A stretch of DNA of 64,000 bases from an uncultured bacterium. Its GTDB lineage: Bacteria; Planctomycetota; GCA-002687715. The notes below the pieces were generated by a model that searched no databases, was not told the DNA's origin, and saw only the letters and a list, made by a program, of their open reading frames with translations. The stretch lies in NCBI GenBank assembly GCA_902826835.1, contig CADEGH010000006.1, positions 165,711 to 229,710 of the forward strand. Direction: 5' to 3'. The position numbers were made by a program, and so were the translations under genes. Below are positions 1 through 64,000 of this stretch, in pieces (within the stretch, counting starts at the first letter, position 1; the number at the start of each line of letters is the position of its first letter).

Positions 1-2
1 TG

Positions 3-587
3 ATGGCCGGAAGCGGTCAGCCGGCGCTCTCGGTCAACACTTCGTCTCACGTGTCCCTTCAGAACACGGGGCTCAACGGTAACCCCGGCATGTTGGCTAC
101 GGGGCTATCGATCATCACCCAAGCGGGAGGCACAGTTACCGGAGGGACGACGCTCGCGACCAGCAACGTGAACTTCCGCCGCTGCGGCGCCACTGGCATG
201 GTGAGCGTCGCGCCGGGTGCGATCTTCACGGACTTTGCCGGAGTGATGCCTACGATTTCGTTGGCCGAATTTGCCCAGGCTGGCACGACAGTACCGCTCG
301 GGCTCACGGGTCGACCGGGGTTCGGATACTCCTTGGCTTTGTCACCCCACATCGACTGGATCGACACTCCTTCCCCCGGCGTGAGCATGGTGGGCCTGAT
401 CCTCCTGACCGATCCATCGCAAATCATCGCGAGCGGGACGTTTGACGGGTCCGGCGTGGCCAACCTCCCCCTGATAATCCCACCCCAAAAGGCGCTCCTC
501 GGCATTCCCCTGAGCTTCCAATTCGTCGATTACCAGCCCGGGGATCTTCGCTGGTCGACGGTAGCCTCGATCGTCCCCATGCCCTGA
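3..587 (+). CDS. C-terminal part of a secreted protein (left edge, partial)
   Basis: The reading frame is open to the left edge of the window, and the first Met is followed by neither a signal peptide nor a ribosome-binding site. This is therefore probably the last ~194 residues of a longer gene. The composition (Gly, Thr, Ser, Ala, Pro rich, almost no Lys) is that of an extracellular beta-rich protein. The final ~60 residues (a Gly/Leu-rich stretch with LLGIPLSFQFVDY) resemble the C-terminal module of the secreted proteins at 57775-59580 and 62188-63765, where a conserved aromatic/Gln position sits before the last strand. Function is unknown; a surface or exported role is inferred. Confidence 0.6.
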   Translation: MAGSGQPALSVNTSSHVSLQNTGLNGNPGMLATGLSIITQAGGTVTGGTTLATSNVNFRRCGATGMVSVAPGAIFTDFAGVMPTISLAEFAQAGTTVPLGLTGRPGFGYSLALSPHIDWIDTPSPGVSMVGLILLTDPSQIIASGTFDGSGVANLPLIIPPQKALLGIPLSFQFVDYQPGDLRWSTVASIVPMP

Positions 588-672
588 GGTCGCGGCAAAT
601 TCCTCGATTCGATCGGAGTCGACCCATGGTCCCAAGCCTGCTTGCGACCTCGGGGTCCCCAAGACCTCCCGT

Positions 673-1515
673 CTAGGCCGGCGCAGGCCCAGGCGTCTGC
701 AGCAGCCAGGGAAGTTTGGTCAATCCCTGTGTGAGTCGAGTGAGCCACGCTTCCGAGGCAACCGAGCGGCTGCGACCCGGTTCAGCCCGAAGCAGTCGAT
801 TCTTCGGCGTGTGCTCCGACGGCACGAACTCCACGATCGATGCGGAGTAGCCGTGGGCCCGCAGCCAATGCAGGCGCAGGGCGTCCGTCAAATGGGCGGC
901 CATGTCGACCTGCAAGATGCCCTCGCCCACAAAAGCACCAAACGCGCCCTCGGGCGCAAGCAGGGTCCGAAGCTCCGCGTGGCAGCAGGGGACGATTGCC
1001 AATTCTCGGGCCTGGGTTTCCAATGCACGCACGAGGGCGTGATCGGTTGCCAAATCACAGCCATGGAGACTGAGAAAAAGGTTGGGGCGCGGAGGAAGTT
1101 CGACCTCGGCGACCTTGCCGAGCACGAACTCCATCGACGTGAAACCCGACTTCGCCGCCCTGGCACGTCCGCGGGCAATGGACTCCGGATTCCGATCGAT
1201 CCCCAAGAGTCGAACCGTCCCGGTGCGGCGGCGTCTCAGTTCATCGAAGAGCAAAAAGCCGAGGTACGAGTTGCCGCAATTTGCATCAACGATGCACACC
1301 TCCTCGGCTTCGGATTGAAGGCGGGTGAGACTGTCCTCGAACAGGCCGAGCAGATGCTGAACCTGGAGGGCCTTCCGCCGCATGTCCGCCGAGATGGTCC
1401 CGTCGGCGTTCATGATATGGAGCACCTTCAGCAGGGTGGTGCGCTCCCCCACAAATTCGCGGAATCGCTCTTCTTTCTCGTTGATGATTCGGGAAGCAAC
1501 GGGGCGGTCGGTCAT
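673..1515 (-). CDS. Class I SAM-dependent methyltransferase (Methyltransf_32 / METTL25-like)
   Basis: A 280-aa protein with a Rossmann-type methyltransferase core. Motif I reads VDANCGNSYLGFLLF, followed by an acidic motif II (LLGIDRNPESIARG). It also carries LHGCDLATDHAL and a later VPCCHAEL, which are characteristic of the methyltransferase-32 family that includes METTL25/RRNAD1-like proteins. In that family SAM is the donor; the substrate here cannot be read from sequence, though RNA or protein are plausible. The start overlaps the stop of the upstream MORN-like gene by ATGA (1512-1515), so the two are co-translated. A cytosolic location is expected because there is no signal peptide. Confidence 0.8.
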   Translation of the reverse strand: MTDRPVASRIINEKEERFREFVGERTTLLKVLHIMNADGTISADMRRKALQVQHLLGLFEDSLTRLQSEAEEVCIVDANCGNSYLGFLLFDELRRRRTGTVRLLGIDRNPESIARGRARAAKSGFTSMEFVLGKVAEVELPPRPNLFLSLHGCDLATDHALVRALETQARELAIVPCCHAELRTLLAPEGAFGAFVGEGILQVDMAAHLTDALRLHWLRAHGYSASIVEFVPSEHTPKNRLLRAEPGRSRSVASEAWLTRLTQGLTKLPWLLQTPGPAPA

Positions 1516-1907
1516 GGGTGGAGTCCTCGTAGTGTGCGGGCGGTCGGAGACCGGTGGTCACGAATGGAAGCCAGCCGACCGTCCGCATGCCAGTGCCATT
1601 CCAAGCCCGATTTGGTGCCAACTCTCCACTGGCACTGGTGGCGAAGTGCACCCGATGCGTAGTAGCCACGCCAATGGCCATCGGGCTTTCCCCCCCAGTA
1701 GTTTGCGGTCTGAGCCCGGGCCCCGGATTCATGAAAGAAGGTCCATGGCCCCTCACGCCGCCCTTGGTCGTAGCGTCCGGTAGCACGGAGGGATCCGCCG
1801 GGATACCAGTCGAAAGCCGAGCCGTGCCGGACGCCTTTTTGGACTTCACACCACAGCCACCTGGCCCCTGAAGGATGGAACGACTCGGCGGGGGGGTCAG
1901 GGTTCAT
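1512..1907 (-). CDS. MORN-variant repeat protein (YwqK-like)
   Basis: A 131-aa protein built from about four ~22-residue repeats of the form G-x3-G-x-W-x5-G-x5-Y-x2-G (for example GRYDQGRREGPWTFFHESG, then YWGGKPDGHWRGYYASG). This is the pattern of the MORN_2 / YwqK-type repeat, a beta-hairpin scaffold often annotated loosely as antitoxin. No catalytic motif or signal peptide is visible. It is the first gene of a two-gene unit with the methyltransferase, overlapping it by four bases. Calling it an antitoxin would not be justified, because the partner is an enzyme and no toxin is recognisable. Confidence 0.65.
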   Translation of the reverse strand: MNPDPPAESFHPSGARWLWCEVQKGVRHGSAFDWYPGGSLRATGRYDQGRREGPWTFFHESGARAQTANYWGGKPDGHWRGYYASGALRHQCQWRVGTKSGLEWHWHADGRLASIRDHRSPTARTLRGLHP

Positions 1908-1953
1908 CGCAGGGGGAGCCGCCTCGGGCGCGGCGGAGCCGCGCCCGCGGGGC

Positions 1954-4176
1954 TCAGTTCACGATGAAGCTTGCGGCGGAGCTGGTCGGGAAGGTGATGG
2001 AACTGAATCCGACCACCGGTCCGCCCGACACCAAGCGGTAAAGGGAGCGGTTCGCGGGACCCGACTGAAGCCCTGAGCCCACCAAGGTTCCCCAGTTGAT
2101 CGCAGTCGCCGTTGCACTTCCACCCGGATTGAATCCCACCAGGGTTTCTTGAGTCGAAGTCAAGGCCGGCGAGTACGCCGTGATCGCGCAGCTTCCCGCG
2201 ACCGTGTCGAAGACACAGTTGGCCGAAGCGACGAGCGCGGGGTTGCCATACGTCGGAATTGCGCTGAACGAGACAGTCAGCACTCCCGCGCCGTTGCTCG
2301 TCGCGGCGATGGTGCCCCCGACCCCGGGGTTCAGGTCCGTCCAATAAGCCGCCAACCGAGGCCGGTTGGTGTTGTTGTGATCGCCAATGGTCGGAGTGAA
2401 GTCGTCATCTCCGCTCAAGAAGGTGACGGATCCGTTGGAGTTCACGAACAGACGGGTGTACGCAGTCCCAGCGAACGAGACGGTGTTGAGGTCGCAGAAG
2501 TTCGGCGTGCCGAAATTCACGACTTGATTAGCGTCGTCCCCGAGGGTGATCGGGATGTTTCCCGGAGTGCAAGGGACGATATCGAGGCGGCAAGCCGCGC
2601 TGAGACTCGTGCCATCCGGGTGGGTGGCATCGAGTACGGCCATCTGCGTGGTCAAGGTGAGGGTGACCGGCGGCGCGATCAGGGGGAAGGTGATCGGCAT
2701 CGCCCCGAGCAAGGAGGGTTGGAACCCACTGTTCAGGAAGAAGAGTGACGGATCAGTCAAGTTCACGTTGATGATTTGACCGTTGCCGGTGACAAATCCA
2801 TTCGCAATCCCGGGCAGCGTCGAAACCGCGAGATCCCACGCGGGATTGGTCAAGGCGGAAGACATGGTGTAGGTCGCGGTCTGGCCGCCATTCGCCGATG
2901 CTTGAATCGGGCCACTGAAGGGGTTGTTCTCGAGCCCATTCAAGCGGTGCGTGGAGTTCGGCTGGTTGTTCATCCAGGCCGCGACCGGGATGGAGAACTG
3001 CGGCACCTGAACACTGGTGGGAGTGCCGGTCTTGAAGAGACCGAGCGTCGCCACCCCGGGGATCACATCGGTCTCGAACGCGAAGTTGTACATCGTCGAC
3101 CAACGAATTGCGTTGGCGTTCACGTTTTGAGCGACGGTCTGGGTGCAGGTCCAAGAGACGCTGCCGGGAAGGGCGCTCGGAGTCCAGTCGGTGCCGTTTT
3201 GGAGTTCGCCGCTGTGGTAGTTGACGTCGTGGAAGTAGAGGCCGCCGGCCACCGCGGAGCCCGGCAGCGCCACGGAGAAGCTGGAGATACCCCGGTCCGA
3301 ACTGAGATTGAACACGGCAAACTCGAAGCGGCGCATCGCCCCCCCGAGGGGAAGGGCCTTCATCGCGACGTAGACGCGCCCGTCGTTGGGGATGTCAACG
3401 GTCTGGATCTGAACGTCCGGTTCGGCGGTCTGCCACGCCCGAATCGCCGGTTCCGTGCGTACGGTGGTCGATCCGGGAGCAAACCCGATGTCGTAGTTCG
3501 TTCCCCCACCCGTGAAGACAACTCGACGGTGGGAAGCGTTGTTGTTCTTGTTTCCGGCGGCGGCGTCATCGGGGGTCACGTACTGACCTTCGACGAAGTA
3601 CAGCGCACCCGCATTCAACGCCGGGTCGAGGTCCGCGTGGGCGACCTGGAGACGGCGCGCAATCGAGCCCGAGTAGCTCGGGCTGGCCGGCGGGTAAATG
3701 AAGGCTCCGGTCGCGGCATTGACCTGGTGCCGAGGGCCGAGGGGGCCTTGGCCGCCATTCAAACCGGCGCTGTAGGGGTCGGAGCAATTCACTCCGAGCA
3801 GCGCACCCGTGCCCGGATTTTGACAGGTGTTGCACAGGCTGTTGGCCAGCGCCGTGAATCCATGCTTCAGCCAGGACATCCCCACTTGCTCGAAGCGGCC
3901 GTTGCGAAGGCGATACAAGTTTTGCGCGATGACCGGATGGTTGGGGTTGTTTGACTGCCACAGGAGCGGCTGAGTCCCCACGTTGCACGACTCGGTACCG
4001 ACCGAAAACGCGTCGACTGCACCCACGCTCGCAAAGTTCGCAAGGTCGTACAGACCTCCCACGATCACGTCCGGGCCCGTAGATTGACTTTGGAGCCGCG
4101 GCGCACCCATCATGACGACCGCGGCCATCAACAACGCAGAGCTGGTCCACTTCACAGGCAGTTCTCCAAGGGACAA
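1954..4176 (-). CDS. Large secreted protein with C-terminal nidogen-like domain
   Basis: A 740-aa protein with a hydrophobic N-terminal segment (LLMAAVVMMGAPRLQSQ) that looks like a signal peptide with a possible cleavage after it. The start at 4176 is the first Met; a GTG seven codons later would also serve. Residues ~30-540 have no recognisable fold but are rich in Asn, Gly, Ser and Thr, with a Cys pair (NSLCNTCQNPG). Residues ~560-740 carry TRLFVNSNGSVTF and RLAAYWTDLNP, which match the nidogen-like extracellular domain. Probably exported. Function unknown. Confidence 0.65.
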   Translation of the reverse strand: MSLGELPVKWTSSALLMAAVVMMGAPRLQSQSTGPDVIVGGLYDLANFASVGAVDAFSVGTESCNVGTQPLLWQSNNPNHPVIAQNLYRLRNGRFEQVGMSWLKHGFTALANSLCNTCQNPGTGALLGVNCSDPYSAGLNGGQGPLGPRHQVNAATGAFIYPPASPSYSGSIARRLQVAHADLDPALNAGALYFVEGQYVTPDDAAAGNKNNNASHRRVVFTGGGTNYDIGFAPGSTTVRTEPAIRAWQTAEPDVQIQTVDIPNDGRVYVAMKALPLGGAMRRFEFAVFNLSSDRGISSFSVALPGSAVAGGLYFHDVNYHSGELQNGTDWTPSALPGSVSWTCTQTVAQNVNANAIRWSTMYNFAFETDVIPGVATLGLFKTGTPTSVQVPQFSIPVAAWMNNQPNSTHRLNGLENNPFSGPIQASANGGQTATYTMSSALTNPAWDLAVSTLPGIANGFVTGNGQIINVNLTDPSLFFLNSGFQPSLLGAMPITFPLIAPPVTLTLTTQMAVLDATHPDGTSLSAACRLDIVPCTPGNIPITLGDDANQVVNFGTPNFCDLNTVSFAGTAYTRLFVNSNGSVTFLSGDDDFTPTIGDHNNTNRPRLAAYWTDLNPGVGGTIAATSNGAGVLTVSFSAIPTYGNPALVASANCVFDTVAGSCAITAYSPALTSTQETLVGFNPGGSATATAINWGTLVGSGLQSGPANRSLYRLVSGGPVVGFSSITFPTSSAASFIVN

Positions 4177-4257
4177 GGGGCAGAATCCTGAGGAGCGATT
4201 GCCCCTCGGCAGGGGCGGAGCGTACCAGAATGCTCGGCCTGCCGGGAAGCCAAAATT

Positions 4258-7200
4258 TCACCGCCCGGACGCCGGAGCCCCCAGCAGTTGGAGATTGTCC
4301 AGGACCGCAGACGACCCCACTTTTCCGCTCAGTTGGCAGACCAAGTGGAGGACGGATCCCACGGGGAAGATTGCCTCTACTGGCTCTGAGCCCTCGGCCA
4401 GAGCGACAACCCGACCGGACCGATGGTCAAGGGTGATGCTCCACCCGATGGGCTTGTCGCTCGGCTCCGTCACGGTGTCCGGGCCCACTCCAGCCGTCGG
4501 TTTGGTGAGACGCGGTGCGAATTCGAGGAGGCTCGGAGTCGGATCCTTGGGATCGGACGGCGTGAGTCCGATCGTCAACCTGGCCCCTCCCCCGAGGATC
4601 TGCGCCCTACCTCGCCACACCCCGGACGTGACCCCCATGTCGGACCGGATCGACGCCGGGGCAGCTTTCTCCCCCCGGGTTCGCAGGACGACGGCGGATC
4701 CATTGACTTCCGCGCCGACTCTCTGCGTCCAGAAGCCCAGGCCACCCAGCGGGGGAAACCAGGGCGCGACGCGGGCATCCGCGGCCACGCTGGTTTGGGT
4801 CCGGGAACTGAGATAGGCGAGGAGATCTCGTAGATCGGCGGCGGGGACTCGCTCCAACAAGTCGTTCGGCATCATGCTGAGAGGCGAAGTGCGGACCGCC
4901 AGGCTCCCGTCTGCCTCTCGAGCGATTTCGTCCGCCGGGATTACCTCTCGTCCTCCGGCCGACTTGAGAGTGACTCCCTCCGGATCGCGCCGCTCGAGGA
5001 TGCCGTCGAGCATACGCCCGTCGGTGGTTTCGACGGTGGTCAACTGGTAGGGCGCGGCGACCTCCGCCGAAGGATCGAGCAGATTCGCCAGCACGTAGGC
5101 GGCGTCGTGACGCTGGCTGCCGGTGAGGTCGGGCCCGACTTCTCCTCCGACGTCGAACAGCCGATGGCAGGGCATGCACGTCTTGACAAACACCCTCCTC
5201 CCCTCCGGAGGACGACCAGTGGGCAGGCGATCGAGAACACCGAGCCATGCCTGCACGCGCTCGGCACGCGATCCGGTGGACGTCACCGCCGCCCCGCGAC
5301 CGTCACTTGGATTCTGGGCGAGACCGAACATCTGTAGGGACGACCGCACGACGGGATCGTCCAAGTAGCGGCGGCGGTCACTGGACTCCGCCCAGGCTAC
5401 AAAGCTCTCGGCGGATGGCCGACGGGACACCAAGACCCGGATCACTTCGCGCTCGGCGATGGCATCCAAACTGGGCAGGGACGCCAAGAGGGCCGCGGTC
5501 ACGGACGGATCCGGATGCCGAGCCGCATCGTCGAGGATCAGGGGGCGGAGGCCCGGATCGGCCAGGTGGCGATAGGTTTGATCGAGGCCGAGAGAGTCGC
5601 GGCTACCCAGGGCTTCCCTGAGGAGTCGGCGGCGTTGCAACAAGGGTCGGTCCTGGCGCGCCAGATCCTCGAGGCGAAGATCGCCGCTTGATGGGGAGAG
5701 GACCCCCGTCAACTGCGCCGCCAGATCCGAAACCGCGGGATCCGGATCCTCCTCTCCCTGTTCCAACAGCTTCGCCAGTCCGGCATCCAGAGGAAGACCC
5801 CTCGTTTCGCCCGCGAGTGACAGGAGCTGCGCGAACAGCGCTGATCGGTTCCGCGTTGCCCATGCATCGAGCTTCAAGCCATCGAGGAACTTGGACCGGC
5901 GAGGTCCTTCGAGAAGTCGCCGGAGTCCCAGGCTCGTCCATTCGGGCCACTCGGAGCGGGCGATCCAACCGATGGCCTCCGCACTCGCCTCCTGAACCTC
6001 GCCACCCAGGATGAACCAGGCCAGTTTCTGCAAGTGGGAATCCGCCGAGCATTCCGTCTTGGTGAGAAGGATCGGAGTCAGCGCCGATCTTGCGGTGGAT
6101 GACAGGCGAGGCAACAGCGACACGAGTTCCCTGACGACCACGGCGGAAGCCTCGGGGCGGGCCCAGGCCAGTAGCAGGGGGGCTATGGAGTCGACCCGGG
6201 CGAGCGGGGAGTCCGCTAGCCACCGAGCGAACGCGGCTCGGCTGCGTTCAGGAAGACTCGACGCCAAGGCCAAGTGTTCGGAGCTCGATTCCGCCCCGAC
6301 CGCGTGGAGGAGGCGGACAGCTCTGGCGGACGTAAGCGCAGGCTCGGACTGCGCTCTGTTCCAGAGGTGTTCGACCAGAGTCGGAGGAACCCCTCGTTCG
6401 GCGAGTTGCTGTCTCGCGTGCCGTCTCGTCCATACCGACGGGTCCTCGATGGCGACCTGCACGAGCTGCGCTTGGTCATCCGGGAGGGAGATCGGTGCAT
6501 AGCCCGCGCGAGACTCACTCGCGAGACGATAGAGGCGCCCGTTCGTGCGATCCCAAATTTCCGTTTCCGTCCGGTGGCAGGCCTGCCGGTCATACCAATC
6601 GATGAAGTAGAGATGACCGTCGGGCCCAAAGCGCATCGCGATCAGGCGAAACGCCGGGTCGTGCGCCAGCAGAAAGTCGCCGTGGTGTCGGCCCTGATAG
6701 GTGGAAGCGCGGGGCTCGATCCGGTCCGCAACGATGCGATTGCCGTGGATGTTGCCCATCAGCACGAGGCCTTGCGTCCAGGTCGGCCAGGCGGGTGACT
6801 GCACGACGACGAGTCCGCAGTGGGCGTGGCCTCCTCCAGCGTCGTTGGAGCGGCCGTTGCCGCCATGAGGAGTGTCGCCAATCCAGTGCACGTGGTCGGC
6901 GATGGTCGGCAAGTCCTCGCTCACCCAAGCATCGAAGTGCGAGCCGGCTTGTCGCTGGTAGCGTCCACCCGGCACGATGTGCCACAAATGGGGAATGACA
7001 CACCCCTCGATGAAGGCCTCGCCATCGGCGTCGAAATCCAGGCCCCATGGATTGCTCGTGCCGTGGGCCACCACTTCGAACCGCCGCGTGCGCGGATCGA
7101 ACCGCCAGACTCCGGCGTTGATCGGAACCCGATCGGCTTCGGCGCATCCCGGAGGGCCCACTCGAGAATGAGTGAACACCCCGTGGGTGCCCCACAGCCA

Positions 7201-9366
7201 GCCGTCTTCTCCCCACACGAATGAGTTCAAGGTTTCATGGGTGTCTTGGTATCCCCAGCCGTTCAGGATCACCTCCGCGGGTCCGTCCGGGACCAAGTCA
7301 CGGTCGCGATCAGGAATGAACAGAAGCTCGGGGGCCGCGCCGATCCACACCCCGCCGAACCCGACCTCGAGACCACTGACGAGGTCCAAGCCTTCGATGA
7401 AGACCCGGCGGGTTTCGAAGGACCCGTCGCCGTCCGCATCGCTGAACACCACGACCCGATCGAGGCCCTTTCCGGGGCCACGCTTTTGGGGATAGCTGTG
7501 AGCCTCGGCGACATAGATCCGACCACGCTCATCGAAGGCCATCGCGATGGGCTGGTGCAGATCCGGCTCGGCCGCGATCACGTCGACTCTGAATCCCGGA
7601 GGAACCTCCATCGCTTGGGCAGCTTCCTTGGGAGTCCGCTCCCGCCCGATCAACTCGGCTCCGCGTGGGGCCGTCTCGTACCACCGGAAGTCGTCGAAGT
7701 TGATGTGTCCCCAGTGGCCTTTGGCGTCGTCTCGCAGCCGCAGTTGGATCTCCTTGCCCCGGTGCGCGCTCAAGGACACCACCACCTGGTGTAGGTTCTC
7801 GACATCGCGCCCCCGCGCGGTGGCGATCACGGTTCCGGACTCGCGCAGCAGCAGATCCACTCCGACATCCGCGCGCGCTCCGCCTCCGACGAGGAAAGCA
7901 CCGTAATCGTGGGTGACCACGAAGGGGGTGGAGATCAAATGACCAGTCGCATCGTCGGCACGTCCGGACTCGTAGCTCCCGGCCCAGAATCGGCCCCGGT
8001 GTCCACTTGCCATGTCGCTACGGCGGGCTCGTACCCGATCGCCCTGCACCGGATGTTTTGCGAATGCGTCTCCTTCGCTGGTCCAATCCGACAGGTCCCC
8101 GGTCTCGAACCCCATGTTGGCAGGGGAACCATCGGATCGTTTGGGCCACTCCCCGCGCGGCTTCTCAGTCGCGCCCAACGATGGCGGCGGTTGCGTTTGG
8201 AAGTGGACAAACACGCCGTTCTTGCTCGCCACCACGATGTCGGTCCGCCCGTCCGAGTCCACGTCTCGCACGACGACCTGGACCCCGACCCCACTCTCGC
8301 GATTCAAGACCACGGCCTCGCCTGACCAACGGCCCTCGGACTTCCTCACGCGCCACCAAGTCAAGTACGCCGGATCATGATCGGCCGCGTCGGCGCCTCC
8401 GTGCGACCAGGCCCGATTGCCGGTCACGAAGTCGGGCTTTCCATCCCCATCCATGTCCGTGAGGGCCAGCGCGTGCAAACCCCCGAAGGACAGTTCGTCC
8501 TCCCGATCCAGGGTCCGATGTGTCATGAGTTCATGGGCCCGCCATCCGTGGGGGCTCTGCACATCGCGCTCCCAGAGGCGAAGGCCGTATCCGTGGGCAT
8601 GGACACTGGTGATGATCTCGGTGTGCCCGTCTCCGTCGAAGTCCGCCACCAGCATTTGGGCCCCGCCCGGATGGGCCAAGGGAACCGCGTGATGGACCCA
8701 GAGAACCTCATGAAGAGGATCCTCCGGCGCCTCCCAAATCCCGTTGCGCGTAAGCACGTCGGGGCGACCGTCGCCGGTGACATCACCCACACCCAGACCA
8801 TGACTGAATTTCCCGCCTTGGCCGGCCTCGGAAATGGGTCGAAAGGTCCAGGCATCCAGCAGCCGAGCCGGATCGTAAGCCACGAATCCGATCACACCAG
8901 CGTGCTGGCAAACGAGCTCGCGCTGGCCGTCGCCCGTCAAATCGGCAAATGCGGGAGACTCGTTGTCCACGCCCCGGAACACGGTGGCCCGCTCGAATTC
9001 GAGCGGCCTTACCCCGCGGTTCCGGAGAACCTCGGCCGCCTCCCCCGGGAAGCCCACCACGAGCACATCCAGATCCCCGTCGCGATCCAGATCCTCGACA
9101 AAATTGAAGAAGGCGTTGGAGTAGCCCTGGCGATCAAAGCTGCGGGCGGGGCCGAAGTCCTTGGCCACCTCGAAACTGGGGCCCATCCAGACGCGGAAGC
9201 CTGCCACGACGTCCACGTGACCGTCCCCGTCGAAGTCGCCGGCATCGGAACCTTCGGCGATGAATTCGGCGGTCAAGCGGTGCGAGCGGACGGACAGCTC
9301 CGCACTCCCCTGCGCGAGCACCGCCCCGGCGACCAAGAACCACGCACCCGTCGTCGAGATCCTCAT
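4258..9366 (-). CDS. PVC-type membrane-bound dehydrogenase with VCBS repeats, HEAT repeats and heme-binding CxxCH domain
   Basis: A 1702-aa exported protein. After a signal peptide (to about residue 20) come repeated D-x-D-x-D-G calcium-binding loops typical of FG-GAP/VCBS repeats (residues ~30-390, e.g. DFDGDGHVDVVAG). A jelly-roll-like stretch follows (~410-560). The PVC-type dehydrogenase beta-propeller begins near residue 590 (PPGFRVDVIAAEPDL, AMAFDERGRIYVAE) and runs to ~940. A HEAT-like helical region spans ~970-1350. A cytochrome domain has the heme c motif CMPCH near residue 1396 with GPDLTGSQRHDAAYVLANL after it, then a C-terminal lectin-like region. PVC proteins of this plan are predicted periplasmic sugar oxidoreductases. 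The N-terminal VCBS extension is unusual in size. Confidence 0.85.
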   Translation of the reverse strand: MRISTTGAWFLVAGAVLAQGSAELSVRSHRLTAEFIAEGSDAGDFDGDGHVDVVAGFRVWMGPSFEVAKDFGPARSFDRQGYSNAFFNFVEDLDRDGDLDVLVVGFPGEAAEVLRNRGVRPLEFERATVFRGVDNESPAFADLTGDGQRELVCQHAGVIGFVAYDPARLLDAWTFRPISEAGQGGKFSHGLGVGDVTGDGRPDVLTRNGIWEAPEDPLHEVLWVHHAVPLAHPGGAQMLVADFDGDGHTEIITSVHAHGYGLRLWERDVQSPHGWRAHELMTHRTLDREDELSFGGLHALALTDMDGDGKPDFVTGNRAWSHGGADAADHDPAYLTWWRVRKSEGRWSGEAVVLNRESGVGVQVVVRDVDSDGRTDIVVASKNGVFVHFQTQPPPSLGATEKPRGEWPKRSDGSPANMGFETGDLSDWTSEGDAFAKHPVQGDRVRARRSDMASGHRGRFWAGSYESGRADDATGHLISTPFVVTHDYGAFLVGGGARADVGVDLLLRESGTVIATARGRDVENLHQVVVSLSAHRGKEIQLRLRDDAKGHWGHINFDDFRWYETAPRGAELIGRERTPKEAAQAMEVPPGFRVDVIAAEPDLHQPIAMAFDERGRIYVAEAHSYPQKRGPGKGLDRVVVFSDADGDGSFETRRVFIEGLDLVSGLEVGFGGVWIGAAPELLFIPDRDRDLVPDGPAEVILNGWGYQDTHETLNSFVWGEDGWLWGTHGVFTHSRVGPPGCAEADRVPINAGVWRFDPRTRRFEVVAHGTSNPWGLDFDADGEAFIEGCVIPHLWHIVPGGRYQRQAGSHFDAWVSEDLPTIADHVHWIGDTPHGGNGRSNDAGGGHAHCGLVVVQSPAWPTWTQGLVLMGNIHGNRIVADRIEPRASTYQGRHHGDFLLAHDPAFRLIAMRFGPDGHLYFIDWYDRQACHRTETEIWDRTNGRLYRLASESRAGYAPISLPDDQAQLVQVAIEDPSVWTRRHARQQLAERGVPPTLVEHLWNRAQSEPALTSARAVRLLHAVGAESSSEHLALASSLPERSRAAFARWLADSPLARVDSIAPLLLAWARPEASAVVVRELVSLLPRLSSTARSALTPILLTKTECSADSHLQKLAWFILGGEVQEASAEAIGWIARSEWPEWTSLGLRRLLEGPRRSKFLDGLKLDAWATRNRSALFAQLLSLAGETRGLPLDAGLAKLLEQGEEDPDPAVSDLAAQLTGVLSPSSGDLRLEDLARQDRPLLQRRRLLREALGSRDSLGLDQTYRHLADPGLRPLILDDAARHPDPSVTAALLASLPSLDAIAEREVIRVLVSRRPSAESFVAWAESSDRRRYLDDPVVRSSLQMFGLAQNPSDGRGAAVTSTGSRAERVQAWLGVLDRLPTGRPPEGRRVFVKTCMPCHRLFDVGGEVGPDLTGSQRHDAAYVLANLLDPSAEVAAPYQLTTVETTDGRMLDGILERRDPEGVTLKSAGGREVIPADEIAREADGSLAVRTSPLSMMPNDLLERVPAADLRDLLAYLSSRTQTSVAADARVAPWFPPLGGLGFWTQRVGAEVNGSAVVLRTRGEKAAPASIRSDMGVTSGVWRGRAQILGGGARLTIGLTPSDPKDPTPSLLEFAPRLTKPTAGVGPDTVTEPSDKPIGWSITLDHRSGRVVALAEGSEPVEAIFPVGSVLHLVCQLSGKVGSSAVLDNLQLLGAPASGR

Positions 9367-9435
9367 GGGGCCAGATCATAGGGGGAGACCTTCACACCTG
9401 CATCTCCCCCGGGGCGGAGGTGGTACCCTCGGCCC

Positions 9436-10722
9436 ATGCGACTGCCTCTCCTCCCCCTTCTGGTTTGTTGCGCCACCGCCGCGGTGGCCCAGCCTCCGAG
9501 CGACGGCTGGATTTCTCTCTTTGACGGCCGGAGTCTCGAGGGGTGGTGTGGCCAACCCCATCACGACCCTCGGGAACTCGCGGTGGCCACGGAGGAGGCA
9601 CGGGCGACGCGACAAGCGGAATGGGACGCGGAGATGCGGAAGCACTGGCGAGTCGAAAACGGGGAAATCGTCAACCTTGGAGAGGGCCCCTTCCTCACCA
9701 CGCGGCGGTCATTCGAAGACTTTGAACTCGAGCTCGAGTACAAGACGGTCGCATTGGCCGACAGTGGCATCTACTTGCGAGGCACTCCCCAGGTCCAGAT
9801 CTGGGATACCACTGAGGCGGGAGGAAAATGGTCGCTAGGCGCGGATCGTGGCTCCGGCGGACTTTGGAACAACAAAGTCCACGAACGATTCCCGCTGGTC
9901 TTGGCCGATCGTGCGTTCGGGGAGTGGAACCGTGTGCACATCAAGCTCGTAGGGGCGCGCACGACCGTGGACCTCAACGGTCAGAGGGTCGTCGATTTCG
10001 TTCCGATGGAAAATTTCTGGTCGAAAGAACTTCCGCTCTTTCGGGCCGGTCCGATTCAGCTCCAAACCCACGGGGGCGAGATTCGCTGGCGCAATGTGCG
10101 AGTCCGACCGATTGACGCGAGTCGGGCAAACCGACTTTTGGGCGCCCATGCCGACGACGGATTTGTCTCGATCTTCAACGGAAAAGACCTGGAAGGCTGG
10201 CAAGGTTCACGCGACGGTTATCAGGTAGAGGATTCCTCGATCGCCTGTCGCGCCGGAGCCGGGGGCAATCTCTTCACGACCGAAACATATTCGGACTTTG
10301 CGGTTCGCTTCGAGTTCCAATTGCCACCCGCGGGGAACAACGGACTGGCCATTCGTTACGGAGGCAGCGGAGATCCAGCGTACGACGCATTCTGCGAATT
10401 GCAGATCCTGGATGACGGACACGAGAAGTATCGCGAGATTCAGCCCTGGCAGGCTCACGGGTCGGCCTATGGCCTATCACCCGCGGTCCGCGGCTACCTC
10501 CGACCTACCGGCGAATGGAACTTCGAAGAGGTCACCGTGCGAGGTTCGAAAGTGCGCGTGGAACTCAACGGATCGATCATTCTCGATAGCGACCTCGCGC
10601 TCGTCCAAGAACCGCTTTCCAAGAAGGCTCATCCCGGACTCAACCGGAAGGAAGGCCACTTCGGATTTGCCGGGCATGGAGACCCGGTGAGATTCCGCAA
10701 CTTGCGAATCAAGCGCCTCTGA
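9436..10722 (+). CDS. Exported protein with two DUF1080 (3-keto-disaccharide hydrolase) domains
   Basis: A 428-aa protein with a signal peptide (LLPLLVCCATAAVAQ) and two tandem DUF1080 domains. The first spans residues ~24-215 (starts WISLFDGRSLEGW) and the second ~238-428 (starts FVSIFNGKDLEGW). Both end in the typical RFRNLRIKRL / IRWRNVRVRP strand. DUF1080 proteins are concanavalin-like beta-jelly-rolls, and characterised members hydrolyse 3-keto-glucosides. It is divergent from the PVC dehydrogenase gene, which fits a shared role in oxidising then cleaving sugars at the periplasm. Its 3' end overlaps the convergent methionine-synthase fusion by 14 bases (10709-10722). Confidence 0.85.
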   Translation: MRLPLLPLLVCCATAAVAQPPSDGWISLFDGRSLEGWCGQPHHDPRELAVATEEARATRQAEWDAEMRKHWRVENGEIVNLGEGPFLTTRRSFEDFELELEYKTVALADSGIYLRGTPQVQIWDTTEAGGKWSLGADRGSGGLWNNKVHERFPLVLADRAFGEWNRVHIKLVGARTTVDLNGQRVVDFVPMENFWSKELPLFRAGPIQLQTHGGEIRWRNVRVRPIDASRANRLLGAHADDGFVSIFNGKDLEGWQGSRDGYQVEDSSIACRAGAGGNLFTTETYSDFAVRFEFQLPPAGNNGLAIRYGGSGDPAYDAFCELQILDDGHEKYREIQPWQAHGSAYGLSPAVRGYLRPTGEWNFEEVTVRGSKVRVELNGSIILDSDLALVQEPLSKKAHPGLNRKEGHFGFAGHGDPVRFRNLRIKRL

Positions 10723-12211
10723 GACGGGAGGCTACGCGGGCAAGGAGCGCGCACTTTCGTTCCGCCTCCATCAAGGTGGCCACCGGATTTGCGGCAAACG
10801 TGGCAAATCCACAGTCGGGATTGAAGAGGACGCGGTCCTTTCCGAGCACGTCCACGGCGCGCCGGGCACGACGCCAGACCTCATCTTCACTCTCCGCCGC
10901 GCTCTGTCTGGGATTGAGCAGCCCGACTCCGACTCGCATCGACTCGGGCAGTTCCGCCAGCACTTCGATCTCCCCTGCCCTCGGGGTCGAAAGCTCCAAG
11001 AACAGGGTGCCGACGGCAAGCCCCTTCAACAGCGGCAGAAGAGGGCGATAGTCCCCGCTCAAAAGGACGGACTCGTCCTTGGTCCAGTTGCCCCGACAAA
11101 CGTGGAGTCCCAGGCGCTCCTGCGGAAAACCAGCGGTGAGGTCGGCCAAGAGTCGCTCGGCGAACCGGAGTTCTACTTGCGAATCGGACTTTTCGCCCAG
11201 CGCTCCGCACATGAACGAACGCTTGCCAGTCGGAGGCGCAAAGACGACCTCCGAGAGCACGGGTTCATCGAATTGAACGATGCTCACTCCGAGAGTCAAG
11301 AGTTCTTGCGTCTCCTCGCGAAGGACGCGGAGGACGTCGACCGAGAGCTCCTCGCGTGAGGAGTAGGCGCGCTCGCGGAAGCACTCGAGCCAGAGGGTTC
11401 GAGTCAAGAGATAGGGACCAGGCAGCGCCACTTTCACCGGTTTGGTGGTAGCCATGAGGGTCGCTTCTGCCTCGGCTGCCACCAGCGGCTTGACGCGCCG
11501 GATCCGGCCGAATGCCACCGGATGGCGAACTTCGGCGGCGGGGACATCAAGGGCTCGCAATTCCCGTTCGAATTCCTCGGGATCATCCACCAGAGGCAAG
11601 AGATCGGTGAGAGGAATGAGCCGACATCCATCGAGCCGATGTCCGACAAAACTCGCGTAGCTGTCCCTACCCTGTTCGCCGTCCGCGATCACGTCCAAGC
11701 CGGCCTTCACTTGCGCCAGGACGGCCAGGCGAGTCCCGTCCAAAGCCGCCTCGCGCCACTCCTGCTCCGAACTCCGACCGCGCAGGAAATCCTCGATCGC
11801 CCGATTCATCCAATTGGGGCGGGGCCAACTCCCCACGATGCACGTTGAGAGTGGCGCAACCTCTCGGGCCGGGACCGTGGTGGCCATCGTTGTCGCAGCT
11901 GGCTGCCCCGGCTCGACGAGAACTGGCCGCGCCGAGGCAAAAGAACGTCCGCCGCTCCCCCCCTTCTCAATGAGAAAACTCAGATTGCGGCCCTGCTTGG
12001 TCCAAGAAACCAGGCGGTTTCCCGTGAGGCGACACCAGGCTGGAAGGTCATGCTCGACGGAAACCTCGCTGCTCTGCACCAGCAAGTGCTGCCCGACGTC
12101 GAGTGGATCGATGTGCTCCCGGATGAGTAGGAGTAGTCCGTTTCCGCAGTCCAAGTCCCCGCCGTGGAAACTCGTATCCGGCGCCAAGAGGTGCACATCG
12201 ACCGGGTCCAT
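10709..12211 (-). CDS. TusA-like domain fused to core methionine synthase II (MetE C-terminal type)
   Basis: A 500-aa fusion. Residues ~5-85 are a TusA-type sulfur-carrier domain: Cys22 sits at the CPxP position but reads DCGNG, followed by HDLPAWCRLTGNRLVSW as in TusA proteins. Residues ~109-500 are a core-MetE barrel without the N-terminal duplicate of full MetE. The zinc ligands are visible as His370 and Cys372 (GLHVCRGN), Glu406 and Cys467 (FNPDCGFAT). Core-MetE enzymes transfer a methyl group to a thiolate, and several known ones are folate-independent. A good ribosome-binding site (GGGAGAAGG) precedes the ATG at 12211, and the DsrE gene ends 11 bases upstream. The fusion suggests a sulfur-carrier thiol as substrate or donor (inference). 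The second in-frame Met at residue 109 could give a separate MetE. Confidence 0.8.
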   Translation of the reverse strand: MDPVDVHLLAPDTSFHGGDLDCGNGLLLLIREHIDPLDVGQHLLVQSSEVSVEHDLPAWCRLTGNRLVSWTKQGRNLSFLIEKGGSGGRSFASARPVLVEPGQPAATTMATTVPAREVAPLSTCIVGSWPRPNWMNRAIEDFLRGRSSEQEWREAALDGTRLAVLAQVKAGLDVIADGEQGRDSYASFVGHRLDGCRLIPLTDLLPLVDDPEEFERELRALDVPAAEVRHPVAFGRIRRVKPLVAAEAEATLMATTKPVKVALPGPYLLTRTLWLECFRERAYSSREELSVDVLRVLREETQELLTLGVSIVQFDEPVLSEVVFAPPTGKRSFMCGALGEKSDSQVELRFAERLLADLTAGFPQERLGLHVCRGNWTKDESVLLSGDYRPLLPLLKGLAVGTLFLELSTPRAGEIEVLAELPESMRVGVGLLNPRQSAAESEDEVWRRARRAVDVLGKDRVLFNPDCGFATFAANPVATLMEAERKCALLARVASRLRGA

Positions 12212-12222
12212 GGCCTTCTCCC

Positions 12223-12585
12223 TCAGTAACTCACGCAGGCGGCACCCAGGGAGAGGAACTCGACGAGTTTGGCGCCACCGACGATGGTTGCCCCGGCCAC
12301 CAACTTGGTTTCATCGAGCTTGCGCTTCTTGAAGCAGGGGGAACACACCCAAATCTTTCCTCCCGCCTTCACAAAATTGGCCATGAGATCGCGCAGCGGT
12401 GCGAACCCCTCTTCGTGGATGTTTTGTGCGTACCCCGCTTCCGCAAGCCGCACCGCTTCGGTGCTCAAGAACACCACGGTCTCCTGTTCCGAGGCCGCGG
12501 CGGCTCCGGCCACCACGAAGGCCACGGTGGCTCGATCAGGATCATTGCCGGCGACGGTGAGATTCACGCAGAACGACTTGGACAT
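12223..12585 (-). CDS. DsrE family protein
   Basis: A 120-aa protein of the DsrE/DsrF/TusD fold. It has an N-terminal strand followed by a helix rich in small residues (VAFVVAGAAAASEQ), a VVFLSTEAVRLA motif, and the conserved pair Cys81 and Cys84 (KIWVCSPCFKKRKL) before a C-terminal GATIVGGAKLVEFL block. Family members shuttle persulfide sulfur between TusA-like carriers. It begins three bases after the stop of the TusA-like gene and is followed 11 bases later by the TusA::MetE fusion, so the three form one translational group. The partner carriers are inferred from this arrangement. Confidence 0.85.
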   Translation of the reverse strand: MSKSFCVNLTVAGNDPDRATVAFVVAGAAAASEQETVVFLSTEAVRLAEAGYAQNIHEEGFAPLRDLMANFVKAGGKIWVCSPCFKKRKLDETKLVAGATIVGGAKLVEFLSLGAACVSY

Positions 12586-12588
12586 GGA

Positions 12589-12810
12589 TTACTCCTTCAC
12601 GCGGAACCAATAGTGCGGATGTTCGGATCGTTCGAGTCGATTGCCCGTCATGCGAGACCAAGCCGGCAGATCCTCCAAGGCCCCGGGATCGGTGGCAATC
12701 AGATGGAAGAGCGAATGCGGTGCCCGTTCCCGGAGCCGCAAACGCAGTTCCAAGACCAGCTCCCCGCATCCCATTTCCCCCGCATCCCAGTCGACCGGCT
12801 CGGCAGTCAT
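12589..12810 (-). CDS. Small TusA-like sulfur carrier protein
   Basis: A 73-aa protein. The ATG at 12810 is chosen because it lies just past the stop of the transglutaminase gene (12815); the longer frame to 12900 would run inside that gene. The sequence has the TusA layout: an acidic N-terminus, Cys15 in EMGCGELVLELR at the place of the classical CPxP motif, then DPGALEDLPAWSRMTGNRL and an aromatic final strand. As in the fusion protein downstream, the residue after the Cys is Gly rather than Pro. TusA proteins carry persulfide sulfur to acceptors; the acceptor here is presumably the adjacent DsrE or MetE fusion (inference). Confidence 0.75.
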   Translation of the reverse strand: MTAEPVDWDAGEMGCGELVLELRLRLRERAPHSLFHLIATDPGALEDLPAWSRMTGNRLERSEHPHYWFRVKE

Positions 12811-12814
12811 GCTC

Positions 12815-13918
12815 TCACTGGCGGTCGGCCAGCTCCCGGTAAGTGAGTTTGCGCGTCCAGCCCGTCTTTTCGGGGTGCACCTTGCCGTCCACCTCGACAT
12901 AGGCCTTGGCCAGCGCGTTCACCGGCCCCGCCTCGCAAGGGGGATCGAAGGCGAGGTCGCGGCCGCTGCTGAACACGACGCGGCGCTCGTCGATATTCCC
13001 GAAATAATAGTCGACGCGACGACGGTCCGGGCCGGAATAGCCATCCGCCGTGGTACGGCGCACCAGGGTCTCGTTGTCGGCATTGAGCCCGAATGTGTCG
13101 TGGTAGATGTCGGCAACCGCGACATCGTGGGGCACCCAGCCCACGCCGCCGACATAAAACTCCGGCCAGCAGTGGTAACTCGAATCCACGTCCTGCCCGT
13201 CGAGCTCCTTCTTGAGGAAGACACCGTAAATGATGCGAGTCGGAATGCTCTCGGCCCGCGCCAGCGAGGCCCAGAGACTGTGGAAGTCGGTGCAGTTGCC
13301 GGTTTTGGTAGTGAGGCAGTGTTCGGTGCTTCCGACCGGGGACGCCTTGCGATTCTTCGGGTCCTTCACCCAGTAGTCGATGTTGTCCAACTCCCAGTCG
13401 TAGAGACGACGCGCGGCCTTCACGGTGTTGCTCTCGGAGGCCACCACTTCGCGGGCAATGGTGCGAATCCGATCGTCGATCAGCACGTGCTGATTCGGGG
13501 TCGTGTACTTCGTGAGCGAGGCCCGCTCCGCCGCGGTCAATGGTCGCGCTTGGCTCGCATCAATGTTGGAAAGCACTTCCCGCCTCGCCAGCGTAAAGTG
13601 GTGGACGATCGTGAATTCCTTGGCCGAGGTTCCCGCGGTCTCAGCGTATAGCACACGATTCCCTTCGGAGTCGCGGCCGAAGCTCGTCGGGATCGGACTT
13701 TCGATGCGCTCCTCGACGATGTCCTGATAGGCATCATCCTGAGGGACCGCGAACCACACCCGAACGCGTTGTGAGCCATCGGGGACCATGACTTTGAGCT
13801 CGTGCCGAACCTCGAATCGACCCTCCTTGCCGGTTGGCAGGGTCGACTGAACGGTCTCGGGACCGGCACAGCCGAGAAGGAGAAGGCCGAACCCGACGAT
13901 GGTGATGAGATTTCGCAT
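12815..13918 (-). CDS. Transglutaminase-like lipoprotein
   Basis: A 367-aa protein beginning with a lipoprotein signal (lipobox LLGC at residues ~14-17). A beta-rich N-terminal domain is followed by a transglutaminase-like core (residues ~200-290). The catalytic triad can be seen as Cys in GNCTDFHSLW, His in SSYHCWPEFY and Asp in GWVPHDVAVAD. Bacterial members of this group act as proteases or peptide crosslinkers outside the cytoplasm. It is preceded by the porin gene (10-base gap) and followed four bases later by the TusA-like gene. A second, diverged relative lies at 60815-61876. Confidence 0.85.
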   Translation of the reverse strand: MRNLITIVGFGLLLLGCAGPETVQSTLPTGKEGRFEVRHELKVMVPDGSQRVRVWFAVPQDDAYQDIVEERIESPIPTSFGRDSEGNRVLYAETAGTSAKEFTIVHHFTLARREVLSNIDASQARPLTAAERASLTKYTTPNQHVLIDDRIRTIAREVVASESNTVKAARRLYDWELDNIDYWVKDPKNRKASPVGSTEHCLTTKTGNCTDFHSLWASLARAESIPTRIIYGVFLKKELDGQDVDSSYHCWPEFYVGGVGWVPHDVAVADIYHDTFGLNADNETLVRRTTADGYSGPDRRRVDYYFGNIDERRVVFSSGRDLAFDPPCEAGPVNALAKAYVEVDGKVHPEKTGWTRKLTYRELADRQ

Positions 13919-13927
13919 GGGTTCTCC

Positions 13928-15355
13928 TCAGAAGTCCAGTTGGGCGTAAAAGCTGAAACGGATGGTGTTGCCAAGCCCGGTGTCGACGTACTGGGTTTCC
14001 CAATAGACCGCATCGAGTCCCATCTTCAAGCCGCCACCGAAATTCGCGAGGAGGTTGGCGTACGCGCTCCAGTTACGGTCGCGCGCTCCGACCAAGAGAT
14101 CATCCGAGTCGGCGTTGTCGACCGACCCGCCGAGGGACAGGCGCCACATGTCGTCGATCTGCCACACCAATTCGACCCAGCCACCCCAGTCCTCGATTTC
14201 GTCGCCACTGACCCCGTTGATGCTTTGGAGAATGCCACCCCTGACATCGGCCAGCGCCTGTCCGATGAAGAGTTCGCCTCGGAGAGAGAAGCGGTCGAAG
14301 AGCGGAATTTCGGCGTCGAGACCCATGGCCCACGCCGTGAAGTGGTCTTCGCCTCCGAACTGCGCGTCGGTTTCCAGCCCCGCCAAGTACCCGTAGGCCC
14401 CGACCGACAGCCGCTTGCCTTCCACCCAACTCGGAGTGGACATCCCGAGACGCAATTGCCCGTGTGGGTGACCGGAGTCGTAGCCGTCGATCAGGGTCGA
14501 CGTGAAGGGTTTAACTACGCCAGTACCCGCGTCCAGATCCTGAGTATCGACCGCGCCGGTGAGGCCAAGAGCCGCCTTGACCGTAAACTCGGTCCCGGTG
14601 GGATCGCCGGTTTTGAAATGGAATTGGACCATGGGGCGTCGATCGCCGAGGTTGCCGACTCCCCACAAGAGCATTTGTCCACCAACCGCGGGCATGAGGG
14701 GAGCGATCACGTCCCAGTCTTGGCCCAGGCGGATGGAGAAGTCGCCAAAAGCGAGGTTCAGGTAGGCAAGCCGGATGCGCGGGGTGGCGCGTGAATCGGA
14801 TGAACCCGTGGGATGGTTCGAAAAGTCCGTCTCGAGTTTGCCGGTGACCTTCGCCGACCCGATCGTGCCGGCGTCGACATCAAACCCGAAGCGCGTGAGC
14901 CGGGCGTCAATCGTGAATTCGTCGTCGTTACTGTCCTCGGCCGCCGTGTCGTTCTCGGCCAGCACGAAGACCGGAAGAACCGCGTTGTTCATCCGAGCCG
15001 CGCTCCAGTTCACGTCGTTCCGAAAGAACCCGTAGAACTTGATCGGGTAGCCGGATCGGGTCAGATCCTTGAAACTCATGCCATCGCGCACGGACTCCGA
15101 GAGGGTGTTGACCTGCTCCTCGAGCGCCGACTCTTCGGCCTCCGTCGCGAGGGCCATTTGTTCGGAGCGGAGGGTTCCGACTTCGGCTTCCAAGCCACGG
15201 TTGCGGGCCTCACTGGCCTCCAGTCGGCGCAGGATCTCCGCGTTCTTAGCCTCCAGATCCAAGAGCCGTTCTTCAGCGGTGCGCTGATCCGACTGCGCCG
15301 GCACCGTGATCAACAGGCCGCATCCAAACGCGGCCACGAGCATCGACTTCCACAT
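13928..15355 (-). CDS. Outer-membrane porin with N-terminal coiled coil (DcaP-like)
   Basis: A 475-aa protein starting at 15355, where a signal peptide (residues 1-~21) begins; the upstream in-frame codons give no signal. Residues ~24-75 are a heptad-rich coiled coil (LLDLEAKNAEILRRLEASEA), probably for trimerisation. The remainder is a series of amphipathic strands with GYPIKFYGFFRNDVNW near the start and a final Phe (SFYAQLDF), the usual C-terminal signal of outer-membrane barrels. This layout is that of DcaP-like porins. It is the first gene of the minus-strand operon with the transglutaminase and sulfur-relay genes. Substrate specificity cannot be read from sequence. Confidence 0.8.
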   Translation of the reverse strand: MWKSMLVAAFGCGLLITVPAQSDQRTAEERLLDLEAKNAEILRRLEASEARNRGLEAEVGTLRSEQMALATEAEESALEEQVNTLSESVRDGMSFKDLTRSGYPIKFYGFFRNDVNWSAARMNNAVLPVFVLAENDTAAEDSNDDEFTIDARLTRFGFDVDAGTIGSAKVTGKLETDFSNHPTGSSDSRATPRIRLAYLNLAFGDFSIRLGQDWDVIAPLMPAVGGQMLLWGVGNLGDRRPMVQFHFKTGDPTGTEFTVKAALGLTGAVDTQDLDAGTGVVKPFTSTLIDGYDSGHPHGQLRLGMSTPSWVEGKRLSVGAYGYLAGLETDAQFGGEDHFTAWAMGLDAEIPLFDRFSLRGELFIGQALADVRGGILQSINGVSGDEIEDWGGWVELVWQIDDMWRLSLGGSVDNADSDDLLVGARDRNWSAYANLLANFGGGLKMGLDAVYWETQYVDTGLGNTIRFSFYAQLDF

Positions 15356-15726
15356 TCCAGCATCTCCCAAGGTCGAACTATGGACGATCGTACTTCCCTG
15401 GCGGACGACCAGGGACCACATCACGTTCGAGCTGGGGAGAGTCAGCCAGGAGCCTACGAACCGGAGGAACTCGGATGCTCAACCCCATGGAAGCGGCACA
15501 GACCTGCACCGCCAAGCCAAGCTCAGCGGAATCAGCGGCGGCAATTCATGGGCATCTCCGGCTTCGTGGGGGCCCACCGAACGGTGGGCGGGTTCGCGGG
15601 CACTGTAGGCTGAACCCTGGTCCGTGTCAAACGTGCCACCGGTGGGCGAGCCCTGAAAGCCACCGGTTACCCTGCGACTTCGCCGGAGGGGGCCGGCGCC
15701 TCGCTCCTTCGCTACTCTAAGCCCGC
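15356..15726. other. Intergenic region between divergent porin and TPR-thioredoxin genes
   Basis: A 371-base gap with no convincing gene. The most visible element is an inverted repeat GCCCACCG-AA-CGGTGGGC at 15572-15589, not followed by a T-run and so not a standard terminator. Two copies of GCCACCGGT follow about 25 bases apart (around 15638-15675). Promoters for the two divergent genes should lie here, but I could not identify convincing -35/-10 boxes. Confidence 0.5.
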
Positions 15727-17928
15727 ATGAGACTCACCTGGCTCACTGGGGCAGCCCTCGCCCTCTCACTTCTGCCCCTCCCCTTCGACAACGACCGACC
15801 CGGCCATTCCTCCCACGGCTCAGCCTTCGACACCGGCCTGCGCCAGCGGCCCTGGCACATGGAGGGCATCGGGCAAACTCACTTCCCGATCACCACAAAG
15901 TCGCCGGAAGTGCAGGAGTGGTTCGATCAAGGAAACTCGTTGCTCCACAGTTTTTGGTTCGAGGAAGCGGAGCGCTCCTTCCGATGGTGCGCGAAACTCG
16001 ACCCCGACTGTGCGATGGCCTATTGGGGGCTGGCCGCCACCGTCCTGAACTGGTTCACCGGTCCCGAGTTGAACACTCCCGAGACGAAGCGCGGCCTCGA
16101 CTTCTTGAAGGAGGCCGTGCGTCGCAAGAGCGCCGCATCGCCCCGCGAGAGGCTGTACATCGAAGCCTGGACCAAAGCCTTCACCGACAACCGACCGGAT
16201 CACGCCTTCGTGCTCGTGAAGGAACTCCAGAAGATCGTCATCGCCTATCCGGACGACGTCGAGGCCAAGGCCCTGTACGCGCTCTACAGCATCGGCGCGA
16301 ATGCGTACGCGACCGAGCTCGTCCTCCGCGAAGTCTTCGCGAAGCAACCCGACCATCCAGGTGCCCACCACTACCGGATCCATAACTGGGATGGTGTCTC
16401 CACCGAACAGGCCCTCGAAAGTTGCCGACGGTACGGAGTCATTGCTCCGGGGGTCGGTCATGCGAACCACATGCCTGGCCACAACTACAGCAAGCTCGGC
16501 ATGTGGAACGAGGCCGCCCTCGCGATGGACAGTGCAACCCGCATCGAACTGCGCTACATGACCGAACGGCTCGCTCTTCCTTTCGAGACCTGGAACTACG
16601 CTCACAACCGCAACTACTTGAGCTACCTCCAAGAGCAGCTCGGGATGGAGAAAGCGTCTCTCTCGGGAGCACGTGGCCTCATCGCCGCGCCCCGGGACAC
16701 TCTGCGCAACAAGGACGACGGGGGCGGCTCCTTCGATCAGGGAATTCAGGCGCTCATGCGCTGCCTCATCAAGTTTGAACGCTGGGAGGAGATTCTGAAG
16801 CCCGACTCCATCCCATGGCGGGACACGCCGGCCGACAAGGCCAACCGAGCCTTCGCCGAAGCCCTCGCCTACATCGGGACCGGCAAACTAGTCGACGCCC
16901 GCGGGCGGCTCGCGGATTTGCGTGCGATGCTCGCGAAAGACGCACCGCCCATACCCACGGAGCTCGATCCTTCGCTCGCGGCGGACGCCGCCGAGGGTCT
17001 TCTGTGTTTCGCCGAGGGGGACATGCTCGAAGCCACCCGCTTTCTCCTTCAAGCCGCCGCCCTCGAGCAGAAGAAGCGCGATGAAGAAAGCTATTCCAAC
17101 GATCCTCCTCCCTACCCGTGGCCCGTGCACCGCGTTCTCGGTGACGCCTACCTTGCCCACGGCGATGCCCGCCTCGCCGTCGATGCCTACACCCGGGCGC
17201 TGAATTTCGAAGCGAACGACGCGTTCACGCTCGCAGGCCTGGCCCGCGCGCAGGCCGCCTTGGGGGACCAAGCGGCGGCCGGCGACGCCGCGGGCCGCTT
17301 CCTCTCCGTGTTTGCGAACGCAGATCCCGGACTCAAGTGGTCCACGCAAGTCTCCTTGTTAGGCGTCGACCGAAAGCCCGTCGCCAAGACGGCGGCGCCA
17401 GAGCGGCCCTACCGCCCCGACCTCCCCAGTGAAATCGGCCCGCTGGAGTGGGAGCCCTACCCCGCACCGGAGCTCACCAGCAGCGATTCGGAGGGCAAGC
17501 CCGTGCGACTCTCCGACTACCGAGGCAAGAACGTCCTCCTCGTTTTCTACCTCAACGAGGCCTGTGTCCACTGCGTCGAGCAGCTCGTCGCTATCGACAA
17601 ACGCGCTTCCGACTGGACGGCCGAGAATACCGTCGTGCTCGCCGTCAGCAGCACGCCTCCCGCGAAGAACAAAGAGTCCGAAAAACTCGCCAAACTCTCG
17701 ATCCGTCTCCTCTCCGACACCAATCACCAAGACGCGCGCCGCTTCACCTCGTACGACGACTTCGAAGAGATCGAGTTGCACTCCACCATTCTGATCGACG
17801 CTCGGGGCCGCGTTCATTGGAAGCGAACGGGTGGTGACCCCTTCACCGATCTCGACTTTCTGGTGAAGGAGATCAAGCGGATCAACGCCGCCAACGCTTC
17901 GCCCACCGCACCCGCCGAGAACCGTTAA
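15727..17928 (+). CDS. TPR-repeat protein with C-terminal thioredoxin-like (AhpC/TSA) domain
   Basis: A 733-aa exported protein (signal-like hydrophobic segment in residues 5-20). Residues ~50-520 are TPR-type helical repeats of the kind seen in large PVC tetratricopeptide proteins ([20 protein letters not shown] is one unit). Residues ~575-720 form an AhpC/TSA-type thioredoxin fold: [17 protein letters not shown], then the redox pair Cys613 and Cys616 ([10 protein letters not shown]). The domain order suggests a scaffolded periplasmic thiol-disulfide or peroxide-handling protein. The Cys pair is intact, unlike the selenoprotein at 52302. Confidence 0.8.
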
Positions 17929-17990
17929 CCCCGGTCGCCCCGCTGCCCGCGCCCCCGCTTGTGAGTGCGGGCTCCGCCTTAGAATGGCTG

Positions 17991-19631
17991 ATGGCCGACT
18001 TCACATACCAGGACATTTTTCCTCTCGGACCGAAGGACACTCCGTGGCGCAGGCTCTCGAGCGAGGGAGTCACGGTGCGAGAGTGGAGTGGTCAGCGAAT
18101 CCTCGGAGTCGAGCGATCGGCCCTCGAGCTCTTGACCTTCCACGCCTTCGATGATGTCAGCCATCTGCTGCGACCCGGCCATTTGGCGAGCTTGCGCAAG
18201 ATCCTCGACGATCCCGAGGCCTCCGCCAACGACCGCTTCGTCGCCCTCGAACTCTTGAAGAACGCCAACATCGCCAGCGGACGGGAGCTCCCCGGTTGCC
18301 AGGACACCGGCACTGCCATCGTGATGGGAAAAAAGGGCCAGTCCGTTTGGACCGGATTCGACGACGCCGAAGCGATTTCCCACGGAGTGTGGCGCTGCTA
18401 CCAGGAACGCAACCTCCGGTTTTCCCAGTTGGCCCCACTCGATCTCTACACCGAGAAGAACACCGGTACCAATCTTCCCGCGCAGATTGATCTCTTCGCG
18501 ACGCCGGGAGAGGAGTACCAGTTCCTGTTTATCGCAAAGGGCGGAGGATCCGCCAACAAGACCTTCCTCTTCCAAGAGACCAAGGCCCTCCTCAATCCCA
18601 AATCGCTGGAGCGATTCCTGGCCGAGAAGATCCAAGCGATAGGAACCTCGGCCTGCCCTCCCTACCATTTGGCCGTCGTGATCGGGGGGCTCTCCGCCGA
18701 GCTCACCCTCAAAGTCACCAAACTTGCGTCTTGCCACGAACTCGACACCCTGCCAACGAGCGGCAACGCGCACGGGCGCGCGTTCCGCGATCCGGCCCTC
18801 GAAGCGAAGGTCTTTGATCTGTGCCGAGCGTCGGGCATCGGAGCCCAGTTCGGCGGCAAGTATCTCGCACACGATGTGCGAGTGATTCGATTGCCAAGGC
18901 ACGGCGCCTCGTGTCCGGTGGGAATCGGGGTCTCCTGTTCCGCGGATCGCCAGGTGCGCGGAAAAATCACTGCGGAGGGAGTCTTCCTCGAACAGCTCGA
19001 GACCAATCCCGCCCGATTCCTGCCAGAAATTGACGAAGCCTCTCTCACCGGAGAAGTGATCCCGATCGACCTGAGTCGGCCGATGGCCGAAATCCGGCAG
19101 TCCCTGAGCCGGTACCCGATCGGAACTCGCCTCTCGCTGACCGGACCGATGGTGGTCGCACGCGACATCGCGCATGCCAAACTCGGCGAGCGCCTCGATC
19201 AAGGACTCGGTCTCCCCGAGTACTTCCGCAACCACATGGTCTACTACGCAGGCCCCGCCAAGACTCCCGCCGGCCGCCCGTCCGGATCATTCGGGCCGAC
19301 CACCGCGGGCCGGATGGACAGCTACGTCGACCGATTCCAATCGCACGGCGGTTCCATGGTCATGCTGGCCAAAGGCAACCGCTCCGCGGCCGTCACCGAG
19401 GCCTGCCAAAAGCACGGCGGCTTTTATTTGGGCTCGATCGGCGGCCCGGCGGCGCGATTGGCCGATCACAGCATCCGCAAGATCGAAGTCCTCGAATACC
19501 CCGAACTCGGAATGGAAGCGATCTGGAAAATCCAAGTCGTGGACTTCCCTGCCTTCTTGGTGGTCGACGACAAAGGCAACGATTTCTACCGCAAAATCAA
19601 CGATGCGAGGCGGGCCGCGCTCACGGTCTGA
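17991..19631 (+). CDS. fumA: Class I fumarate hydratase (4Fe-4S)
   Basis: A 546-aa enzyme closely matching E. coli FumA/FumB over its full length. It catalyses the reversible hydration of fumarate to malate in the TCA cycle. The three cluster cysteines are visible: Cys103 ([10 protein letters not shown]), one in GTSACPPYH and one in GASCPVGIG. Other conserved blocks are [41 protein letters not shown] and [14 protein letters not shown] chose the ATG at 17991 because E. coli FumA begins at the equivalent place; a GTG ten codons upstream (17961) is also possible. It is monocistronic, with the symporter gene converging 14 bases away. Confidence 0.95.
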
Positions 19632-19645
19632 GCCTCGCGACGGGT

Positions 19646-21442
19646 TCAGGCCCGGGGCAAAAGGCCAGTGAAGCAGCGGCGAAGACAGATCGCCGCCAAG
19701 GTGGCGACCGCGAAGAGAATCCCCGCCGAGAGCCCGTTTCCGTACAGCCATTCCCCAGTGCCGAACAACGCAGCATAAACCGCGACGACGCTGAGCCCCA
19801 CGGCGGTAAGCGCACGCCCTGGGGTTCCTCCGAAGCGGAGCCCCGACGGACCTGGAGAGAGGGTCGACACTGCGGTCACCTTCTTCCATCCCGGTCCCCC
19901 GACCCCACTCCGCCGTACAAATTCCGCGAGCACCCCCGGCTCGGTCGCCGTCGTCAAGAACGCGGCGGCGATCCACGCCACGGTGGTAATGCCGACGCTC
20001 AGCAAAAATGCCTGCCAATCGGTGATGTCCCCAAACGCCCCTTGTTGCACGGCAATGGCCACGCCGAGTGAAACCACCATGGCCACGATTTCGGCGGCGG
20101 CGTTGACACGCCACCAAAACCACCGCAGCAGGAATATGAGGCCGGTGCCGGCGCCCACCTGCAGGAGGATCTGGAAACTGTCCAGAGCGTTCTTCAAGAG
20201 CAGCGCGACGCCGCTCGAGATCACCAGCAAAAACACGCTCGAGAGTCGGGCGACCCGGACCAGATCCCGCTCCGACGCGTCCTTCCTCACGAAGCGCTTC
20301 CACACGTCGTGCACGACGTACGAAGTGCCGAGATTGAGCTGGGTGGAGATGGTCGACATGTACGCCGCGAGGAGGCTGGCCACGACCAGTCCGCGAAGCC
20401 CACTCGGCAAGTTGGTGAGCATGGCGGGGTACGCGAGATCATGGCCGATCGTCTTCGGGTCGATCTCGGGAAAGGCCGCGGCGAGATCGCCCAAACTGGG
20501 ATAGACCACCATGGACGCGAGGGCCACCAAAATCCACGGCCAGGGCCGCAGAGCATAGTGCGCGACATTGAAGAGGAGGGTGGAGAGTACGGCGTGGCGT
20601 TCATCCTTCGCCGCGAGTAGACGCTGCACGACATAGCCCCCCCCGCCGGGCTCCGCGCTCGGATAATAAATGCTCCACCACTGAACGAAGACGGGAATGA
20701 GGAACACGGGCAGGAGCACCTCCCAATTCCAGGCTCCGTCCGGAAGCTTCCAGGGCGGAATCAGTGGCAAAGCAGGTGCGACTGAAGGATGCGATAACAG
20801 AGCATCGAGCCCGCCCACTTCGGGGAGTCCTACGACGTGCATCGCTGCCGCGATGCTCCCCACCATGGCCAGGACGAATAGCGCGAGGTCGGTCCAAAGC
20901 ACGCCGCGCAATCCCCCGGCGACGGTGAATAACAAAGTCGTACCGGCCCCGATCGCCACGACCCATGCGGGACTCAATCCGAGCATGACCCCCGCGATCT
21001 TGATGGCGGCGAGGGTGACCGTCGCCATGATCATGACGTTGAAAAAGAGCCCGAGGTAGAGGGCACGAAACCCGCGGAGGAACGCGGCTGCCTTTCCGGA
21101 ATAGCGAAGCTCGTAGAACTCGACGTCGGTCATGACTCCCAGTCGGCGCCACATCGCCGCGAACACGAACACCGTGAGCATGCCGGAAAGCAAGAACGAC
21201 CACCACACCCAATTTCCACTGACTCCGTGGCGCCGCACGATGTCCGTGACGAGGTTCGGAGTGTCGGTGGAAAAGGTGGTGGCCACCATACTCGCCCCGA
21301 GGAGCCACCACGGCATGCGACGCCCCGCCAGAAAATAGTCGGAGGAACTTCCGCTCGCCCGTTTCGCGGTGAGGAGGCCGATCACGAGGCTCGAGAGGCA
21401 GATCACCGAGACGATCGCAAGATCCAGATTCGATAGGCGCAT
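19646..21442 (-). CDS. Sodium:solute symporter (SSS family)
   Basis: A 598-aa inner-membrane protein with about 13-14 hydrophobic segments. Early blocks (DYFLAGRRMPWWLLGASMVAT and the following FSTDTP) and a GGLRGVLWTDLALF segment are typical of the SSS family of sodium-coupled transporters. The helix containing AAYMSTISTQLNLGTSYVV matches the conserved sodium-binding region. The substrate is not predictable; PVC members near dehydrogenases often take up sugars or sialic acids, which is only a guess here. It starts 43 bases after the MqnD stop, so it may be the last gene of that minus-strand run. Confidence 0.9.
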   Translation of the reverse strand: MRLSNLDLAIVSVICLSSLVIGLLTAKRASGSSSDYFLAGRRMPWWLLGASMVATTFSTDTPNLVTDIVRRHGVSGNWVWWSFLLSGMLTVFVFAAMWRRLGVMTDVEFYELRYSGKAAAFLRGFRALYLGLFFNVMIMATVTLAAIKIAGVMLGLSPAWVVAIGAGTTLLFTVAGGLRGVLWTDLALFVLAMVGSIAAAMHVVGLPEVGGLDALLSHPSVAPALPLIPPWKLPDGAWNWEVLLPVFLIPVFVQWWSIYYPSAEPGGGGYVVQRLLAAKDERHAVLSTLLFNVAHYALRPWPWILVALASMVVYPSLGDLAAAFPEIDPKTIGHDLAYPAMLTNLPSGLRGLVVASLLAAYMSTISTQLNLGTSYVVHDVWKRFVRKDASERDLVRVARLSSVFLLVISSGVALLLKNALDSFQILLQVGAGTGLIFLLRWFWWRVNAAAEIVAMVVSLGVAIAVQQGAFGDITDWQAFLLSVGITTVAWIAAAFLTTATEPGVLAEFVRRSGVGGPGWKKVTAVSTLSPGPSGLRFGGTPGRALTAVGLSVVAVYAALFGTGEWLYGNGLSAGILFAVATLAAICLRRCFTGLLPRA

Positions 21443-21485
21443 TCAGGTACCCCGACACGAAGGAGGGTCCTTCGGCAAGGCGTTC

Positions 21486-22319
21486 TTAACCGATGATGCT
21501 GAGGTCTCGGGAATCCTGTTCCGACAGAGCCAGGAGCGAGCCCAACGCCCGCCGGCCAGGATCCCCTATATTTCGCGTGTATTCGTTCACGTAGAGGTGC
21601 ACATGCTGCCAGATCGCTTCGTCGGAGAGCTCCTGGGCATGCTCGCGCATGAGGCTCAAGGCTTCCCCCGGATTTGCCGCTGCCACTTCTTGGCTTTGCC
21701 GAAGCGCATGTACGAGTTCCACCAGGTCACTCACCGGGACCAATCGCGACGCGAAGATTCCTCCCAGCGGAACCGGTTCTCCAACCCGGGCTTCCCAGGT
21801 TGCCCCCAAATCGCAGACCAGGTCGACCGAGTATTGCGGATAGACAAACCTGCCTTCGTGGATGCAGACTCCGAAGTCGGCGCGGCCGTCTCGCAGAGCC
21901 GGCAAGATCTCGGAGAAGACCACGTGTTGCGTGCGGCCGACACCACCCATCAACACCCGGTAGAGCAGCGACGCCGTGGTCGCCGCGCCGGGCAGGAGGA
22001 CCGAGGCCGAGGCGTCGAGCTTGGGGCCGGGGTCGCTGGGTCCCCGTTTCGGGCGCGAGAGCAAGAGGGGGCCCACCCCGAAGCCAAGGGCCGCACCAGC
22101 CGCCAGGACATGGTGGCTCTTCACCAACCGGGGCAGCAGAGCAAAACTCCCCTTGGCAATGCTCAAGGCGCCGGACATCAGCCGCTCGTTCTGGGCTTGG
22201 ACATCATGGAACTCGAACCGGAGGCGGCGGGATCCCAGCCGCACGCGACCAGTGATCAGGCCAAACCAGGCGTAAGTGTCATTGGGGCAGGGGGACAACC
22301 CGATGACCAGGTCCGTCAT
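21486..22319 (-). CDS. mqnD: 1,4-dihydroxy-6-naphthoate synthase of the futalosine pathway
   Basis: A 277-aa periplasmic-binding-protein-like enzyme. It opens with IGLSPCPNDTYAWFGLITG, the hallmark start of MqnD, and contains ADFGVCIHEGRFVYPQY and VNEYTRNIG, also typical. MqnD converts cyclic de-hypoxanthine futalosine to 1,4-dihydroxy-6-naphthoate for menaquinone. The start overlaps the mqnB stop by ATGA (22316-22319), so the two are co-translated. Together they show that this organism makes menaquinone by the futalosine route rather than the Men route. Confidence 0.92.
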   Translation of the reverse strand: MTDLVIGLSPCPNDTYAWFGLITGRVRLGSRRLRFEFHDVQAQNERLMSGALSIAKGSFALLPRLVKSHHVLAAGAALGFGVGPLLLSRPKRGPSDPGPKLDASASVLLPGAATTASLLYRVLMGGVGRTQHVVFSEILPALRDGRADFGVCIHEGRFVYPQYSVDLVCDLGATWEARVGEPVPLGGIFASRLVPVSDLVELVHALRQSQEVAAANPGEALSLMREHAQELSDEAIWQHVHLYVNEYTRNIGDPGRRALGSLLALSEQDSRDLSIIG

Positions 22320-22948
22320 GGCATCCTTTCGCCTCGCGCGTCCAGGAGTGCCTTGGCCACGCTTTCCAGGGCCTCCGCGACGCGCCAACGCGCGTGGTCG
22401 CGATCGCCGACCGGATTCGAGCAGCCACGAAGGACTCGCAGCGGGACCCCCGCCATTGCGGCCGCCATCGCGACCGAAAAGGACTCCATGTCCTCGCCGC
22501 TTGCAGTGGGGTGCCGCTCCCGACGAACCTCGGCCATTTCCGCATCCGCACTGGCCGCCGCCACCGAGAGCATCGTGAGCGGAGCCGAGTTCACGTGAAT
22601 CCCATCGAATACGGGATCCCCATCGGCCGGCCGCCACTGTGGGAATCCAAGGCTTTCCGGACTCTGAAACCGCATCCCCTCTCCCACGCCAATCCCGTCG
22701 ACTCGGATCTCGCCGAACCAACGCGCGGATCCGACCGGAAACACCGACAAGTCGTAGCTCCCCGCAATTCCCACCACGATCGCGAGCGATGGTCTTCTCG
22801 ACTGAAAGAGCTGCATGGCCGAAATGCCAGCACTGACGAGCCCGAACCCGACTTCCACCATCGGCCATTCTTCGAGCCCGAGTCGGAGGAGTTGGGCGCG
22901 CTCTCCCGGCGTGGGAACCAAGAGCACGGTGTCAGGCGGTAGGGGCAT
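22316..22948 (-). CDS. mqnB: Futalosine hydrolase
   Basis: A 210-aa nucleoside-phosphorylase-fold protein. Visible blocks are VGFGLVSAGISAM, AIVVGIAGSYD, GEDMESFSVAMAA and RGCSNPVGDRDHARWRV, which match futalosine hydrolases. The enzyme releases hypoxanthine from futalosine to give dehypoxanthine futalosine, the step before MqnC and MqnD. The ATG at 22948 is the natural start, because the in-frame extension upstream lies inside the GCS2 gene. It is followed by mqnD with a four-base overlap; the GCS2 gene ends 56 bases upstream. Confidence 0.88.
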   Translation of the reverse strand: MPLPPDTVLLVPTPGERAQLLRLGLEEWPMVEVGFGLVSAGISAMQLFQSRRPSLAIVVGIAGSYDLSVFPVGSARWFGEIRVDGIGVGEGMRFQSPESLGFPQWRPADGDPVFDGIHVNSAPLTMLSVAAASADAEMAEVRRERHPTASGEDMESFSVAMAAAMAGVPLRVLRGCSNPVGDRDHARWRVAEALESVAKALLDARGERMP

Positions 22949-23004
22949 GGGGGGGGTGAACTCAAGCGGGCACCCAGGAGGATCCACCATAGCGACCGGC
23001 GGTA

Positions 23005-24228
23005 CTAAGTCTCGAACACTTGGTTGTGCCGCAGACCCTCGCGCAGTTCGTCGAGCAGATCCCGCAGTGCCGCGCGTGCGATCTTGCCGCCCACCGCCAC
23101 TTTGATCCGCTTCTTCAACCGTTCGGCAAGGCAGCCGGTCTCCAAGCGAGCAAGGGCGAGCGGGAGATAGGCCCTCTCGTCCGGCGTGGCCGCGTCCTCG
23201 GCAAGCCGAGCGTAAGCCACCATGACGCCGCCGGCGGTTTTCGCCCCCGGCAAGTGCGGCGCGTTCACACGCGCGCTCCGACCCTTCCGAATGGTGGCGC
23301 GGTAGTCCTGGCACAGGGCACCGTGATCGGGCAAGGCCAGTGACCCCTCCTGAATCGCACGCATCAGCCCCCGCAGCGTGGCCCGCACCAGGGCGGCCAT
23401 GGCCACATCCATGCGCACGCACTCTTGGACATCGAGGATCCGGAGCTCCATCGAGGTCCGTCCGAATTTGAGGACGGCTCCCCGACTGTTGAAGAAATCT
23501 TCGCGGAGGATGCCGGCGTCCGGCAACCGGTCTACGGCCGCGAACATGGGTTCGAGCACGCTGGTCCGGTAATCGCGGAACGAGTGCAAGTACTCGGGAA
23601 CGATCGATCCCTTGCTCTCCGGGACGCGCCCCTGCAGATCCACGAGTTCCACGAGGCGTTGATCCAGCGCTCCCGTGACCTTGCCCTCGAGGAAGGGGCT
23701 GGCGGCCGTCACCGCCGGCAAGTACGGAACCAGGAGCGCGGTGGCGTTCATCATCGCGCAGCAATTCTTTTCGCTCCCGAACGGGAGATTGACGTGGCAA
23801 CTCTGGACGTTGACCCACCCCTGCTGTTCGGTCGGAAACAGGCGCGCGTAGGTCTCGTAGATCTCCGTGCCTTCCCCCTGCCACCGGCCCGCTTCGGTCG
23901 GCTTCATCCACGGGTGCATCGCCACCGGAACGAGGCTGGCCCCGAAGCGCTGTTCGAGCCGCTCCATCGTTGCCAAGACACCTCGGTAGAGCTCGGACTC
24001 GATCTCGGAGAGACGAGCGAGCGGAACGGGGTTCTTGAGTTCCACCACGTGGTCCACGAACTCGTTCGAGAGCCCCGCTCCTTCGAGCTCGGCATCGGAA
24101 GCGGGTTCGCCCACAATGTCCGCCAACAATCCAGGGACTAGTCTACGGATGGCTCCGTCCGGTCCGATGACCGGATACTCGAGCTCGAGGCCGGTGACCG
24201 CGAATGCCCGATACTTCTGGGTTTTCAT
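23005..24228 (-). CDS. GCS2-family carboxylate-amine ligase
   Basis: A 407-aa protein of the glutamate-cysteine ligase 2 fold. Identifying blocks are VELKNPVPLARLSEIE, VNVQSCHVNLPFGSEKN, SRGAVLKFGRTSMELRILD and VQECVRMDVAMAAL. GCS2 enzymes use ATP to join a carboxylate to an amine, classically glutamate to cysteine. It starts at 24228, overlapping the stop of the RimK-like gene by ATGA, and is the third gene of a translationally coupled cassette (C39-like peptidase, ATP-grasp, GCS2). This context points to synthesis or tagging of a small peptide rather than ordinary glutathione formation (inference). Confidence 0.85.
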   Translation of the reverse strand: MKTQKYRAFAVTGLELEYPVIGPDGAIRRLVPGLLADIVGEPASDAELEGAGLSNEFVDHVVELKNPVPLARLSEIESELYRGVLATMERLEQRFGASLVPVAMHPWMKPTEAGRWQGEGTEIYETYARLFPTEQQGWVNVQSCHVNLPFGSEKNCCAMMNATALLVPYLPAVTAASPFLEGKVTGALDQRLVELVDLQGRVPESKGSIVPEYLHSFRDYRTSVLEPMFAAVDRLPDAGILREDFFNSRGAVLKFGRTSMELRILDVQECVRMDVAMAALVRATLRGLMRAIQEGSLALPDHGALCQDYRATIRKGRSARVNAPHLPGAKTAGGVMVAYARLAEDAATPDERAYLPLALARLETGCLAERLKKRIKVAVGGKIARAALRDLLDELREGLRHNQVFET

Positions 24229-25832
24229 GTGCGACTCGCTTCCCTCGCTTCGTCGACCGCTTCCTCGCGAATCCGATCGATGAACCACTGGATCACTTCC
24301 TCATAGAGCCGGGACTTTTCCGCCTCGTCCTCGTACCCTTCGTCGATGTTCGGGTTGTCGTTCACTTCGATGACGACCGGGCCGCGCGGCGTCTCTTTCA
24401 AGTCAACCCCGTAGAGCCCACCGCCTACCGACCGAGCCGCGGCTACCGCGACTTCGGCCACCCGCGGATCCAAAGATTCTCGAGGCACCGCGACCACCCG
24501 GCCCGATTCACCGGGTGTGCCTTTGCCGTCATTCTTCAAGATCTGCCAGTGCCCCTTCGCCATGTAGTACTTGCAGGCGAAGAGCACCCGGCCGGCCAGA
24601 ACTCCGATGCGCCAGTCGAACTCGCTGGGCAAGTATTCCTGCACCAGCAGCAAGGGACTACGCTTGAAGAAGCGTCCAGTGACATCGCGATACTCGACTT
24701 CGTCCCGAGCCTTCTTGACCGCCAGCGAAAATGACCCGTCCGGCTGCTTGACGATCAACGGGAAGCCGAGATCCGCCACCGCCTCGATGCCCATGCCCGG
24801 CGTGACGACATGCGCTTTGGGTTGGGGAATGCCCAGCCGGTGCAGGAGCTCAAACAGGTAGACCTTGTTCGAGCAGCGAATCGTGGACTGGGGATCGTCG
24901 ATCACCGGCATCTTGAGCTGGGCCGCGCGTTGCTGGACCGGGAAGGGCCACCGATCCAGGCCGGTCAGCGTGCGAACGAACAGGGCGTCGTGTTCGGCCA
25001 GGCGGTGCGTCTCGTGCCGGGTCAAAATGTTGAAATTGGCCCCGAGTCGCATGGCGGCCGCTGCGAAGCGATCCAGCGTTTCGCGAGTCGACGGCGATGT
25101 CGGATCCTCCGGGTCCCACAAACACGCGATGGATGGCCTGGCCTTGGACCTTACCGGCCGAACCTCGGGAGTTCGTGCGAGTTCGGCGATCGCTTCGTCC
25201 AAGAGCTCCATGTGGGACTCGTCGAGCTTTGCGATCGCCGAGAGATTGATCCCACACACCTTCCACGTGCGGTCGCGCACCAACCGGAGTTGGAAGACGG
25301 GGAGCGGAAACTCCCGGTACACCTTCGCTGCGAGGGTTCGAAACCGCGCGTCGGTCGTCTTGCCGAGCACGACCAAGATGCTCGCGATTTCCCCCTCGTG
25401 AGGGCGCAAGTGCACGTCCGAGTTGCCTTGAGCCTGGGCCTGAAACGCCCTCGGCTCGTCGCTCTCGCCGGTGTGCATCGCCACCAAGACCGGTTCGGTC
25501 TCCTTGGCCATGCGGCGAAATCGCCGCGGGCTCGCGGTGGGTACCCCAGCGGCATCGAGCGTGCGCAGGAACGAAATCGGATTGGCCGCGGCTTCCAAGA
25601 CCTGCACTGTGGGAACCACCTCGTGACCACGACCCTCCGCCAGGAGTGAGACGTAGTAACCCCGCGACAGGTAGCCCAAAGACCGGCAAAGGTTGAGCAC
25701 GATCGGCTCGGCAGTCACGACGGGGAGTTCCCCGCGCAAGTAGTGGTCGGCACTCACCACTGCCGAATTCTTCAAGTTGAGGAGCTTCGGGCTGCCGGTG
25801 ACCGCCAACACTCTCGGCAGATCGGGTTTCAT
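24225..25832 (-). CDS. RimK-family ATP-grasp ligase
   Basis: A 535-aa protein. Residues ~1-230 form the N-terminal RimK-associated domain (LYLSRGYY-like block GYLSRGYYVSLLAEGRGH). Residues ~250-515 are an ATP-grasp fold: KVYLFELLHRLGIPQPKAHVV, the nucleotide-binding FPLIVKQPDGSFSLAVKKA, LVQEYLPSEFDWRIGVLAG and the metal site VVIEVNDNPNIDEGYED. RimK-type enzymes add amino acids, often glutamate, to carboxyl ends. It overlaps its neighbours by ATGA on both sides. The extra N-terminal domain marks the RimK-like amidoligase subgroup that travels with GCS2 proteins. Confidence 0.88.
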   Translation of the reverse strand: MKPDLPRVLAVTGSPKLLNLKNSAVVSADHYLRGELPVVTAEPIVLNLCRSLGYLSRGYYVSLLAEGRGHEVVPTVQVLEAAANPISFLRTLDAAGVPTASPRRFRRMAKETEPVLVAMHTGESDEPRAFQAQAQGNSDVHLRPHEGEIASILVVLGKTTDARFRTLAAKVYREFPLPVFQLRLVRDRTWKVCGINLSAIAKLDESHMELLDEAIAELARTPEVRPVRSKARPSIACLWDPEDPTSPSTRETLDRFAAAAMRLGANFNILTRHETHRLAEHDALFVRTLTGLDRWPFPVQQRAAQLKMPVIDDPQSTIRCSNKVYLFELLHRLGIPQPKAHVVTPGMGIEAVADLGFPLIVKQPDGSFSLAVKKARDEVEYRDVTGRFFKRSPLLLVQEYLPSEFDWRIGVLAGRVLFACKYYMAKGHWQILKNDGKGTPGESGRVVAVPRESLDPRVAEVAVAAARSVGGGLYGVDLKETPRGPVVIEVNDNPNIDEGYEDEAEKSRLYEEVIQWFIDRIREEAVDEAREASRT

Positions 25833-26539
25833 GATTTCCTCGGTTTGATGACCAGGAGGTTGGCATCGTAGGTGGTGTTGCCAAGAAGAATGGCAGGCAA
25901 GAGTCGTTCCGCCGGAACGCTGTACTTGCCGGTCTTGCTCATCGGAATCAGGCGCGCCGGATCGCGAAGAATGAACCTGCGGCCTTGGTCCAGGTGGCCG
26001 CACACCACGACGAAGTGTCCCATCGGATCTCCGCCGATGTCGTCGTACTGGTCGTTTTTCTCGCGCGCGGTGCGATAGAGATAGGTCGCGGACAAACCCG
26101 TGAGCACGGGGGCGCCCTGATTCAGGTGTTTGATGATCAACTGGGGCGTCAATTCCTGAAAGCGGATGCGCCCTCCCGCGGCCACGTAGTCCTCGTACGC
26201 ACGCATCACCGTCTTCAGTCGAGCCTTGCGCACGAGGCGCCTTCGTGCGCGCAACTTCTGGAGCAGGTCTTCAGCTCCCAACTTGGCCCAGGTGGGGTCG
26301 AAGACTTTCAGGTTGTAGGTGTAGAGCAGCGCGTCGAATCCGTTTTGGAGCGCAGAGAGGCCGAGCCAAACCGCGATCGTCCCACCACCTTTGTTGCGCC
26401 TCGTCTCGGTGATGATGGCGTCGAGATCTTTTTCGAGACCCCAGTAGCGGTAGACCTGCAAGAGGCAGGTCGGTCCGCAGGTCGAATCATCGGGCTGCAA
26501 GAACCTGGGAACCGGAATGAGGAGAGACTCGCTGGGCAT
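25829..26539 (-). CDS. C39-like cysteine peptidase of an amidoligase cassette
   Basis: A 236-aa protein with a papain-like bacteriocin-peptidase (C39-like) signature: Gln15 followed by Cys21 in QPDDSTCGPTCLLQVY, a conserved His in DPMGHFVVVCGH and Asp in FILRDPARL. Such proteins cut short peptides after double-glycine-like sites or act as amide hydrolases. No signal peptide or ABC domain is present, so it is cytosolic. It is the first gene of the cassette and overlaps the RimK-like gene by ATGA. Its likely role is processing or reversing the peptide bond made by the ligases (inference). Confidence 0.8.
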   Translation of the reverse strand: MPSESLLIPVPRFLQPDDSTCGPTCLLQVYRYWGLEKDLDAIITETRRNKGGGTIAVWLGLSALQNGFDALLYTYNLKVFDPTWAKLGAEDLLQKLRARRRLVRKARLKTVMRAYEDYVAAGGRIRFQELTPQLIIKHLNQGAPVLTGLSATYLYRTAREKNDQYDDIGGDPMGHFVVVCGHLDQGRRFILRDPARLIPMSKTGKYSVPAERLLPAILLGNTTYDANLLVIKPRKS

Positions 26540-26590
26540 ACTCGTGAGCGCATTGTCTCCGGCCCCCGCGCCGCGGCAACTCCGGCGCGA

Positions 26591-27250
26591 TCAAGTTCCG
26601 GAATTTCGCTGCGCTCGCTGCCGCGCCACGATGTAGTTCAGCAGGGTTTCCGCACTGGAGGATGTGGAGGTGCGGACTTCGCGAGTGAACTGGAGGCGGT
26701 AGATGACCGAGCCGTCTTCGAGCTGGCGGCCGACCACGGAAGCTTCGAAAACCGCCGGCGTCTCCTCGCCCGGAACGTTCAAGTACACGACGAGACTGGA
26801 TTCGCGCGCGAGGAGTTCCTCGGCCGAGCGATGGGCTCGCACCGCGACCCCGGAGGTCGAGATATTGACCACGGTTCCCCGTGCCCGCCCCCCGCCGTAA
26901 ACCGGTTCGAGACGGACCAAAATCGGCCGCCTCATGTCCGCGGTCACCCGCACTGCCCGACGGGCCTCTTTTTGGCGTTCGACCAGCCCGACCAGCTCCT
27001 CGAGTTCATCCGCGGACTGATGAAAACGCAGGGTGTACCGTCTCTGTTTGTCGGATTCGCTTCGCTCGCGCACGACCGCGGTGCGTTGGAGGGAGCGGGT
27101 GCCCTCAAACTCGAGATGGACCATGAGCGAGCTGCCGATCGGAAGATGGACGTCCTCGTCGGCCCCGAGACGGAACTCGCATCCCTGCCCGGTCAGATCT
27201 ACGATTTCCGCGCTCTGCCAAGGTGCGTAGGGAGTGTCGAGCGTCAGCAT
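26591..27250 (-). CDS. PilZ-domain protein
   Basis: A 219-aa protein with two related beta-barrel halves. The C-terminal half (residues ~95-205) is the better PilZ match, with R-x3-R (RRAVRVTADMRR) before a strand and VVNISTSGVAVRA as the D/N-x-S-x-x-G motif. These motifs bind cyclic di-GMP in canonical PilZ domains. The N-terminal half has EIVDLTGQGCEFRL, a degenerate version. The Met at 27250 is preferred to the longer frame because the latter runs into the dus gene with no homology. A role in c-di-GMP-controlled behaviour is likely but the output is unknown. Confidence 0.7.
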   Translation of the reverse strand: MLTLDTPYAPWQSAEIVDLTGQGCEFRLGADEDVHLPIGSSLMVHLEFEGTRSLQRTAVVRERSESDKQRRYTLRFHQSADELEELVGLVERQKEARRAVRVTADMRRPILVRLEPVYGGGRARGTVVNISTSGVAVRAHRSAEELLARESSLVVYLNVPGEETPAVFEASVVGRQLEDGSVIYRLQFTREVRTSTSSSAETLLNYIVARQRAQRNSGT

Positions 27251-27365
27251 CAAGTCATCGCCTCGAGTGGCATGCCCAAACCTGGACGGTCGGGCGGGAC
27301 TCAGTCTTCTCCTTCGACCGAGGAGAGCCTCGCCGTTGAAGAATTGAGCGCCCGGTGTTTGCTCA

Positions 27366-28319
27366 CTACGGGGCGAGCTTTGACGGGTCCGCGACTTCGG
27401 TGAGCCACCCAAAGAAGCGCTCCGGGCAAGTTTCTCGCAGGCGCTGTTTGCGATCGTGATTGACCAGGCCGCCGGCCGTCCACGTGTTCAAGAGCTGCTT
27501 CACCCGGGCGGCGCTCGCGCGATAAAGTCGAGGAGAGTCCCCCCCGAGCGCAGCGGCGTAGTCAAGGAGGAACCGGGCGGCCTGGGCCGGAGTGACTCTC
27601 TGTCCGCTGAAGATCCAAGGATCGGCCAAAGCTCCCCTTCCCACCATGGCGAACTGCGCTCCGGTCGCCGCCCGCATCCGTTCGAGGTCCTCGTGACGGA
27701 GCACGTTGCCATTTCCGCACACCGGAATGTTCACCGCGGACACCGCGCGGGCGATGCGCGTCCAGTCCACCTCCGGACAGTAGAACTCGAGCCTTGTCCG
27801 AGCATGGACGGTGAGAAGCGAGGCTCCACCCGCCTCCACCGCCCGCGCGATCTCTTCGACGCGATCCGCGGTTCGGACCCCCGCGCGAATTTTGGCCGTC
27901 ACGGGCACCCGGTGAGTGGCCTCGACACACGCTCTCACGATCGACTCGATCCGTGGCGGATCATCGAGCAATGCCGAGCCCGCGCATCCTTGAATAGCCC
28001 CCTTGGCCGGGCAGCCGAAGTTGAGGTCAATCAGTGGCGCGCCCATTTCCTCCGCGGCCGCTGCGGTTTCCGCGACACTGGCCAAATGGTTGCCCATGAG
28101 CTGGATGCCCACCGGCGCCCCTTCTTCGTGGCCGGGCCAATACCGCTGAAGCACCTTCGTAGGTACGGGGTGGTCGATCACCCGTACGAACTCGGTGAAG
28201 GCTCCTCCCAGCACATCCGGTGAGTGCAGTGCGAACACCACGCGCCGAAACGCCGGCTCAGTGACTCCCTCCATGGGAGCCAAGAGCCAGGGGCTCGTAA
28301 ACGGCAGGGGTCGCGTCAT
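27366..28319 (-). CDS. dus: tRNA-dihydrouridine synthase
   Basis: A 317-aa FMN-dependent TIM-barrel enzyme that reduces uridines in the D-loop of tRNA. It opens with LLAPMEGVTEPAFRRVV, has DLNFGCPAKGAIQGCAGSALL containing the catalytic Cys, VTAKIRAG, LTVHARTR, PVCGNGNV and MVGRGALADPWIF. These place it firmly in the Dus family; the overall form is closer to the DusC-like branch than to DusB. It is divergent from the photolyase gene (80 bases apart). Confidence 0.92.
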   Translation of the reverse strand: MTRPLPFTSPWLLAPMEGVTEPAFRRVVFALHSPDVLGGAFTEFVRVIDHPVPTKVLQRYWPGHEEGAPVGIQLMGNHLASVAETAAAAEEMGAPLIDLNFGCPAKGAIQGCAGSALLDDPPRIESIVRACVEATHRVPVTAKIRAGVRTADRVEEIARAVEAGGASLLTVHARTRLEFYCPEVDWTRIARAVSAVNIPVCGNGNVLRHEDLERMRAATGAQFAMVGRGALADPWIFSGQRVTPAQAARFLLDYAAALGGDSPRLYRASAARVKQLLNTWTAGGLVNHDRKQRLRETCPERFFGWLTEVADPSKLAP

Positions 28320-28399
28320 GGGTCACTCTCCCCCGTGGCGACTGGGGCCGAAAGGGAACCCGGTGACGAGACTGGTGTCCAGACTATTTTCTTGACACA

Positions 28400-30031
28400 A
28401 TGAGCTTGATGCCAGCCTCACCCGGGTTTTCACGCACGCTCAGACACGCCCAGGACCAACGCTCCAAGGCCGGGCGCCAGGTCTGGTTCGTGCCTTATGA
28501 CCAACTGAACCTGAACTTCGGGCCCTGGAGTCGGGTCCCGCCTCAGGAAGGCCATCTGATCCTCCTGGAAAGCCCCGGAAAGGCGGCGCGGCGGCCCTAT
28601 CACCGGCAAAAGCTGGCGTTCATTCTGGCCAACCAGCGACACTTCGCCATCGAGGCGGCTCGGCGCGGATTTGCCGTGACCTACAGGTCCGGAGAGAGCT
28701 ACGCCGGCATGCTCCGGGATCTCATCCCGATCACGGGCCCGATCAGCCTGCAGCGCCCCGCGGAGTGGGAGCTTCGCCACGAGCTGCGGGAGTTGGTCGA
28801 CCTTGGCCAACTCGTAGTCGTGCCGCACCGAGGTTGGCTTTCGACTCCGCAGGACTTCGTCGACGCCGTCGGAAGGGATGGCCCCTGGCGGATGGACAGC
28901 TTCTACCGCGCCATGCGCAAGAAGACCGGCTTCCTGATGAAGAGTGGCAAGCCGGAAGGGGGGAAATTCAGCCACGATGGGGATAACCGCGAACCGTGGC
29001 GCGGCGAACCGGCGGCCCCCCCGGCCCCGCGCTATCCCGTAGACCCGATCAAGCTCGAAGTGGCCGCGCTGGTCAATTCTCAATTCGCCGAACATCCCGG
29101 CCAAATCGACCTCGAAGCCTTGCCCGCCACGCAGGCCGATGCCGAAGCGGCGGTCCAATTTGCGTTCGACTCGGCGCTTCCTTGGTTCGGACCCTACGAG
29201 GATGCCATGAGTGAGACCTCGAGTGGGCTCTTTCACTCGCGTCTTTCGCCCTTGCTGAACATCCATCGAGTCCTGCCCCGGGCATTGATCGAGCGCCTCC
29301 TATCCACGCCTCTTCCGCTGAGTTCGAAGGAGGGTTTTCTGCGTCAAGTGCTGGGCTGGCGGGAGTTTGTTCGACATGTCCACGAACGAACCGAAGGGTT
29401 CCGGAGCATCGGGACCAAATTCGCTCCGGAAGTCGTCGACGGCTCTCCCGCGACTCCATCCGGGTTGGGCGCCGAAAACCCGCTCCCTCCGGCTTACTGG
29501 GGCGCGCGGTCGGGCCTCGCCTGCCTGGACCACGTCGTCGCAGACGTGTGGCGCGAGGCTTGGTCGCACCACATCACGAGACTGATGGTTCTCTCCAATC
29601 TGGCCGCCCTCCTCGACGTCTCGCCCCGCGAGTTGACCGACTGGTTTTGGGTGGCCTACGTCGATGCCTTCGATTGGGTCGTGGAACCCAACGTGCTCGG
29701 CATGGGGACTTTCGCCGTCCTCGACTTGTTCACCACCAAACCCTACATCAGCGGGAGTGCCTACTTGCACCGCATGGGTGACTCCTGCGCGAACTGTGCG
29801 TTCAATCCCAAGACCAACTGTCCGATCAGCCGCCTCTATTGGGCGTATCTCGAGCGCCACCGCGGACCTTTGTCCGGCATCGATCGCATGACGCTGCCGC
29901 TGCGGTCCGCGGCCAAGCGGAGTGCGGAGGATCGGGATCTCGATGCCTCGGTTTACCGCCGGACCGTCGAACTTCTCCAAGCGGGCCAGGTGCTCGCGCC
30001 TGAATCTTATTCAGGAAAGGAAAACCCGTGA
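28400..30031 (+). CDS. Cryptochrome/photolyase-related protein with Fe-S cluster (PhrB type)
   Basis: A 543-aa flavoprotein of the FeS-BCP / prokaryotic (6-4) photolyase family. It repairs UV photoproducts in DNA in characterised members. The four cluster cysteines appear at residues ~375 (SGLACLDHV) and 463, 466 and 474 (CANCAFNPKTNCPIS); the last spacing is shorter than in Agrobacterium PhrB. FAD-binding blocks are WREFVRHVHE, HHITRLMVLSNLA, and WVAYVDAFDWVVEPNVLGM. It overlaps the SDR gene at its 3' end (30028-30031), so the two are co-translated. Confidence 0.85.
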   Translation: MSLMPASPGFSRTLRHAQDQRSKAGRQVWFVPYDQLNLNFGPWSRVPPQEGHLILLESPGKAARRPYHRQKLAFILANQRHFAIEAARRGFAVTYRSGESYAGMLRDLIPITGPISLQRPAEWELRHELRELVDLGQLVVVPHRGWLSTPQDFVDAVGRDGPWRMDSFYRAMRKKTGFLMKSGKPEGGKFSHDGDNREPWRGEPAAPPAPRYPVDPIKLEVAALVNSQFAEHPGQIDLEALPATQADAEAAVQFAFDSALPWFGPYEDAMSETSSGLFHSRLSPLLNIHRVLPRALIERLLSTPLPLSSKEGFLRQVLGWREFVRHVHERTEGFRSIGTKFAPEVVDGSPATPSGLGAENPLPPAYWGARSGLACLDHVVADVWREAWSHHITRLMVLSNLAALLDVSPRELTDWFWVAYVDAFDWVVEPNVLGMGTFAVLDLFTTKPYISGSAYLHRMGDSCANCAFNPKTNCPISRLYWAYLERHRGPLSGIDRMTLPLRSAAKRSAEDRDLDASVYRRTVELLQAGQVLAPESYSGKENP

Positions 30032-30765
30032 GCGAATCCCCGGTCACCTTGATTCTCGGCGCCACCAGCACCATCGCCACCTCCGTGGCCGAACGGCTGC
30101 ATCATGCCGGACATCGGCTCGTGCTTGCGGCCAGATCACCCACCGATCTCTCCGAATTCGGCGTGTCATTCGGAGCCTCCCTGACCCGGATTGAAGCGCG
30201 AATGCCCGAGACCTTCGATGCCGCGGTTGCGCACACCCTCACGACCCACGGCCGGCTCGATCACGTCGTCAACGCGATCGGCTCGATTCTCCTCAAGCCG
30301 GCACACTTGACGACAGCCGCGGAGTGGGACGAAGTTTCGAGCGTGCACCTCGGCAGCGCCTTCCACACGCTGCGCGCGGCCGCTCCCGCGCTGATGCGCA
30401 GCCGAGGCTCGGCAGTGTTCTTCAGTTCCGCGGCGGCCCACCACGGTCTCGCCAACCACGAAGCGATTGCCGCCGCCAAAGCGGGCATCGAAGGTCTGGT
30501 TCTCTCCGCCGCCGCGACCTACGCCCCGCGGGGAGTTCGCATCAATGCGGTCGCGCCTGGACTCGTTCGGAGCCGAGCGAGTCAAAAGATCTTGGCATCG
30601 GAGTCGGCAGCGAAGACCTCTGAGGCCATGCATCCTCTGGGCCGTCTCGGCGCCGCCTCGGAAGTTGCGAGCCTGGTTGCCTGGATACTCTCGCCGGACG
30701 CTGGCTGGGTTACCGGTCAGTGCTTCCGCATCGATGGTGGGCTTTCCTCGGTGCGCGCTCGTTAG
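30028..30765 (+). CDS. Short-chain dehydrogenase/reductase-like protein lacking the catalytic Tyr
   Basis: A 245-aa Rossmann protein starting with GTG inside the photolyase stop (GTGA overlap). The nucleotide-binding start is LILGATSTIATSVAERL, the NAG-like motif is VNAIGSILL, and the end is ITGQ-type (WVTGQCFRIDGG). The catalytic Y-x3-K site reads IAAAK (ANHEAIAAAKAGIEGL): the Lys is present and the Tyr is replaced by Ile. The Ser (FFSSAAAH) is retained. It may bind NAD(P) without classical SDR chemistry. Partnership with the photolyase is suggested by the overlap. Confidence 0.85.
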   Translation: MSESPVTLILGATSTIATSVAERLHHAGHRLVLAARSPTDLSEFGVSFGASLTRIEARMPETFDAAVAHTLTTHGRLDHVVNAIGSILLKPAHLTTAAEWDEVSSVHLGSAFHTLRAAAPALMRSRGSAVFFSSAAAHHGLANHEAIAAAKAGIEGLVLSAAATYAPRGVRINAVAPGLVRSRASQKILASESAAKTSEAMHPLGRLGAASEVASLVAWILSPDAGWVTGQCFRIDGGLSSVRAR

Positions 30766-30770
30766 CTGAC

Positions 30771-31154
30771 TCACGAGTCGTCGGGCTCCACCGAAAACCA
30801 AAGGGGATCCTGGCACTCGGATCCTCCGTGGTAGTTCACGGTGATTTCCTCCCCGGGGCGGATGTCGCGCAGAGCCACAAATTCGAGTTCGCTTGCCTCC
30901 AGTCGCTTTCGGTAAGTCGCGTTGGGCTGATAACGATGGTTGTAGAGCGAGGCGCTCCCGAGACCGATCGCGACCGCGTCCTCGCCCCAACGAAAGTAGT
31001 AGTCCGCTAGGGCCGTCTCTTCGAGCTTGAGCCACTGCGGATCCGGGAGCACGATCACCGGAGCCCGTTCGATGACCTCCCCGGCGTGGATCGACCGCAC
31101 CGCCACGACCCCGCGCCCCCGTTTACCGACTTCCGTTACCCAGCGACCATCCAT
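30771..31154 (-). CDS. Small SET-domain protein
   Basis: A 127-aa protein consisting almost wholly of a SET domain: KRGRGVVAVRSIHAGEVIE at the start, the pseudoknot residues SLYNHRYQPNATY in the middle, and RPGEEITVNYHG near the end. SET domains transfer methyl groups from SAM to lysines. Free-standing minimal versions are found in bacteria, where targets are mostly unknown. It is convergent with the SDR gene (5-base gap) and divergent from the SYLF lipoprotein gene. Confidence 0.85.
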   Translation of the reverse strand: MDGRWVTEVGKRGRGVVAVRSIHAGEVIERAPVIVLPDPQWLKLEETALADYYFRWGEDAVAIGLGSASLYNHRYQPNATYRKRLEASELEFVALRDIRPGEEITVNYHGGSECQDPLWFSVEPDDS

Positions 31155-31214
31155 AAGAGCTCCCCAGTTGATAACTTCCTGCGCATACTGTCACGTCTTC
31201 ATCGAGGAACGTCC

Positions 31215-31766
31215 ATGAGAACCACCCTGCTTCTGATTCTCCCCGTGCTCTTCGCTTTCACCGTCGGCCTTGGCTCTTGCAGCACTTCGCCCGGAGGAGA
31301 CCACGAAAAAGCCGCGCTGCGGGAAGAGGTCCAAGGCACGATCCAGATCTTCAAGTTCCGAGGCGCCCACATCGAGCGGTTTTTCGAGGGAGCCTACGGC
31401 TACGCGGTTTTCCCCTCCATCGGCAAAGGAGGCATCGGAATCGGCGGAGCCTACGGTCGGGGCGAGGTCTACGAGCAGGGCCGATTCATCGGGTACTGCG
31501 ACATGACCCAAGCCACGATCGGGCTGCAACTCGGTGGCCAGGCCTACCGCGAAGTCATTTTCTTCCAAAACGTCGCGACCTTCGAGCGCTTCAAGTCGGG
31601 CAACTTCGCGTTTGCCGCGGGCGCATCCGCCGTCGCCGTCGAGGCCGGCGCTAGCACGACCGCGGACTACTCGAACGGGGTGGCCGCCTTCACCATGGCG
31701 AAGGCGGGAGTCATGGGTGAGGCCGCGATCGGCGGACAGAAATTCAGCTTCCTCCCGTCGCCCTGA
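31215..31766 (+). CDS. SYLF/YSC84-domain lipoprotein
   Basis: A 183-aa protein. Start at 31215 is set by a ribosome-binding site (GAGGAAC) and a lipoprotein signal ending LGSC. The mature part is a SYLF (YSC84) domain: AYGYAVFPSIGKGGIGIGGA, then GQAYREVIFFQN and NGVAAFTMAKAGVMGEAAIGG. SYLF domains bind phosphoinositide-like lipids in eukaryotes; bacterial members are periplasmic, of unknown role. It converges with the NamZ gene after 12 bases. Confidence 0.85.
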   Translation: MRTTLLLILPVLFAFTVGLGSCSTSPGGDHEKAALREEVQGTIQIFKFRGAHIERFFEGAYGYAVFPSIGKGGIGIGGAYGRGEVYEQGRFIGYCDMTQATIGLQLGGQAYREVIFFQNVATFERFKSGNFAFAAGASAVAVEAGASTTADYSNGVAAFTMAKAGVMGEAAIGGQKFSFLPSP

Positions 31767-31778
31767 TCCGAGCGTCGC

Positions 31779-32981
31779 TCAGTACAAGAGCACCTTGGCC
31801 CGCTCCTTCGCGAAGGCAGCCTCGTCGTCGGCAAACTGGGAGACGACCTCCTCGATGGTCTTCGCGGTCTTGAGCGCGGCCAGGATCGCGAGCGAACCCC
31901 AGTGCTTGCGGAAACTCGCCTCGGATTCTGGAACGAGGAGTTTCGGGTCCTGCGCTCGCATTGCCAGCAGAAGCCCGACCGCAGTACGAAGAGGCAGGAA
32001 TTGCGCCGAGGCCTCCAAGTGGAGCTGCACTCCCCGCACCTCCTTGCCGACGAACTTCCCGTAGTAGGGTCGCACTACGCAGGGGCGGAAGCGCACGCCC
32101 AGGTGCTTTTGCGCTTCCAAGTCCTGTTTCAACCGGTGTTCGTCGAGGCCCGGAGCCCCCACGATCTCAAAGGGCTGCGGGGTGCCCACTCCCTCACTCA
32201 GTCCGGGAAAGACACCGCCCACCATGCCCGTGGCGACGTAGAGGTGCATCGCCACCTCATCGGGGATGTGCGGTGAGGTCGGTACCCAGGGCAGTCCGGT
32301 CTCTTCGAAGGTCAGTTCGCGCCTCCATCCCTTCATGGTCACCACTTGAAGATCGACCGACTTCCCGAGCTTCGTTTGGTAGTAGCGCGCTAGTTCGCCG
32401 AAGGTGAGTCCGTGGGTAACGGGGGTGTCCGACCAGCCAATGAAGCTTCGAAACTCTGGTTCGAGCCGGGAGCCCTCGAAACGGAGCCCGCCCTGAGGGT
32501 TCGGCCGGTCGAGAACGATCAAGGGGATCTTCGCGTCCGCGCAGGCATGCAGGCACTCGCCGAGCGTACTGGCGTAAGTGTAGGTGCGGGATCCGACATC
32601 CTGGATGTCGAACAAGAGGGCGTCGAGATCGGAGAGGCTCTCCGGGCTCGGACGCCGCTTGGCTCCATACAGGCTTTCCACCGGCAGTCCGGTCCGGGCG
32701 TCCACGGATCCTCCCACCTTGTCGCCGGCATTGACGTCCCCCCGGATGCCGTGTTCCGGCCCAAACAGCCGCACCAAGCGGAACCGACGATCGGCCGCCA
32801 ACCGGTCCGCGGTGGAAATCAAGTTGCGATCCACCCCGGAAGGATTGGTCACGAGGCCGACCCGTTTGCCGGCGATCCGGGAGACTTCATCGCCCAGGAT
32901 TCGCTCGGTTCCCAACGTCACCTGGCCCAGGGCCGCGATTCCGAGCGCCCACACACAGCCGAACCTTCGAAGGCAGGACAT
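31779..32981 (-). CDS. Exo-beta-N-acetylmuramidase NamZ-like (DUF1343)
   Basis: A 400-aa exported protein; the Met at 32981 opens a signal peptide (WALGIAALGQVTLG). The DUF1343/NamZ markers are VGLVTNPSGVDR, FGPEHGIRG, LLFDIQDVGSRTYTY, VLDRPNPQGG and WVPTSPHIPD. Characterised NamZ removes terminal N-acetylmuramic acid from peptidoglycan fragments. The role here is cell-wall turnover or scavenging. It is divergent from the rRNA methyltransferase gene. Confidence 0.88.
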   Translation of the reverse strand: MSCLRRFGCVWALGIAALGQVTLGTERILGDEVSRIAGKRVGLVTNPSGVDRNLISTADRLAADRRFRLVRLFGPEHGIRGDVNAGDKVGGSVDARTGLPVESLYGAKRRPSPESLSDLDALLFDIQDVGSRTYTYASTLGECLHACADAKIPLIVLDRPNPQGGLRFEGSRLEPEFRSFIGWSDTPVTHGLTFGELARYYQTKLGKSVDLQVVTMKGWRRELTFEETGLPWVPTSPHIPDEVAMHLYVATGMVGGVFPGLSEGVGTPQPFEIVGAPGLDEHRLKQDLEAQKHLGVRFRPCVVRPYYGKFVGKEVRGVQLHLEASAQFLPLRTAVGLLLAMRAQDPKLLVPESEASFRKHWGSLAILAALKTAKTIEEVVSQFADDEAAFAKERAKVLLY

Positions 32982-33074
32982 GGCGGAGCATAGCCGACCC
33001 GCCGAGTGGGGCCGCTCGCCCAGATTGCCACTTCCCCCTTGCAGAGTCGGCCACTCTGATGTTTCCTTACGTCC

Positions 33075-34394
33075 GTGCCGCCACCTGCCACCCACGACCT
33101 CGTCAGTGATGCCGTCCTCACGATCTTTGGCCGCTCCAAGGCTCGGTGGGCCAGTCTAGGCGACGAGATGTCGGCCGTGTTCCGTGAGAACCCCGGGCTT
33201 TCGCCGGAGGTCCGTCGACTCGTGTTGGTGCGCACCCGCGAACTCGTCGCGAGGCTTCGCACCCTCGACTTCGCCATCGGTTCGGAACTGCGCAAACTCG
33301 GCCGCGCTCGCCAGGACCTCGCACGTTGGCTCGCCCTCGAAGTTCTCCACGGTCGCCTGAGCCCGCGAGCGGCCGAGCGGCGCTGTCCCCAGGTCGACTG
33401 GGAAGCGGTGCACGCGGTCGAGCCCAGAATCGCCGCCATCGAAAATCCGCTGACCCGCCTCGGAGTTCGGCATTCAATTCCCGACTGGGCCGCGGAAATT
33501 CTCATCGAAACCTTCGGGGATGAAGGAGCGGTCGCCTGCGCCTCCGCCCTCCTTGAGTCCCCTCCTCGCACCCTGCGCGCCAACCTGCTGAGGGTCGGCC
33601 GCGACGAACTGCTCGACCAACTCCAGGCGGAAGGCTTCGAGGCCAAGCCCACCCGATTCGCCCCCCACGGAATCAACCTCGCTCCCGTCTCCGATGTGCT
33701 CGGATCGCCGTCCTACGGGGCGGGGGATTTCGAGGCTCAGGACGAGGCCAGCCAAATGGCGGTCGAGTTGGTGGCGCCTCCCCCCCAAGCGTGGTTCTTG
33801 GACTTGTGCGCCGGCGCGGGGGGAAAGGCGTTGGGCGTCGCCGCGACCCTCCAGGGGGAAGGCCGAATCCTCGCCACCGACATCTCAAGCTCCAAGATCG
33901 GCGCCCTCAAGAAGCGCGCCCGCCGCGCGGGGGCTTTCCAGGTGCGAGCGATCGTCACCGGCGAACACGATTGGCCGCCGGAAGCGGCCGAGTTCGCCGC
34001 CGAGGCGGACCGCATTTTGGTGGATGCCCCGTGCAGCGGGTTGGGAGCCTGGCGCCGCCGACCCGAAATGCGCTGGAGTCTGACCCGGGCCGAAGCCATG
34101 GAGCTCCCCGAGAGCCAACTCGAGTTGGCCCTTCGCGCGGCGCGCTCGCTCAAAGCCAACGCTCGTTTGATCTACGCCACTTGCACCTTCAACCGTCGGG
34201 AGAACGAGGAAATCGTCGACCGGGTGCTCAAGGAAGTGCCTGGACTCGAGATCGTCAAGGTCGTGGAGATCCTTGGCCGCAGGCGCGCCGAAGCGATCAC
34301 GGACCCCCTCGGGACCTTCCTCCGGATGGCCCCCCACCTCCACGGGACGGACGGATTTTTCGCGGCGGTGCTGCGCCGCCGAGATTTTCCGTGA
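33075..34394 (+). CDS. RsmB/NOP-family RNA (cytosine-5) methyltransferase
   Basis: A 439-aa protein with a GTG start. Residues ~1-140 are a helical NusB-like/RsmB N-terminal part, and the C-terminal half is a SAM-dependent RNA m5C methyltransferase. SAM motif I is LDLCAGAGGKALG, the two catalytic Cys-bearing motifs are VDAPCSGLGAWRR and IYATCTFNRREN, and ATDISSSKI follows motif I. RsmB modifies C967 of 16S rRNA in E. coli; this member may act there or on another rRNA or tRNA site. The region after it holds a structured RNA and terminator. Confidence 0.9.
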   Translation: MPPPATHDLVSDAVLTIFGRSKARWASLGDEMSAVFRENPGLSPEVRRLVLVRTRELVARLRTLDFAIGSELRKLGRARQDLARWLALEVLHGRLSPRAAERRCPQVDWEAVHAVEPRIAAIENPLTRLGVRHSIPDWAAEILIETFGDEGAVACASALLESPPRTLRANLLRVGRDELLDQLQAEGFEAKPTRFAPHGINLAPVSDVLGSPSYGAGDFEAQDEASQMAVELVAPPPQAWFLDLCAGAGGKALGVAATLQGEGRILATDISSSKIGALKKRARRAGAFQVRAIVTGEHDWPPEAAEFAAEADRILVDAPCSGLGAWRRRPEMRWSLTRAEAMELPESQLELALRAARSLKANARLIYATCTFNRRENEEIVDRVLKEVPGLEIVKVVEILGRRRAEAITDPLGTFLRMAPHLHGTDGFFAAVLRRRDFP

Positions 34395-34429
34395 CGCCAA
34401 CCGAGTTTTTGCGCCTTAGGGAGTGAGTG

Positions 34430-34645
34430 GGGGTGCGGCTGCCCGGAGAAGATCACGGGTTCCCTTCCCGAGTGGCTTCCCGACTCCCGTGCTTGCCGGA
34501 TACCAACGTCAAGAGGCGGAATGTTGGTTCGTCGGCCGAGCGATCGGCGGACTCCCGGAAAACTCGACTTCATCCTACTTCTGAAGTCGGGGTTTTCGGG
34601 GCTCAGGTACGGCAGGGGGCGCGATCGAAATCGCGCCCCTTTTTT
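34430..34645 (+). ncRNA. Candidate structured RNA or leader upstream of the selenoneine operon
   Basis: Between rsmB and the ATP-grasp gene the sequence folds into many helices visible by eye. CACGGG 34454-34459 pairs with CCCGTG 34486-34491. An outer helix TGCCG-GA-TACC (34494-34504) pairs with GGTACGGCA (34606-34614). Inside it are a hairpin GCCGA-GCGA-TCGGC with a GNRA tetraloop (34535-34548) and a long imperfect hairpin 34550-34604 (core CGACTTCA / TGAAGTCG flanked by GAAAAC / GTTTTC). An alternative ACCAAC/GTTGGT pairing (34502-34528) competes with the outer helix. An intrinsic terminator follows directly. It matches none of the common RNAs I can recognise (6S, tmRNA, SRP, RNase P). It may be a riboswitch-like leader of the downstream operon or a free sRNA; the 5' end is uncertain. 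Confidence 0.5.
34616..34645 (+). terminator. Rho-independent terminator
   Basis: A 10-bp perfect stem GGGGCGCGAT (34616-34625) / ATCGCGCCCC (34630-34639) with a four-base loop is followed by six T residues. It lies 44 bases before the ATG of the ATP-grasp gene, so it either ends a transcript from rsmB or the candidate RNA, or acts as an attenuator for the operon downstream. Confidence 0.85.
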
Positions 34646-34689
34646 ATTACCCCCCTGAACCGAGCCGTGCCCCGTCCTATGCTCATCGC

Positions 34690-35985
34690 ATGCCGACCGT
34701 CTTTGCCCCCTACTGGTCCTCGGGAGCAGAGCGTCGGCGACTGCTCTCCCGTCACGCGAAGGCCTGGTCGGAGCTTCGCTGGGTCCTGGGGGATGACTGG
34801 CCCGGCCAGTCGGACCAGCGGCATTTCGAGTCGATCGTCCCACTGCCTCCTCCGGAGGAGGTCGAAGCCGCTTTCGACCTGGCGCGGGCAGTGCTCTCGG
34901 AGAGGCCGCCAGATGCGGTGCTCATCGCATCGGAGGCAGGTCTGCCGTTGGGGTCGCTGATTGCGACCCACTTCGGACTGCCCGCTCCTTCCCCGATGGC
35001 GGCCCTCCTCACTATCGACAAGTGGCAGACCCGCCGACGCTTGCACGCCGACCGAGTGACTCAGCCGCGCTTTGCCTTGGCAGCCTCTGCCGAAGAAGTT
35101 GGTCGATTCGGATCCGAGTGGGGCTGGCCGTGTTTACTCAAGGCAAGGGCCAGCACGATGGGGCGTCTGATGGAGCGCGTTCACTCCCCCGCCGAGGTCA
35201 AGGAAGCGGTGAGTCGGCTGTTGGCCGCCCTGCCCGCTTCGCCCGACATCCGACGATTGAAGGGGCTCGCCCGGGCGGGGAACTTGGACTTGGAGGTGGA
35301 TCCCGCGGAGTCGTTCCTGGTCGAGAGCGTGGCCCCTGGAGAGCCGATCGAGGTCGACGGGTGGATCGACCAGCGTGGGCCCCACACGCTCGGACTGGTG
35401 CGCCAACGGTTGAGTCCTCACCACCGCCCGTTCATCGAGGACTACGAACTGCCCGCAGATCTGAGCCCGTCAGCGAGTCGGGCCGCCCTCAGCGCTGCGA
35501 ATGCCGCCGCCTCGGCCCTCGACCTGGCGCCCGCGGTCTACTCGATCGAACTCCGGGTCCATGACTCGACCGCGTCCGTCATCGAAGTCAACGGTCGCCC
35601 CGGTGAGGACGACGGATTTGGCCAACTGTTCCAGACCGCCGTGGGCACCGAGCCGATGCTGGTGGCGCTGGATCTAGCTCGGGGGATCACCCCGACTCCA
35701 AACGCGCGAGAGGGCTCCTTTTGCCTGAGCTACGCATCGTCGTACGAACGAGGCCTCGTCAGCCACGTACCCGCTCTCGACCCCCAGTCTGAACTGCCTC
35801 CCGGTTTGCTGGAAGTGGCCGCGTGCGTCCACGTCGGAGAGGAACTCTTCGCAGCATCGGACCCGCAGATTTTCCCCCATCTCGCCTATGCCCTCGCCCA
35901 CGATCCGGTTTCGAGCGGCGCCGCGCGCGAGCGTGCGCGGGCATTTCTCTCCACCTGGAGGTTCGAAATCGCCGCCCGAACGTAG
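34690..35985 (+). CDS. ATP-grasp domain protein, first gene of the selenoneine operon
   Basis: A 431-aa protein. Residues ~1-105 form a pre-ATP-grasp domain, and ~110-330 an ATP-grasp fold: LTIDKWQTRRRLHADRV, the Lys-bearing WPCLLKARASTMGRL, FLVESVAPGEPIEVDGW and the metal site ASVIEVNGRPGEDDGFG. The C-terminal ~90 residues resemble the small domain of carboxylase-like ATP-grasp enzymes. Such enzymes activate a carboxylate as an acyl-phosphate and couple it to an amine or thiol. The senB-egtD fusion starts 9 bases after its stop, so it is operonic with the selenoneine genes. The substrate is unknown; a step before or after selenoneine is inferred from position only. Confidence 0.75.
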   Translation: MPTVFAPYWSSGAERRRLLSRHAKAWSELRWVLGDDWPGQSDQRHFESIVPLPPPEEVEAAFDLARAVLSERPPDAVLIASEAGLPLGSLIATHFGLPAPSPMAALLTIDKWQTRRRLHADRVTQPRFALAASAEEVGRFGSEWGWPCLLKARASTMGRLMERVHSPAEVKEAVSRLLAALPASPDIRRLKGLARAGNLDLEVDPAESFLVESVAPGEPIEVDGWIDQRGPHTLGLVRQRLSPHHRPFIEDYELPADLSPSASRAALSAANAAASALDLAPAVYSIELRVHDSTASVIEVNGRPGEDDGFGQLFQTAVGTEPMLVALDLARGITPTPNAREGSFCLSYASSYERGLVSHVPALDPQSELPPGLLEVAACVHVGEELFAASDPQIFPHLAYALAHDPVSSGAARERARAFLSTWRFEIAART

Positions 35986-35994
35986 GATGTGGCG

Positions 35995-37968
35995 ATGCCG
36001 CGCCGTCTCACTATCGCTCTGGCTACCCCGAAGAGCGTGACCGAACGCTCCGGCAACCGCACCACCGCCCTCCGCTGGGCGGCCATCCTGCGCAGCCTCG
36101 GTCATCGCGTGCGCATCACCGCTCCGAGCGAAGCGCCTGATGCCGATCTCCTCGTAGCCCTGCACGCAAAGAAGAGCGAGGGGGCAATCCGCCACTTTCA
36201 CGGGTGTTTCCCGACGCGCCCGATCCTCATCGTGCTGACGGGGACCGACCTCTACGGCGATGCTGAAGACCGCTTGGACCCTGCGGTCCTGAGTCTGGCC
36301 GCTCGTCTGTTGGTGCTCCAACCGCTCGCGAAAGAAAGTCTGCCTCCTCACTGGCACAACCGCACCCGCGTGATTCTCCAGTCCAGTCCCTCGTTACCTC
36401 GCCAGGTTCGCAGCGATGGTCCCTTCGTGGTGTTGGTAGTGGGGCACCTGCGCACCATCAAAGATCCCCTGCGGACGGCGCGAGCCGCTCGTTTGCTGCC
36501 GGCGTCTTCCAAGATTTGCGTCCGCCATCTCGGCCGAGCGCTCGAAGAGGGCCAAGGCACTCTCGCAGAGCAGGAGATGCGCGAGAATCCCCGTTATGTC
36601 TGGCTCAAGGAGCGTTCGCGCGCCGAGGTCCGGGAGGAACTTTCGAGGGCCCATCTTCTCGTGCAGAGCTCCTTCGCCGAGGGAGGCGCCAACACCGTCT
36701 CGGAGGCGATCGCAGCCGGGGTGCCGGTGTTGGCGTCGAGGGTCGACGGCAACGAAGGCCTGCTCGGGCCAAGCTACCCAGGCTATTTCCCGGCCGGATC
36801 CACCGAGTCCCTGCGCGACCTCCTGTATCGAGCCGAATCCGACCCGCGATTCCTGGCAAACCTCGAGGCCGCCGCCGCGGAGCTCGCGCCGATGTTCGCT
36901 CCCGCCGAGGAGCGGCGACGATTCGAGTGCGTGCTGAGGGAGCTCTACCCTGAGCCCGCCGATGAAGCGGGAGCGACCGCTGCTCACCGACTCGTGATTC
37001 GAGTGCCCACTCGATCGACTAGACCGTCGACCCTGGCCGACGACGTTCACGCTGGTCTCCACGCCGTTCCGAAAACCCTTCCTTGTCGCTGGTTCTACGA
37101 CGAGGCCGGGTCGCGCCTCTTCGAGCGCCTCTGCGAAACCCCCGAGTATGAAGTCACTCGCGCCGAAATCGACCTCTTACGGTGAAACATCGACGACCTC
37201 GTGGCCGGGTTGCCACGACCTCTCACCCTCCTCGAACTCGGATCCGGAGCGGGACAAAAGACTCGCTACTTCATCGAGGCTCTGCTGCGGCAGTCTCCGG
37301 CTCTGCGCTACGTGCCCATCGACGTCTCCGAGTCCGCACTCAAGGAGAGTGGCCAGGCCCTCTTGGCGGACTTTCCTCGCCTCGAAGTCCAGGCTCTGGC
37401 GGCGACCTACGAGGACGGCCTGGCCGAGTTTTGGTCGACCCGCTGTGAACCCGCCCTCCTCCTTTGGCTCGGATCCAATCTCGGAAACCTGGACTCGGCC
37501 GCCGCTGGCCAGAGTCTGCGTGCGATGGCCATGCGCACGAGGATGGAAGACCGCCTCGTGTTGGGTCTCGATCTCGTCAAACCACCGGTGGTGTTGGAGC
37601 GCGCGTACGACGACGCCCAAGGTTTGACCGCCGCCTTCAATTTGAATCTGCTCACGCGCATCAACCGCGAACTCGATGCCGACTTCGACTTGGCCAGTTT
37701 TGTCCACGTCGCTCGCTGGGTGCCCGAGCTGAACCGCATCGAAATGCACCTGCGGAGTCGGATCGATCAGGTCGTCACGATTCGATCTTTGCAGGAGCGT
37801 TTCTCCTTTCGAGCCGGAGAGACCATCCACACCGAGTCCTCCCACAAATACGACCTGAAGGCCTTGGCGCCTTGGCTTTCGAGTGTCGGCTGGTCCATCG
37901 AGAAGAAGTTTGTCGACCCGTTCCGGGGGTTTGTGGAACTCCTTCTTGCCCCCCTGCCACCGTCATGA
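35995..37968 (+). CDS. senB-egtD: SenB selenosugar synthase fused to EgtD histidine methyltransferase, with in-frame TGA at codon 397
   Basis: The first ~325 residues match the TIGR04348 glycosyltransferase family that contains SenB: GNRTTALRWAAILRSLGHRV, LLVALHAKKS, VLTGTDLYGDA, VVGHLRTIKDPLR, SFAEGGANTVSEAIAAGVP and SYPGYFPAG. SenB makes a selenosugar from selenophosphate and a UDP-sugar. After a short linker comes EgtD, which trimethylates histidine to hercynine: LPCRWFYDEAGSRLFERL, PEYEVTRAEIDLLR, then TGA (37183-37185), then LLELGSGAGQKTR (SAM site), DLVKPPVVLERAYDD, TAAFNLNLLTRINRELDAD, RIEMHL and AGETIHTESSHKY. The frame is the same before and after the TGA, so the gene would be split only at this codon. 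Read conventionally it gives 35995-37185 and a fragment from GTG 37201. Sec insertion, nonsense mutation or assembly error are all possible. The ATG at 35995 is preferred to GTG 35989. Confidence 0.8.
37183..37218 (+). promoter_or_regulatory. In-frame TGA and SECIS-like hairpin in the egtD part
   Basis: TGA at 37183-37185 is followed by a hairpin TCGTGGC (37199-37205) / GCCACGA (37212-37218) with loop CGGGTT. The apical loop begins 20 bases after the TGA and has G at its second position. This fits the general bacterial SECIS description (loop some 16-37 bases after UGA, a G among the first two loop bases). In GC-rich DNA such hairpins arise by chance, so this is suggestive only. Confidence 0.35.
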
Positions 37969-39272
37969 ATTGGGCGGCTGCCTTCACCGACGCCCGCGAG
38001 CGCACGAGGCTCCTCACCTGCGACCTCGACACGGAGGAGCGCCGTCTCGGGCCGATCCTCCCCATCGTCAATCCTCCGCTATGGGAGTTGGGCCATGTGG
38101 CATGGTTCCAAGAGCGCTGGGTGTTGCGTCACCGCCGAGGGCGGCCGCCAAGACGGCCCGACGCGGACGGTCTGTTCGACTCCACCGCGATTCCCCACGA
38201 CCATCGTTGGACGTTGCCGCTCCCGTCCTACGCGGACGTGCAGGCGTACCTGGCAGAAGTGCTCGCGGATTTGCTCTCCGGCTTGCTTACGGATGACGAC
38301 CGCGAGGGCGACTCGGAGCGTTACTTCCTCGAACTCGTGCTGCTCCACGAGGATATGCACGCCGAGGCCTTCTGGTACACCCGCCAGACCCTCGGCTACT
38401 CCGAGCCGGATCTAGGATCGGCCAGGACCGACTCCGCCCAGGAATCCGCGACCGAGGCCATAGATCTCCCCGGCGGGAGGTTCAGGCTCGGCGCGGACTC
38501 CACGCCCTCAACCGGTCAAGCATCACGGTTCGTGTTCGACAACGAGAAGTGGGGGCAGATCGTCCAGGTTGCTCCGTTTCACCTCTCACGCGAGCCCGCG
38601 AGCGAGACGCAGTACGCCGAGTTCGTCCTGGCTCAAGGCTACCGCCGCCCGGAATGGTGGAGCCAACGAGGCTGGGAGTGGCGCGCAAAGTCGCGGCTTG
38701 AACGGCCGGCCCACTGGCAGGCGGCCAAGGGCGGCGATCTGCGGGTACGAAGCTTCGATCGACTGCGATCGCTACGACCAGGACATCCGATGTTCGGAAT
38801 CTCGGCCTACGAAGCCGAGGCTTACGCCCGGTTCCGCGGCGGCCGCCTGCCCACCGAAGCCGAATGGGAATACTGCGCGACGACCGCGGGAGAAACGGAT
38901 CGTGCCGGGCTCCTTGTCAAACGAGCCTATCCGTGGGGCGACTCCCCGCCGACCGCGGACCAGGCCTCCCTCGATGGTCAGTATCGCTCCCCGACCTCCG
39001 CCGGGGCCGTCCACGCCGGCGAGAGTGTGCACGGGTTGCGTCAACTGATCGGCAGCGTTTGGGAGTGGACCCAGAGCGAGTTCCTGCCGTTTCCCGGCTT
39101 CGCGCCTGATCCTTACGAGCAGTACTCCGAACCGTGGTTTGGATCCCACCGAGTGCTGCGGGGTGGTTCGTTCGCTTCGCATTCGCGCTTCGTGCACGGG
39201 GGCTTTCGCAACTTCTACCGACCTGGACGCAACGACTTGTTCGCCGGAGTCCGTGTCGCTTTCGACGCCTGA
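37965..39272 (+). CDS. senA: SenA/EgtB-type selenoneine synthase
   Basis: A 435-aa non-heme iron enzyme starting at an ATGA overlap with the egtD stop. The N-terminal DinB domain carries the three expected iron ligands: His44 (LWELGHVAWFQERW) and His128 plus His132 (LLHEDMHAEAFW). The C-terminal half is a formylglycine-generating-enzyme-like fold: GRLPTEAEWEYCA, GSVWEWTQSEF, VLRGGSFASHSRFVHGG and RNDLFAGVRVA. EgtB joins hercynine to gamma-glutamylcysteine or cysteine; SenA instead joins hercynine to the selenosugar and releases selenoneine. The call SenA rather than EgtB rests on the coupled SenB-EgtD gene; sequence alone leaves ordinary EgtB possible. Confidence 0.8.
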   Translation: MNWAAAFTDARERTRLLTCDLDTEERRLGPILPIVNPPLWELGHVAWFQERWVLRHRRGRPPRRPDADGLFDSTAIPHDHRWTLPLPSYADVQAYLAEVLADLLSGLLTDDDREGDSERYFLELVLLHEDMHAEAFWYTRQTLGYSEPDLGSARTDSAQESATEAIDLPGGRFRLGADSTPSTGQASRFVFDNEKWGQIVQVAPFHLSREPASETQYAEFVLAQGYRRPEWWSQRGWEWRAKSRLERPAHWQAAKGGDLRVRSFDRLRSLRPGHPMFGISAYEAEAYARFRGGRLPTEAEWEYCATTAGETDRAGLLVKRAYPWGDSPPTADQASLDGQYRSPTSAGAVHAGESVHGLRQLIGSVWEWTQSEFLPFPGFAPDPYEQYSEPWFGSHRVLRGGSFASHSRFVHGGFRNFYRPGRNDLFAGVRVAFDA

Positions 39273-39490
39273 GTCGGTCCTGGACTTCGTGTCGCTCCTG
39301 GCGGAATTGCTCGGATCGGGAGTCAGGAGTTCCCCGATTCGCAAAGCTGCGGCCGCGATGGCCTCGGTTCCGAACCGACTGCGCCCACGCTGGCCGCCCC
39401 AGACCGTCATCTGCCGCCGAGAAAACTCTCCGCCCGATCCGCCGGTCCGGACTGGACGAATCCCCCACTTCGGCCTTAGGCTCCGAGGGC

Positions 39491-42400
39491 ATGCCTGGAT
39501 TCACTTTCCGCCTCCTTGACCGGGCAGTCCTCCCGGTGGTCTTGGCCCTGGCTAGCCTAGCCGTCGCGCAGGACTCCGCCCCCACTTACGCTCGCAACAT
39601 CCGCCCCCTGCTCGCCGACCGCTGCTTCACGTGCCATGGCCCGGATGCCGCCACGAGACAAGCCGACCTGAGGTTGGATATCGAGGCCGAAGCCAAGGCC
39701 CCTCGCGAGGGCGGCGCCGCGATCGTGGCAGGGAGTCCCGAGGAGAGCCAACTGTGGGCCCGGGTATCCAGCGCCGACGAAAACCTGCGCATGCCCCCGG
39801 TGGGCCATCCTCGTGGCGCCTTCTCGCGGAAAGAACTCGATGTCCTGGAGCGGTGGTTGCGAGACGGCGCCCGCTACGAAGACCACTGGGCCTGGGTCCC
39901 CCCGAAGGTGCCGCCCTTGCCGGAAGTCAAGAACACCACCTGGGCCAAGAACCCACTCGACCTCTTTGTGCTGTCCCGCCTGGAGGCCGCCGGCACCGGA
40001 CCGAGTGCGGATGCGGAACCGGGAACCCTACTTCGACGATTGTTCCTCGCGATCACCGGGTTGCCCCCCACCGTGGCGGAATTGGACGCGTTCGTGGCCG
40101 ACCCGTCGGAGGCCGCCTACACGGAGTGGGTACGGAAGCTTCTCGAAGATGAGCCTTACCGCACTCGATCCGCGGAACATTGGACGCGCCCATGGCTCGA
40201 CGCGGCTCGCTACGCCGACACGATTGGCATCCACACCGACAACGGTCGCACCCTGTGGCCCTGGCGCGATCGGGTGATCGAGAGCTTCCGGGAACACTTG
40301 CCCTGGGATCGGTTTGTCCACGAGCAATTAGCCGGTGACCTCCTGCCCGACGCCAATCAGAAGACTCGGGTCGCCAGCGGCTTCAACCGCGCCCACGTCA
40401 TCACCGACGAAGGCGGGGCCATTCCGGACGAGTATCTCGTGGAATACGCCGTGGACCGCACGAGCACTTTCGGCACCGTGTTCCTCGGGTTGACTTTGGG
40501 CTGCGCGCGCTGCCACGACCACAAGTACGACCCGATCTCCCAGGCCGATTTCTACCGACTCTTCGCGTTTTTCAATTCCAACGAAGAGCCCGGGCTTTAC
40601 TCCCAGGAGTCGGACTCACTGCGCGCGTTCGAGCCGGCAATGTCCATCCCTGATCCGGAACAACTGGCGACGCAACTGCGACTCGAATCCGCCATCTCCG
40701 AGGCCCGGAGTGAACTCGATCGACGGGTCCCCGACGAGGAAAGCGAATTGGCGGGCTGGCGCGCGCGGCTGAGCGAAGAATTGGGCCTCATCCATGCCCC
40801 CACTACGGCCGTGAGTGGACACTCCAATCGCCCCGGAGAGACCATCTCGGTCGAACCCGACGGGTCCTTCTTCGTGTCGGGCGAGGTCGCCGCAACCGCC
40901 GACCACACCTTGGTCGTCGGCACCGAAGCCACCAACTTGCGTCTGATTACGCTGCACGCGTTGGCCGACCCTCGACTGCCGGCCGGCCGCGTGGGCCGCG
41001 CTCCCAACGGCAATGCCGTGCTCTCGGGAATCACTGTCACTGCCATCCGGGCCGATGATTCCAACGTGCGGAAGATCGTGAAGATCCGTTATGGAGTCGC
41101 CAGCCTCGAGCAAAAGAACGGCGACTACGCCTTCGTGAATGCCCTCGATCCGGACAGCCGGAGCGGTTGGGCGGTCGACGCGCATATGCAAGAGGGCGAC
41201 CGCGTCGCCTGGATGCTGGCCGAGGAGCCCTTCGGCTTCGAAGGCGGAACGCGGTTGGAAATCCAACTGCGCTACCGCTCCATTTACGCCGAGCATCAGT
41301 TCGGGCGCGTGCACTTCGGACTGGCCAGTCTGAACGAAGCCGGTCTGGAGCGCCTCCCCGTCACCGCCGGCAACTGGCGCGAATCCGGCCCCTACCCCCA
41401 GGATTCCTCGGCATCCGCCTATGCGAGTGTCCACCCGCTCGAGGCCGAGCCGGTCGCCTCCGATCCTCGTCCGGCCGCCGGCGGAGCCACTTGGAGACCC
41501 CGGCCCTACCTGCCAGATGGAGTGGTGCACCCGTTGCCTTCTGGCCTCGGGGTCAGTTACGCCGGACGCGAGTTGTGGTCTCCCTCGAAGCGCAAGATCG
41601 ACATTGCCCTCGGCAGTGACGACGGCCTCATCGTCCTGCATGAGAATAAGGAAGTGCTGCGGCGCGTCGTCGACCGCGGCGCTGCGCCTGACCAGGACCG
41701 GGTTTCGTTGGAATTGGCGCCCGGTCGCCAATCCCTGATCCTCAAGGTGGTGAATACCGGTGGAGAGTCTGGATACGCATTCCGGCGGGTGAACCAGCAC
41801 CAGGAATTGGAGGGTGGCCTGCTCTACGCCCTCCTCCCACCGGAGCGGCGGCCGCCGGGATTTGAACCGGCGCTGGCGGACGCTTGGCGCCTCCGCCATT
41901 CGCCGCGTGTTCAAGCCGCGAAGGCCAAAATCGCTGCGCTCGAAGCCGAGCTCTCGACCCTCCGCAAGAGCATTCCGAACACGATGGTGATGCGCGAGAT
42001 GGCCGCCCCGAAGGCCGCCTATGTCTTGAAGCGCGGCCGCTACGACTCTCCGGACGGAGAGCGGGCGACGCCGCGAGGATTACCCGAGGTTCTGGGTGCC
42101 TTCCCGTCGGATTTTCCACGGAATCGCTTGGGACTCGCCCTGTGGCTCACGTCCAAAGACAACCCGCTGTTCGCGCGGGTGAGCGTCAATCGCTTCTTCG
42201 AACAGATCTTCGGAGTTTACTTGGTCCGCACTCCCGAGGATTTCGGCCTACAGGGGGAGCTCCCCACGCATCCCGAACTCTTGGATTTCTTGGCCCTCGA
42301 GTTTCAGGCCAACGGATTCAGCGTTCCCAGCTTACTCCGATCCATGGTCTCGAGTCGGACCTTCCGCCAATCCTCGGCGTGGACTCGAGCCAATGCCGGT

Positions 42401-43066
42401 GCAGACCCCGAGCACCGTTTGCTCGGTCGCTACCCGCGTCGTCGGCTGACCGGCGAAGAACTCAGAGACCAGGCGCTCTATCTCGGACGCATCCTGGTCG
42501 AACGCACCGGCGGACGCAGCGTGAAGCCTTATCAACCTCCCGGGCTGTGGGAGGAAGTCGCGATGCCGGCGTCCAATACTCGTGCCTACGTCATGGGCGG
42601 CCAGGATGAATGGTGGCGACGCAGTCTCTACACCTATTGGAAGCGCGCTGCCCCTCCGCCGTCGATGCTGCTGTTCGATGCGCCTACGCGAGAATCTTGC
42701 CAAGTTCGGCGCCACATCACCAACACTCCCTTGCAGGCCTTGGCTTTGTGGAACGACCCGCAATTCGTAGGCGCAGCACGAGCCCTCGCTGATGTCGTCG
42801 TCCAATCGTCCTCGGACGACGCGGGACGCATTCGATACCTGTACCGTGCCGCCTGTGGGCGCGAGCCCACAACGGTGGACCAGGAGACGCTGGGACGAGC
42901 GCTGACGCAGGCCAAAGCCCGCTACGCTCATGACGCGGAGTCTACTTCCAAGCTGGTTGCTGCCGGTCAAGCGCCGAAGCCGGAGGCGGCCCCCTCCGAA
43001 TTGGCCCCATGGATTCTCCTCGCTCAGGCGGTCTTGTGCTCCGACGCTTCGGTATCCCGGAATTAA
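39491..43066 (+). CDS. PSCyt1/DUF1549/DUF1553 planctomycete cytochrome-like protein
   Basis: A 1191-aa exported protein, with a signal peptide ending ASLAVAQ after the ATG at 39491. Residues ~25-130 form a PSCyt1 cytochrome c domain with heme motif CFTCH. DUF1549 follows (WAKNPLDLFVLSRLE, HWTRPWLDAARYADT) with a second motif CARCHDHKYDPISQ. A central jelly-roll-like insert spans ~430-800, and DUF1553 fills the C-terminus (RVSVNRFFEQIFG, PEDFGLQGELPTHPELLDFLA, QALALWNDPQFV). These proteins are abundant in Planctomycetota and are linked to polysaccharide breakdown and periplasmic electron transfer, but remain uncharacterised. It is followed four bases later by the DUF1501 gene. Confidence 0.88.
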   Translation: MPGFTFRLLDRAVLPVVLALASLAVAQDSAPTYARNIRPLLADRCFTCHGPDAATRQADLRLDIEAEAKAPREGGAAIVAGSPEESQLWARVSSADENLRMPPVGHPRGAFSRKELDVLERWLRDGARYEDHWAWVPPKVPPLPEVKNTTWAKNPLDLFVLSRLEAAGTGPSADAEPGTLLRRLFLAITGLPPTVAELDAFVADPSEAAYTEWVRKLLEDEPYRTRSAEHWTRPWLDAARYADTIGIHTDNGRTLWPWRDRVIESFREHLPWDRFVHEQLAGDLLPDANQKTRVASGFNRAHVITDEGGAIPDEYLVEYAVDRTSTFGTVFLGLTLGCARCHDHKYDPISQADFYRLFAFFNSNEEPGLYSQESDSLRAFEPAMSIPDPEQLATQLRLESAISEARSELDRRVPDEESELAGWRARLSEELGLIHAPTTAVSGHSNRPGETISVEPDGSFFVSGEVAATADHTLVVGTEATNLRLITLHALADPRLPAGRVGRAPNGNAVLSGITVTAIRADDSNVRKIVKIRYGVASLEQKNGDYAFVNALDPDSRSGWAVDAHMQEGDRVAWMLAEEPFGFEGGTRLEIQLRYRSIYAEHQFGRVHFGLASLNEAGLERLPVTAGNWRESGPYPQDSSASAYASVHPLEAEPVASDPRPAAGGATWRPRPYLPDGVVHPLPSGLGVSYAGRELWSPSKRKIDIALGSDDGLIVLHENKEVLRRVVDRGAAPDQDRVSLELAPGRQSLILKVVNTGGESGYAFRRVNQHQELEGGLLYALLPPERRPPGFEPALADAWRLRHSPRVQAAKAKIAALEAELSTLRKSIPNTMVMREMAAPKAAYVLKRGRYDSPDGERATPRGLPEVLGAFPSDFPRNRLGLALWLTSKDNPLFARVSVNRFFEQIFGVYLVRTPEDFGLQGELPTHPELLDFLALEFQANGFSVPSLLRSMVSSRTFRQSSAWTRANAGADPEHRLLGRYPRRRLTGEELRDQALYLGRILVERTGGRSVKPYQPPGLWEEVAMPASNTRAYVMGGQDEWWRRSLYTYWKRAAPPPSMLLFDAPTRESCQVRRHITNTPLQALALWNDPQFVGAARALADVVVQSSSDDAGRIRYLYRAACGREPTTVDQETLGRALTQAKARYAHDAESTSKLVAAGQAPKPEAAPSELAPWILLAQAVLCSDASVSRN

Positions 43067-43070
43067 CCTC

Positions 43071-44525
43071 ATGAAGAATCCCTTGGACCACTCCGCGCTG
43101 CCGGGACTCGGCGAAACCCGACGTCGCTTTTTCGGTCGCTGCGCCGACGGCGCCGCCTCCGCGCTGGGACTGTCCGCGCTGGCATCGCTCGGCGAGCGCG
43201 GAACCGATGCCAACTTCGCGGGCCCCCATCACCGCCCGCGCGCCAAACAGATCATCTACCTCCACATGGAGGGAGCTCCGAGCCAGCTCGACTTGTTCGA
43301 TTACAAACCCGAGCTCCGCCACCGATTCCAGCAGGACCTTCCCGATTCGATTCGCCAAGGCCAGCGCCTGACCGGCATGACGAGTGGCCAGGCTCGGTTC
43401 CCCGTCGCGCCTTCGATCTTTCGGTTCTCGAAGTACGAGGGCGAAGGTGGCGGTCTGTGGCTGAGCGAATTGCTTCCGCACTTGGGAGAAGTGGCGCACG
43501 AACTCCTGCTCGTGAAGTCGATGCACACCGACGCCATCAATCACGAACCGGGAATCACGTTTTTTCAGACCGGTACCGAACAGCCCGGGCGGCCATCCTT
43601 CGGAGCCTGGACCAGCTATGGACTCGGGTCGCTCAATCGCAACCTGCCCACTTTCGCGGTGATGATCACCCAGGGGAAGGGCAACATGCAGGCGCTGTCG
43701 GCGCGATTTTGGGGCGCCGGTTTTCTGCCCTCCGAACATCAAGGTTGCAAGTTGCGGGTGGGATCCGACCCGGTGCTCTTCCTGCAGAATCCGGACGGTG
43801 TCACCCGCGAGGACCGACGTGCATTTCTGGATGTGCTCGGCACTCTCAACCGCGAGGAGTTCGCCCAATCGGGCGATCCGGAAATCCTCGCGCGCCTGGC
43901 CCAGCACGAGATGGCCTATCGGATGCAGATGTCGGTCCCGGAGCTCACTGATTTTTCGGGCGAAAGCGCCGACACTCTCGGCCTGTACGGACCGGATGTG
44001 CTCAAGCCGGGAACCTTCGCCGGAAGCTGCCTCTTGGCCCGCCGCTTGGTCGAACGGGGAACTCGATTTGTCCAGCTCTACATGCGTGGCTGGGACGCGC
44101 ATGGCAACTTGCCGAACGAAATCAAATTGCAGTGCGAGGCGGTCGATCAGCCCATCGCCGGCTTGCTCAAGGACCTTCGTAGACGGGGCCTCCTCGATGA
44201 AACTCTGGTGCTGTTCGGCGGCGAATTTGGTCGGACCGTCTACAGCCAAGGGGAACTGACCGCGAAGAATTACGGGCGCGATCATCATCCGCGCTGCTTT
44301 TCGATCTGGATGGCGGGGGCGGGCTTGAAGAAGGGCATGACCTACGGCGAAACTGACGAGTTCTCCTACAACATCACGGAAAATCCGGTCTCGGTGCACG
44401 ATCTGCACGCGACCTTGTTGCACCTCCTCGGCATCGACCATGAGCGCCTTGTCTACCGCTATCAAGGCCGGGACTTCCGCCTTACGGATGTCGCGGGAAG
44501 GGTCATGCGGGAGTGGCTGGCGTGA
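43071..44525 (+). CDS. DUF1501 protein with Tat-type signal
   Basis: A 484-aa protein beginning with a twin-arginine-like signal (RRRFFGRCADGAASALG). The mature protein is a DUF1501 alkaline-phosphatase-superfamily fold: IYLHMEGAPSQLDLFDYKPE, SMHTDAINHEPG, GRPSFGAWTSYGLGS, FVQLYMRGWDAHGNL and LVLFGGEFGRTVYSQ. DUF1501 genes almost always follow DUF1549/1553 genes in this phylum, as here, and are thought to act with them. It overlaps the next gene by GTGA at 44522-44525. Confidence 0.9.
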   Translation: MKNPLDHSALPGLGETRRRFFGRCADGAASALGLSALASLGERGTDANFAGPHHRPRAKQIIYLHMEGAPSQLDLFDYKPELRHRFQQDLPDSIRQGQRLTGMTSGQARFPVAPSIFRFSKYEGEGGGLWLSELLPHLGEVAHELLLVKSMHTDAINHEPGITFFQTGTEQPGRPSFGAWTSYGLGSLNRNLPTFAVMITQGKGNMQALSARFWGAGFLPSEHQGCKLRVGSDPVLFLQNPDGVTREDRRAFLDVLGTLNREEFAQSGDPEILARLAQHEMAYRMQMSVPELTDFSGESADTLGLYGPDVLKPGTFAGSCLLARRLVERGTRFVQLYMRGWDAHGNLPNEIKLQCEAVDQPIAGLLKDLRRRGLLDETLVLFGGEFGRTVYSQGELTAKNYGRDHHPRCFSIWMAGAGLKKGMTYGETDEFSYNITENPVSVHDLHATLLHLLGIDHERLVYRYQGRDFRLTDVAGRVMREWLA

Positions 44526-46054
44526 CCGACTGGGCCACGACGCTTGCGGCGGAACCGGCGGCCGACACATCCCCGCTCTTGGCTTTGATTGGCCGGCTGC
44601 ACCCTTTGGCGGTGCATGCGCCCCTCGGGGCTCTGGGTCTCTTGCTCCTGCTGGAGCTCGGGGCCAAGTGGACCGGGCTCGGTCGCCGTGCCTGGATCCT
44701 CATTTACGGCTTTCTCGCCGCGACCTGCGGCGCGAGCCTCGCCACCGGCTGGATTCACGCCGGGGCCACCGGGGCTGGCGGCAAGATCTTGACCCTGCAC
44801 CAAACTCTGGCGATTGCCGCCACCGCCCTTTCCGTGGTCGCAGTGGTCATCGTCCTCACCACCTCACGAGTCTGGCCGAGGCGCGTGATCCTCCTCCTCC
44901 TTGCCGGGGCGCTGTCGGCGGCCGGTCACTGGGGCGGAACCATGGTGCACGGGGAGAATTGGCTTGCCCTCGCGCCCAGTCCCGAACGGCCCCTTGCTCG
45001 CGAATCCTCGTCAAACCCCGCGACCTCGCCCGGCGGTTGGCCCAAGACGATTGCCGCCACCTTCGAGGCCCATTGCAACGCGTGTCACGGAGAGCGGATG
45101 CAGAAGGGAGGCCTGCGCACGGACTCCCTCGCAGCACTGCTCCAAGGCGGTAAGAGCGGACCAGCCCTGGTAATGGGGTCACCTTCGCAGAGTTTGTTTT
45201 GGCAGCGGATGGAACTGCCCTTGGACGACGAGGATCACATGCCTCCGCAGAAGAAGCCGCAACCGTCCGCCGAGGCCCGGGCCCAGCTCCTATCTTGGCT
45301 CACAGAGACGGCCTCGGATCGAGGCCAGGCTCCCGAGGTGAGACCACAACCGCCAGTCTTGGAGCAACGAGGAAAAGACCTGTTGGCGCAGCTCGAAGCC
45401 CAGGGGGTCACCGTCACCGCCGATGGAGACGACTACGCACTCCGGTTCGATGCCGCCGAGGTCTCTTCGATCGATGCCACGCTCGCCTCCCTGACTTCGC
45501 TCGCACCCTGGCTGGCGTCCCTCAACCTCGCCCGCACCTCGGTGAGTGATGCGGGGCTAGCATCGTTGGCCGCCCTTCATCGTCTCCGCCGCATCGACAT
45601 CTCACGCACGAAGATCCGCACCTTGACGCCCCTCGAGAATCTCCGGGAACTCGAGACGCTCCTGGCTGTGGAGTGCAATTTGCCCTGGGGCGAATTGATG
45701 TCGGTGCTCAGCGCGCCCGCACTGCGCGAGGTGTTTTGGCTCGGGAACGAGTGGAGCGACGAGAGGGGCCCAGACCTCGCACGATCCCACCCCAGGGTCA
45801 AGATCATTGGCCCGTGGTCCGAGAGCCGTCCTCAGTCCACGACGGAACCCGTGGTGGTGTTGTCGAGCCAAGCCCCACCCCCGGGAACGGACTCCGCGCT
45901 CCATCCCAATAATCAGCTCTGCCCAATCGACCAAAAACCTACGAAGGCCGACTTTGTCCTCATAGAGAACCAAGTGCCAGTGGCATTCTGCAGCCTGGCC
46001 TGCCTGCGTGCACGGCTGGACGATCGCATCCGAGAATCAGGCAACCGGGACTGA
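44522..46054 (+). CDS. Membrane protein fusing DUF2231-like helices, cytochrome c, leucine-rich repeats and a metal-binding tail
   Basis: A 510-aa protein. GTG at 44522 overlaps the DUF1501 stop; a GTG three codons earlier is the alternative. Residues ~15-150 hold four membrane helices with HPLAVHAPLGALGLLLLL, a DUF2231-type pattern. A planctomycete cytochrome domain follows with heme motif CNACH (FEAHCNACHGERMQKGG) and DDEDHMPPQKKP. Residues ~285-430 are short leucine-rich repeats (LASLNLARTSVSDAGLASL). The tail has CPIDQKPT and FCSLACLRARL, like a YHS/TRASH metal-binding domain. It is the third gene of the PSCyt operon. A respiratory-chain link for the secreted cytochromes is inferred. Confidence 0.8.
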   Translation: MTDWATTLAAEPAADTSPLLALIGRLHPLAVHAPLGALGLLLLLELGAKWTGLGRRAWILIYGFLAATCGASLATGWIHAGATGAGGKILTLHQTLAIAATALSVVAVVIVLTTSRVWPRRVILLLLAGALSAAGHWGGTMVHGENWLALAPSPERPLARESSSNPATSPGGWPKTIAATFEAHCNACHGERMQKGGLRTDSLAALLQGGKSGPALVMGSPSQSLFWQRMELPLDDEDHMPPQKKPQPSAEARAQLLSWLTETASDRGQAPEVRPQPPVLEQRGKDLLAQLEAQGVTVTADGDDYALRFDAAEVSSIDATLASLTSLAPWLASLNLARTSVSDAGLASLAALHRLRRIDISRTKIRTLTPLENLRELETLLAVECNLPWGELMSVLSAPALREVFWLGNEWSDERGPDLARSHPRVKIIGPWSESRPQSTTEPVVVLSSQAPPPGTDSALHPNNQLCPIDQKPTKADFVLIENQVPVAFCSLACLRARLDDRIRESGNRD

Positions 46055-46120
46055 CCTCGACGTTCAAAGTAGGGACGGGTCGGCGTCCGCGCCGTCCATC
46101 CGACGTGCCCCACGGACGCT

Positions 46121-46759
46121 TCACTTCTTCAAGCCGAGCTTATCGAGCTTGGGGGCAATCACGTAGCGGCAGTAACCCTGGCTCTTATTGCGGCGATAGT
46201 AATCCTGGTGGTCGTCGTCGGCCGGCCAAAAATCGCTGGCGGCGGTGATCTCGGTGACGACGGGACGGCCGAACTTGCTGGCCGCGTCGAGGGCCGCTTT
46301 GGATTCCATCGCGATCTTCCGCTGCGTATCGGAGTGGTAGAAAATCGCGGAGCGATACTGCGGGCCGATGTCGTTGCCCTGGCCATCCGGCTGGGACGGG
46401 TCATGGAGTTTCCAGAACCATTGGAGCAGGTCGGCATAGGAGAGGATGCCGGGATCAAACGTCACTTGAATGACTTCGGCGTGCCCGGTCTTCTTTCCGC
46501 AAACTTCCTCGTAGGTGGGGTTCTTCACATGCCCGCCCATGAAGCCGGACTTGAGGCTCAAGATCCCGGGGACCTGTTGGAGCACAGCTTCGATGCACCA
46601 ATAACAGCCAGCGCCTAGAGTTGCGGTTTCCGAGCTCGCGGCAGAAGATGGGCTCATGATCGACTTCGACTCCGGATTGGGTGGGGCCACGAGTTCGCCG
46701 CAACTCGCGGCGAACCCCAGCACCAAGAGCAGGGAACAAGGACGAACCACGGTGTTCAT
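46121..46759 (-). CDS. msrA: Peptide methionine sulfoxide reductase A (lipoprotein)
   Basis: A 212-aa protein. The Met at 46759 begins a lipoprotein signal (LLLVLGFAASC). The enzyme domain shows the MsrA active site GAGCYWCIEAV with catalytic Cys, VSGFMGGH-type KSGFMGGHVKNPTYEEV, TGHAEVIQVTFDP, and YRSAIFYHSDTQ. It reduces methionine-S-sulfoxide in proteins, here probably at the periplasmic face of a membrane. It is divergent from the sulfatase gene at 46908. Confidence 0.9.
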   Translation of the reverse strand: MNTVVRPCSLLLVLGFAASCGELVAPPNPESKSIMSPSSAASSETATLGAGCYWCIEAVLQQVPGILSLKSGFMGGHVKNPTYEEVCGKKTGHAEVIQVTFDPGILSYADLLQWFWKLHDPSQPDGQGNDIGPQYRSAIFYHSDTQRKIAMESKAALDAASKFGRPVVTEITAASDFWPADDDHQDYYRRNKSQGYCRYVIAPKLDKLGLKK

Positions 46760-46907
46760 GCCACGATTCTCCGACGGTACGGCCAGGAGCTCCAGCACGG
46801 CCAGTCCGATTCCCGGCAACTGGCGCGCCGATGGCGGCTCGAGCCCGAACTTGGATGTTCGGACTTCAAGAAGGTTACGCGACTCGGCGCGCTCCGGGAT
46901 CGGCGCC

Positions 46908-48284
46908 ATGGGGATTCTGCTGGTCCTCGCCTCCACCCTTCATGCCCAAGATGAGGCTTCCTTACCCCCCAACATCGTCCTGGTCATCGCGGACGACCTC
47001 GGAATCGGCGAAGTCGGAGCCTACGGGCAAACTCGAATCCGGACGCCCCACTTGGATCGTCTGAGTCGTGAGGGAGCCCTCTTCACCAACGCCTACGCGG
47101 GCGCCCCGGTCTGCGCACCTTCTCGATGCACGCTCTTGACCGGATTCCACACCGGCCACGCCGCCATCCGTGACAATCACGAGGTCGATCCCGAGGGCCA
47201 GTGTGCCATGCCGGCCGAGACGGTCACCCTGGCGGCCCTCCTGAAAGCCGCCGGGTACGCCACCGGTGCCGTCGGGAAGTGGGGGCTTGGCCCGCCAGGA
47301 TCCGTCAGCGCTCCCGCACCCATGGGCTTTGATCATTTCTTCGGATACCTCTGCCAGCGCCACGCGCACAACCACTTCCCCGCGTACCTATGGCGCAACG
47401 AGACTCGCGTGGAGCTCGTCGATTCTCTGCCCAGGTCGGAGCGAGGCGGTCTCTATGCGCCGGACCTCTTCTTGGAGGAGGCAAGGAAATTCTGGCACGC
47501 CCACCGCGGCAGGCCGAGATTTCTGCTCTACGCCACTCCTATCCCCCACGCCGCGCTCCAGGTTCCTGAAGATTCGTTGTCCGAATACGCGGGCGAATTT
47601 CCCGAGGTTCCCTACGACGGCAAGAAGGGCTATGTGCCTCATTCGACTCCCCGAGCCGCGTACGCCGCGATGGTCACGAGGATGGACCGCGACCTTGGCC
47701 AATTCCTGGAGTTCCTCGCTGCCGAAGGCGACGAAAAACGCACCCTCGTTCTCTTCACGAGCGACAACGGGCCGACCTACAACGGTGGCACCGACAGTCA
47801 GTTCTTTTCCAGTGCTCAAGGACGAAGAGGATTGAAGGGGCAGCTCTTTGAAGGCGGCATTCGCGTACCTCTCCTAGTCCGATGGCCTTCCCGTGTACCG
47901 GCTGGAAGCAAAGTCGCATCGATCGTGGCCAACTGGGATTTGTTCCCCACTCTGCTCGAAGCCGCGGGAGTGCCCTCTCCATTGGGCCGAGACGGGGTCA
48001 GTTTGGTCCCGGCGATGACGGGAGGCACCGGACCAAGTGCCGATCGCCATCTTTATTGGGAGTACTCGAGTGGTGGAGGCAGTCGCGCCGTTCGCTTCGG
48101 ACGCTGGAAGGCGATTCAATTGAGACAGAAGCAGGATCCCCAAGGCGCGACGCTGTTGTTCGACCTCGACGCGGACCCGAACGAGACCACCGACTTGGCG
48201 GCGCGCTTTCCCGAAGTCGTCCGCCATGCGGAATTGCTCCTGCGCGATCGGACGCCAGCCGGACTGCCGAGCTGGGAGTTCTGA
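46908..48284 (+). CDS. Type I sulfatase
   Basis: A 458-aa exported protein, with a short signal (ILLVLASTLHAQ) after the ATG at 46908. The sulfatase signature is CAPSRCTLLTG with Cys near residue 69, the residue converted to formylglycine. Metal-binding positions are IADDLGIGE near the start and LFTSDNGPTYNGG near residue 290. PHAALQVPE and GKWGLG are further sulfatase blocks. It hydrolyses sulfate esters, most likely on algal polysaccharides. It needs a formylglycine-generating or anSME enzyme encoded elsewhere. Confidence 0.9.
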   Translation: MGILLVLASTLHAQDEASLPPNIVLVIADDLGIGEVGAYGQTRIRTPHLDRLSREGALFTNAYAGAPVCAPSRCTLLTGFHTGHAAIRDNHEVDPEGQCAMPAETVTLAALLKAAGYATGAVGKWGLGPPGSVSAPAPMGFDHFFGYLCQRHAHNHFPAYLWRNETRVELVDSLPRSERGGLYAPDLFLEEARKFWHAHRGRPRFLLYATPIPHAALQVPEDSLSEYAGEFPEVPYDGKKGYVPHSTPRAAYAAMVTRMDRDLGQFLEFLAAEGDEKRTLVLFTSDNGPTYNGGTDSQFFSSAQGRRGLKGQLFEGGIRVPLLVRWPSRVPAGSKVASIVANWDLFPTLLEAAGVPSPLGRDGVSLVPAMTGGTGPSADRHLYWEYSSGGGSRAVRFGRWKAIQLRQKQDPQGATLLFDLDADPNETTDLAARFPEVVRHAELLLRDRTPAGLPSWEF

Positions 48285-48298
48285 ACGCTCGCCCCGGG

Positions 48299-51200
48299 TC
48301 AGTTCCCGATCCGGATGGACCGGATGTGAACGGCGTCGGGCAGTGACCCCGGATCGAGGCGGTAGCGACGGAGCTTGGGTGATCCTTCGGTACCGGTGCG
48401 GACCTGCCAGTCCACGACCGATCCGTCGCCGATCAAGCTCCTGGGTTCTTCGCGCTCCGGTGAAAACACCGAATCGGCGCTGAAGTTCCAAAAGACTTGG
48501 GCCGGCAATTCATGGCGCAGGTCGACGGCAAGTCCGGACAGCTCGATCCGAAGCACGGTTTGGTTGGTGGACAGTTCCCAAGGTGACGAGACGATTTGCG
48601 GATCCGGATCCGTGGCAATGGCCCAGACCGAGCCGTCGGGCTCCACTTCCGGTGGCAAGAGGCCAAGTTCGAAACTCCAGTGCTGCAGCAGCGACACTCC
48701 CGAATACGTGCCATTCTCCGGCAGCGGCAGAGGGGAGCCTGAATCATAGACCGCGACCGCGAGTCGGCACTCCGGGTTGGATTCCCACGTGACACCCGCG
48801 GGGGAACGCCCCAGCCGCGGCACCACTTCGCAGATCCCCTGCACCGGACCGACTTGCATGCGGAAGTGAATCCACACTTCCTCGTCAGGCATGAGCCCGC
48901 GCGGTGGCAAGGCCTCCGGAAAGACATTCACATCGGGGGATGAGATTCCGTTACGTTTCCAGTCCAATTGCAGTTCAGGTGCTTCCGGCTGATATCCCCC
49001 GGGGATCCAGGTCGGCCCGGTATTCCGCACCCGCAAAGAAAGCAACCAGTCTTGCCCCGCCCTCACCGGTCCAATCATCCAGTGCCTCAGTTTCATCGGG
49101 CGCAGACGGTGCTGCATGGTGCTGCCGGAGGCCGGGCGTGGGGCATCTGTGGACGCAAACGGCCGGAGCGGCTTCCCTTGGGCGCGATCATCGGCCCATC
49201 CGGCCATGGCCGCAAACTCGGATTGCGGCAGCAATTGACGCAATCCATCGAGATGGGCGCGGGCGGCCTCGAACTCGTTGGCTCGCCATTGGGCCCAGGC
49301 TGCTTTCAAACTTTGGCCGGAGTGGAAGATGGAGGGTGCGTCCGGCCTTGATCGAGTCTCCGCGATCAACCGCTGGACGGCATCCAACCGACTTCCGTCC
49401 GATCGCGCCAACACCCAGAGGTAAACGGGGCCGATCAGGGACCAGTCGAAATTCGCGCTGGCACGGAGTAGCGCCACAGTCACCCCCAGGCTCAAGGACT
49501 TCTGTCTCGCGAGAGCGATCAGGGACGGAACCACCTCGACCGGTTGGCGTGCTTCCACGGCCTGAAGTGCGGCGAGAAGCGCACCTTCGTCCAAGCGCGC
49601 CGCGACCAGGTCGCTCACTAGCACCGGGATGCCCCGCTCGTCTCCCAACCGCAGGAGTGCACTTGCCGCCCGGAATGCCAGACGGCGATCCTGGGACTCG
49701 AGGGTGGAAAGAAGAAGACTCTGCCCGCGATCGTCCCCCAGATGCGCCAGGAGTTCCGCGGCCCGTCTCGCTAAGGGTGGCGGAGCATCGAGGAGTCGGG
49801 CGAGATCGCCGCGATAGAGTTCGAGGTTGGCAACGTGGCCGGCTCGTGATTGACGATCCAACACCAGGAGTGCGCTTGCGATCAGTCCGTACGACAGCTC
49901 ACTGCGCAGGGCGGAATCCACGGCGGCGCGAGGGAAGTGGTCCGAAACTTGGGCGAGACCTCTCAACAAGAGGCCCGCTAAGGCGGGATGTTCGGTCGGA
50001 TCCGCCAGACGTTCTATGAGGAGTTCATCCAGGCCCGGCACGCGGCGTTCGAGGGCAACACGAATGAGAGTCGCACGGGCCTCGAGACCCTGGGTTGCGG
50101 CCAGCGAGTCTCGCAAATCCGTGATGGGCGACTCCTCGGAGTTGGCAGAAGCTCCCTGACCATGAATCGAGGCCTGTGCGAGCGACCGCAACTGAGCCAC
50201 CTGGCCCGGGTGATCGAGTACGACGTTGTGCGCCTCCGCGGGATCGCTAGCGAGATCGAACAACTCCAAGATTTCCTCGCGGTCGAAGTGCAGTTTCCAA
50301 TTGGCAAGTCGCACCGCCACTTGGTCCGGGTTGACACGACCACCGGGCTCGGGAGTTGACGGAAGTTCGGTCACCGCCAAAGGCAGCCGACCCTGCCCCG
50401 GATCGTCCAGAAGGAGGTCCACGAGGCTCTCCCCCTGCACCCGAGGATCCGCTTCCAACCCCAAGAGGTCGAGGACGGTGGCGTAAATGTCGACGTTTTC
50501 GACGGGTATCGCCACTCGATGGCCTTCCAAGCCGGGAACAAAGATCAGCAAGGGCACGTGAACCTGGTGTTCGTGGAGCGACGCGCCGTGGTGATCGATC
50601 CGATGGTCTCCGAGCCCCTCTCCATGGTCACCATTCACGATGATGAGGGTGCGATCCGCGAGGCCGGAATCTCGGAGGTGTTGAACCATCCTTCCGATCG
50701 CAGCATCCGCCAGGGCGATCTCGCTGTCGTAGCGATCTTGGACGCCGGGACCGAAGTCGTGCTCGGGGTTCCTCGTGTAGGGGGCATGCGGGTCCATCAG
50801 GTGGAGCCACAGAAAGAACTTTTCGCGTTGGACCTTCGAAAGCCAAGCCTGCGCGAGGGCCACTTGTGCCGGCGCCTCAAGGGGCGTGGTCAGGCTGCGT
50901 TTCGGATTCACCTCCGAAAAGCCCTCGGTCATGATTTCATAGATCGGCTGCGACAGAGAACCCATGGGGATGGCCGGCACGCTGGCCGTCCGCCAGCCGG
51001 CATTGCTGAGGCGTGCCGCCAGCGTGGGAGGCAAATCGGGCTTCGCCAGTCCCCTCATCCGAGCGAAGAGAGGCGTCTTCGAAGGGTAGACGCCGTGGAA
51101 CATCGACTGGAAGGAAAAATGGGTGATCGGATTCTGCGACCACGCTGATTCGAAGACGGTGCTGTCTCGGCCCAACCGAGCGAGGTGAGGCGTGGTATCC

Positions 51201-52213
51201 CGCCAGTAGCCGTGCAAACTCGTGTGGTCGGCTCGCAGCGTATCGACAGTGATCCAAAGGAGATTCCAGCCTTCTCGACCCGGCAGCGCTTCCGCGAGGG
51301 AGGCGCGGGCGAGGGCGGCGCAAGTCGAGTGCGCCACGAGACTCGCCACCGGCGCACTCTCCGCCCAGGCTTCGTTCGAACGCGAATTGGACCGCCACTG
51401 TCGATGCCAACGCACCAGAGCGGCGCCGCCGGTGGTCTTTCGCACCGCCGCCGTTCTCGAACCCGCTACGAGCGGCAATTCAAGCAATCCCGCCATCGCG
51501 ATCCCGCCAAGAATCCACACCAAGACTTGCCGACGCGATGAGATTGCCAGGAAGGAACCTAGGGCCAGCCAGGTTGAGGCGGTCAATAGACCGATAGTCG
51601 CGATCAAGGCCAGCTCATGGAGGTAGCGGTAGTTCCAATCGCGGAGCAGATTGGTGTCCGCGTAGTGCAACGTCACCGCTGCGGCGAAGCAAACGGACGT
51701 AAGGGCACCTCGCCGCCAGCGCGAATCCCACCGGGCCCCAAATGGGCCTGCGGCATAGGCGATGCCCAGGATCGTGGCCGTGCCGATCGTGAGGAGGGCC
51801 GGGGCCAGGATTCGGAGAAGCCCGATGTCCGGCCGCTCGCTGACTCCCTGCCCGGAAAGGACCCGCCCGGTGAGGCAGATCGCGGGATAGGCCAAGGCCA
51901 ACCCCGACCCCACAAGCACGACGCGGGCCGGTGCGACCCTGAGAAACGCCAAGAGCCCACGGCTGACTCCCCCGAGCCCGGCCAGTGTGATCCCGAGGAC
52001 AAGACCCACGCTGGCGCACCCAAGAATGAGAAACAGGCCCCCGAGACGATCCGGGTGGGTGCCTCCCGAGCAAAAGAGCAGGTCCCGCGCGTCCCAAACC
52101 CCCAGCGCCAAACCGGCCAGGATCCCGGCTGGCCCGAGCCCCCGGAGCGGCGGACGTTTCCAGCCGCGCTCGACCCGATTCCCCGGACATTCCAATCGCG
52201 ACCCAGATTCCAT
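48299..52213 (-). CDS. Polytopic membrane sulfatase-like hydrolase with HEAT-type repeats
   Basis: A 1304-aa protein; the Met at 52213 precedes the first membrane helix. Residues ~25-260 contain about seven to eight hydrophobic helices. Residues ~320-640 are an alkaline-phosphatase-superfamily domain: LLWITVDTLRADHTSLHGY, a nucleophile region NPITHFSFQSMFHGVYP with Thr rather than the sulfatase Cys, HLMDPHAPYT, and NGDHGEGLGDHRIDHHGAS. HEAT-like repeats follow (~650-960), then a large C-terminal region. Thr at the nucleophile site suggests a phospho- or phosphoglycerol transferase rather than a true sulfatase (inference). It is divergent from the selenoprotein gene. Confidence 0.8.
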   Translation of the reverse strand: MESGSRLECPGNRVERGWKRPPLRGLGPAGILAGLALGVWDARDLLFCSGGTHPDRLGGLFLILGCASVGLVLGITLAGLGGVSRGLLAFLRVAPARVVLVGSGLALAYPAICLTGRVLSGQGVSERPDIGLLRILAPALLTIGTATILGIAYAAGPFGARWDSRWRRGALTSVCFAAAVTLHYADTNLLRDWNYRYLHELALIATIGLLTASTWLALGSFLAISSRRQVLVWILGGIAMAGLLELPLVAGSRTAAVRKTTGGAALVRWHRQWRSNSRSNEAWAESAPVASLVAHSTCAALARASLAEALPGREGWNLLWITVDTLRADHTSLHGYWRDTTPHLARLGRDSTVFESAWSQNPITHFSFQSMFHGVYPSKTPLFARMRGLAKPDLPPTLAARLSNAGWRTASVPAIPMGSLSQPIYEIMTEGFSEVNPKRSLTTPLEAPAQVALAQAWLSKVQREKFFLWLHLMDPHAPYTRNPEHDFGPGVQDRYDSEIALADAAIGRMVQHLRDSGLADRTLIIVNGDHGEGLGDHRIDHHGASLHEHQVHVPLLIFVPGLEGHRVAIPVENVDIYATVLDLLGLEADPRVQGESLVDLLLDDPGQGRLPLAVTELPSTPEPGGRVNPDQVAVRLANWKLHFDREEILELFDLASDPAEAHNVVLDHPGQVAQLRSLAQASIHGQGASANSEESPITDLRDSLAATQGLEARATLIRVALERRVPGLDELLIERLADPTEHPALAGLLLRGLAQVSDHFPRAAVDSALRSELSYGLIASALLVLDRQSRAGHVANLELYRGDLARLLDAPPPLARRAAELLAHLGDDRGQSLLLSTLESQDRRLAFRAASALLRLGDERGIPVLVSDLVAARLDEGALLAALQAVEARQPVEVVPSLIALARQKSLSLGVTVALLRASANFDWSLIGPVYLWVLARSDGSRLDAVQRLIAETRSRPDAPSIFHSGQSLKAAWAQWRANEFEAARAHLDGLRQLLPQSEFAAMAGWADDRAQGKPLRPFASTDAPRPASGSTMQHRLRPMKLRHWMIGPVRAGQDWLLSLRVRNTGPTWIPGGYQPEAPELQLDWKRNGISSPDVNVFPEALPPRGLMPDEEVWIHFRMQVGPVQGICEVVPRLGRSPAGVTWESNPECRLAVAVYDSGSPLPLPENGTYSGVSLLQHWSFELGLLPPEVEPDGSVWAIATDPDPQIVSSPWELSTNQTVLRIELSGLAVDLRHELPAQVFWNFSADSVFSPEREEPRSLIGDGSVVDWQVRTGTEGSPKLRRYRLDPGSLPDAVHIRSIRIGN

Positions 52214-52301
52214 GGTGGATGGTAGATGACCCCGAGGGCCACCACGAGGCGGGCGACTTCCGTTAGACTCACGCGGGACTACCCCAACGGAGCCATGACC
52301 C

Positions 52302-53267
52302 ATGCTGCGCATTCTTCCCTCCCTGCTGGTGGCTCTGGCCGCGGCGCTCCCCGCGCAACTCGCGGCCGGAGACCGGCTGAGCCTGCCTGAGCTCGCCGGC
52401 TTTTCGCAGATCAAGGCCAAGTCGCCGAACGACCTCGCCGGACGCGCGGTTCTCTACGAGTTCTTCGCCTTCTGGTGAGGACCGTGCAAAGGTGCCGTGC
52501 CGCACCTGAACGAGCTTCACGAAAAGCTGGCCGGCGAAGGCCTGACGGTCATTGGTGTCACGAGCGAAGGCGAAGGCCCGACGCAAAAGTGGATCGCCGA
52601 CAACGGGGCCAAGTACGGCTACGCCTATGACAAAGGCAGCGCCTTCTCGCGCGCTTGCGGAGTAACGGGCATTCCGAGTTCGGTCTTGGTCGATGCCACC
52701 GGGAAAGTGGTCTATGTGGGGTCACCCGGCGGGATCACCGAGGAAATGGCTCGGGAGGCTGCCAAGGGTGCACTCAAGACGCCGCTCTACGAGTTGCCGA
52801 AGGAATTCGCCAAGGTGAGCTCCTTGGTCGGCAAGGACGACCTCGCGGGTGCGATCAAAGAGGCCCAGGCCCTGGCGGCCAAGCCGAATCTTGCCGACAC
52901 CGCCAATGCCGTCGCCCTGGGGCTCAAGTCCATGGTCGCAGGCACGGTCATGCAGGCGGATGACCTCGGCACCCGCGGCGATTGGCTCGGCGCTCAGCGC
53001 TCCTACGAGCGTGTGATCAAGTCTGCCAAGGGCATGGAGGAAGAGGTCGCCGCCAAGGGCAAGCTCGAAGAGCTGAAAGCCAACGAGGCGGCTATGAAGG
53101 AAATCAAGCTCCAAAAGAGCTTGGAGAAAATCCTGGCCATGCCGAGCACCAAGGCCAAAGACAAAGAGGCCATGCTCGCGGCCCTCACGAGCTTTGCCAC
53201 CAAGAACGACGGCAGCTTCGCGGCCGGGGTTGCCAAGGCCAAGGCCTCGGCGCTGCGAAAGCCCTGA
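52302..53267 (+). CDS. Selenocysteine-containing thioredoxin-like (TlpA/ResA-type) protein
   Basis: A 321-residue protein whose reading frame is continuous from the ATG at 52302 except for TGA at 52476-52478. A signal peptide (residues 1-~22) leads to a thioredoxin fold. The active site reads YEFFAFW-TGA-GPC, i.e. Sec59-Gly-Pro-Cys62 in place of WCGPC, followed by GVTSEGEGPTQKWI and the cis-Pro region GVTGIPSSVLVD. TGA exactly at a redox Cys is the classic selenoprotein signature. A SECIS-like hairpin follows. A helical C-terminal extension (residues ~160-321, rich in Ala and Lys) is not typical of ResA. A conventional caller would start it falsely at 52497. It is predicted to be a periplasmic thiol-disulfide enzyme. 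Confidence 0.88.
52476..52507 (+). promoter_or_regulatory. Sec TGA codon and bacterial SECIS-like hairpin
   Basis: TGA at 52476-52478 is followed by a six-base-pair stem AGGTGC (52490-52495) / GCACCT (52502-52507) with loop CGTGCC. The loop begins 17 bases after the TGA and carries G at its second position, as expected for SelB-recognised bacterial SECIS elements. The catalytic position of the codon makes this much stronger than the egtD case. Confidence 0.75.
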
Positions 53268-53471
53268 GGAGTCTGATCGCTCGTCCGGGCTCGGCGAGTC
53301 GGCCCTCCCGGCTTGGCGATAGCCTCGGCCGGCGGACGATGAAGAGGCCGAGACCTGAATGTCCAACCTCGCGGCGGCAATCATCCTCGGGTCAACTCGA
53401 AACCACACCGATTCGAGGTCCGTGGGAACTTTGCCCCCGGGCATGCGTCGGAGACTCATCGGGAGCTTCCA

Positions 53472-54275
53472 ATGGAACCTACTTTCTCGGCCCTCCTCTG
53501 TGCGCTCGGTCTAATTCTCCCCGCTCCGGCGAGTATCGGCGGTGACATCGTGATCGAAGGCACGAAGCGCATCCGCCACGACTTGTTCATCGAAGTCGCC
53601 CCCGACTTCGGGTCTCTCGGCACGGCCTACACGATCAGGGACGGAGACAGCCTGGCCAAGATCGCGGAGACCCAACTGGGTGACCAGGCGCGTTGGCCGG
53701 AAATCCAGCTATGGAACAAGATCGAGTCACCCGACCTCCTCAAACCGGGTGTGACGCTGGTGCTCCCCCCGAGGATCTTGCCGCGGGTTGAACCGGGCCA
53801 GACGGATTGGGTTCTGTTGGCGGCGGCCGACTTCCAAATGGGCGGACTACCGGTCCCCGTCGCCAAGGATCATGCCTTGCCGCCGGCGCGGTACCACACC
53901 ACGCTGTTCGCGGTTCCGCGCAGTCGAGTTGGCGAATTGTTCGCACTGACTCGCGAACGTGGCACCGCCCAGAAAGTGCTCGAACTCGATTGGCTGGCCA
54001 AGTCTCCGTTTCTCCCGGGGATCGAGACGGTGAAGGACACCGATCCGGCGACTCGGCTCTCCACCACCTATGAATGGAAGGGAGTGGAGAATCGGGCCGT
54101 CCAGTTCGAGGCCGGGAAGACCCGCCGGTTCGGAAGGGACGACCGGGAACTATCCATGACTCCTGGATTATCCGGGGGGTGGCCCGCCAAGGTGCTCTTT
54201 TCCAGCCTGGCACTTGCGGGAGTCGCGGGTCTGGCCTTCTTGGCTCGTCGACGCAGCGGACTAGCGCCCGAGTGA
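53472..54275 (+). CDS. LysM-domain membrane-anchored protein
   Basis: A 267-aa protein with an N-terminal signal-like segment. A LysM domain spans residues ~52-98 (YTIRDGDSLAKIAETQLGD, then WPEIQLWNKI, then PGVTLVLPP), which binds peptidoglycan or chitin-type glycans. A long region without known domain follows, then a C-terminal membrane helix (LFSSLALAGVAGLAFLA) ending in Arg residues. It is the first of three GTGA-overlapping genes; the other two encode membrane proteins. Function is unknown; a cell-wall-linked role is likely. Confidence 0.75.
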   Translation: MEPTFSALLCALGLILPAPASIGGDIVIEGTKRIRHDLFIEVAPDFGSLGTAYTIRDGDSLAKIAETQLGDQARWPEIQLWNKIESPDLLKPGVTLVLPPRILPRVEPGQTDWVLLAAADFQMGGLPVPVAKDHALPPARYHTTLFAVPRSRVGELFALTRERGTAQKVLELDWLAKSPFLPGIETVKDTDPATRLSTTYEWKGVENRAVQFEAGKTRRFGRDDRELSMTPGLSGGWPAKVLFSSLALAGVAGLAFLARRRSGLAPE

Positions 54276-55216
54276 TCTGGCTTCTCCCCCTCTTCGCGTC
54301 GGTGGCGGCCCTCGCCTTTCCTCTGCCGGTCTACGCGGCAAGCCTCGCCCTCTTCGGACTCCCCCACGTACTCGCGGAATTGCGCTACGTCGACCTGCGG
54401 TTCGTACCCGGGAGTCGGTCGCGGCCATTGTTCTTGGCGCTCGGGTTGGTCTTGGTTCTCGCGGGCCTGCGGGGATGGTCCTTGCTCGGGCTTGGTCGGA
54501 CCGGTGCGATCGCTCCGTACGAGATCGCCCTCATAGCTCTCCTATCTCTCGGCACTGCCCTCTTTACGAAAGGCACACCGAGGCTGATCTGCGTCGCGGT
54601 TGGGATGGGAGTCCTCTTTGGAGCCAGTCTCAATATCGCTGCGACTCTCGTCGTGATCGCGTTTCTGCACAATCTGACTCCGGTCTTGTTTCTCGCGGAG
54701 CGGCTGGAGGGGGCCGCGCGGACGAGGGCGATGCGCGCAGCGGCTTGGGCTTTCCTGGTAATCCCGCTCCTGATGGCCGGAGTCGCATCGGCCGTGACGA
54801 TCGAATCCACTCTCGTCATCGTCCTCGGAGGCGTCGGGGATCTGAGGGCTCACCTCGGATCCTACATCCCACCCGGACTCGTGGATCGTGATTGGGCGGT
54901 CACTTTCTTTGCGATCGCGGCCTACCTTCAGGTCATGCACTACGCGGTGGTCCTCCACGTTCTCCCGAAACTCGTGCCGTCGGAGGAGCCCCAGGCATTG
55001 GTGCCTTGGCCCTGCCGTGGTCGCCGGATCCTGCTTCTCGGCCTCGCAAGCGCCCCACTCACCGTTGCCTTCTGTTTGGATTTTGCGAGCGCCCGCGCGA
55101 CCTATGCCGTGTTTGCCGCCGTGCATGTATGGATCGAGGTTCCGGCCCTCTTGGGAGCCTGGAAATCGCTAGGATCCCCCGGACTCGTCACGTCGGCCGC
55201 CGGAGCCCCCTCGTGA
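54272..55216 (+). CDS. Polytopic membrane protein of unknown function
   Basis: A 314-aa protein starting with GTG inside the LysM gene stop (GTGA). About eight to nine hydrophobic segments are visible. Two conserved-looking His features lie at membrane borders: FGLPHVLAELRYVD near the N-terminus, and VMHYAVVLHVLPK near residue 220. His at such places could bind metal, and weakly recalls Brp/Blh-like dioxygenases, but the match is not good enough to name it. It overlaps the next gene by GTGA. Confidence 0.65.
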   Translation: MIWLLPLFASVAALAFPLPVYAASLALFGLPHVLAELRYVDLRFVPGSRSRPLFLALGLVLVLAGLRGWSLLGLGRTGAIAPYEIALIALLSLGTALFTKGTPRLICVAVGMGVLFGASLNIAATLVVIAFLHNLTPVLFLAERLEGAARTRAMRAAAWAFLVIPLLMAGVASAVTIESTLVIVLGGVGDLRAHLGSYIPPGLVDRDWAVTFFAIAAYLQVMHYAVVLHVLPKLVPSEEPQALVPWPCRGRRILLLGLASAPLTVAFCLDFASARATYAVFAAVHVWIEVPALLGAWKSLGSPGLVTSAAGAPS

Positions 55217-55533
55217 GAGATCTGCTTCCATACTTGGTCCCCTTTGTCGCCACGGTGAGCATCGAAACGGGAATCGCGTCGCTCAGTCCTCGCTGGCGCA
55301 TTCGACGACTCATCCTAATGGTGCTCTTTGCGAATTGCCTGACTCATCCCGTAGCCTTCACTCTCTACGAACAGGATGTTCTGACTTGGCTGCCGCTCGA
55401 GATTCTCGTCACCGCGACCGAAACTCTCGTCTATGCTCGGCTCGCGCCCATGCCGCTCCCGACCGCCCTGCGCATGGGCGTCCTCACCAACGCCGTGACC
55501 GCCGGCCTGGCTTGGATCCTTCGATACTTCTGA
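55213..55533 (+). CDS. Small membrane protein
   Basis: A 106-aa protein with a GTG start overlapping the previous stop (GTGA at 55213-55216). It has three or four hydrophobic segments and a block MVLFANCLTHPVAF followed by LEILVTATETLVYARL, a pattern seen in small uncharacterised integral membrane proteins (N-x-x-T-H-P followed by E-x5-E-x3-Y). It is the third gene of the LysM cassette. No function can be assigned. Confidence 0.65.
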   Translation: MRDLLPYLVPFVATVSIETGIASLSPRWRIRRLILMVLFANCLTHPVAFTLYEQDVLTWLPLEILVTATETLVYARLAPMPLPTALRMGVLTNAVTAGLAWILRYF

Positions 55534-55546
55534 GGACACCCCATCC

Positions 55547-56617
55547 GTGACCACTCGCACTCCCGCCGTCGCTTGTCTCGTTGCTCTCATTTCGTTCTCG
55601 GCGATGGCCCAGCCGACCGCCGCCGATCGGACGCGGACGGCGCTTCAGAAAATCGTGGACAGCGGAACGCCCGGTGTGGGCGCAGCCGTGATGGTTGGCG
55701 GGAAGGTCACCTTTGCGGACGGCGTCGGCTTCGCGGATGTGGAATCACAGGTTCCCGTCACGGCGAAGACTCGATTCCGCATCGCCAGCATTTCCAAGTC
55801 GATCACCGCCGCCCTCATGTTGCGTTTGGTCGACCAAAAGAAGCTCGACCTCAACTCGTCGGTGCGCACCCATCTCCCGGACCTCGCCGAGCGCTACGAG
55901 CCCGTGACGCTGCGGCGTCTGGCGGGGCACCTGGGCGGCATTCGCCATTATCGCGGTCAGGAGTTTCTGAGCACGATCGCATACCCGACCGTGAGTTCAG
56001 CGCTCGGAGTCTTCATCAACGATCCCTTCGCGGAACAGGTCGGCGCGAAGTACCACTACACCACCTACGGCTTCACCCTGCTCAGCGCCGCGCTCGAGAA
56101 GGCGGGCGGCGGGAGTTTCCTCGAACTCTTGCAGCAGCTTGTTCTCGCGCCGCTGGAAATGGCCGAGACTGGGCCCGATGAGTGGAGGAAGGTCATTCCC
56201 TATCGGGCGCGCGGTTACGAACAGGACTCGTCGGGCGCTTTGGCGAACGCGCCTTCGGTCGACAATTCCAACAAGTGGGCGGGCGGCGGGCTTGTGGCAA
56301 CCCTTTCCGATCTCGGCCGGTTCGGACAAGCTCATGTGCGGCCCGGATTTCTCAGTGAAGCCACCTGGAACCAGTTGTTCGTTCCCGGCAAGAACGCCGA
56401 CCAATCTTCGACGCACTACAGCCTGGGGTGGGGAACCGGGACGATCCAAGGCAACGAGCGCTACCTGAGCCACAGCGGCGGGGCGATCGGCGGGTCTTCC
56501 TTCTTGCTCGTCCTTCCCGATCGGGAGGTCGTGGTGGCGTTGGCGGCCAACCGGTCCCAGAGCTCCCTCAACCTCGCACTCGCCCGACGCATCGCCGATC
56601 ATTGGAAGAGCCAGTGA
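55547..56617 (+). CDS. Serine hydrolase of the class C beta-lactamase fold
   Basis: A 356-aa exported protein, GTG start with a signal ending SFSAMAQ. The nucleophile motif S-x-x-K is Ser81-x-x-Lys84 (ASISKSITAA), the Tyr motif lies in YHYTTYGFTLL, and the third motif is HSGGAIGGSS. These belong to the beta-lactamase/D-alanyl carboxypeptidase/esterase family. In environmental bacteria most are esterases or peptidases rather than antibiotic resistance enzymes. It lies 13 bases after the small membrane protein and may be in the same transcript. Confidence 0.88.
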   Translation: MTTRTPAVACLVALISFSAMAQPTAADRTRTALQKIVDSGTPGVGAAVMVGGKVTFADGVGFADVESQVPVTAKTRFRIASISKSITAALMLRLVDQKKLDLNSSVRTHLPDLAERYEPVTLRRLAGHLGGIRHYRGQEFLSTIAYPTVSSALGVFINDPFAEQVGAKYHYTTYGFTLLSAALEKAGGGSFLELLQQLVLAPLEMAETGPDEWRKVIPYRARGYEQDSSGALANAPSVDNSNKWAGGGLVATLSDLGRFGQAHVRPGFLSEATWNQLFVPGKNADQSSTHYSLGWGTGTIQGNERYLSHSGGAIGGSSFLLVLPDREVVVALAANRSQSSLNLALARRIADHWKSQ

Positions 56618-56725
56618 ACTTCGGGTCTATCGCGGCCCCGAGCGGCGGCCGCACATCCACGAAGGCGACCGAGGCAGCCCAAGTGTAGGCGCGCCCCAGC
56701 TTCCCGCCGGCCTCGATGCGAAGCT

Positions 56726-57613
56726 TCAACCTCCTCGCTTCGGCGTGGTGCCACCGAGCTCGGCCTTGCGGAACATGTCGGCCTCGAGTGGGAAACTGAC
56801 CGAGTGCCCGCCGAGTTGGAACTCGACATGGCTGCCATCCAGATTGGCCTTCATCACCGAGACTTTGGGGTCGGCGGCCTTCCGCGTTCCCTTGACTTCC
56901 CGATCCAGGCCCAGGAACCGAAGGACCGGCTCCTCGCCGGGAACGATCGCCAGGATGGTGTCAGGTTGCTCCTGATCGTAGACCAGCCTCGCCACCGGGA
57001 ACGCTTCCTCCGCCTTGCCGGCGAGGATCGGATCAAATTCAGGACCCGACGGCAACTTCACCGTTTCGAGCGTCAGGCCGACCTTGCCGAACTTGGCCTT
57101 CTTCTTCGTGACCCCCAAGACTCGCCACGGCTGCTCCAGGATGTGCGGACCGAAGCGGATTCGAAACGTCAAATGGCCCGCTGCCTTGTCCGCTTTGTCC
57201 TTCGGAGCTTCAAGGTTGAGCTCCAGCTTGTCCGAAGGCGGAGTCTTGCCGGACACCTCGCTCTTGGTCAGGGGGAAATTCCCGAACTTCGGACCGTCCC
57301 GGTACGTCGTGCCACCCCGATGGAACAGGAGCGCCCACTCCCCCTCGCCGATTTTCAGGTTGAGGTTGTACTGTCCGGGGAAGACGACTCCGTCCTTTCG
57401 AACGAGGGCTCCCGCGAGCTCACAAGTCGTCGCCGATCCCGAACCCAGGCGCCACCAGGTTCCGGGGCGAGCCTGCTCCATCAAATCCGCCCGCCAGCGC
57501 AGGGCGCCGTGCTTGATTTCGATCGGGCCGGTCTCAGGGCTCTGGTATTTGGCGTTTTGGCCGGACGCCATCGAGACGAGTAGCCAAAAAGCGACCATCG
57601 TGAGGGGTTTCAT
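56726..57613 (-). CDS. Exported DUF2911-like protein
   Basis: A 295-aa protein starting at the Met of a signal peptide (MKPLTMVAFWLLVSMASGQ). The block LVRKDGVVFPGQYNLNLKIGE and EWALLFHRGG resembles DUF2911, a periplasmic beta-sandwich of unknown role. The remainder has charged Lys/Asp-rich segments. The match is moderate. It is divergent from the M14 carboxypeptidase gene. Confidence 0.6.
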   Translation of the reverse strand: MKPLTMVAFWLLVSMASGQNAKYQSPETGPIEIKHGALRWRADLMEQARPGTWWRLGSGSATTCELAGALVRKDGVVFPGQYNLNLKIGEGEWALLFHRGGTTYRDGPKFGNFPLTKSEVSGKTPPSDKLELNLEAPKDKADKAAGHLTFRIRFGPHILEQPWRVLGVTKKKAKFGKVGLTLETVKLPSGPEFDPILAGKAEEAFPVARLVYDQEQPDTILAIVPGEEPVLRFLGLDREVKGTRKAADPKVSVMKANLDGSHVEFQLGGHSVSFPLEADMFRKAELGGTTPKRGG

Positions 57614-57774
57614 GCAGGGTCTCCGAAGCAGGTGAAGCTCCACCCCGATAACCTCCGACGGGCGCCGACAATTCCTCAGAAACACCAACCCCGCTGCCGG
57701 TTTCCTGGCTTCCCGCGCTATGCTCTTTGCGACTTGCTCGGATTCCCCTCTCCCCCTGCCGCCGAGTTCGCCAC

Positions 57775-59580
57775 ATGGTGCTTCGTGCGTCCCCACTGCT
57801 CGCAATTCTCCTGTCCGCGGTCACCCTGTCCCAGACCCCTTCCCTACCGCCCTCGCCTGGCGGCGACCCCCTGTTTCGGGTCGCGGTCGCGTCCCCGAGT
57901 CCACTCTCCGATCGAGGCCGGCTGGAGCGCCTCGGCTACGACGTGAGTTGCCTGCCTCATGGCCCCGGGCACTTCGAAGCGGTGGTGAGCGCCGCGGAAT
58001 TGGCCGCGCTCCAAGCCGGAGGATTCACCGCGGCCGTCCTGGAGACCGCTCAGCCATTGGCTGACGTCGTGGCTACCGAGATCCCCGCTGGCTACCGGGA
58101 TCTGCCTGGCATCGAGGCCGCGATGGCAGCGTTCGCGCAGGCGCACCCGACCCTCGCCGTGGTGGTCGACATCTCAACCGTGTTTGGCCCCGGTCCAACG
58201 GTGGAGGGCCGCACCATCAAAGCCCTCAAAATCTCGGACAACGCGCCGGTCGACGAAGACGAGCCGAACGTCCTCTTCGCTTCCTGCCACCACTGCCGAG
58301 AAATCGTGACTCCCGAGATCTCGCTGGACATCATGGATCGCCTACTCACGGGGTACGGCGTCGATCCCGCGATTACCGCCGCCGTGAATAGCCAGGAAAT
58401 CTGGCTGATCCCCGTCCAGAATCCGGATGGACTCGCTTACACCTGGAGCACCAACAATCTGTGGCGCAAGAACCGCGCGCCCAACCAGAGCGGTTCGTTT
58501 GGCGTCGACCTGAACCGCAACTACGCGCTCGGGTGGTCCTCGAACTGCTCCGGTTCAACCAGTCCCACGTCGGAGACCTACAAGGGTGTCACCCCGGAGT
58601 CGGAACTGGAAACCCAAACCATGGTGGCGTTCTCGCGGGCCCGGCGTTTCGCCAAGGTGATGGACTATCACTCGACTGGCCGGGAAGTCTTGCTGGGTTA
58701 CCTCTGCAGCCCGCTGCCGGCGGCCCAAAACAGCCTCATCGACAGCCACGGAGTCGCCCTCTCGCAGCTCTCCGGATACGACACGCGCGAACCCTCGGCG
58801 GAGGGTGAACACCAGCAATGGCAGATCCGGGAGCAGACCAGCTACGCCTTTCTCACGGAAACCGCGACGAGCTTCCAGCCGACGTACCAGGCTGCGCTGG
58901 CGGAAGCCAACTTGACCTGGACGGCCGCGCTCCAGTTCCTCAGCGAGCCCATTCCCTTGACAGGACGAGTCACCAACGCGGTCACCGGAGCGCCTCTCGT
59001 CGCTCAAATCGATATCGCGGGGGCCGGTTGGGCCATGGGAGAAACCCGCCACAGCGAGTCTCGCTTCGGCCGGTACTCACTCTTCGTGCCGACTGGCCTC
59101 ACGACCCTCACCGTCTCGGCCCCTGGCTATTTACCTTCGACCCAAGCGGTGAGCGTGAGCCCTAATTCCACCGCGCTGCTGGATGTGGCGCTCACCCCGG
59201 GGATGGCACCCTTTACGGTGGAGTTCTCTACGAGTGGAGCTGGTCAAGGTGACTTGCGTCTCGGATTCGATGGAATCCCGAGCGACTGCAACTCCGGTTA
59301 CACCCTGATTTCGTTTGCGACCACGTTTCCGGTCGGAACCGGGCCAGCCTTGGGTCTCTGGCCGGATACCACGACCTTTGCGGCCTTCTTCGCCCCGCTC
59401 GGGCCAGGCTCGATATTCCACTGGACCTGGCCGGTGGTCGGGCTGTTTCCGGCCATCGACCTCGACTTGCCGCCCGGATCTGTACTCTTGCCGTTAGGCC
59501 AAAGCGTGGACGCCCTTGGCATCGCGGTGCGCACCGGCAATTCCCCGGTCGTTTCCCCGATTGTGCGGGCGACCTTTTGA
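57775..59580 (+). CDS. M14 zinc carboxypeptidase with carboxypeptidase-regulatory-like and C-terminal modules
   Basis: A 601-aa exported peptidase. The ATG at 57775 begins a signal peptide; the longer frame starts with TTG and lacks one. The zinc site is His-x-x-Glu in FASCHHCREIVTPE, with the later His in MDYHSTG and the catalytic Glu in AFLTETAT. NPDGLAYTW and FGVDLNRNYALGW are characteristic M14 blocks. A small beta domain (PLTGRVTNAVTGAP) follows the peptidase, then a C-terminal module like those in the secreted proteins at 3-587 and 62188-63765. It removes C-terminal residues from peptides outside the cytoplasm. Confidence 0.88.
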   Translation: MVLRASPLLAILLSAVTLSQTPSLPPSPGGDPLFRVAVASPSPLSDRGRLERLGYDVSCLPHGPGHFEAVVSAAELAALQAGGFTAAVLETAQPLADVVATEIPAGYRDLPGIEAAMAAFAQAHPTLAVVVDISTVFGPGPTVEGRTIKALKISDNAPVDEDEPNVLFASCHHCREIVTPEISLDIMDRLLTGYGVDPAITAAVNSQEIWLIPVQNPDGLAYTWSTNNLWRKNRAPNQSGSFGVDLNRNYALGWSSNCSGSTSPTSETYKGVTPESELETQTMVAFSRARRFAKVMDYHSTGREVLLGYLCSPLPAAQNSLIDSHGVALSQLSGYDTREPSAEGEHQQWQIREQTSYAFLTETATSFQPTYQAALAEANLTWTAALQFLSEPIPLTGRVTNAVTGAPLVAQIDIAGAGWAMGETRHSESRFGRYSLFVPTGLTTLTVSAPGYLPSTQAVSVSPNSTALLDVALTPGMAPFTVEFSTSGAGQGDLRLGFDGIPSDCNSGYTLISFATTFPVGTGPALGLWPDTTTFAAFFAPLGPGSIFHWTWPVVGLFPAIDLDLPPGSVLLPLGQSVDALGIAVRTGNSPVVSPIVRATF

Positions 59581-59623
59581 TTGGGCCGACCGTGGAAGCG
59601 GCCTCTGCGAAGCCCCGGCGCGG

Positions 59624-60040
59624 TCAGCCGAGTTCGGCGAGCAGTTTGGCAACCTGGTCCCTAATCAGATCTCTCACCTTCCGAAACTGATCGGGTGGCA
59701 AATCGCGTGGATCGGGGATCTGCCAATCGATGCGCCGCTCCGCGGCCACGGCCGGGCAAGCATCCCCGCACCCCATCGTCACCACGGCCGCGTAAGGCCC
59801 GCGGTCGAGGTCGCCAAGCCCCTTGGATTGGTGGGCCGACAAGTCGTACCCGATCTCGGCCATGCTCACGATCGCCTTCGGATTGACACGACCGCTCGGG
59901 CGAGATCCCGCACTCGCAGCCTCGAAGCGCCCCGCACTCAGCAGCCGCGCAAAAGCCTCGGCCATCTGGCTGCGATTAGAGTTTTCCACGCAAACGAACA
60001 AGATCTTTCTCTGGGTCACGGGCTTGCGATCAAGCGGCAT
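59624..60040 (-). CDS. arsC: Arsenate reductase (LMW-phosphatase type)
   Basis: A 138-aa protein of the thioredoxin-coupled ArsC family. The P-loop is VCVENSNRSQMAEAF with nucleophilic Cys17, and the later redox cysteines are in TMGCGDACP. It reduces arsenate to arsenite using thioredoxin. DPRDLPPDQFRKVRD is the usual general acid region. Its start overlaps the end of the aquaporin gene by 11 bases, so the pair forms one arsenic-handling operon. Confidence 0.9.
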   Translation of the reverse strand: MPLDRKPVTQRKILFVCVENSNRSQMAEAFARLLSAGRFEAASAGSRPSGRVNPKAIVSMAEIGYDLSAHQSKGLGDLDRGPYAAVVTMGCGDACPAVAAERRIDWQIPDPRDLPPDQFRKVRDLIRDQVAKLLAELG

Positions 60041-60734
60041 GGGGGGTTCCCTTTTCCTCGGCCCGGCAGCAACCCGGACGCTGCATCATGCGACAGGACC
60101 AAAGAGCGAGCTGGGCACCGATGGGAGTCGCGATCAAGTACAGCCAAAGCGCGGCGGTCTGTCCCGAGATGACAGCGGGCCCGAGCGAGCGCGCCGGATT
60201 CATCGATGCTCCGGTCCAAGGCCCGCCGAAGTAGGCCTCCAAAAAGACCACCGAGCCGATCGTGATCGCACACACGGATCGCGGCCACCGCATCCACTCA
60301 CTCACCCAGAGGATGGCTCCCGCAAGAGCAAACGTGAGGGCTACCTCCAGGGCAAACACGACCGGAATCGTGGTGCCCGGAAGACTCGAGCCCAAGTCGG
60401 GGTCGCCGGGAAACAGCAAGCTCAAGCTGAAGCTTGCCGCCAGTGCGGCCAGACTTTGGACGAGGGCGTAGGACAGCGCAGTTCGTCCGTTCAGATGCCC
60501 CATCTGCCAGGCAATCAGGGTCACCGCGGGATTGAGATGGGCGCCACTGGTGGCACCCAGGGCCAGGATCATGAGAGTCACGATCCCCCCGAACGCAAGC
60601 GAGATCCCCAACTGACCTAAGGCTCCCCCAGTTGCGCGATTCACGATGATGGAGCCGGTTCCCACCAGCACCAGCAGGAAAGTGCCGACCCACTCCGCTC
60701 CGAGCGCTTTCCACGTCGAGTGATCACGGCTCAT
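60030..60734 (-). CDS. MIP/aquaporin-family channel
   Basis: A 234-aa protein with six membrane helices and the two half-helix NPA motifs: SGAHLNPAVTLI and GASMNPARSLGP. In some bacteria a member (AqpS) next to arsC exports arsenite made by ArsC; this arrangement is reproduced here, with an 11-base overlap. The Met at 60734 is preferred; a Met nine codons upstream is possible. Water or glycerol transport cannot be excluded. Confidence 0.85.
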   Translation of the reverse strand: MSRDHSTWKALGAEWVGTFLLVLVGTGSIIVNRATGGALGQLGISLAFGGIVTLMILALGATSGAHLNPAVTLIAWQMGHLNGRTALSYALVQSLAALAASFSLSLLFPGDPDLGSSLPGTTIPVVFALEVALTFALAGAILWVSEWMRWPRSVCAITIGSVVFLEAYFGGPWTGASMNPARSLGPAVISGQTAALWLYLIATPIGAQLALWSCRMMQRPGCCRAEEKGTPHAA

Positions 60735-60814
60735 GGCAGGAGAATCGCTCAGCCCACCCATCCGTTCAAGAGACGACTCCGCCCCCTCAAGGGCGGTGAG
60801 CCGCGACGGCCGGA

Positions 60815-61876
60815 CTATCGAGTCGTGAGCGAGGTGCCCGAATCCGCACCGATTTCCACGAAGCTGATGCGCCGCGAGAGCTGCGCTTTCTTGTCGCCTT
60901 CTGGAAGCACTCGAACGGGGGCTCCGTCGACTTCAGCGTGCCCGATGATCATCGTGTTGACGCGAGCCGCGGACGCTGGCGGATCCAAAGCAAAGTCACG
61001 ACCTTCGTTGAGCCACACCCGCTGCGCGCTCAGGCCACTCGCCCAAATGCGACGGCCTTCACCCGACGCCGCGTCGGCCTCGACGATGTCACAGGGGATC
61101 CAGCCGTATCCCGGGATGAAGTACTCGGGCCAGCACCGGTAACCCGGATCGACACTTTCCTTGCCGAGATTGCGATCTAGGAGGCGATACCCCATTTGCA
61201 ATCGGGCGGGAATGCCGAGCGCGCGCGCCATCGCGATGAACAGCGAATGAAGGTCCGTGCAGCAACCGCCGCCTTGTTCGATGCACAGAGTGGCGTCGCC
61301 CACGCCGCAGCTCGGCTTGCTCGGATCCTTCGAATAGTGGTCGACTTGCTTGGCTACGTGTTCGAGAATCAACTGCGCCTTGAGGTACGGGTTTGTCTCC
61401 GACCCACAAGCCTGCTCGGCCATCCTGCGGATCGCTTCCGTCACAGTCATGTGGGGGCTATCGATCCGGAGAGACTCTGAGAAAATCGTCCGGTAGTCGG
61501 CAGAGAAATCGCCCACCCGAGCCGGATCAACCTGGACGAGCACTTGCTCTCGTCGCAGCACGTAGTCGACGATGACCTCGATCGTACCGGCCGGTGGCTT
61601 CTCGACCTCGACGTACAGAAACCGGTTGGCTCGGTCGGAATCATGCGCGATCCGCCACTTGCCGGGAGCAGACACTACCCTCAGGTCCAATATCTCCTGA
61701 TGACGGTTCTCCGTCGGCACCGAGACCCAGAATTTGAGGACGCCGGCGTGCTGCGGAATCTCGGTGACGCTGGCGATTTGTCGAACCCGGTAGATCCGGG
61801 CTGGCGGATCGATCGGAGTTGGCTCCTGGGCGTTCTGCAGCGACAGGACCAAACCAAGCAGGCTGAGGTAGGGCAT
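60815..61876 (-). CDS. Exported transglutaminase-like protein with altered catalytic site
   Basis: A 353-aa protein starting at the Met at 61876, where a signal peptide opens (LSLLGLVLSLQNAQ). It has the same layout as the lipoprotein at 12815-13918: a beta-rich N-terminal domain, then the transglutaminase core. The catalytic Cys is visible in QGGGCCTDLHSLFIA and Asp in WIPCDIVEA, but the catalytic His position reads GYRCWPEYF, i.e. Arg. This may abolish peptidase or crosslinking activity or shift the triad. It is divergent from the beta-helix gene. Confidence 0.8.
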   Translation of the reverse strand: MPYLSLLGLVLSLQNAQEPTPIDPPARIYRVRQIASVTEIPQHAGVLKFWVSVPTENRHQEILDLRVVSAPGKWRIAHDSDRANRFLYVEVEKPPAGTIEVIVDYVLRREQVLVQVDPARVGDFSADYRTIFSESLRIDSPHMTVTEAIRRMAEQACGSETNPYLKAQLILEHVAKQVDHYSKDPSKPSCGVGDATLCIEQGGGCCTDLHSLFIAMARALGIPARLQMGYRLLDRNLGKESVDPGYRCWPEYFIPGYGWIPCDIVEADAASGEGRRIWASGLSAQRVWLNEGRDFALDPPASAARVNTMIIGHAEVDGAPVRVLPEGDKKAQLSRRISFVEIGADSGTSLTTR

Positions 61877-62187
61877 TAGCTGAATCCGCGGGAAACGGTG
61901 TACAGGAGCATACCGTACGCCTTCGCAATTTCCGAACTCGGAAAGCCGCGTGGGCAGGAGAATGAGGCCGAACTCCGGTTCACTTCCGAATCTTCGAGAT
62001 GAGCGAATGGGCACCCGTCCAGTGGATCCGATTCAAAGGCGCGCCTCGGGAGTCCGTTTGGGGTCAAGACACCCCACCGGTTCTGCATCCTAGCCGCGCG
62101 GAACGCCCTGAGGTGACTTCCTTCCACTCCGACCTTACCCCGTGCTCGACCGGTCTGGTATCATGACAGAATCCAAGGGAGTCCTGC
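61877..62187. other. Intergenic region between divergent transglutaminase and beta-helix genes
   Basis: A 311-base region without a convincing gene. A ribosome-binding site (AGGGAG) lies just before the ATG at 62188. A short hairpin GGGGT-CAAGAC-ACCCC is the only other visible structure. Promoters for both genes should lie here but are not identifiable by eye. Confidence 0.5.
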
Positions 62188-63765
62188 ATGACCGCTCTTC
62201 GTCTCAGCCTTGTGATGGCTGTCTCGGCCGCCGCTGGCGTCGCCCAGCTTGGCGGCATCTACACCATCAACCCGATGCAGCCCGCGGGAGGCAACAACTT
62301 CACCACGATCGGGGCCGCGCTGACGGCCCTGCACAGCCAAACGGTCATCGCTCCCGTCAACTTTCAGGTGTACGACGACGCGGGTCCGTGGACGGAAGCC
62401 AACCCGGTCGCGACGTTTATCAACGGAGGCACCGCGGTCATCTCGGTGAGGGCGCCCCTGACCATGGGCATCAGTGCGGCGAACCCAGTGGTCTTCGAAG
62501 CGGCCCCTGGAGAGTTCCCGGTTCTCGATGCGACGGGTCAGCCCTTTGGGGTCGTCCTGCACGGCACGCAGTTCGTCACCATCAAGGGATTCGAGATTCT
62601 CAACGCCACCTCCGACGGGGTCAACATCTATACCGACGCCCTTTCCCAGGCTCAGGCCAACCTCTTCAGCAACGCGGTGATCGGCTGCCGCATCCATGAC
62701 ATCGGCGGCTGCGGGATCAGCATCTACCAGAACGGCGGATCGCCCTCCATCGCGTTCGAAGGCACGATCATTCGCAACAACTTCCTGTGGCGTTGCCAAG
62801 TCACGCACGCCGGCGGCAACGCCACCTGGCGCAACGGCTATTTGAACGAACGCCGCAGCATCCGCGCGATCATCGAGAACAACACATTTTTTGCCGATAC
62901 CGGGGTCGGGCCGACCTTCGGCGTCTATTGCACTTACTACGCGGCCCCGATCGGCGGTCCCGCCGCGTCCTTCTTCAACAACATCATCGTAAAGACAGTT
63001 GCCAACGGCAACGTCATCCGCCATATCGACGCGGCGAGCTTCCCCCTCACGCAAGACAACAACGTTTACGAAGATCTATCAGGCGGCCAGTTCCTCGGAG
63101 GAGCCAGCGGGGTGGCCGCGACTTTTGCGGCCGCGCAGGCGGCGTATCCGACGTTGGATGCGAATGGGCGCAGCGGCCCGGTGCTGCTGGCCAACGGGCC
63201 CACTGGTGACCTGCACTTGACGGCAGGCAGCTTGGCAATCGACGCCGGGGCCCCGATCGCGGCGATCACGGACGACATCGATGGCGAAACCCGCCCGGTC
63301 GGCTCCGCGTACGACGCCGGCGCCGACGAGTTCTCGGTGGCCGGGGCGAGTGTGACCGCGATAGGCTCCGGCTGCCCCGGCTCCGGAAGCCTCGTCCCCA
63401 TTTTGGCTGGAAATTCCCTGCCGACCCTCGGCAACTTGACCTTTGCCCTCGAGATCGGGAACGCCGCTCCGCAGTCCGCCGCGTTCTTGTTTCCCTCCCT
63501 CGCCGCCGCGACCCCCGCGATTCCGGTCGGCGGGAGCTGCCTCGTCCACATCGACCTCGTCACCATGCAACTGCTCACGTCTTCCGGATTCGGTCCGTTC
63601 GGACCAAACCAGACGGATAACACCGGCTACACATCCTTCCCGCTTCCGATCCCGGCCCTTCCCAGTCTCATCGGCGCGTCCATCTATTGGCAAGCGGGAA
63701 TCTCGGATGTCGGCTCCCCCACCGGCTTCACTCTCACCAACGCGGTCGCAACGTTGCTCTTTTGA
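62188..63765 (+). CDS. Secreted right-handed beta-helix protein with C-terminal module
   Basis: A 525-aa protein with a signal peptide (LSLVMAVSAAAGVAQ). Residues ~30-390 show the short alternating hydrophobic coils of a parallel beta-helix (VTIKGFEILNATSDGVNIYT, NAVIGCRIHDIGGCGISIY, IIRNNFLWRC), ending with GSAYDAGADEFS as in other planctomycete beta-helix proteins. The last ~130 residues begin IGSGCPGSGSLVP and form the beta-sandwich-like module also seen in other secreted proteins here. It is probably exported and surface-linked; no catalytic residues are obvious. Confidence 0.8.
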   Translation: MTALRLSLVMAVSAAAGVAQLGGIYTINPMQPAGGNNFTTIGAALTALHSQTVIAPVNFQVYDDAGPWTEANPVATFINGGTAVISVRAPLTMGISAANPVVFEAAPGEFPVLDATGQPFGVVLHGTQFVTIKGFEILNATSDGVNIYTDALSQAQANLFSNAVIGCRIHDIGGCGISIYQNGGSPSIAFEGTIIRNNFLWRCQVTHAGGNATWRNGYLNERRSIRAIIENNTFFADTGVGPTFGVYCTYYAAPIGGPAASFFNNIIVKTVANGNVIRHIDAASFPLTQDNNVYEDLSGGQFLGGASGVAATFAAAQAAYPTLDANGRSGPVLLANGPTGDLHLTAGSLAIDAGAPIAAITDDIDGETRPVGSAYDAGADEFSVAGASVTAIGSGCPGSGSLVPILAGNSLPTLGNLTFALEIGNAAPQSAAFLFPSLAAATPAIPVGGSCLVHIDLVTMQLLTSSGFGPFGPNQTDNTGYTSFPLPIPALPSLIGASIYWQAGISDVGSPTGFTLTNAVATLLF

Positions 63766-63766
63766 A

Positions 63767-64000
63767 TCACGGTAGCGGCTTGCGCCACTTCCAGACCACG
63801 CCGTCTTCCGCATGGTCGAGGCTTCCGATCAGCTCGAATCCGAGCTTTCCCAGAATCGCGGTAGAGGCCCCGCGCGTCGGGAGCGTATGGGCGATGAAGG
63901 CCGGTCGCTCCTCCGATTCCGCCCGAGCGCGACTCATCAACTCCTGAGCCATCGCGGTGGCAACTCCCCGTCCTTCCCCACCGGGAAACGTGAAATAAGC
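63767..64000 (-). CDS. GNAT acetyltransferase (right edge, partial)
   Basis: The frame stays open to the right edge, so the N-terminus is missing. The visible 78 residues include the acetyl-CoA-binding motif of GNAT enzymes (GGEGRGVATAMAQELM, then SRARAESEERPAFIAHTL) and the C-terminal block ILGKLGFELIG followed by a strand. It transfers an acetyl group to an unknown amine. It converges with the beta-helix gene one base away. Confidence 0.8.
   Translation of the reverse strand, partial: AYFTFPGGEGRGVATAMAQELMSRARAESEERPAFIAHTLPTRGASTAILGKLGFELIGSLDHAEDGVVWKWRKPLP

Follow-up and report, generated by a model that had tools for sequence, protein, structure and literature searches.

The window, that is, the whole 64,000-nucleotide stretch of planctomycete DNA that was analysed, contains a gene which sequence analysis confirmed as a genuine selenoprotein gene, predicted to encode an exported thioredoxin-like enzyme with a reactive selenocysteine (Sec). 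The decisive evidence is the presence of the Sec machinery in the genome together with the conservation of the in-frame TGA in orthologues. The product is very probably a ResA/TlpA-type thiol-disulfide oxidoreductase that is exported and has a W-U-G-P-C active site, whose nucleophilic first residue would be Sec. The features of the gene, all on the forward strand, are the following:

52302..53267, + strand: selenoprotein gene, 321 aa, ending with a TGA stop; its single internal TGA specifies selenocysteine
52302..52367, + strand: putative signal peptide MLRILPSLLVALAAALPAQLAA, end approximate, from sequence inspection
52404..52766, + strand: thioredoxin-like domain of the redoxin/AhpC-TSA/ResA-TlpA type, about residues 35-155, from Pfam and structure matches
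52476..52478, + strand: in-frame TGA, Sec59 of Trp-Sec-Gly-Pro-Cys, kept as TGA in the orthologues L023, L024 and L025
52485..52487, + strand: resolving Cys62 (TGC), invariant in 24 aligned family members
52490..52507, + strand: bSECIS-like hairpin, AGGUGC / loop CGUGCC / GCACCU, fitting the bSECIS rules
52800..53264, + strand: C-terminal all-helical domain, residues 167-321, eight helices predicted by AlphaFold2 with pLDDT mostly >90

The gene and its annotation

The reading frame starts with ATG and extends over 321 codons (52302-53264; stop codon at 53265-53267), and the TGA of codon 59, in the context FFAFW-U-GPC, is its sole interruption. The first-pass annotation had described this continuous frame with a TGA in place of the first Cys of the active site, and the description was borne out; relatives have either TGA or Cys at this position of WxGPC. 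In the mechanical list of open reading frames the gene is represented by 52497-53267 alone (GTG start, 256 aa); thus, as had been anticipated, standard gene calling would drop both the N-terminus and the active site. The same 256-aa frame is what favours a different reading, with translation truly ending at the TGA or with a sequencing error having produced it in an ordinary Cys gene; the product would then be broken or start at GTG 52497. Chance read-through frames are also numerous in this GC-rich DNA: passage through a TGA is similarly possible in 71 frames of the window, so that an open frame past the TGA is by itself little evidence. The motif W-TGA-GGNCCNTGY is found only once in the window, and among the 71 candidates it is in the selenoprotein gene.

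Divergently oriented from this gene, the reverse strand (48302-52213) encodes a 1304 aa protein with a sulfatase domain followed by HEAT-like repeats, and a PSCyt1 (Planctomycete cytochrome C) protein is also encoded in the window; genes such as the latter point to a host in Planctomycetota. A conserved gene neighbourhood was looked for and not found, the two genes flanking the selenoprotein gene having no match within the 1.5 kb flanks covered, and an Rfam search of the gene region gave no match above cut-off.

Conservation of the TGA codon

Relatives were drawn from 59 related genomes. A TGA is present in the same column in L023 (56% identity), L024 (55%) and L025 (43%); more distant members have either TGA (L028-L035, L039-L044, L048) or Cys (L036-L038, L045-L047). 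The alignment to homologues proposed at first pass, where Cys was expected at residue 59, therefore returned Cys or TGA in that column. In the comparison with L023, the stretch of 36 codons from the leader to the TGA shows differences at 62% of synonymous and 19% of nonsynonymous sites, and the 100 codons after it at 71% and 23%, respectively; dN/dS is 0.22/1.32 upstream of the TGA and 0.28/2.17 for the remainder of the domain. Upstream of the TGA, 77% of synonymous and 20% of nonsynonymous sites differ from L024. The large excess of synonymous change on both sides indicates that both are translated and constrained, and that the TGA was held while most of the free sites changed.

These data bear directly on the possibility of a true stop or a sequencing error, which appears very improbable: the TGA recurs in the same column in orthologues of other genomes, protein-level selection acts on the 36 codons just upstream of it (pN 0.19, pS 0.62), and three other WUGPC genes are present in the same genome. 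Sec insertion at codon 59 is strongly supported by the sequence data.

The active site is nevertheless not constant. Two orthologues from a single genus (L026 and L027, genomes G007 and G009), belonging to the same clade as the window gene, display TTGDQQC at this site, with Sec replaced by Asp and Trp by Gly, while the second Cys and the helical domain are retained; their products are possibly redox-dead, and the occurrence of orthologues with neither Sec nor Cys at the site indicates that not all members of the family have a redox role. On a tree of 26 members at least six changes between Sec and non-Sec are needed, three of them forced by well-supported branches, and the labels on this tree cluster no more than shuffled ones. 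In-frame TAG codons reported in some homologue matches raised the question of a UAG-encoded Sec; this was rejected, since the active-site codon is TGA in L029 and L048 and TGC in L046, and in L046 and L048 the TAG in question is the terminal stop.

Selenocysteine machinery and other selenoproteins of the genome

The genome (6.09 Mb on 94 contigs, completeness 94%) contains a tRNA-Sec with anticodon UCA, scoring 76.2 bits (cut-off 47), a SelA (501 bits; PF03841, E=8.5e-126) and a SelB (344 bits) provided with GTPase and C-terminal winged-helix domains. The selD gene (TIGR00476, E=6.1e-105) lies between selC and selA, and its catalytic site is likewise encoded with an in-frame TGA (GGUAAK). A search for selA, selB, selC and selD had been suggested from the sequence of the window, and all four are there; absence of selB and tRNA-Sec, which had been named as evidence against a selenoprotein, was looked for and both were found.

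TGA encodes Trp or Gly in some lineages. A general reading of TGA as one of these amino acids would also account for a TGA inside the frame, with no selenoprotein involved; it is contradicted by the window gene and selD, both of which have this codon as their terminator, and further by the other in-frame TGAs, which occur at redox sites with Cys in relatives, and by the complete Sec machinery. This explanation is thus extremely improbable, even less credible than a stop or an error, and Sec remains the preferred assignment.

At least eight further selenoprotein candidates are present in this genome besides the window gene. A TGA is found in eight of its 17 AhpC-TSA matches, which with SelD makes at least nine candidates. 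They include an AhpC-type peroxiredoxin (L089, TFVUATE), a BCP-type protein (L090, TPGUTK) and a membrane-linked redoxin (L094, RWUTVC), each with a bSECIS-like hairpin. Another candidate, on contig C53 (L104:1213-2049), is a fusion of an EF-hand protein with an iodothyronine-deiodinase-like domain (PF00837, E=1.4e-23); its deiodinase site carries Sec (GSYTUPPFR), and by eye there is a GGUC-loop hairpin downstream.

The SECIS-like hairpin

The hairpin at 52490-52507 has a 6-bp stem and a 6-nt loop, with values of -8.3 for the bare element and -12.6 with flanks. It was compared with the bSECIS rules taken from PMC13188914, and it fits these published constraints, as a check for a bacterial SECIS element had been advised. 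The distance of the hairpin from the TGA had been misplaced at first pass: the 17 nt given as its start lead to the loop, and the stem begins 11 nt after the UGA. When the same peptide was recoded synonymously 500 times, 53 of the sequences contained some hairpin that fits the rules and 21 one at least as stable; with a chance level of about 10%, the hairpin alone is modest support.

In a larger set of 34 Sec sites, taken from this genome and related ones, 21 fit the bSECIS rules, against 5.2 expected from synonymous recoding, compared with two of eight Cys sites (0.8 expected); in the genome of the window gene all eight scanned Sec sites fit, several with a GGUC loop. The closest orthologues, L023 and L024, fail the strict rule, having a bulged stem with an upper part of 3 bp only; they possess a GGUCA loop at the same place as the hairpin of the window gene. 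Within the family the hairpin is at +17 in some members and at +34, with an AGUU loop, in others. When the +17 hairpin was scored column by column across the family, no excess of pairing was found (58% in Sec members, 50% in Cys members); this comparison is uninformative, because the hairpins occupy different places in different members. A second group of WUGPC proteins, characterized by the motif HERSLV (L011, L012, L013 and related loci), has a strikingly constant SECIS-like hairpin with a GGUC loop 31 nt after the UGA and a stem of 6-8 bp.

In the proposed mechanism, the UGA of codon 59 would be decoded by Sec-tRNA-Sec, delivered by SelB bound to the hairpin just downstream.

Protein structure and proposed function

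Export is suggested by the N-terminus, which by eye consists of a short charged stretch followed by a hydrophobic one; relatives also begin with hydrophobic leaders. The following domain matches Redoxin (PF08534, E=1.1e-17) and AhpC-TSA (PF00578, E=1.8e-15) in Pfam, and in profile searches the ResA, DsbE-like and TlpA structures. It shows the traits that define the ResA/TlpA subtype, namely a thioredoxin fold, a two-residue redox motif at the start of a helix and a Pro in the facing loop; Cys62 and P125 are invariant in the 24 aligned family members. The AlphaFold2 model used was obtained with the alignment of 24 sequences (pLDDT 92.5, pTM 0.85), the single-sequence run being unusable (pLDDT 45.7), and the nearest solved folds to it are the DsbE-like 3gl3 and the ResA 1st9.

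The long C-terminal extension had been pointed out as an unusual Ala/Lys-rich trait. Far from being a low-complexity oddity, it is a predicted helical domain, about 160 residues long, conserved across the family and present in most relatives; its eight helices span residues 167-319 of the model. By sequence it had no match among solved structures, and in Pfam it gave a single weak match to TPR_16 (E=0.02), below the cut-off and insufficient to assign it to the TPR class; a TPR-like arrangement of its helices is a guess. In NCBIfam no model reached its cut-off on the whole protein, and no curated family for the architecture of a redoxin-like plus a helical domain was found in NCBIfam and Pfam.

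A reductase role is most likely, by analogy with what is established for ResA/TlpA proteins. Once exported, the protein would use its Sec59-Cys62 selenol/thiol pair to reduce or exchange disulfides of extracytoplasmic clients, and the helical domain may hold the client or a partner. It is rather unlikely that the selenoprotein is instead mainly a peroxidase or a periplasmic chaperone. PF08534 and PF00578 also cover peroxidases, and the helical domain, retained in orthologues that lost Sec, could hold clients; however, UGPC with an invariant resolving Cys62 is typical of thiol-disulfide oxidoreductases and differs from the TxxU of peroxiredoxins, a TxxU peroxiredoxin is separately present in the genome (L089), and the nearest solved structures are ResA and DsbE-like proteins.

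Relation to known selenoproteins

The catalogue published by Zhang et al. 2026 (PMC13188914) includes UxxC selenoproteins of the Redoxin (PF08534) and thiol-disulfide isomerase-like (cd02966) types. The window protein shares with them a thioredoxin-fold domain of the same Pfam family and Sec as first residue of UxxC; differently from it, the helical C-terminal domain is unmentioned in the catalogue, which gives domain and motif only. The window protein has the domain fold of ResA/TlpA/DsbE proteins (PDB 1st9, 4nmu, 3gl3), with the two-residue redox motif in the same place, and differs from them by Sec in place of the first Cys and by the extra helical domain. NF041054 (ResA-like WAxxUGC motif protein, NCBIfam) also describes a Sec-bearing ResA-like domain and matches partially (E=5.7e-13), but the score of 48.9 bits is below the cut-off of 300 and its motif is UGC, compared with UGPC. 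For Planctomycetes P1 and P2, the portion of PMC4807772 considered names formate and formylmethanofuran dehydrogenases as selenoproteins; these organisms, which we infer to be of the same phylum, likewise have the Sec machinery and several selenoproteins. With both UxxC selenoproteins of PF08534 and planctomycete selenoproteins on record (PMC13188914, PMC4807772), the window gene joins a known kind.

Distribution in the phylum and significance

Of 294 genomes sampled from the phylum, 181 gave a tRNA-Sec and 176 the WUGPC DNA motif, part of the motif matches being due to chance (a reversed-pattern control gave on average about 0.3 per genome). Among genomes of 90% completeness or above, at least two motif matches occur in 50 of 103 with tRNA-Sec, versus nine of 59 without (Fisher p=2e-5). 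A more permissive search recovered tRNA-Sec in only three of 24 motif-bearing negatives; incomplete assemblies and chance motif matches are the likely cause of motifs without tRNA-Sec. An exception to this account is genome G040 (92% complete), which has a convincing in-frame WUGPC gene with a bSECIS-like hairpin (L033) and no tRNA-Sec, even with the more permissive search.

The annotation of the gene is hence corrected, restoring an N-terminus and an active site that standard calling would lose, and many other genomes of the phylum should suffer from this error too, given the frequencies of tRNA-Sec and of the motif reported above. As a tentative and rather speculative extension, the family may be a phylum-wide set of exported proteins, mostly Sec-bearing, in which a ResA-like domain is joined to a novel helical domain that holds clients; such proteins would serve as selenium-dependent folding factors in the periplasm. 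If this were true, the site would have decayed to Asp in one genus with the helical domain kept, implying that this domain has a function of its own. Since the catalytic position varies among Sec, Cys and Asp on a shared scaffold, the family is suited to a direct test of the contribution of Sec in an exported redox enzyme.
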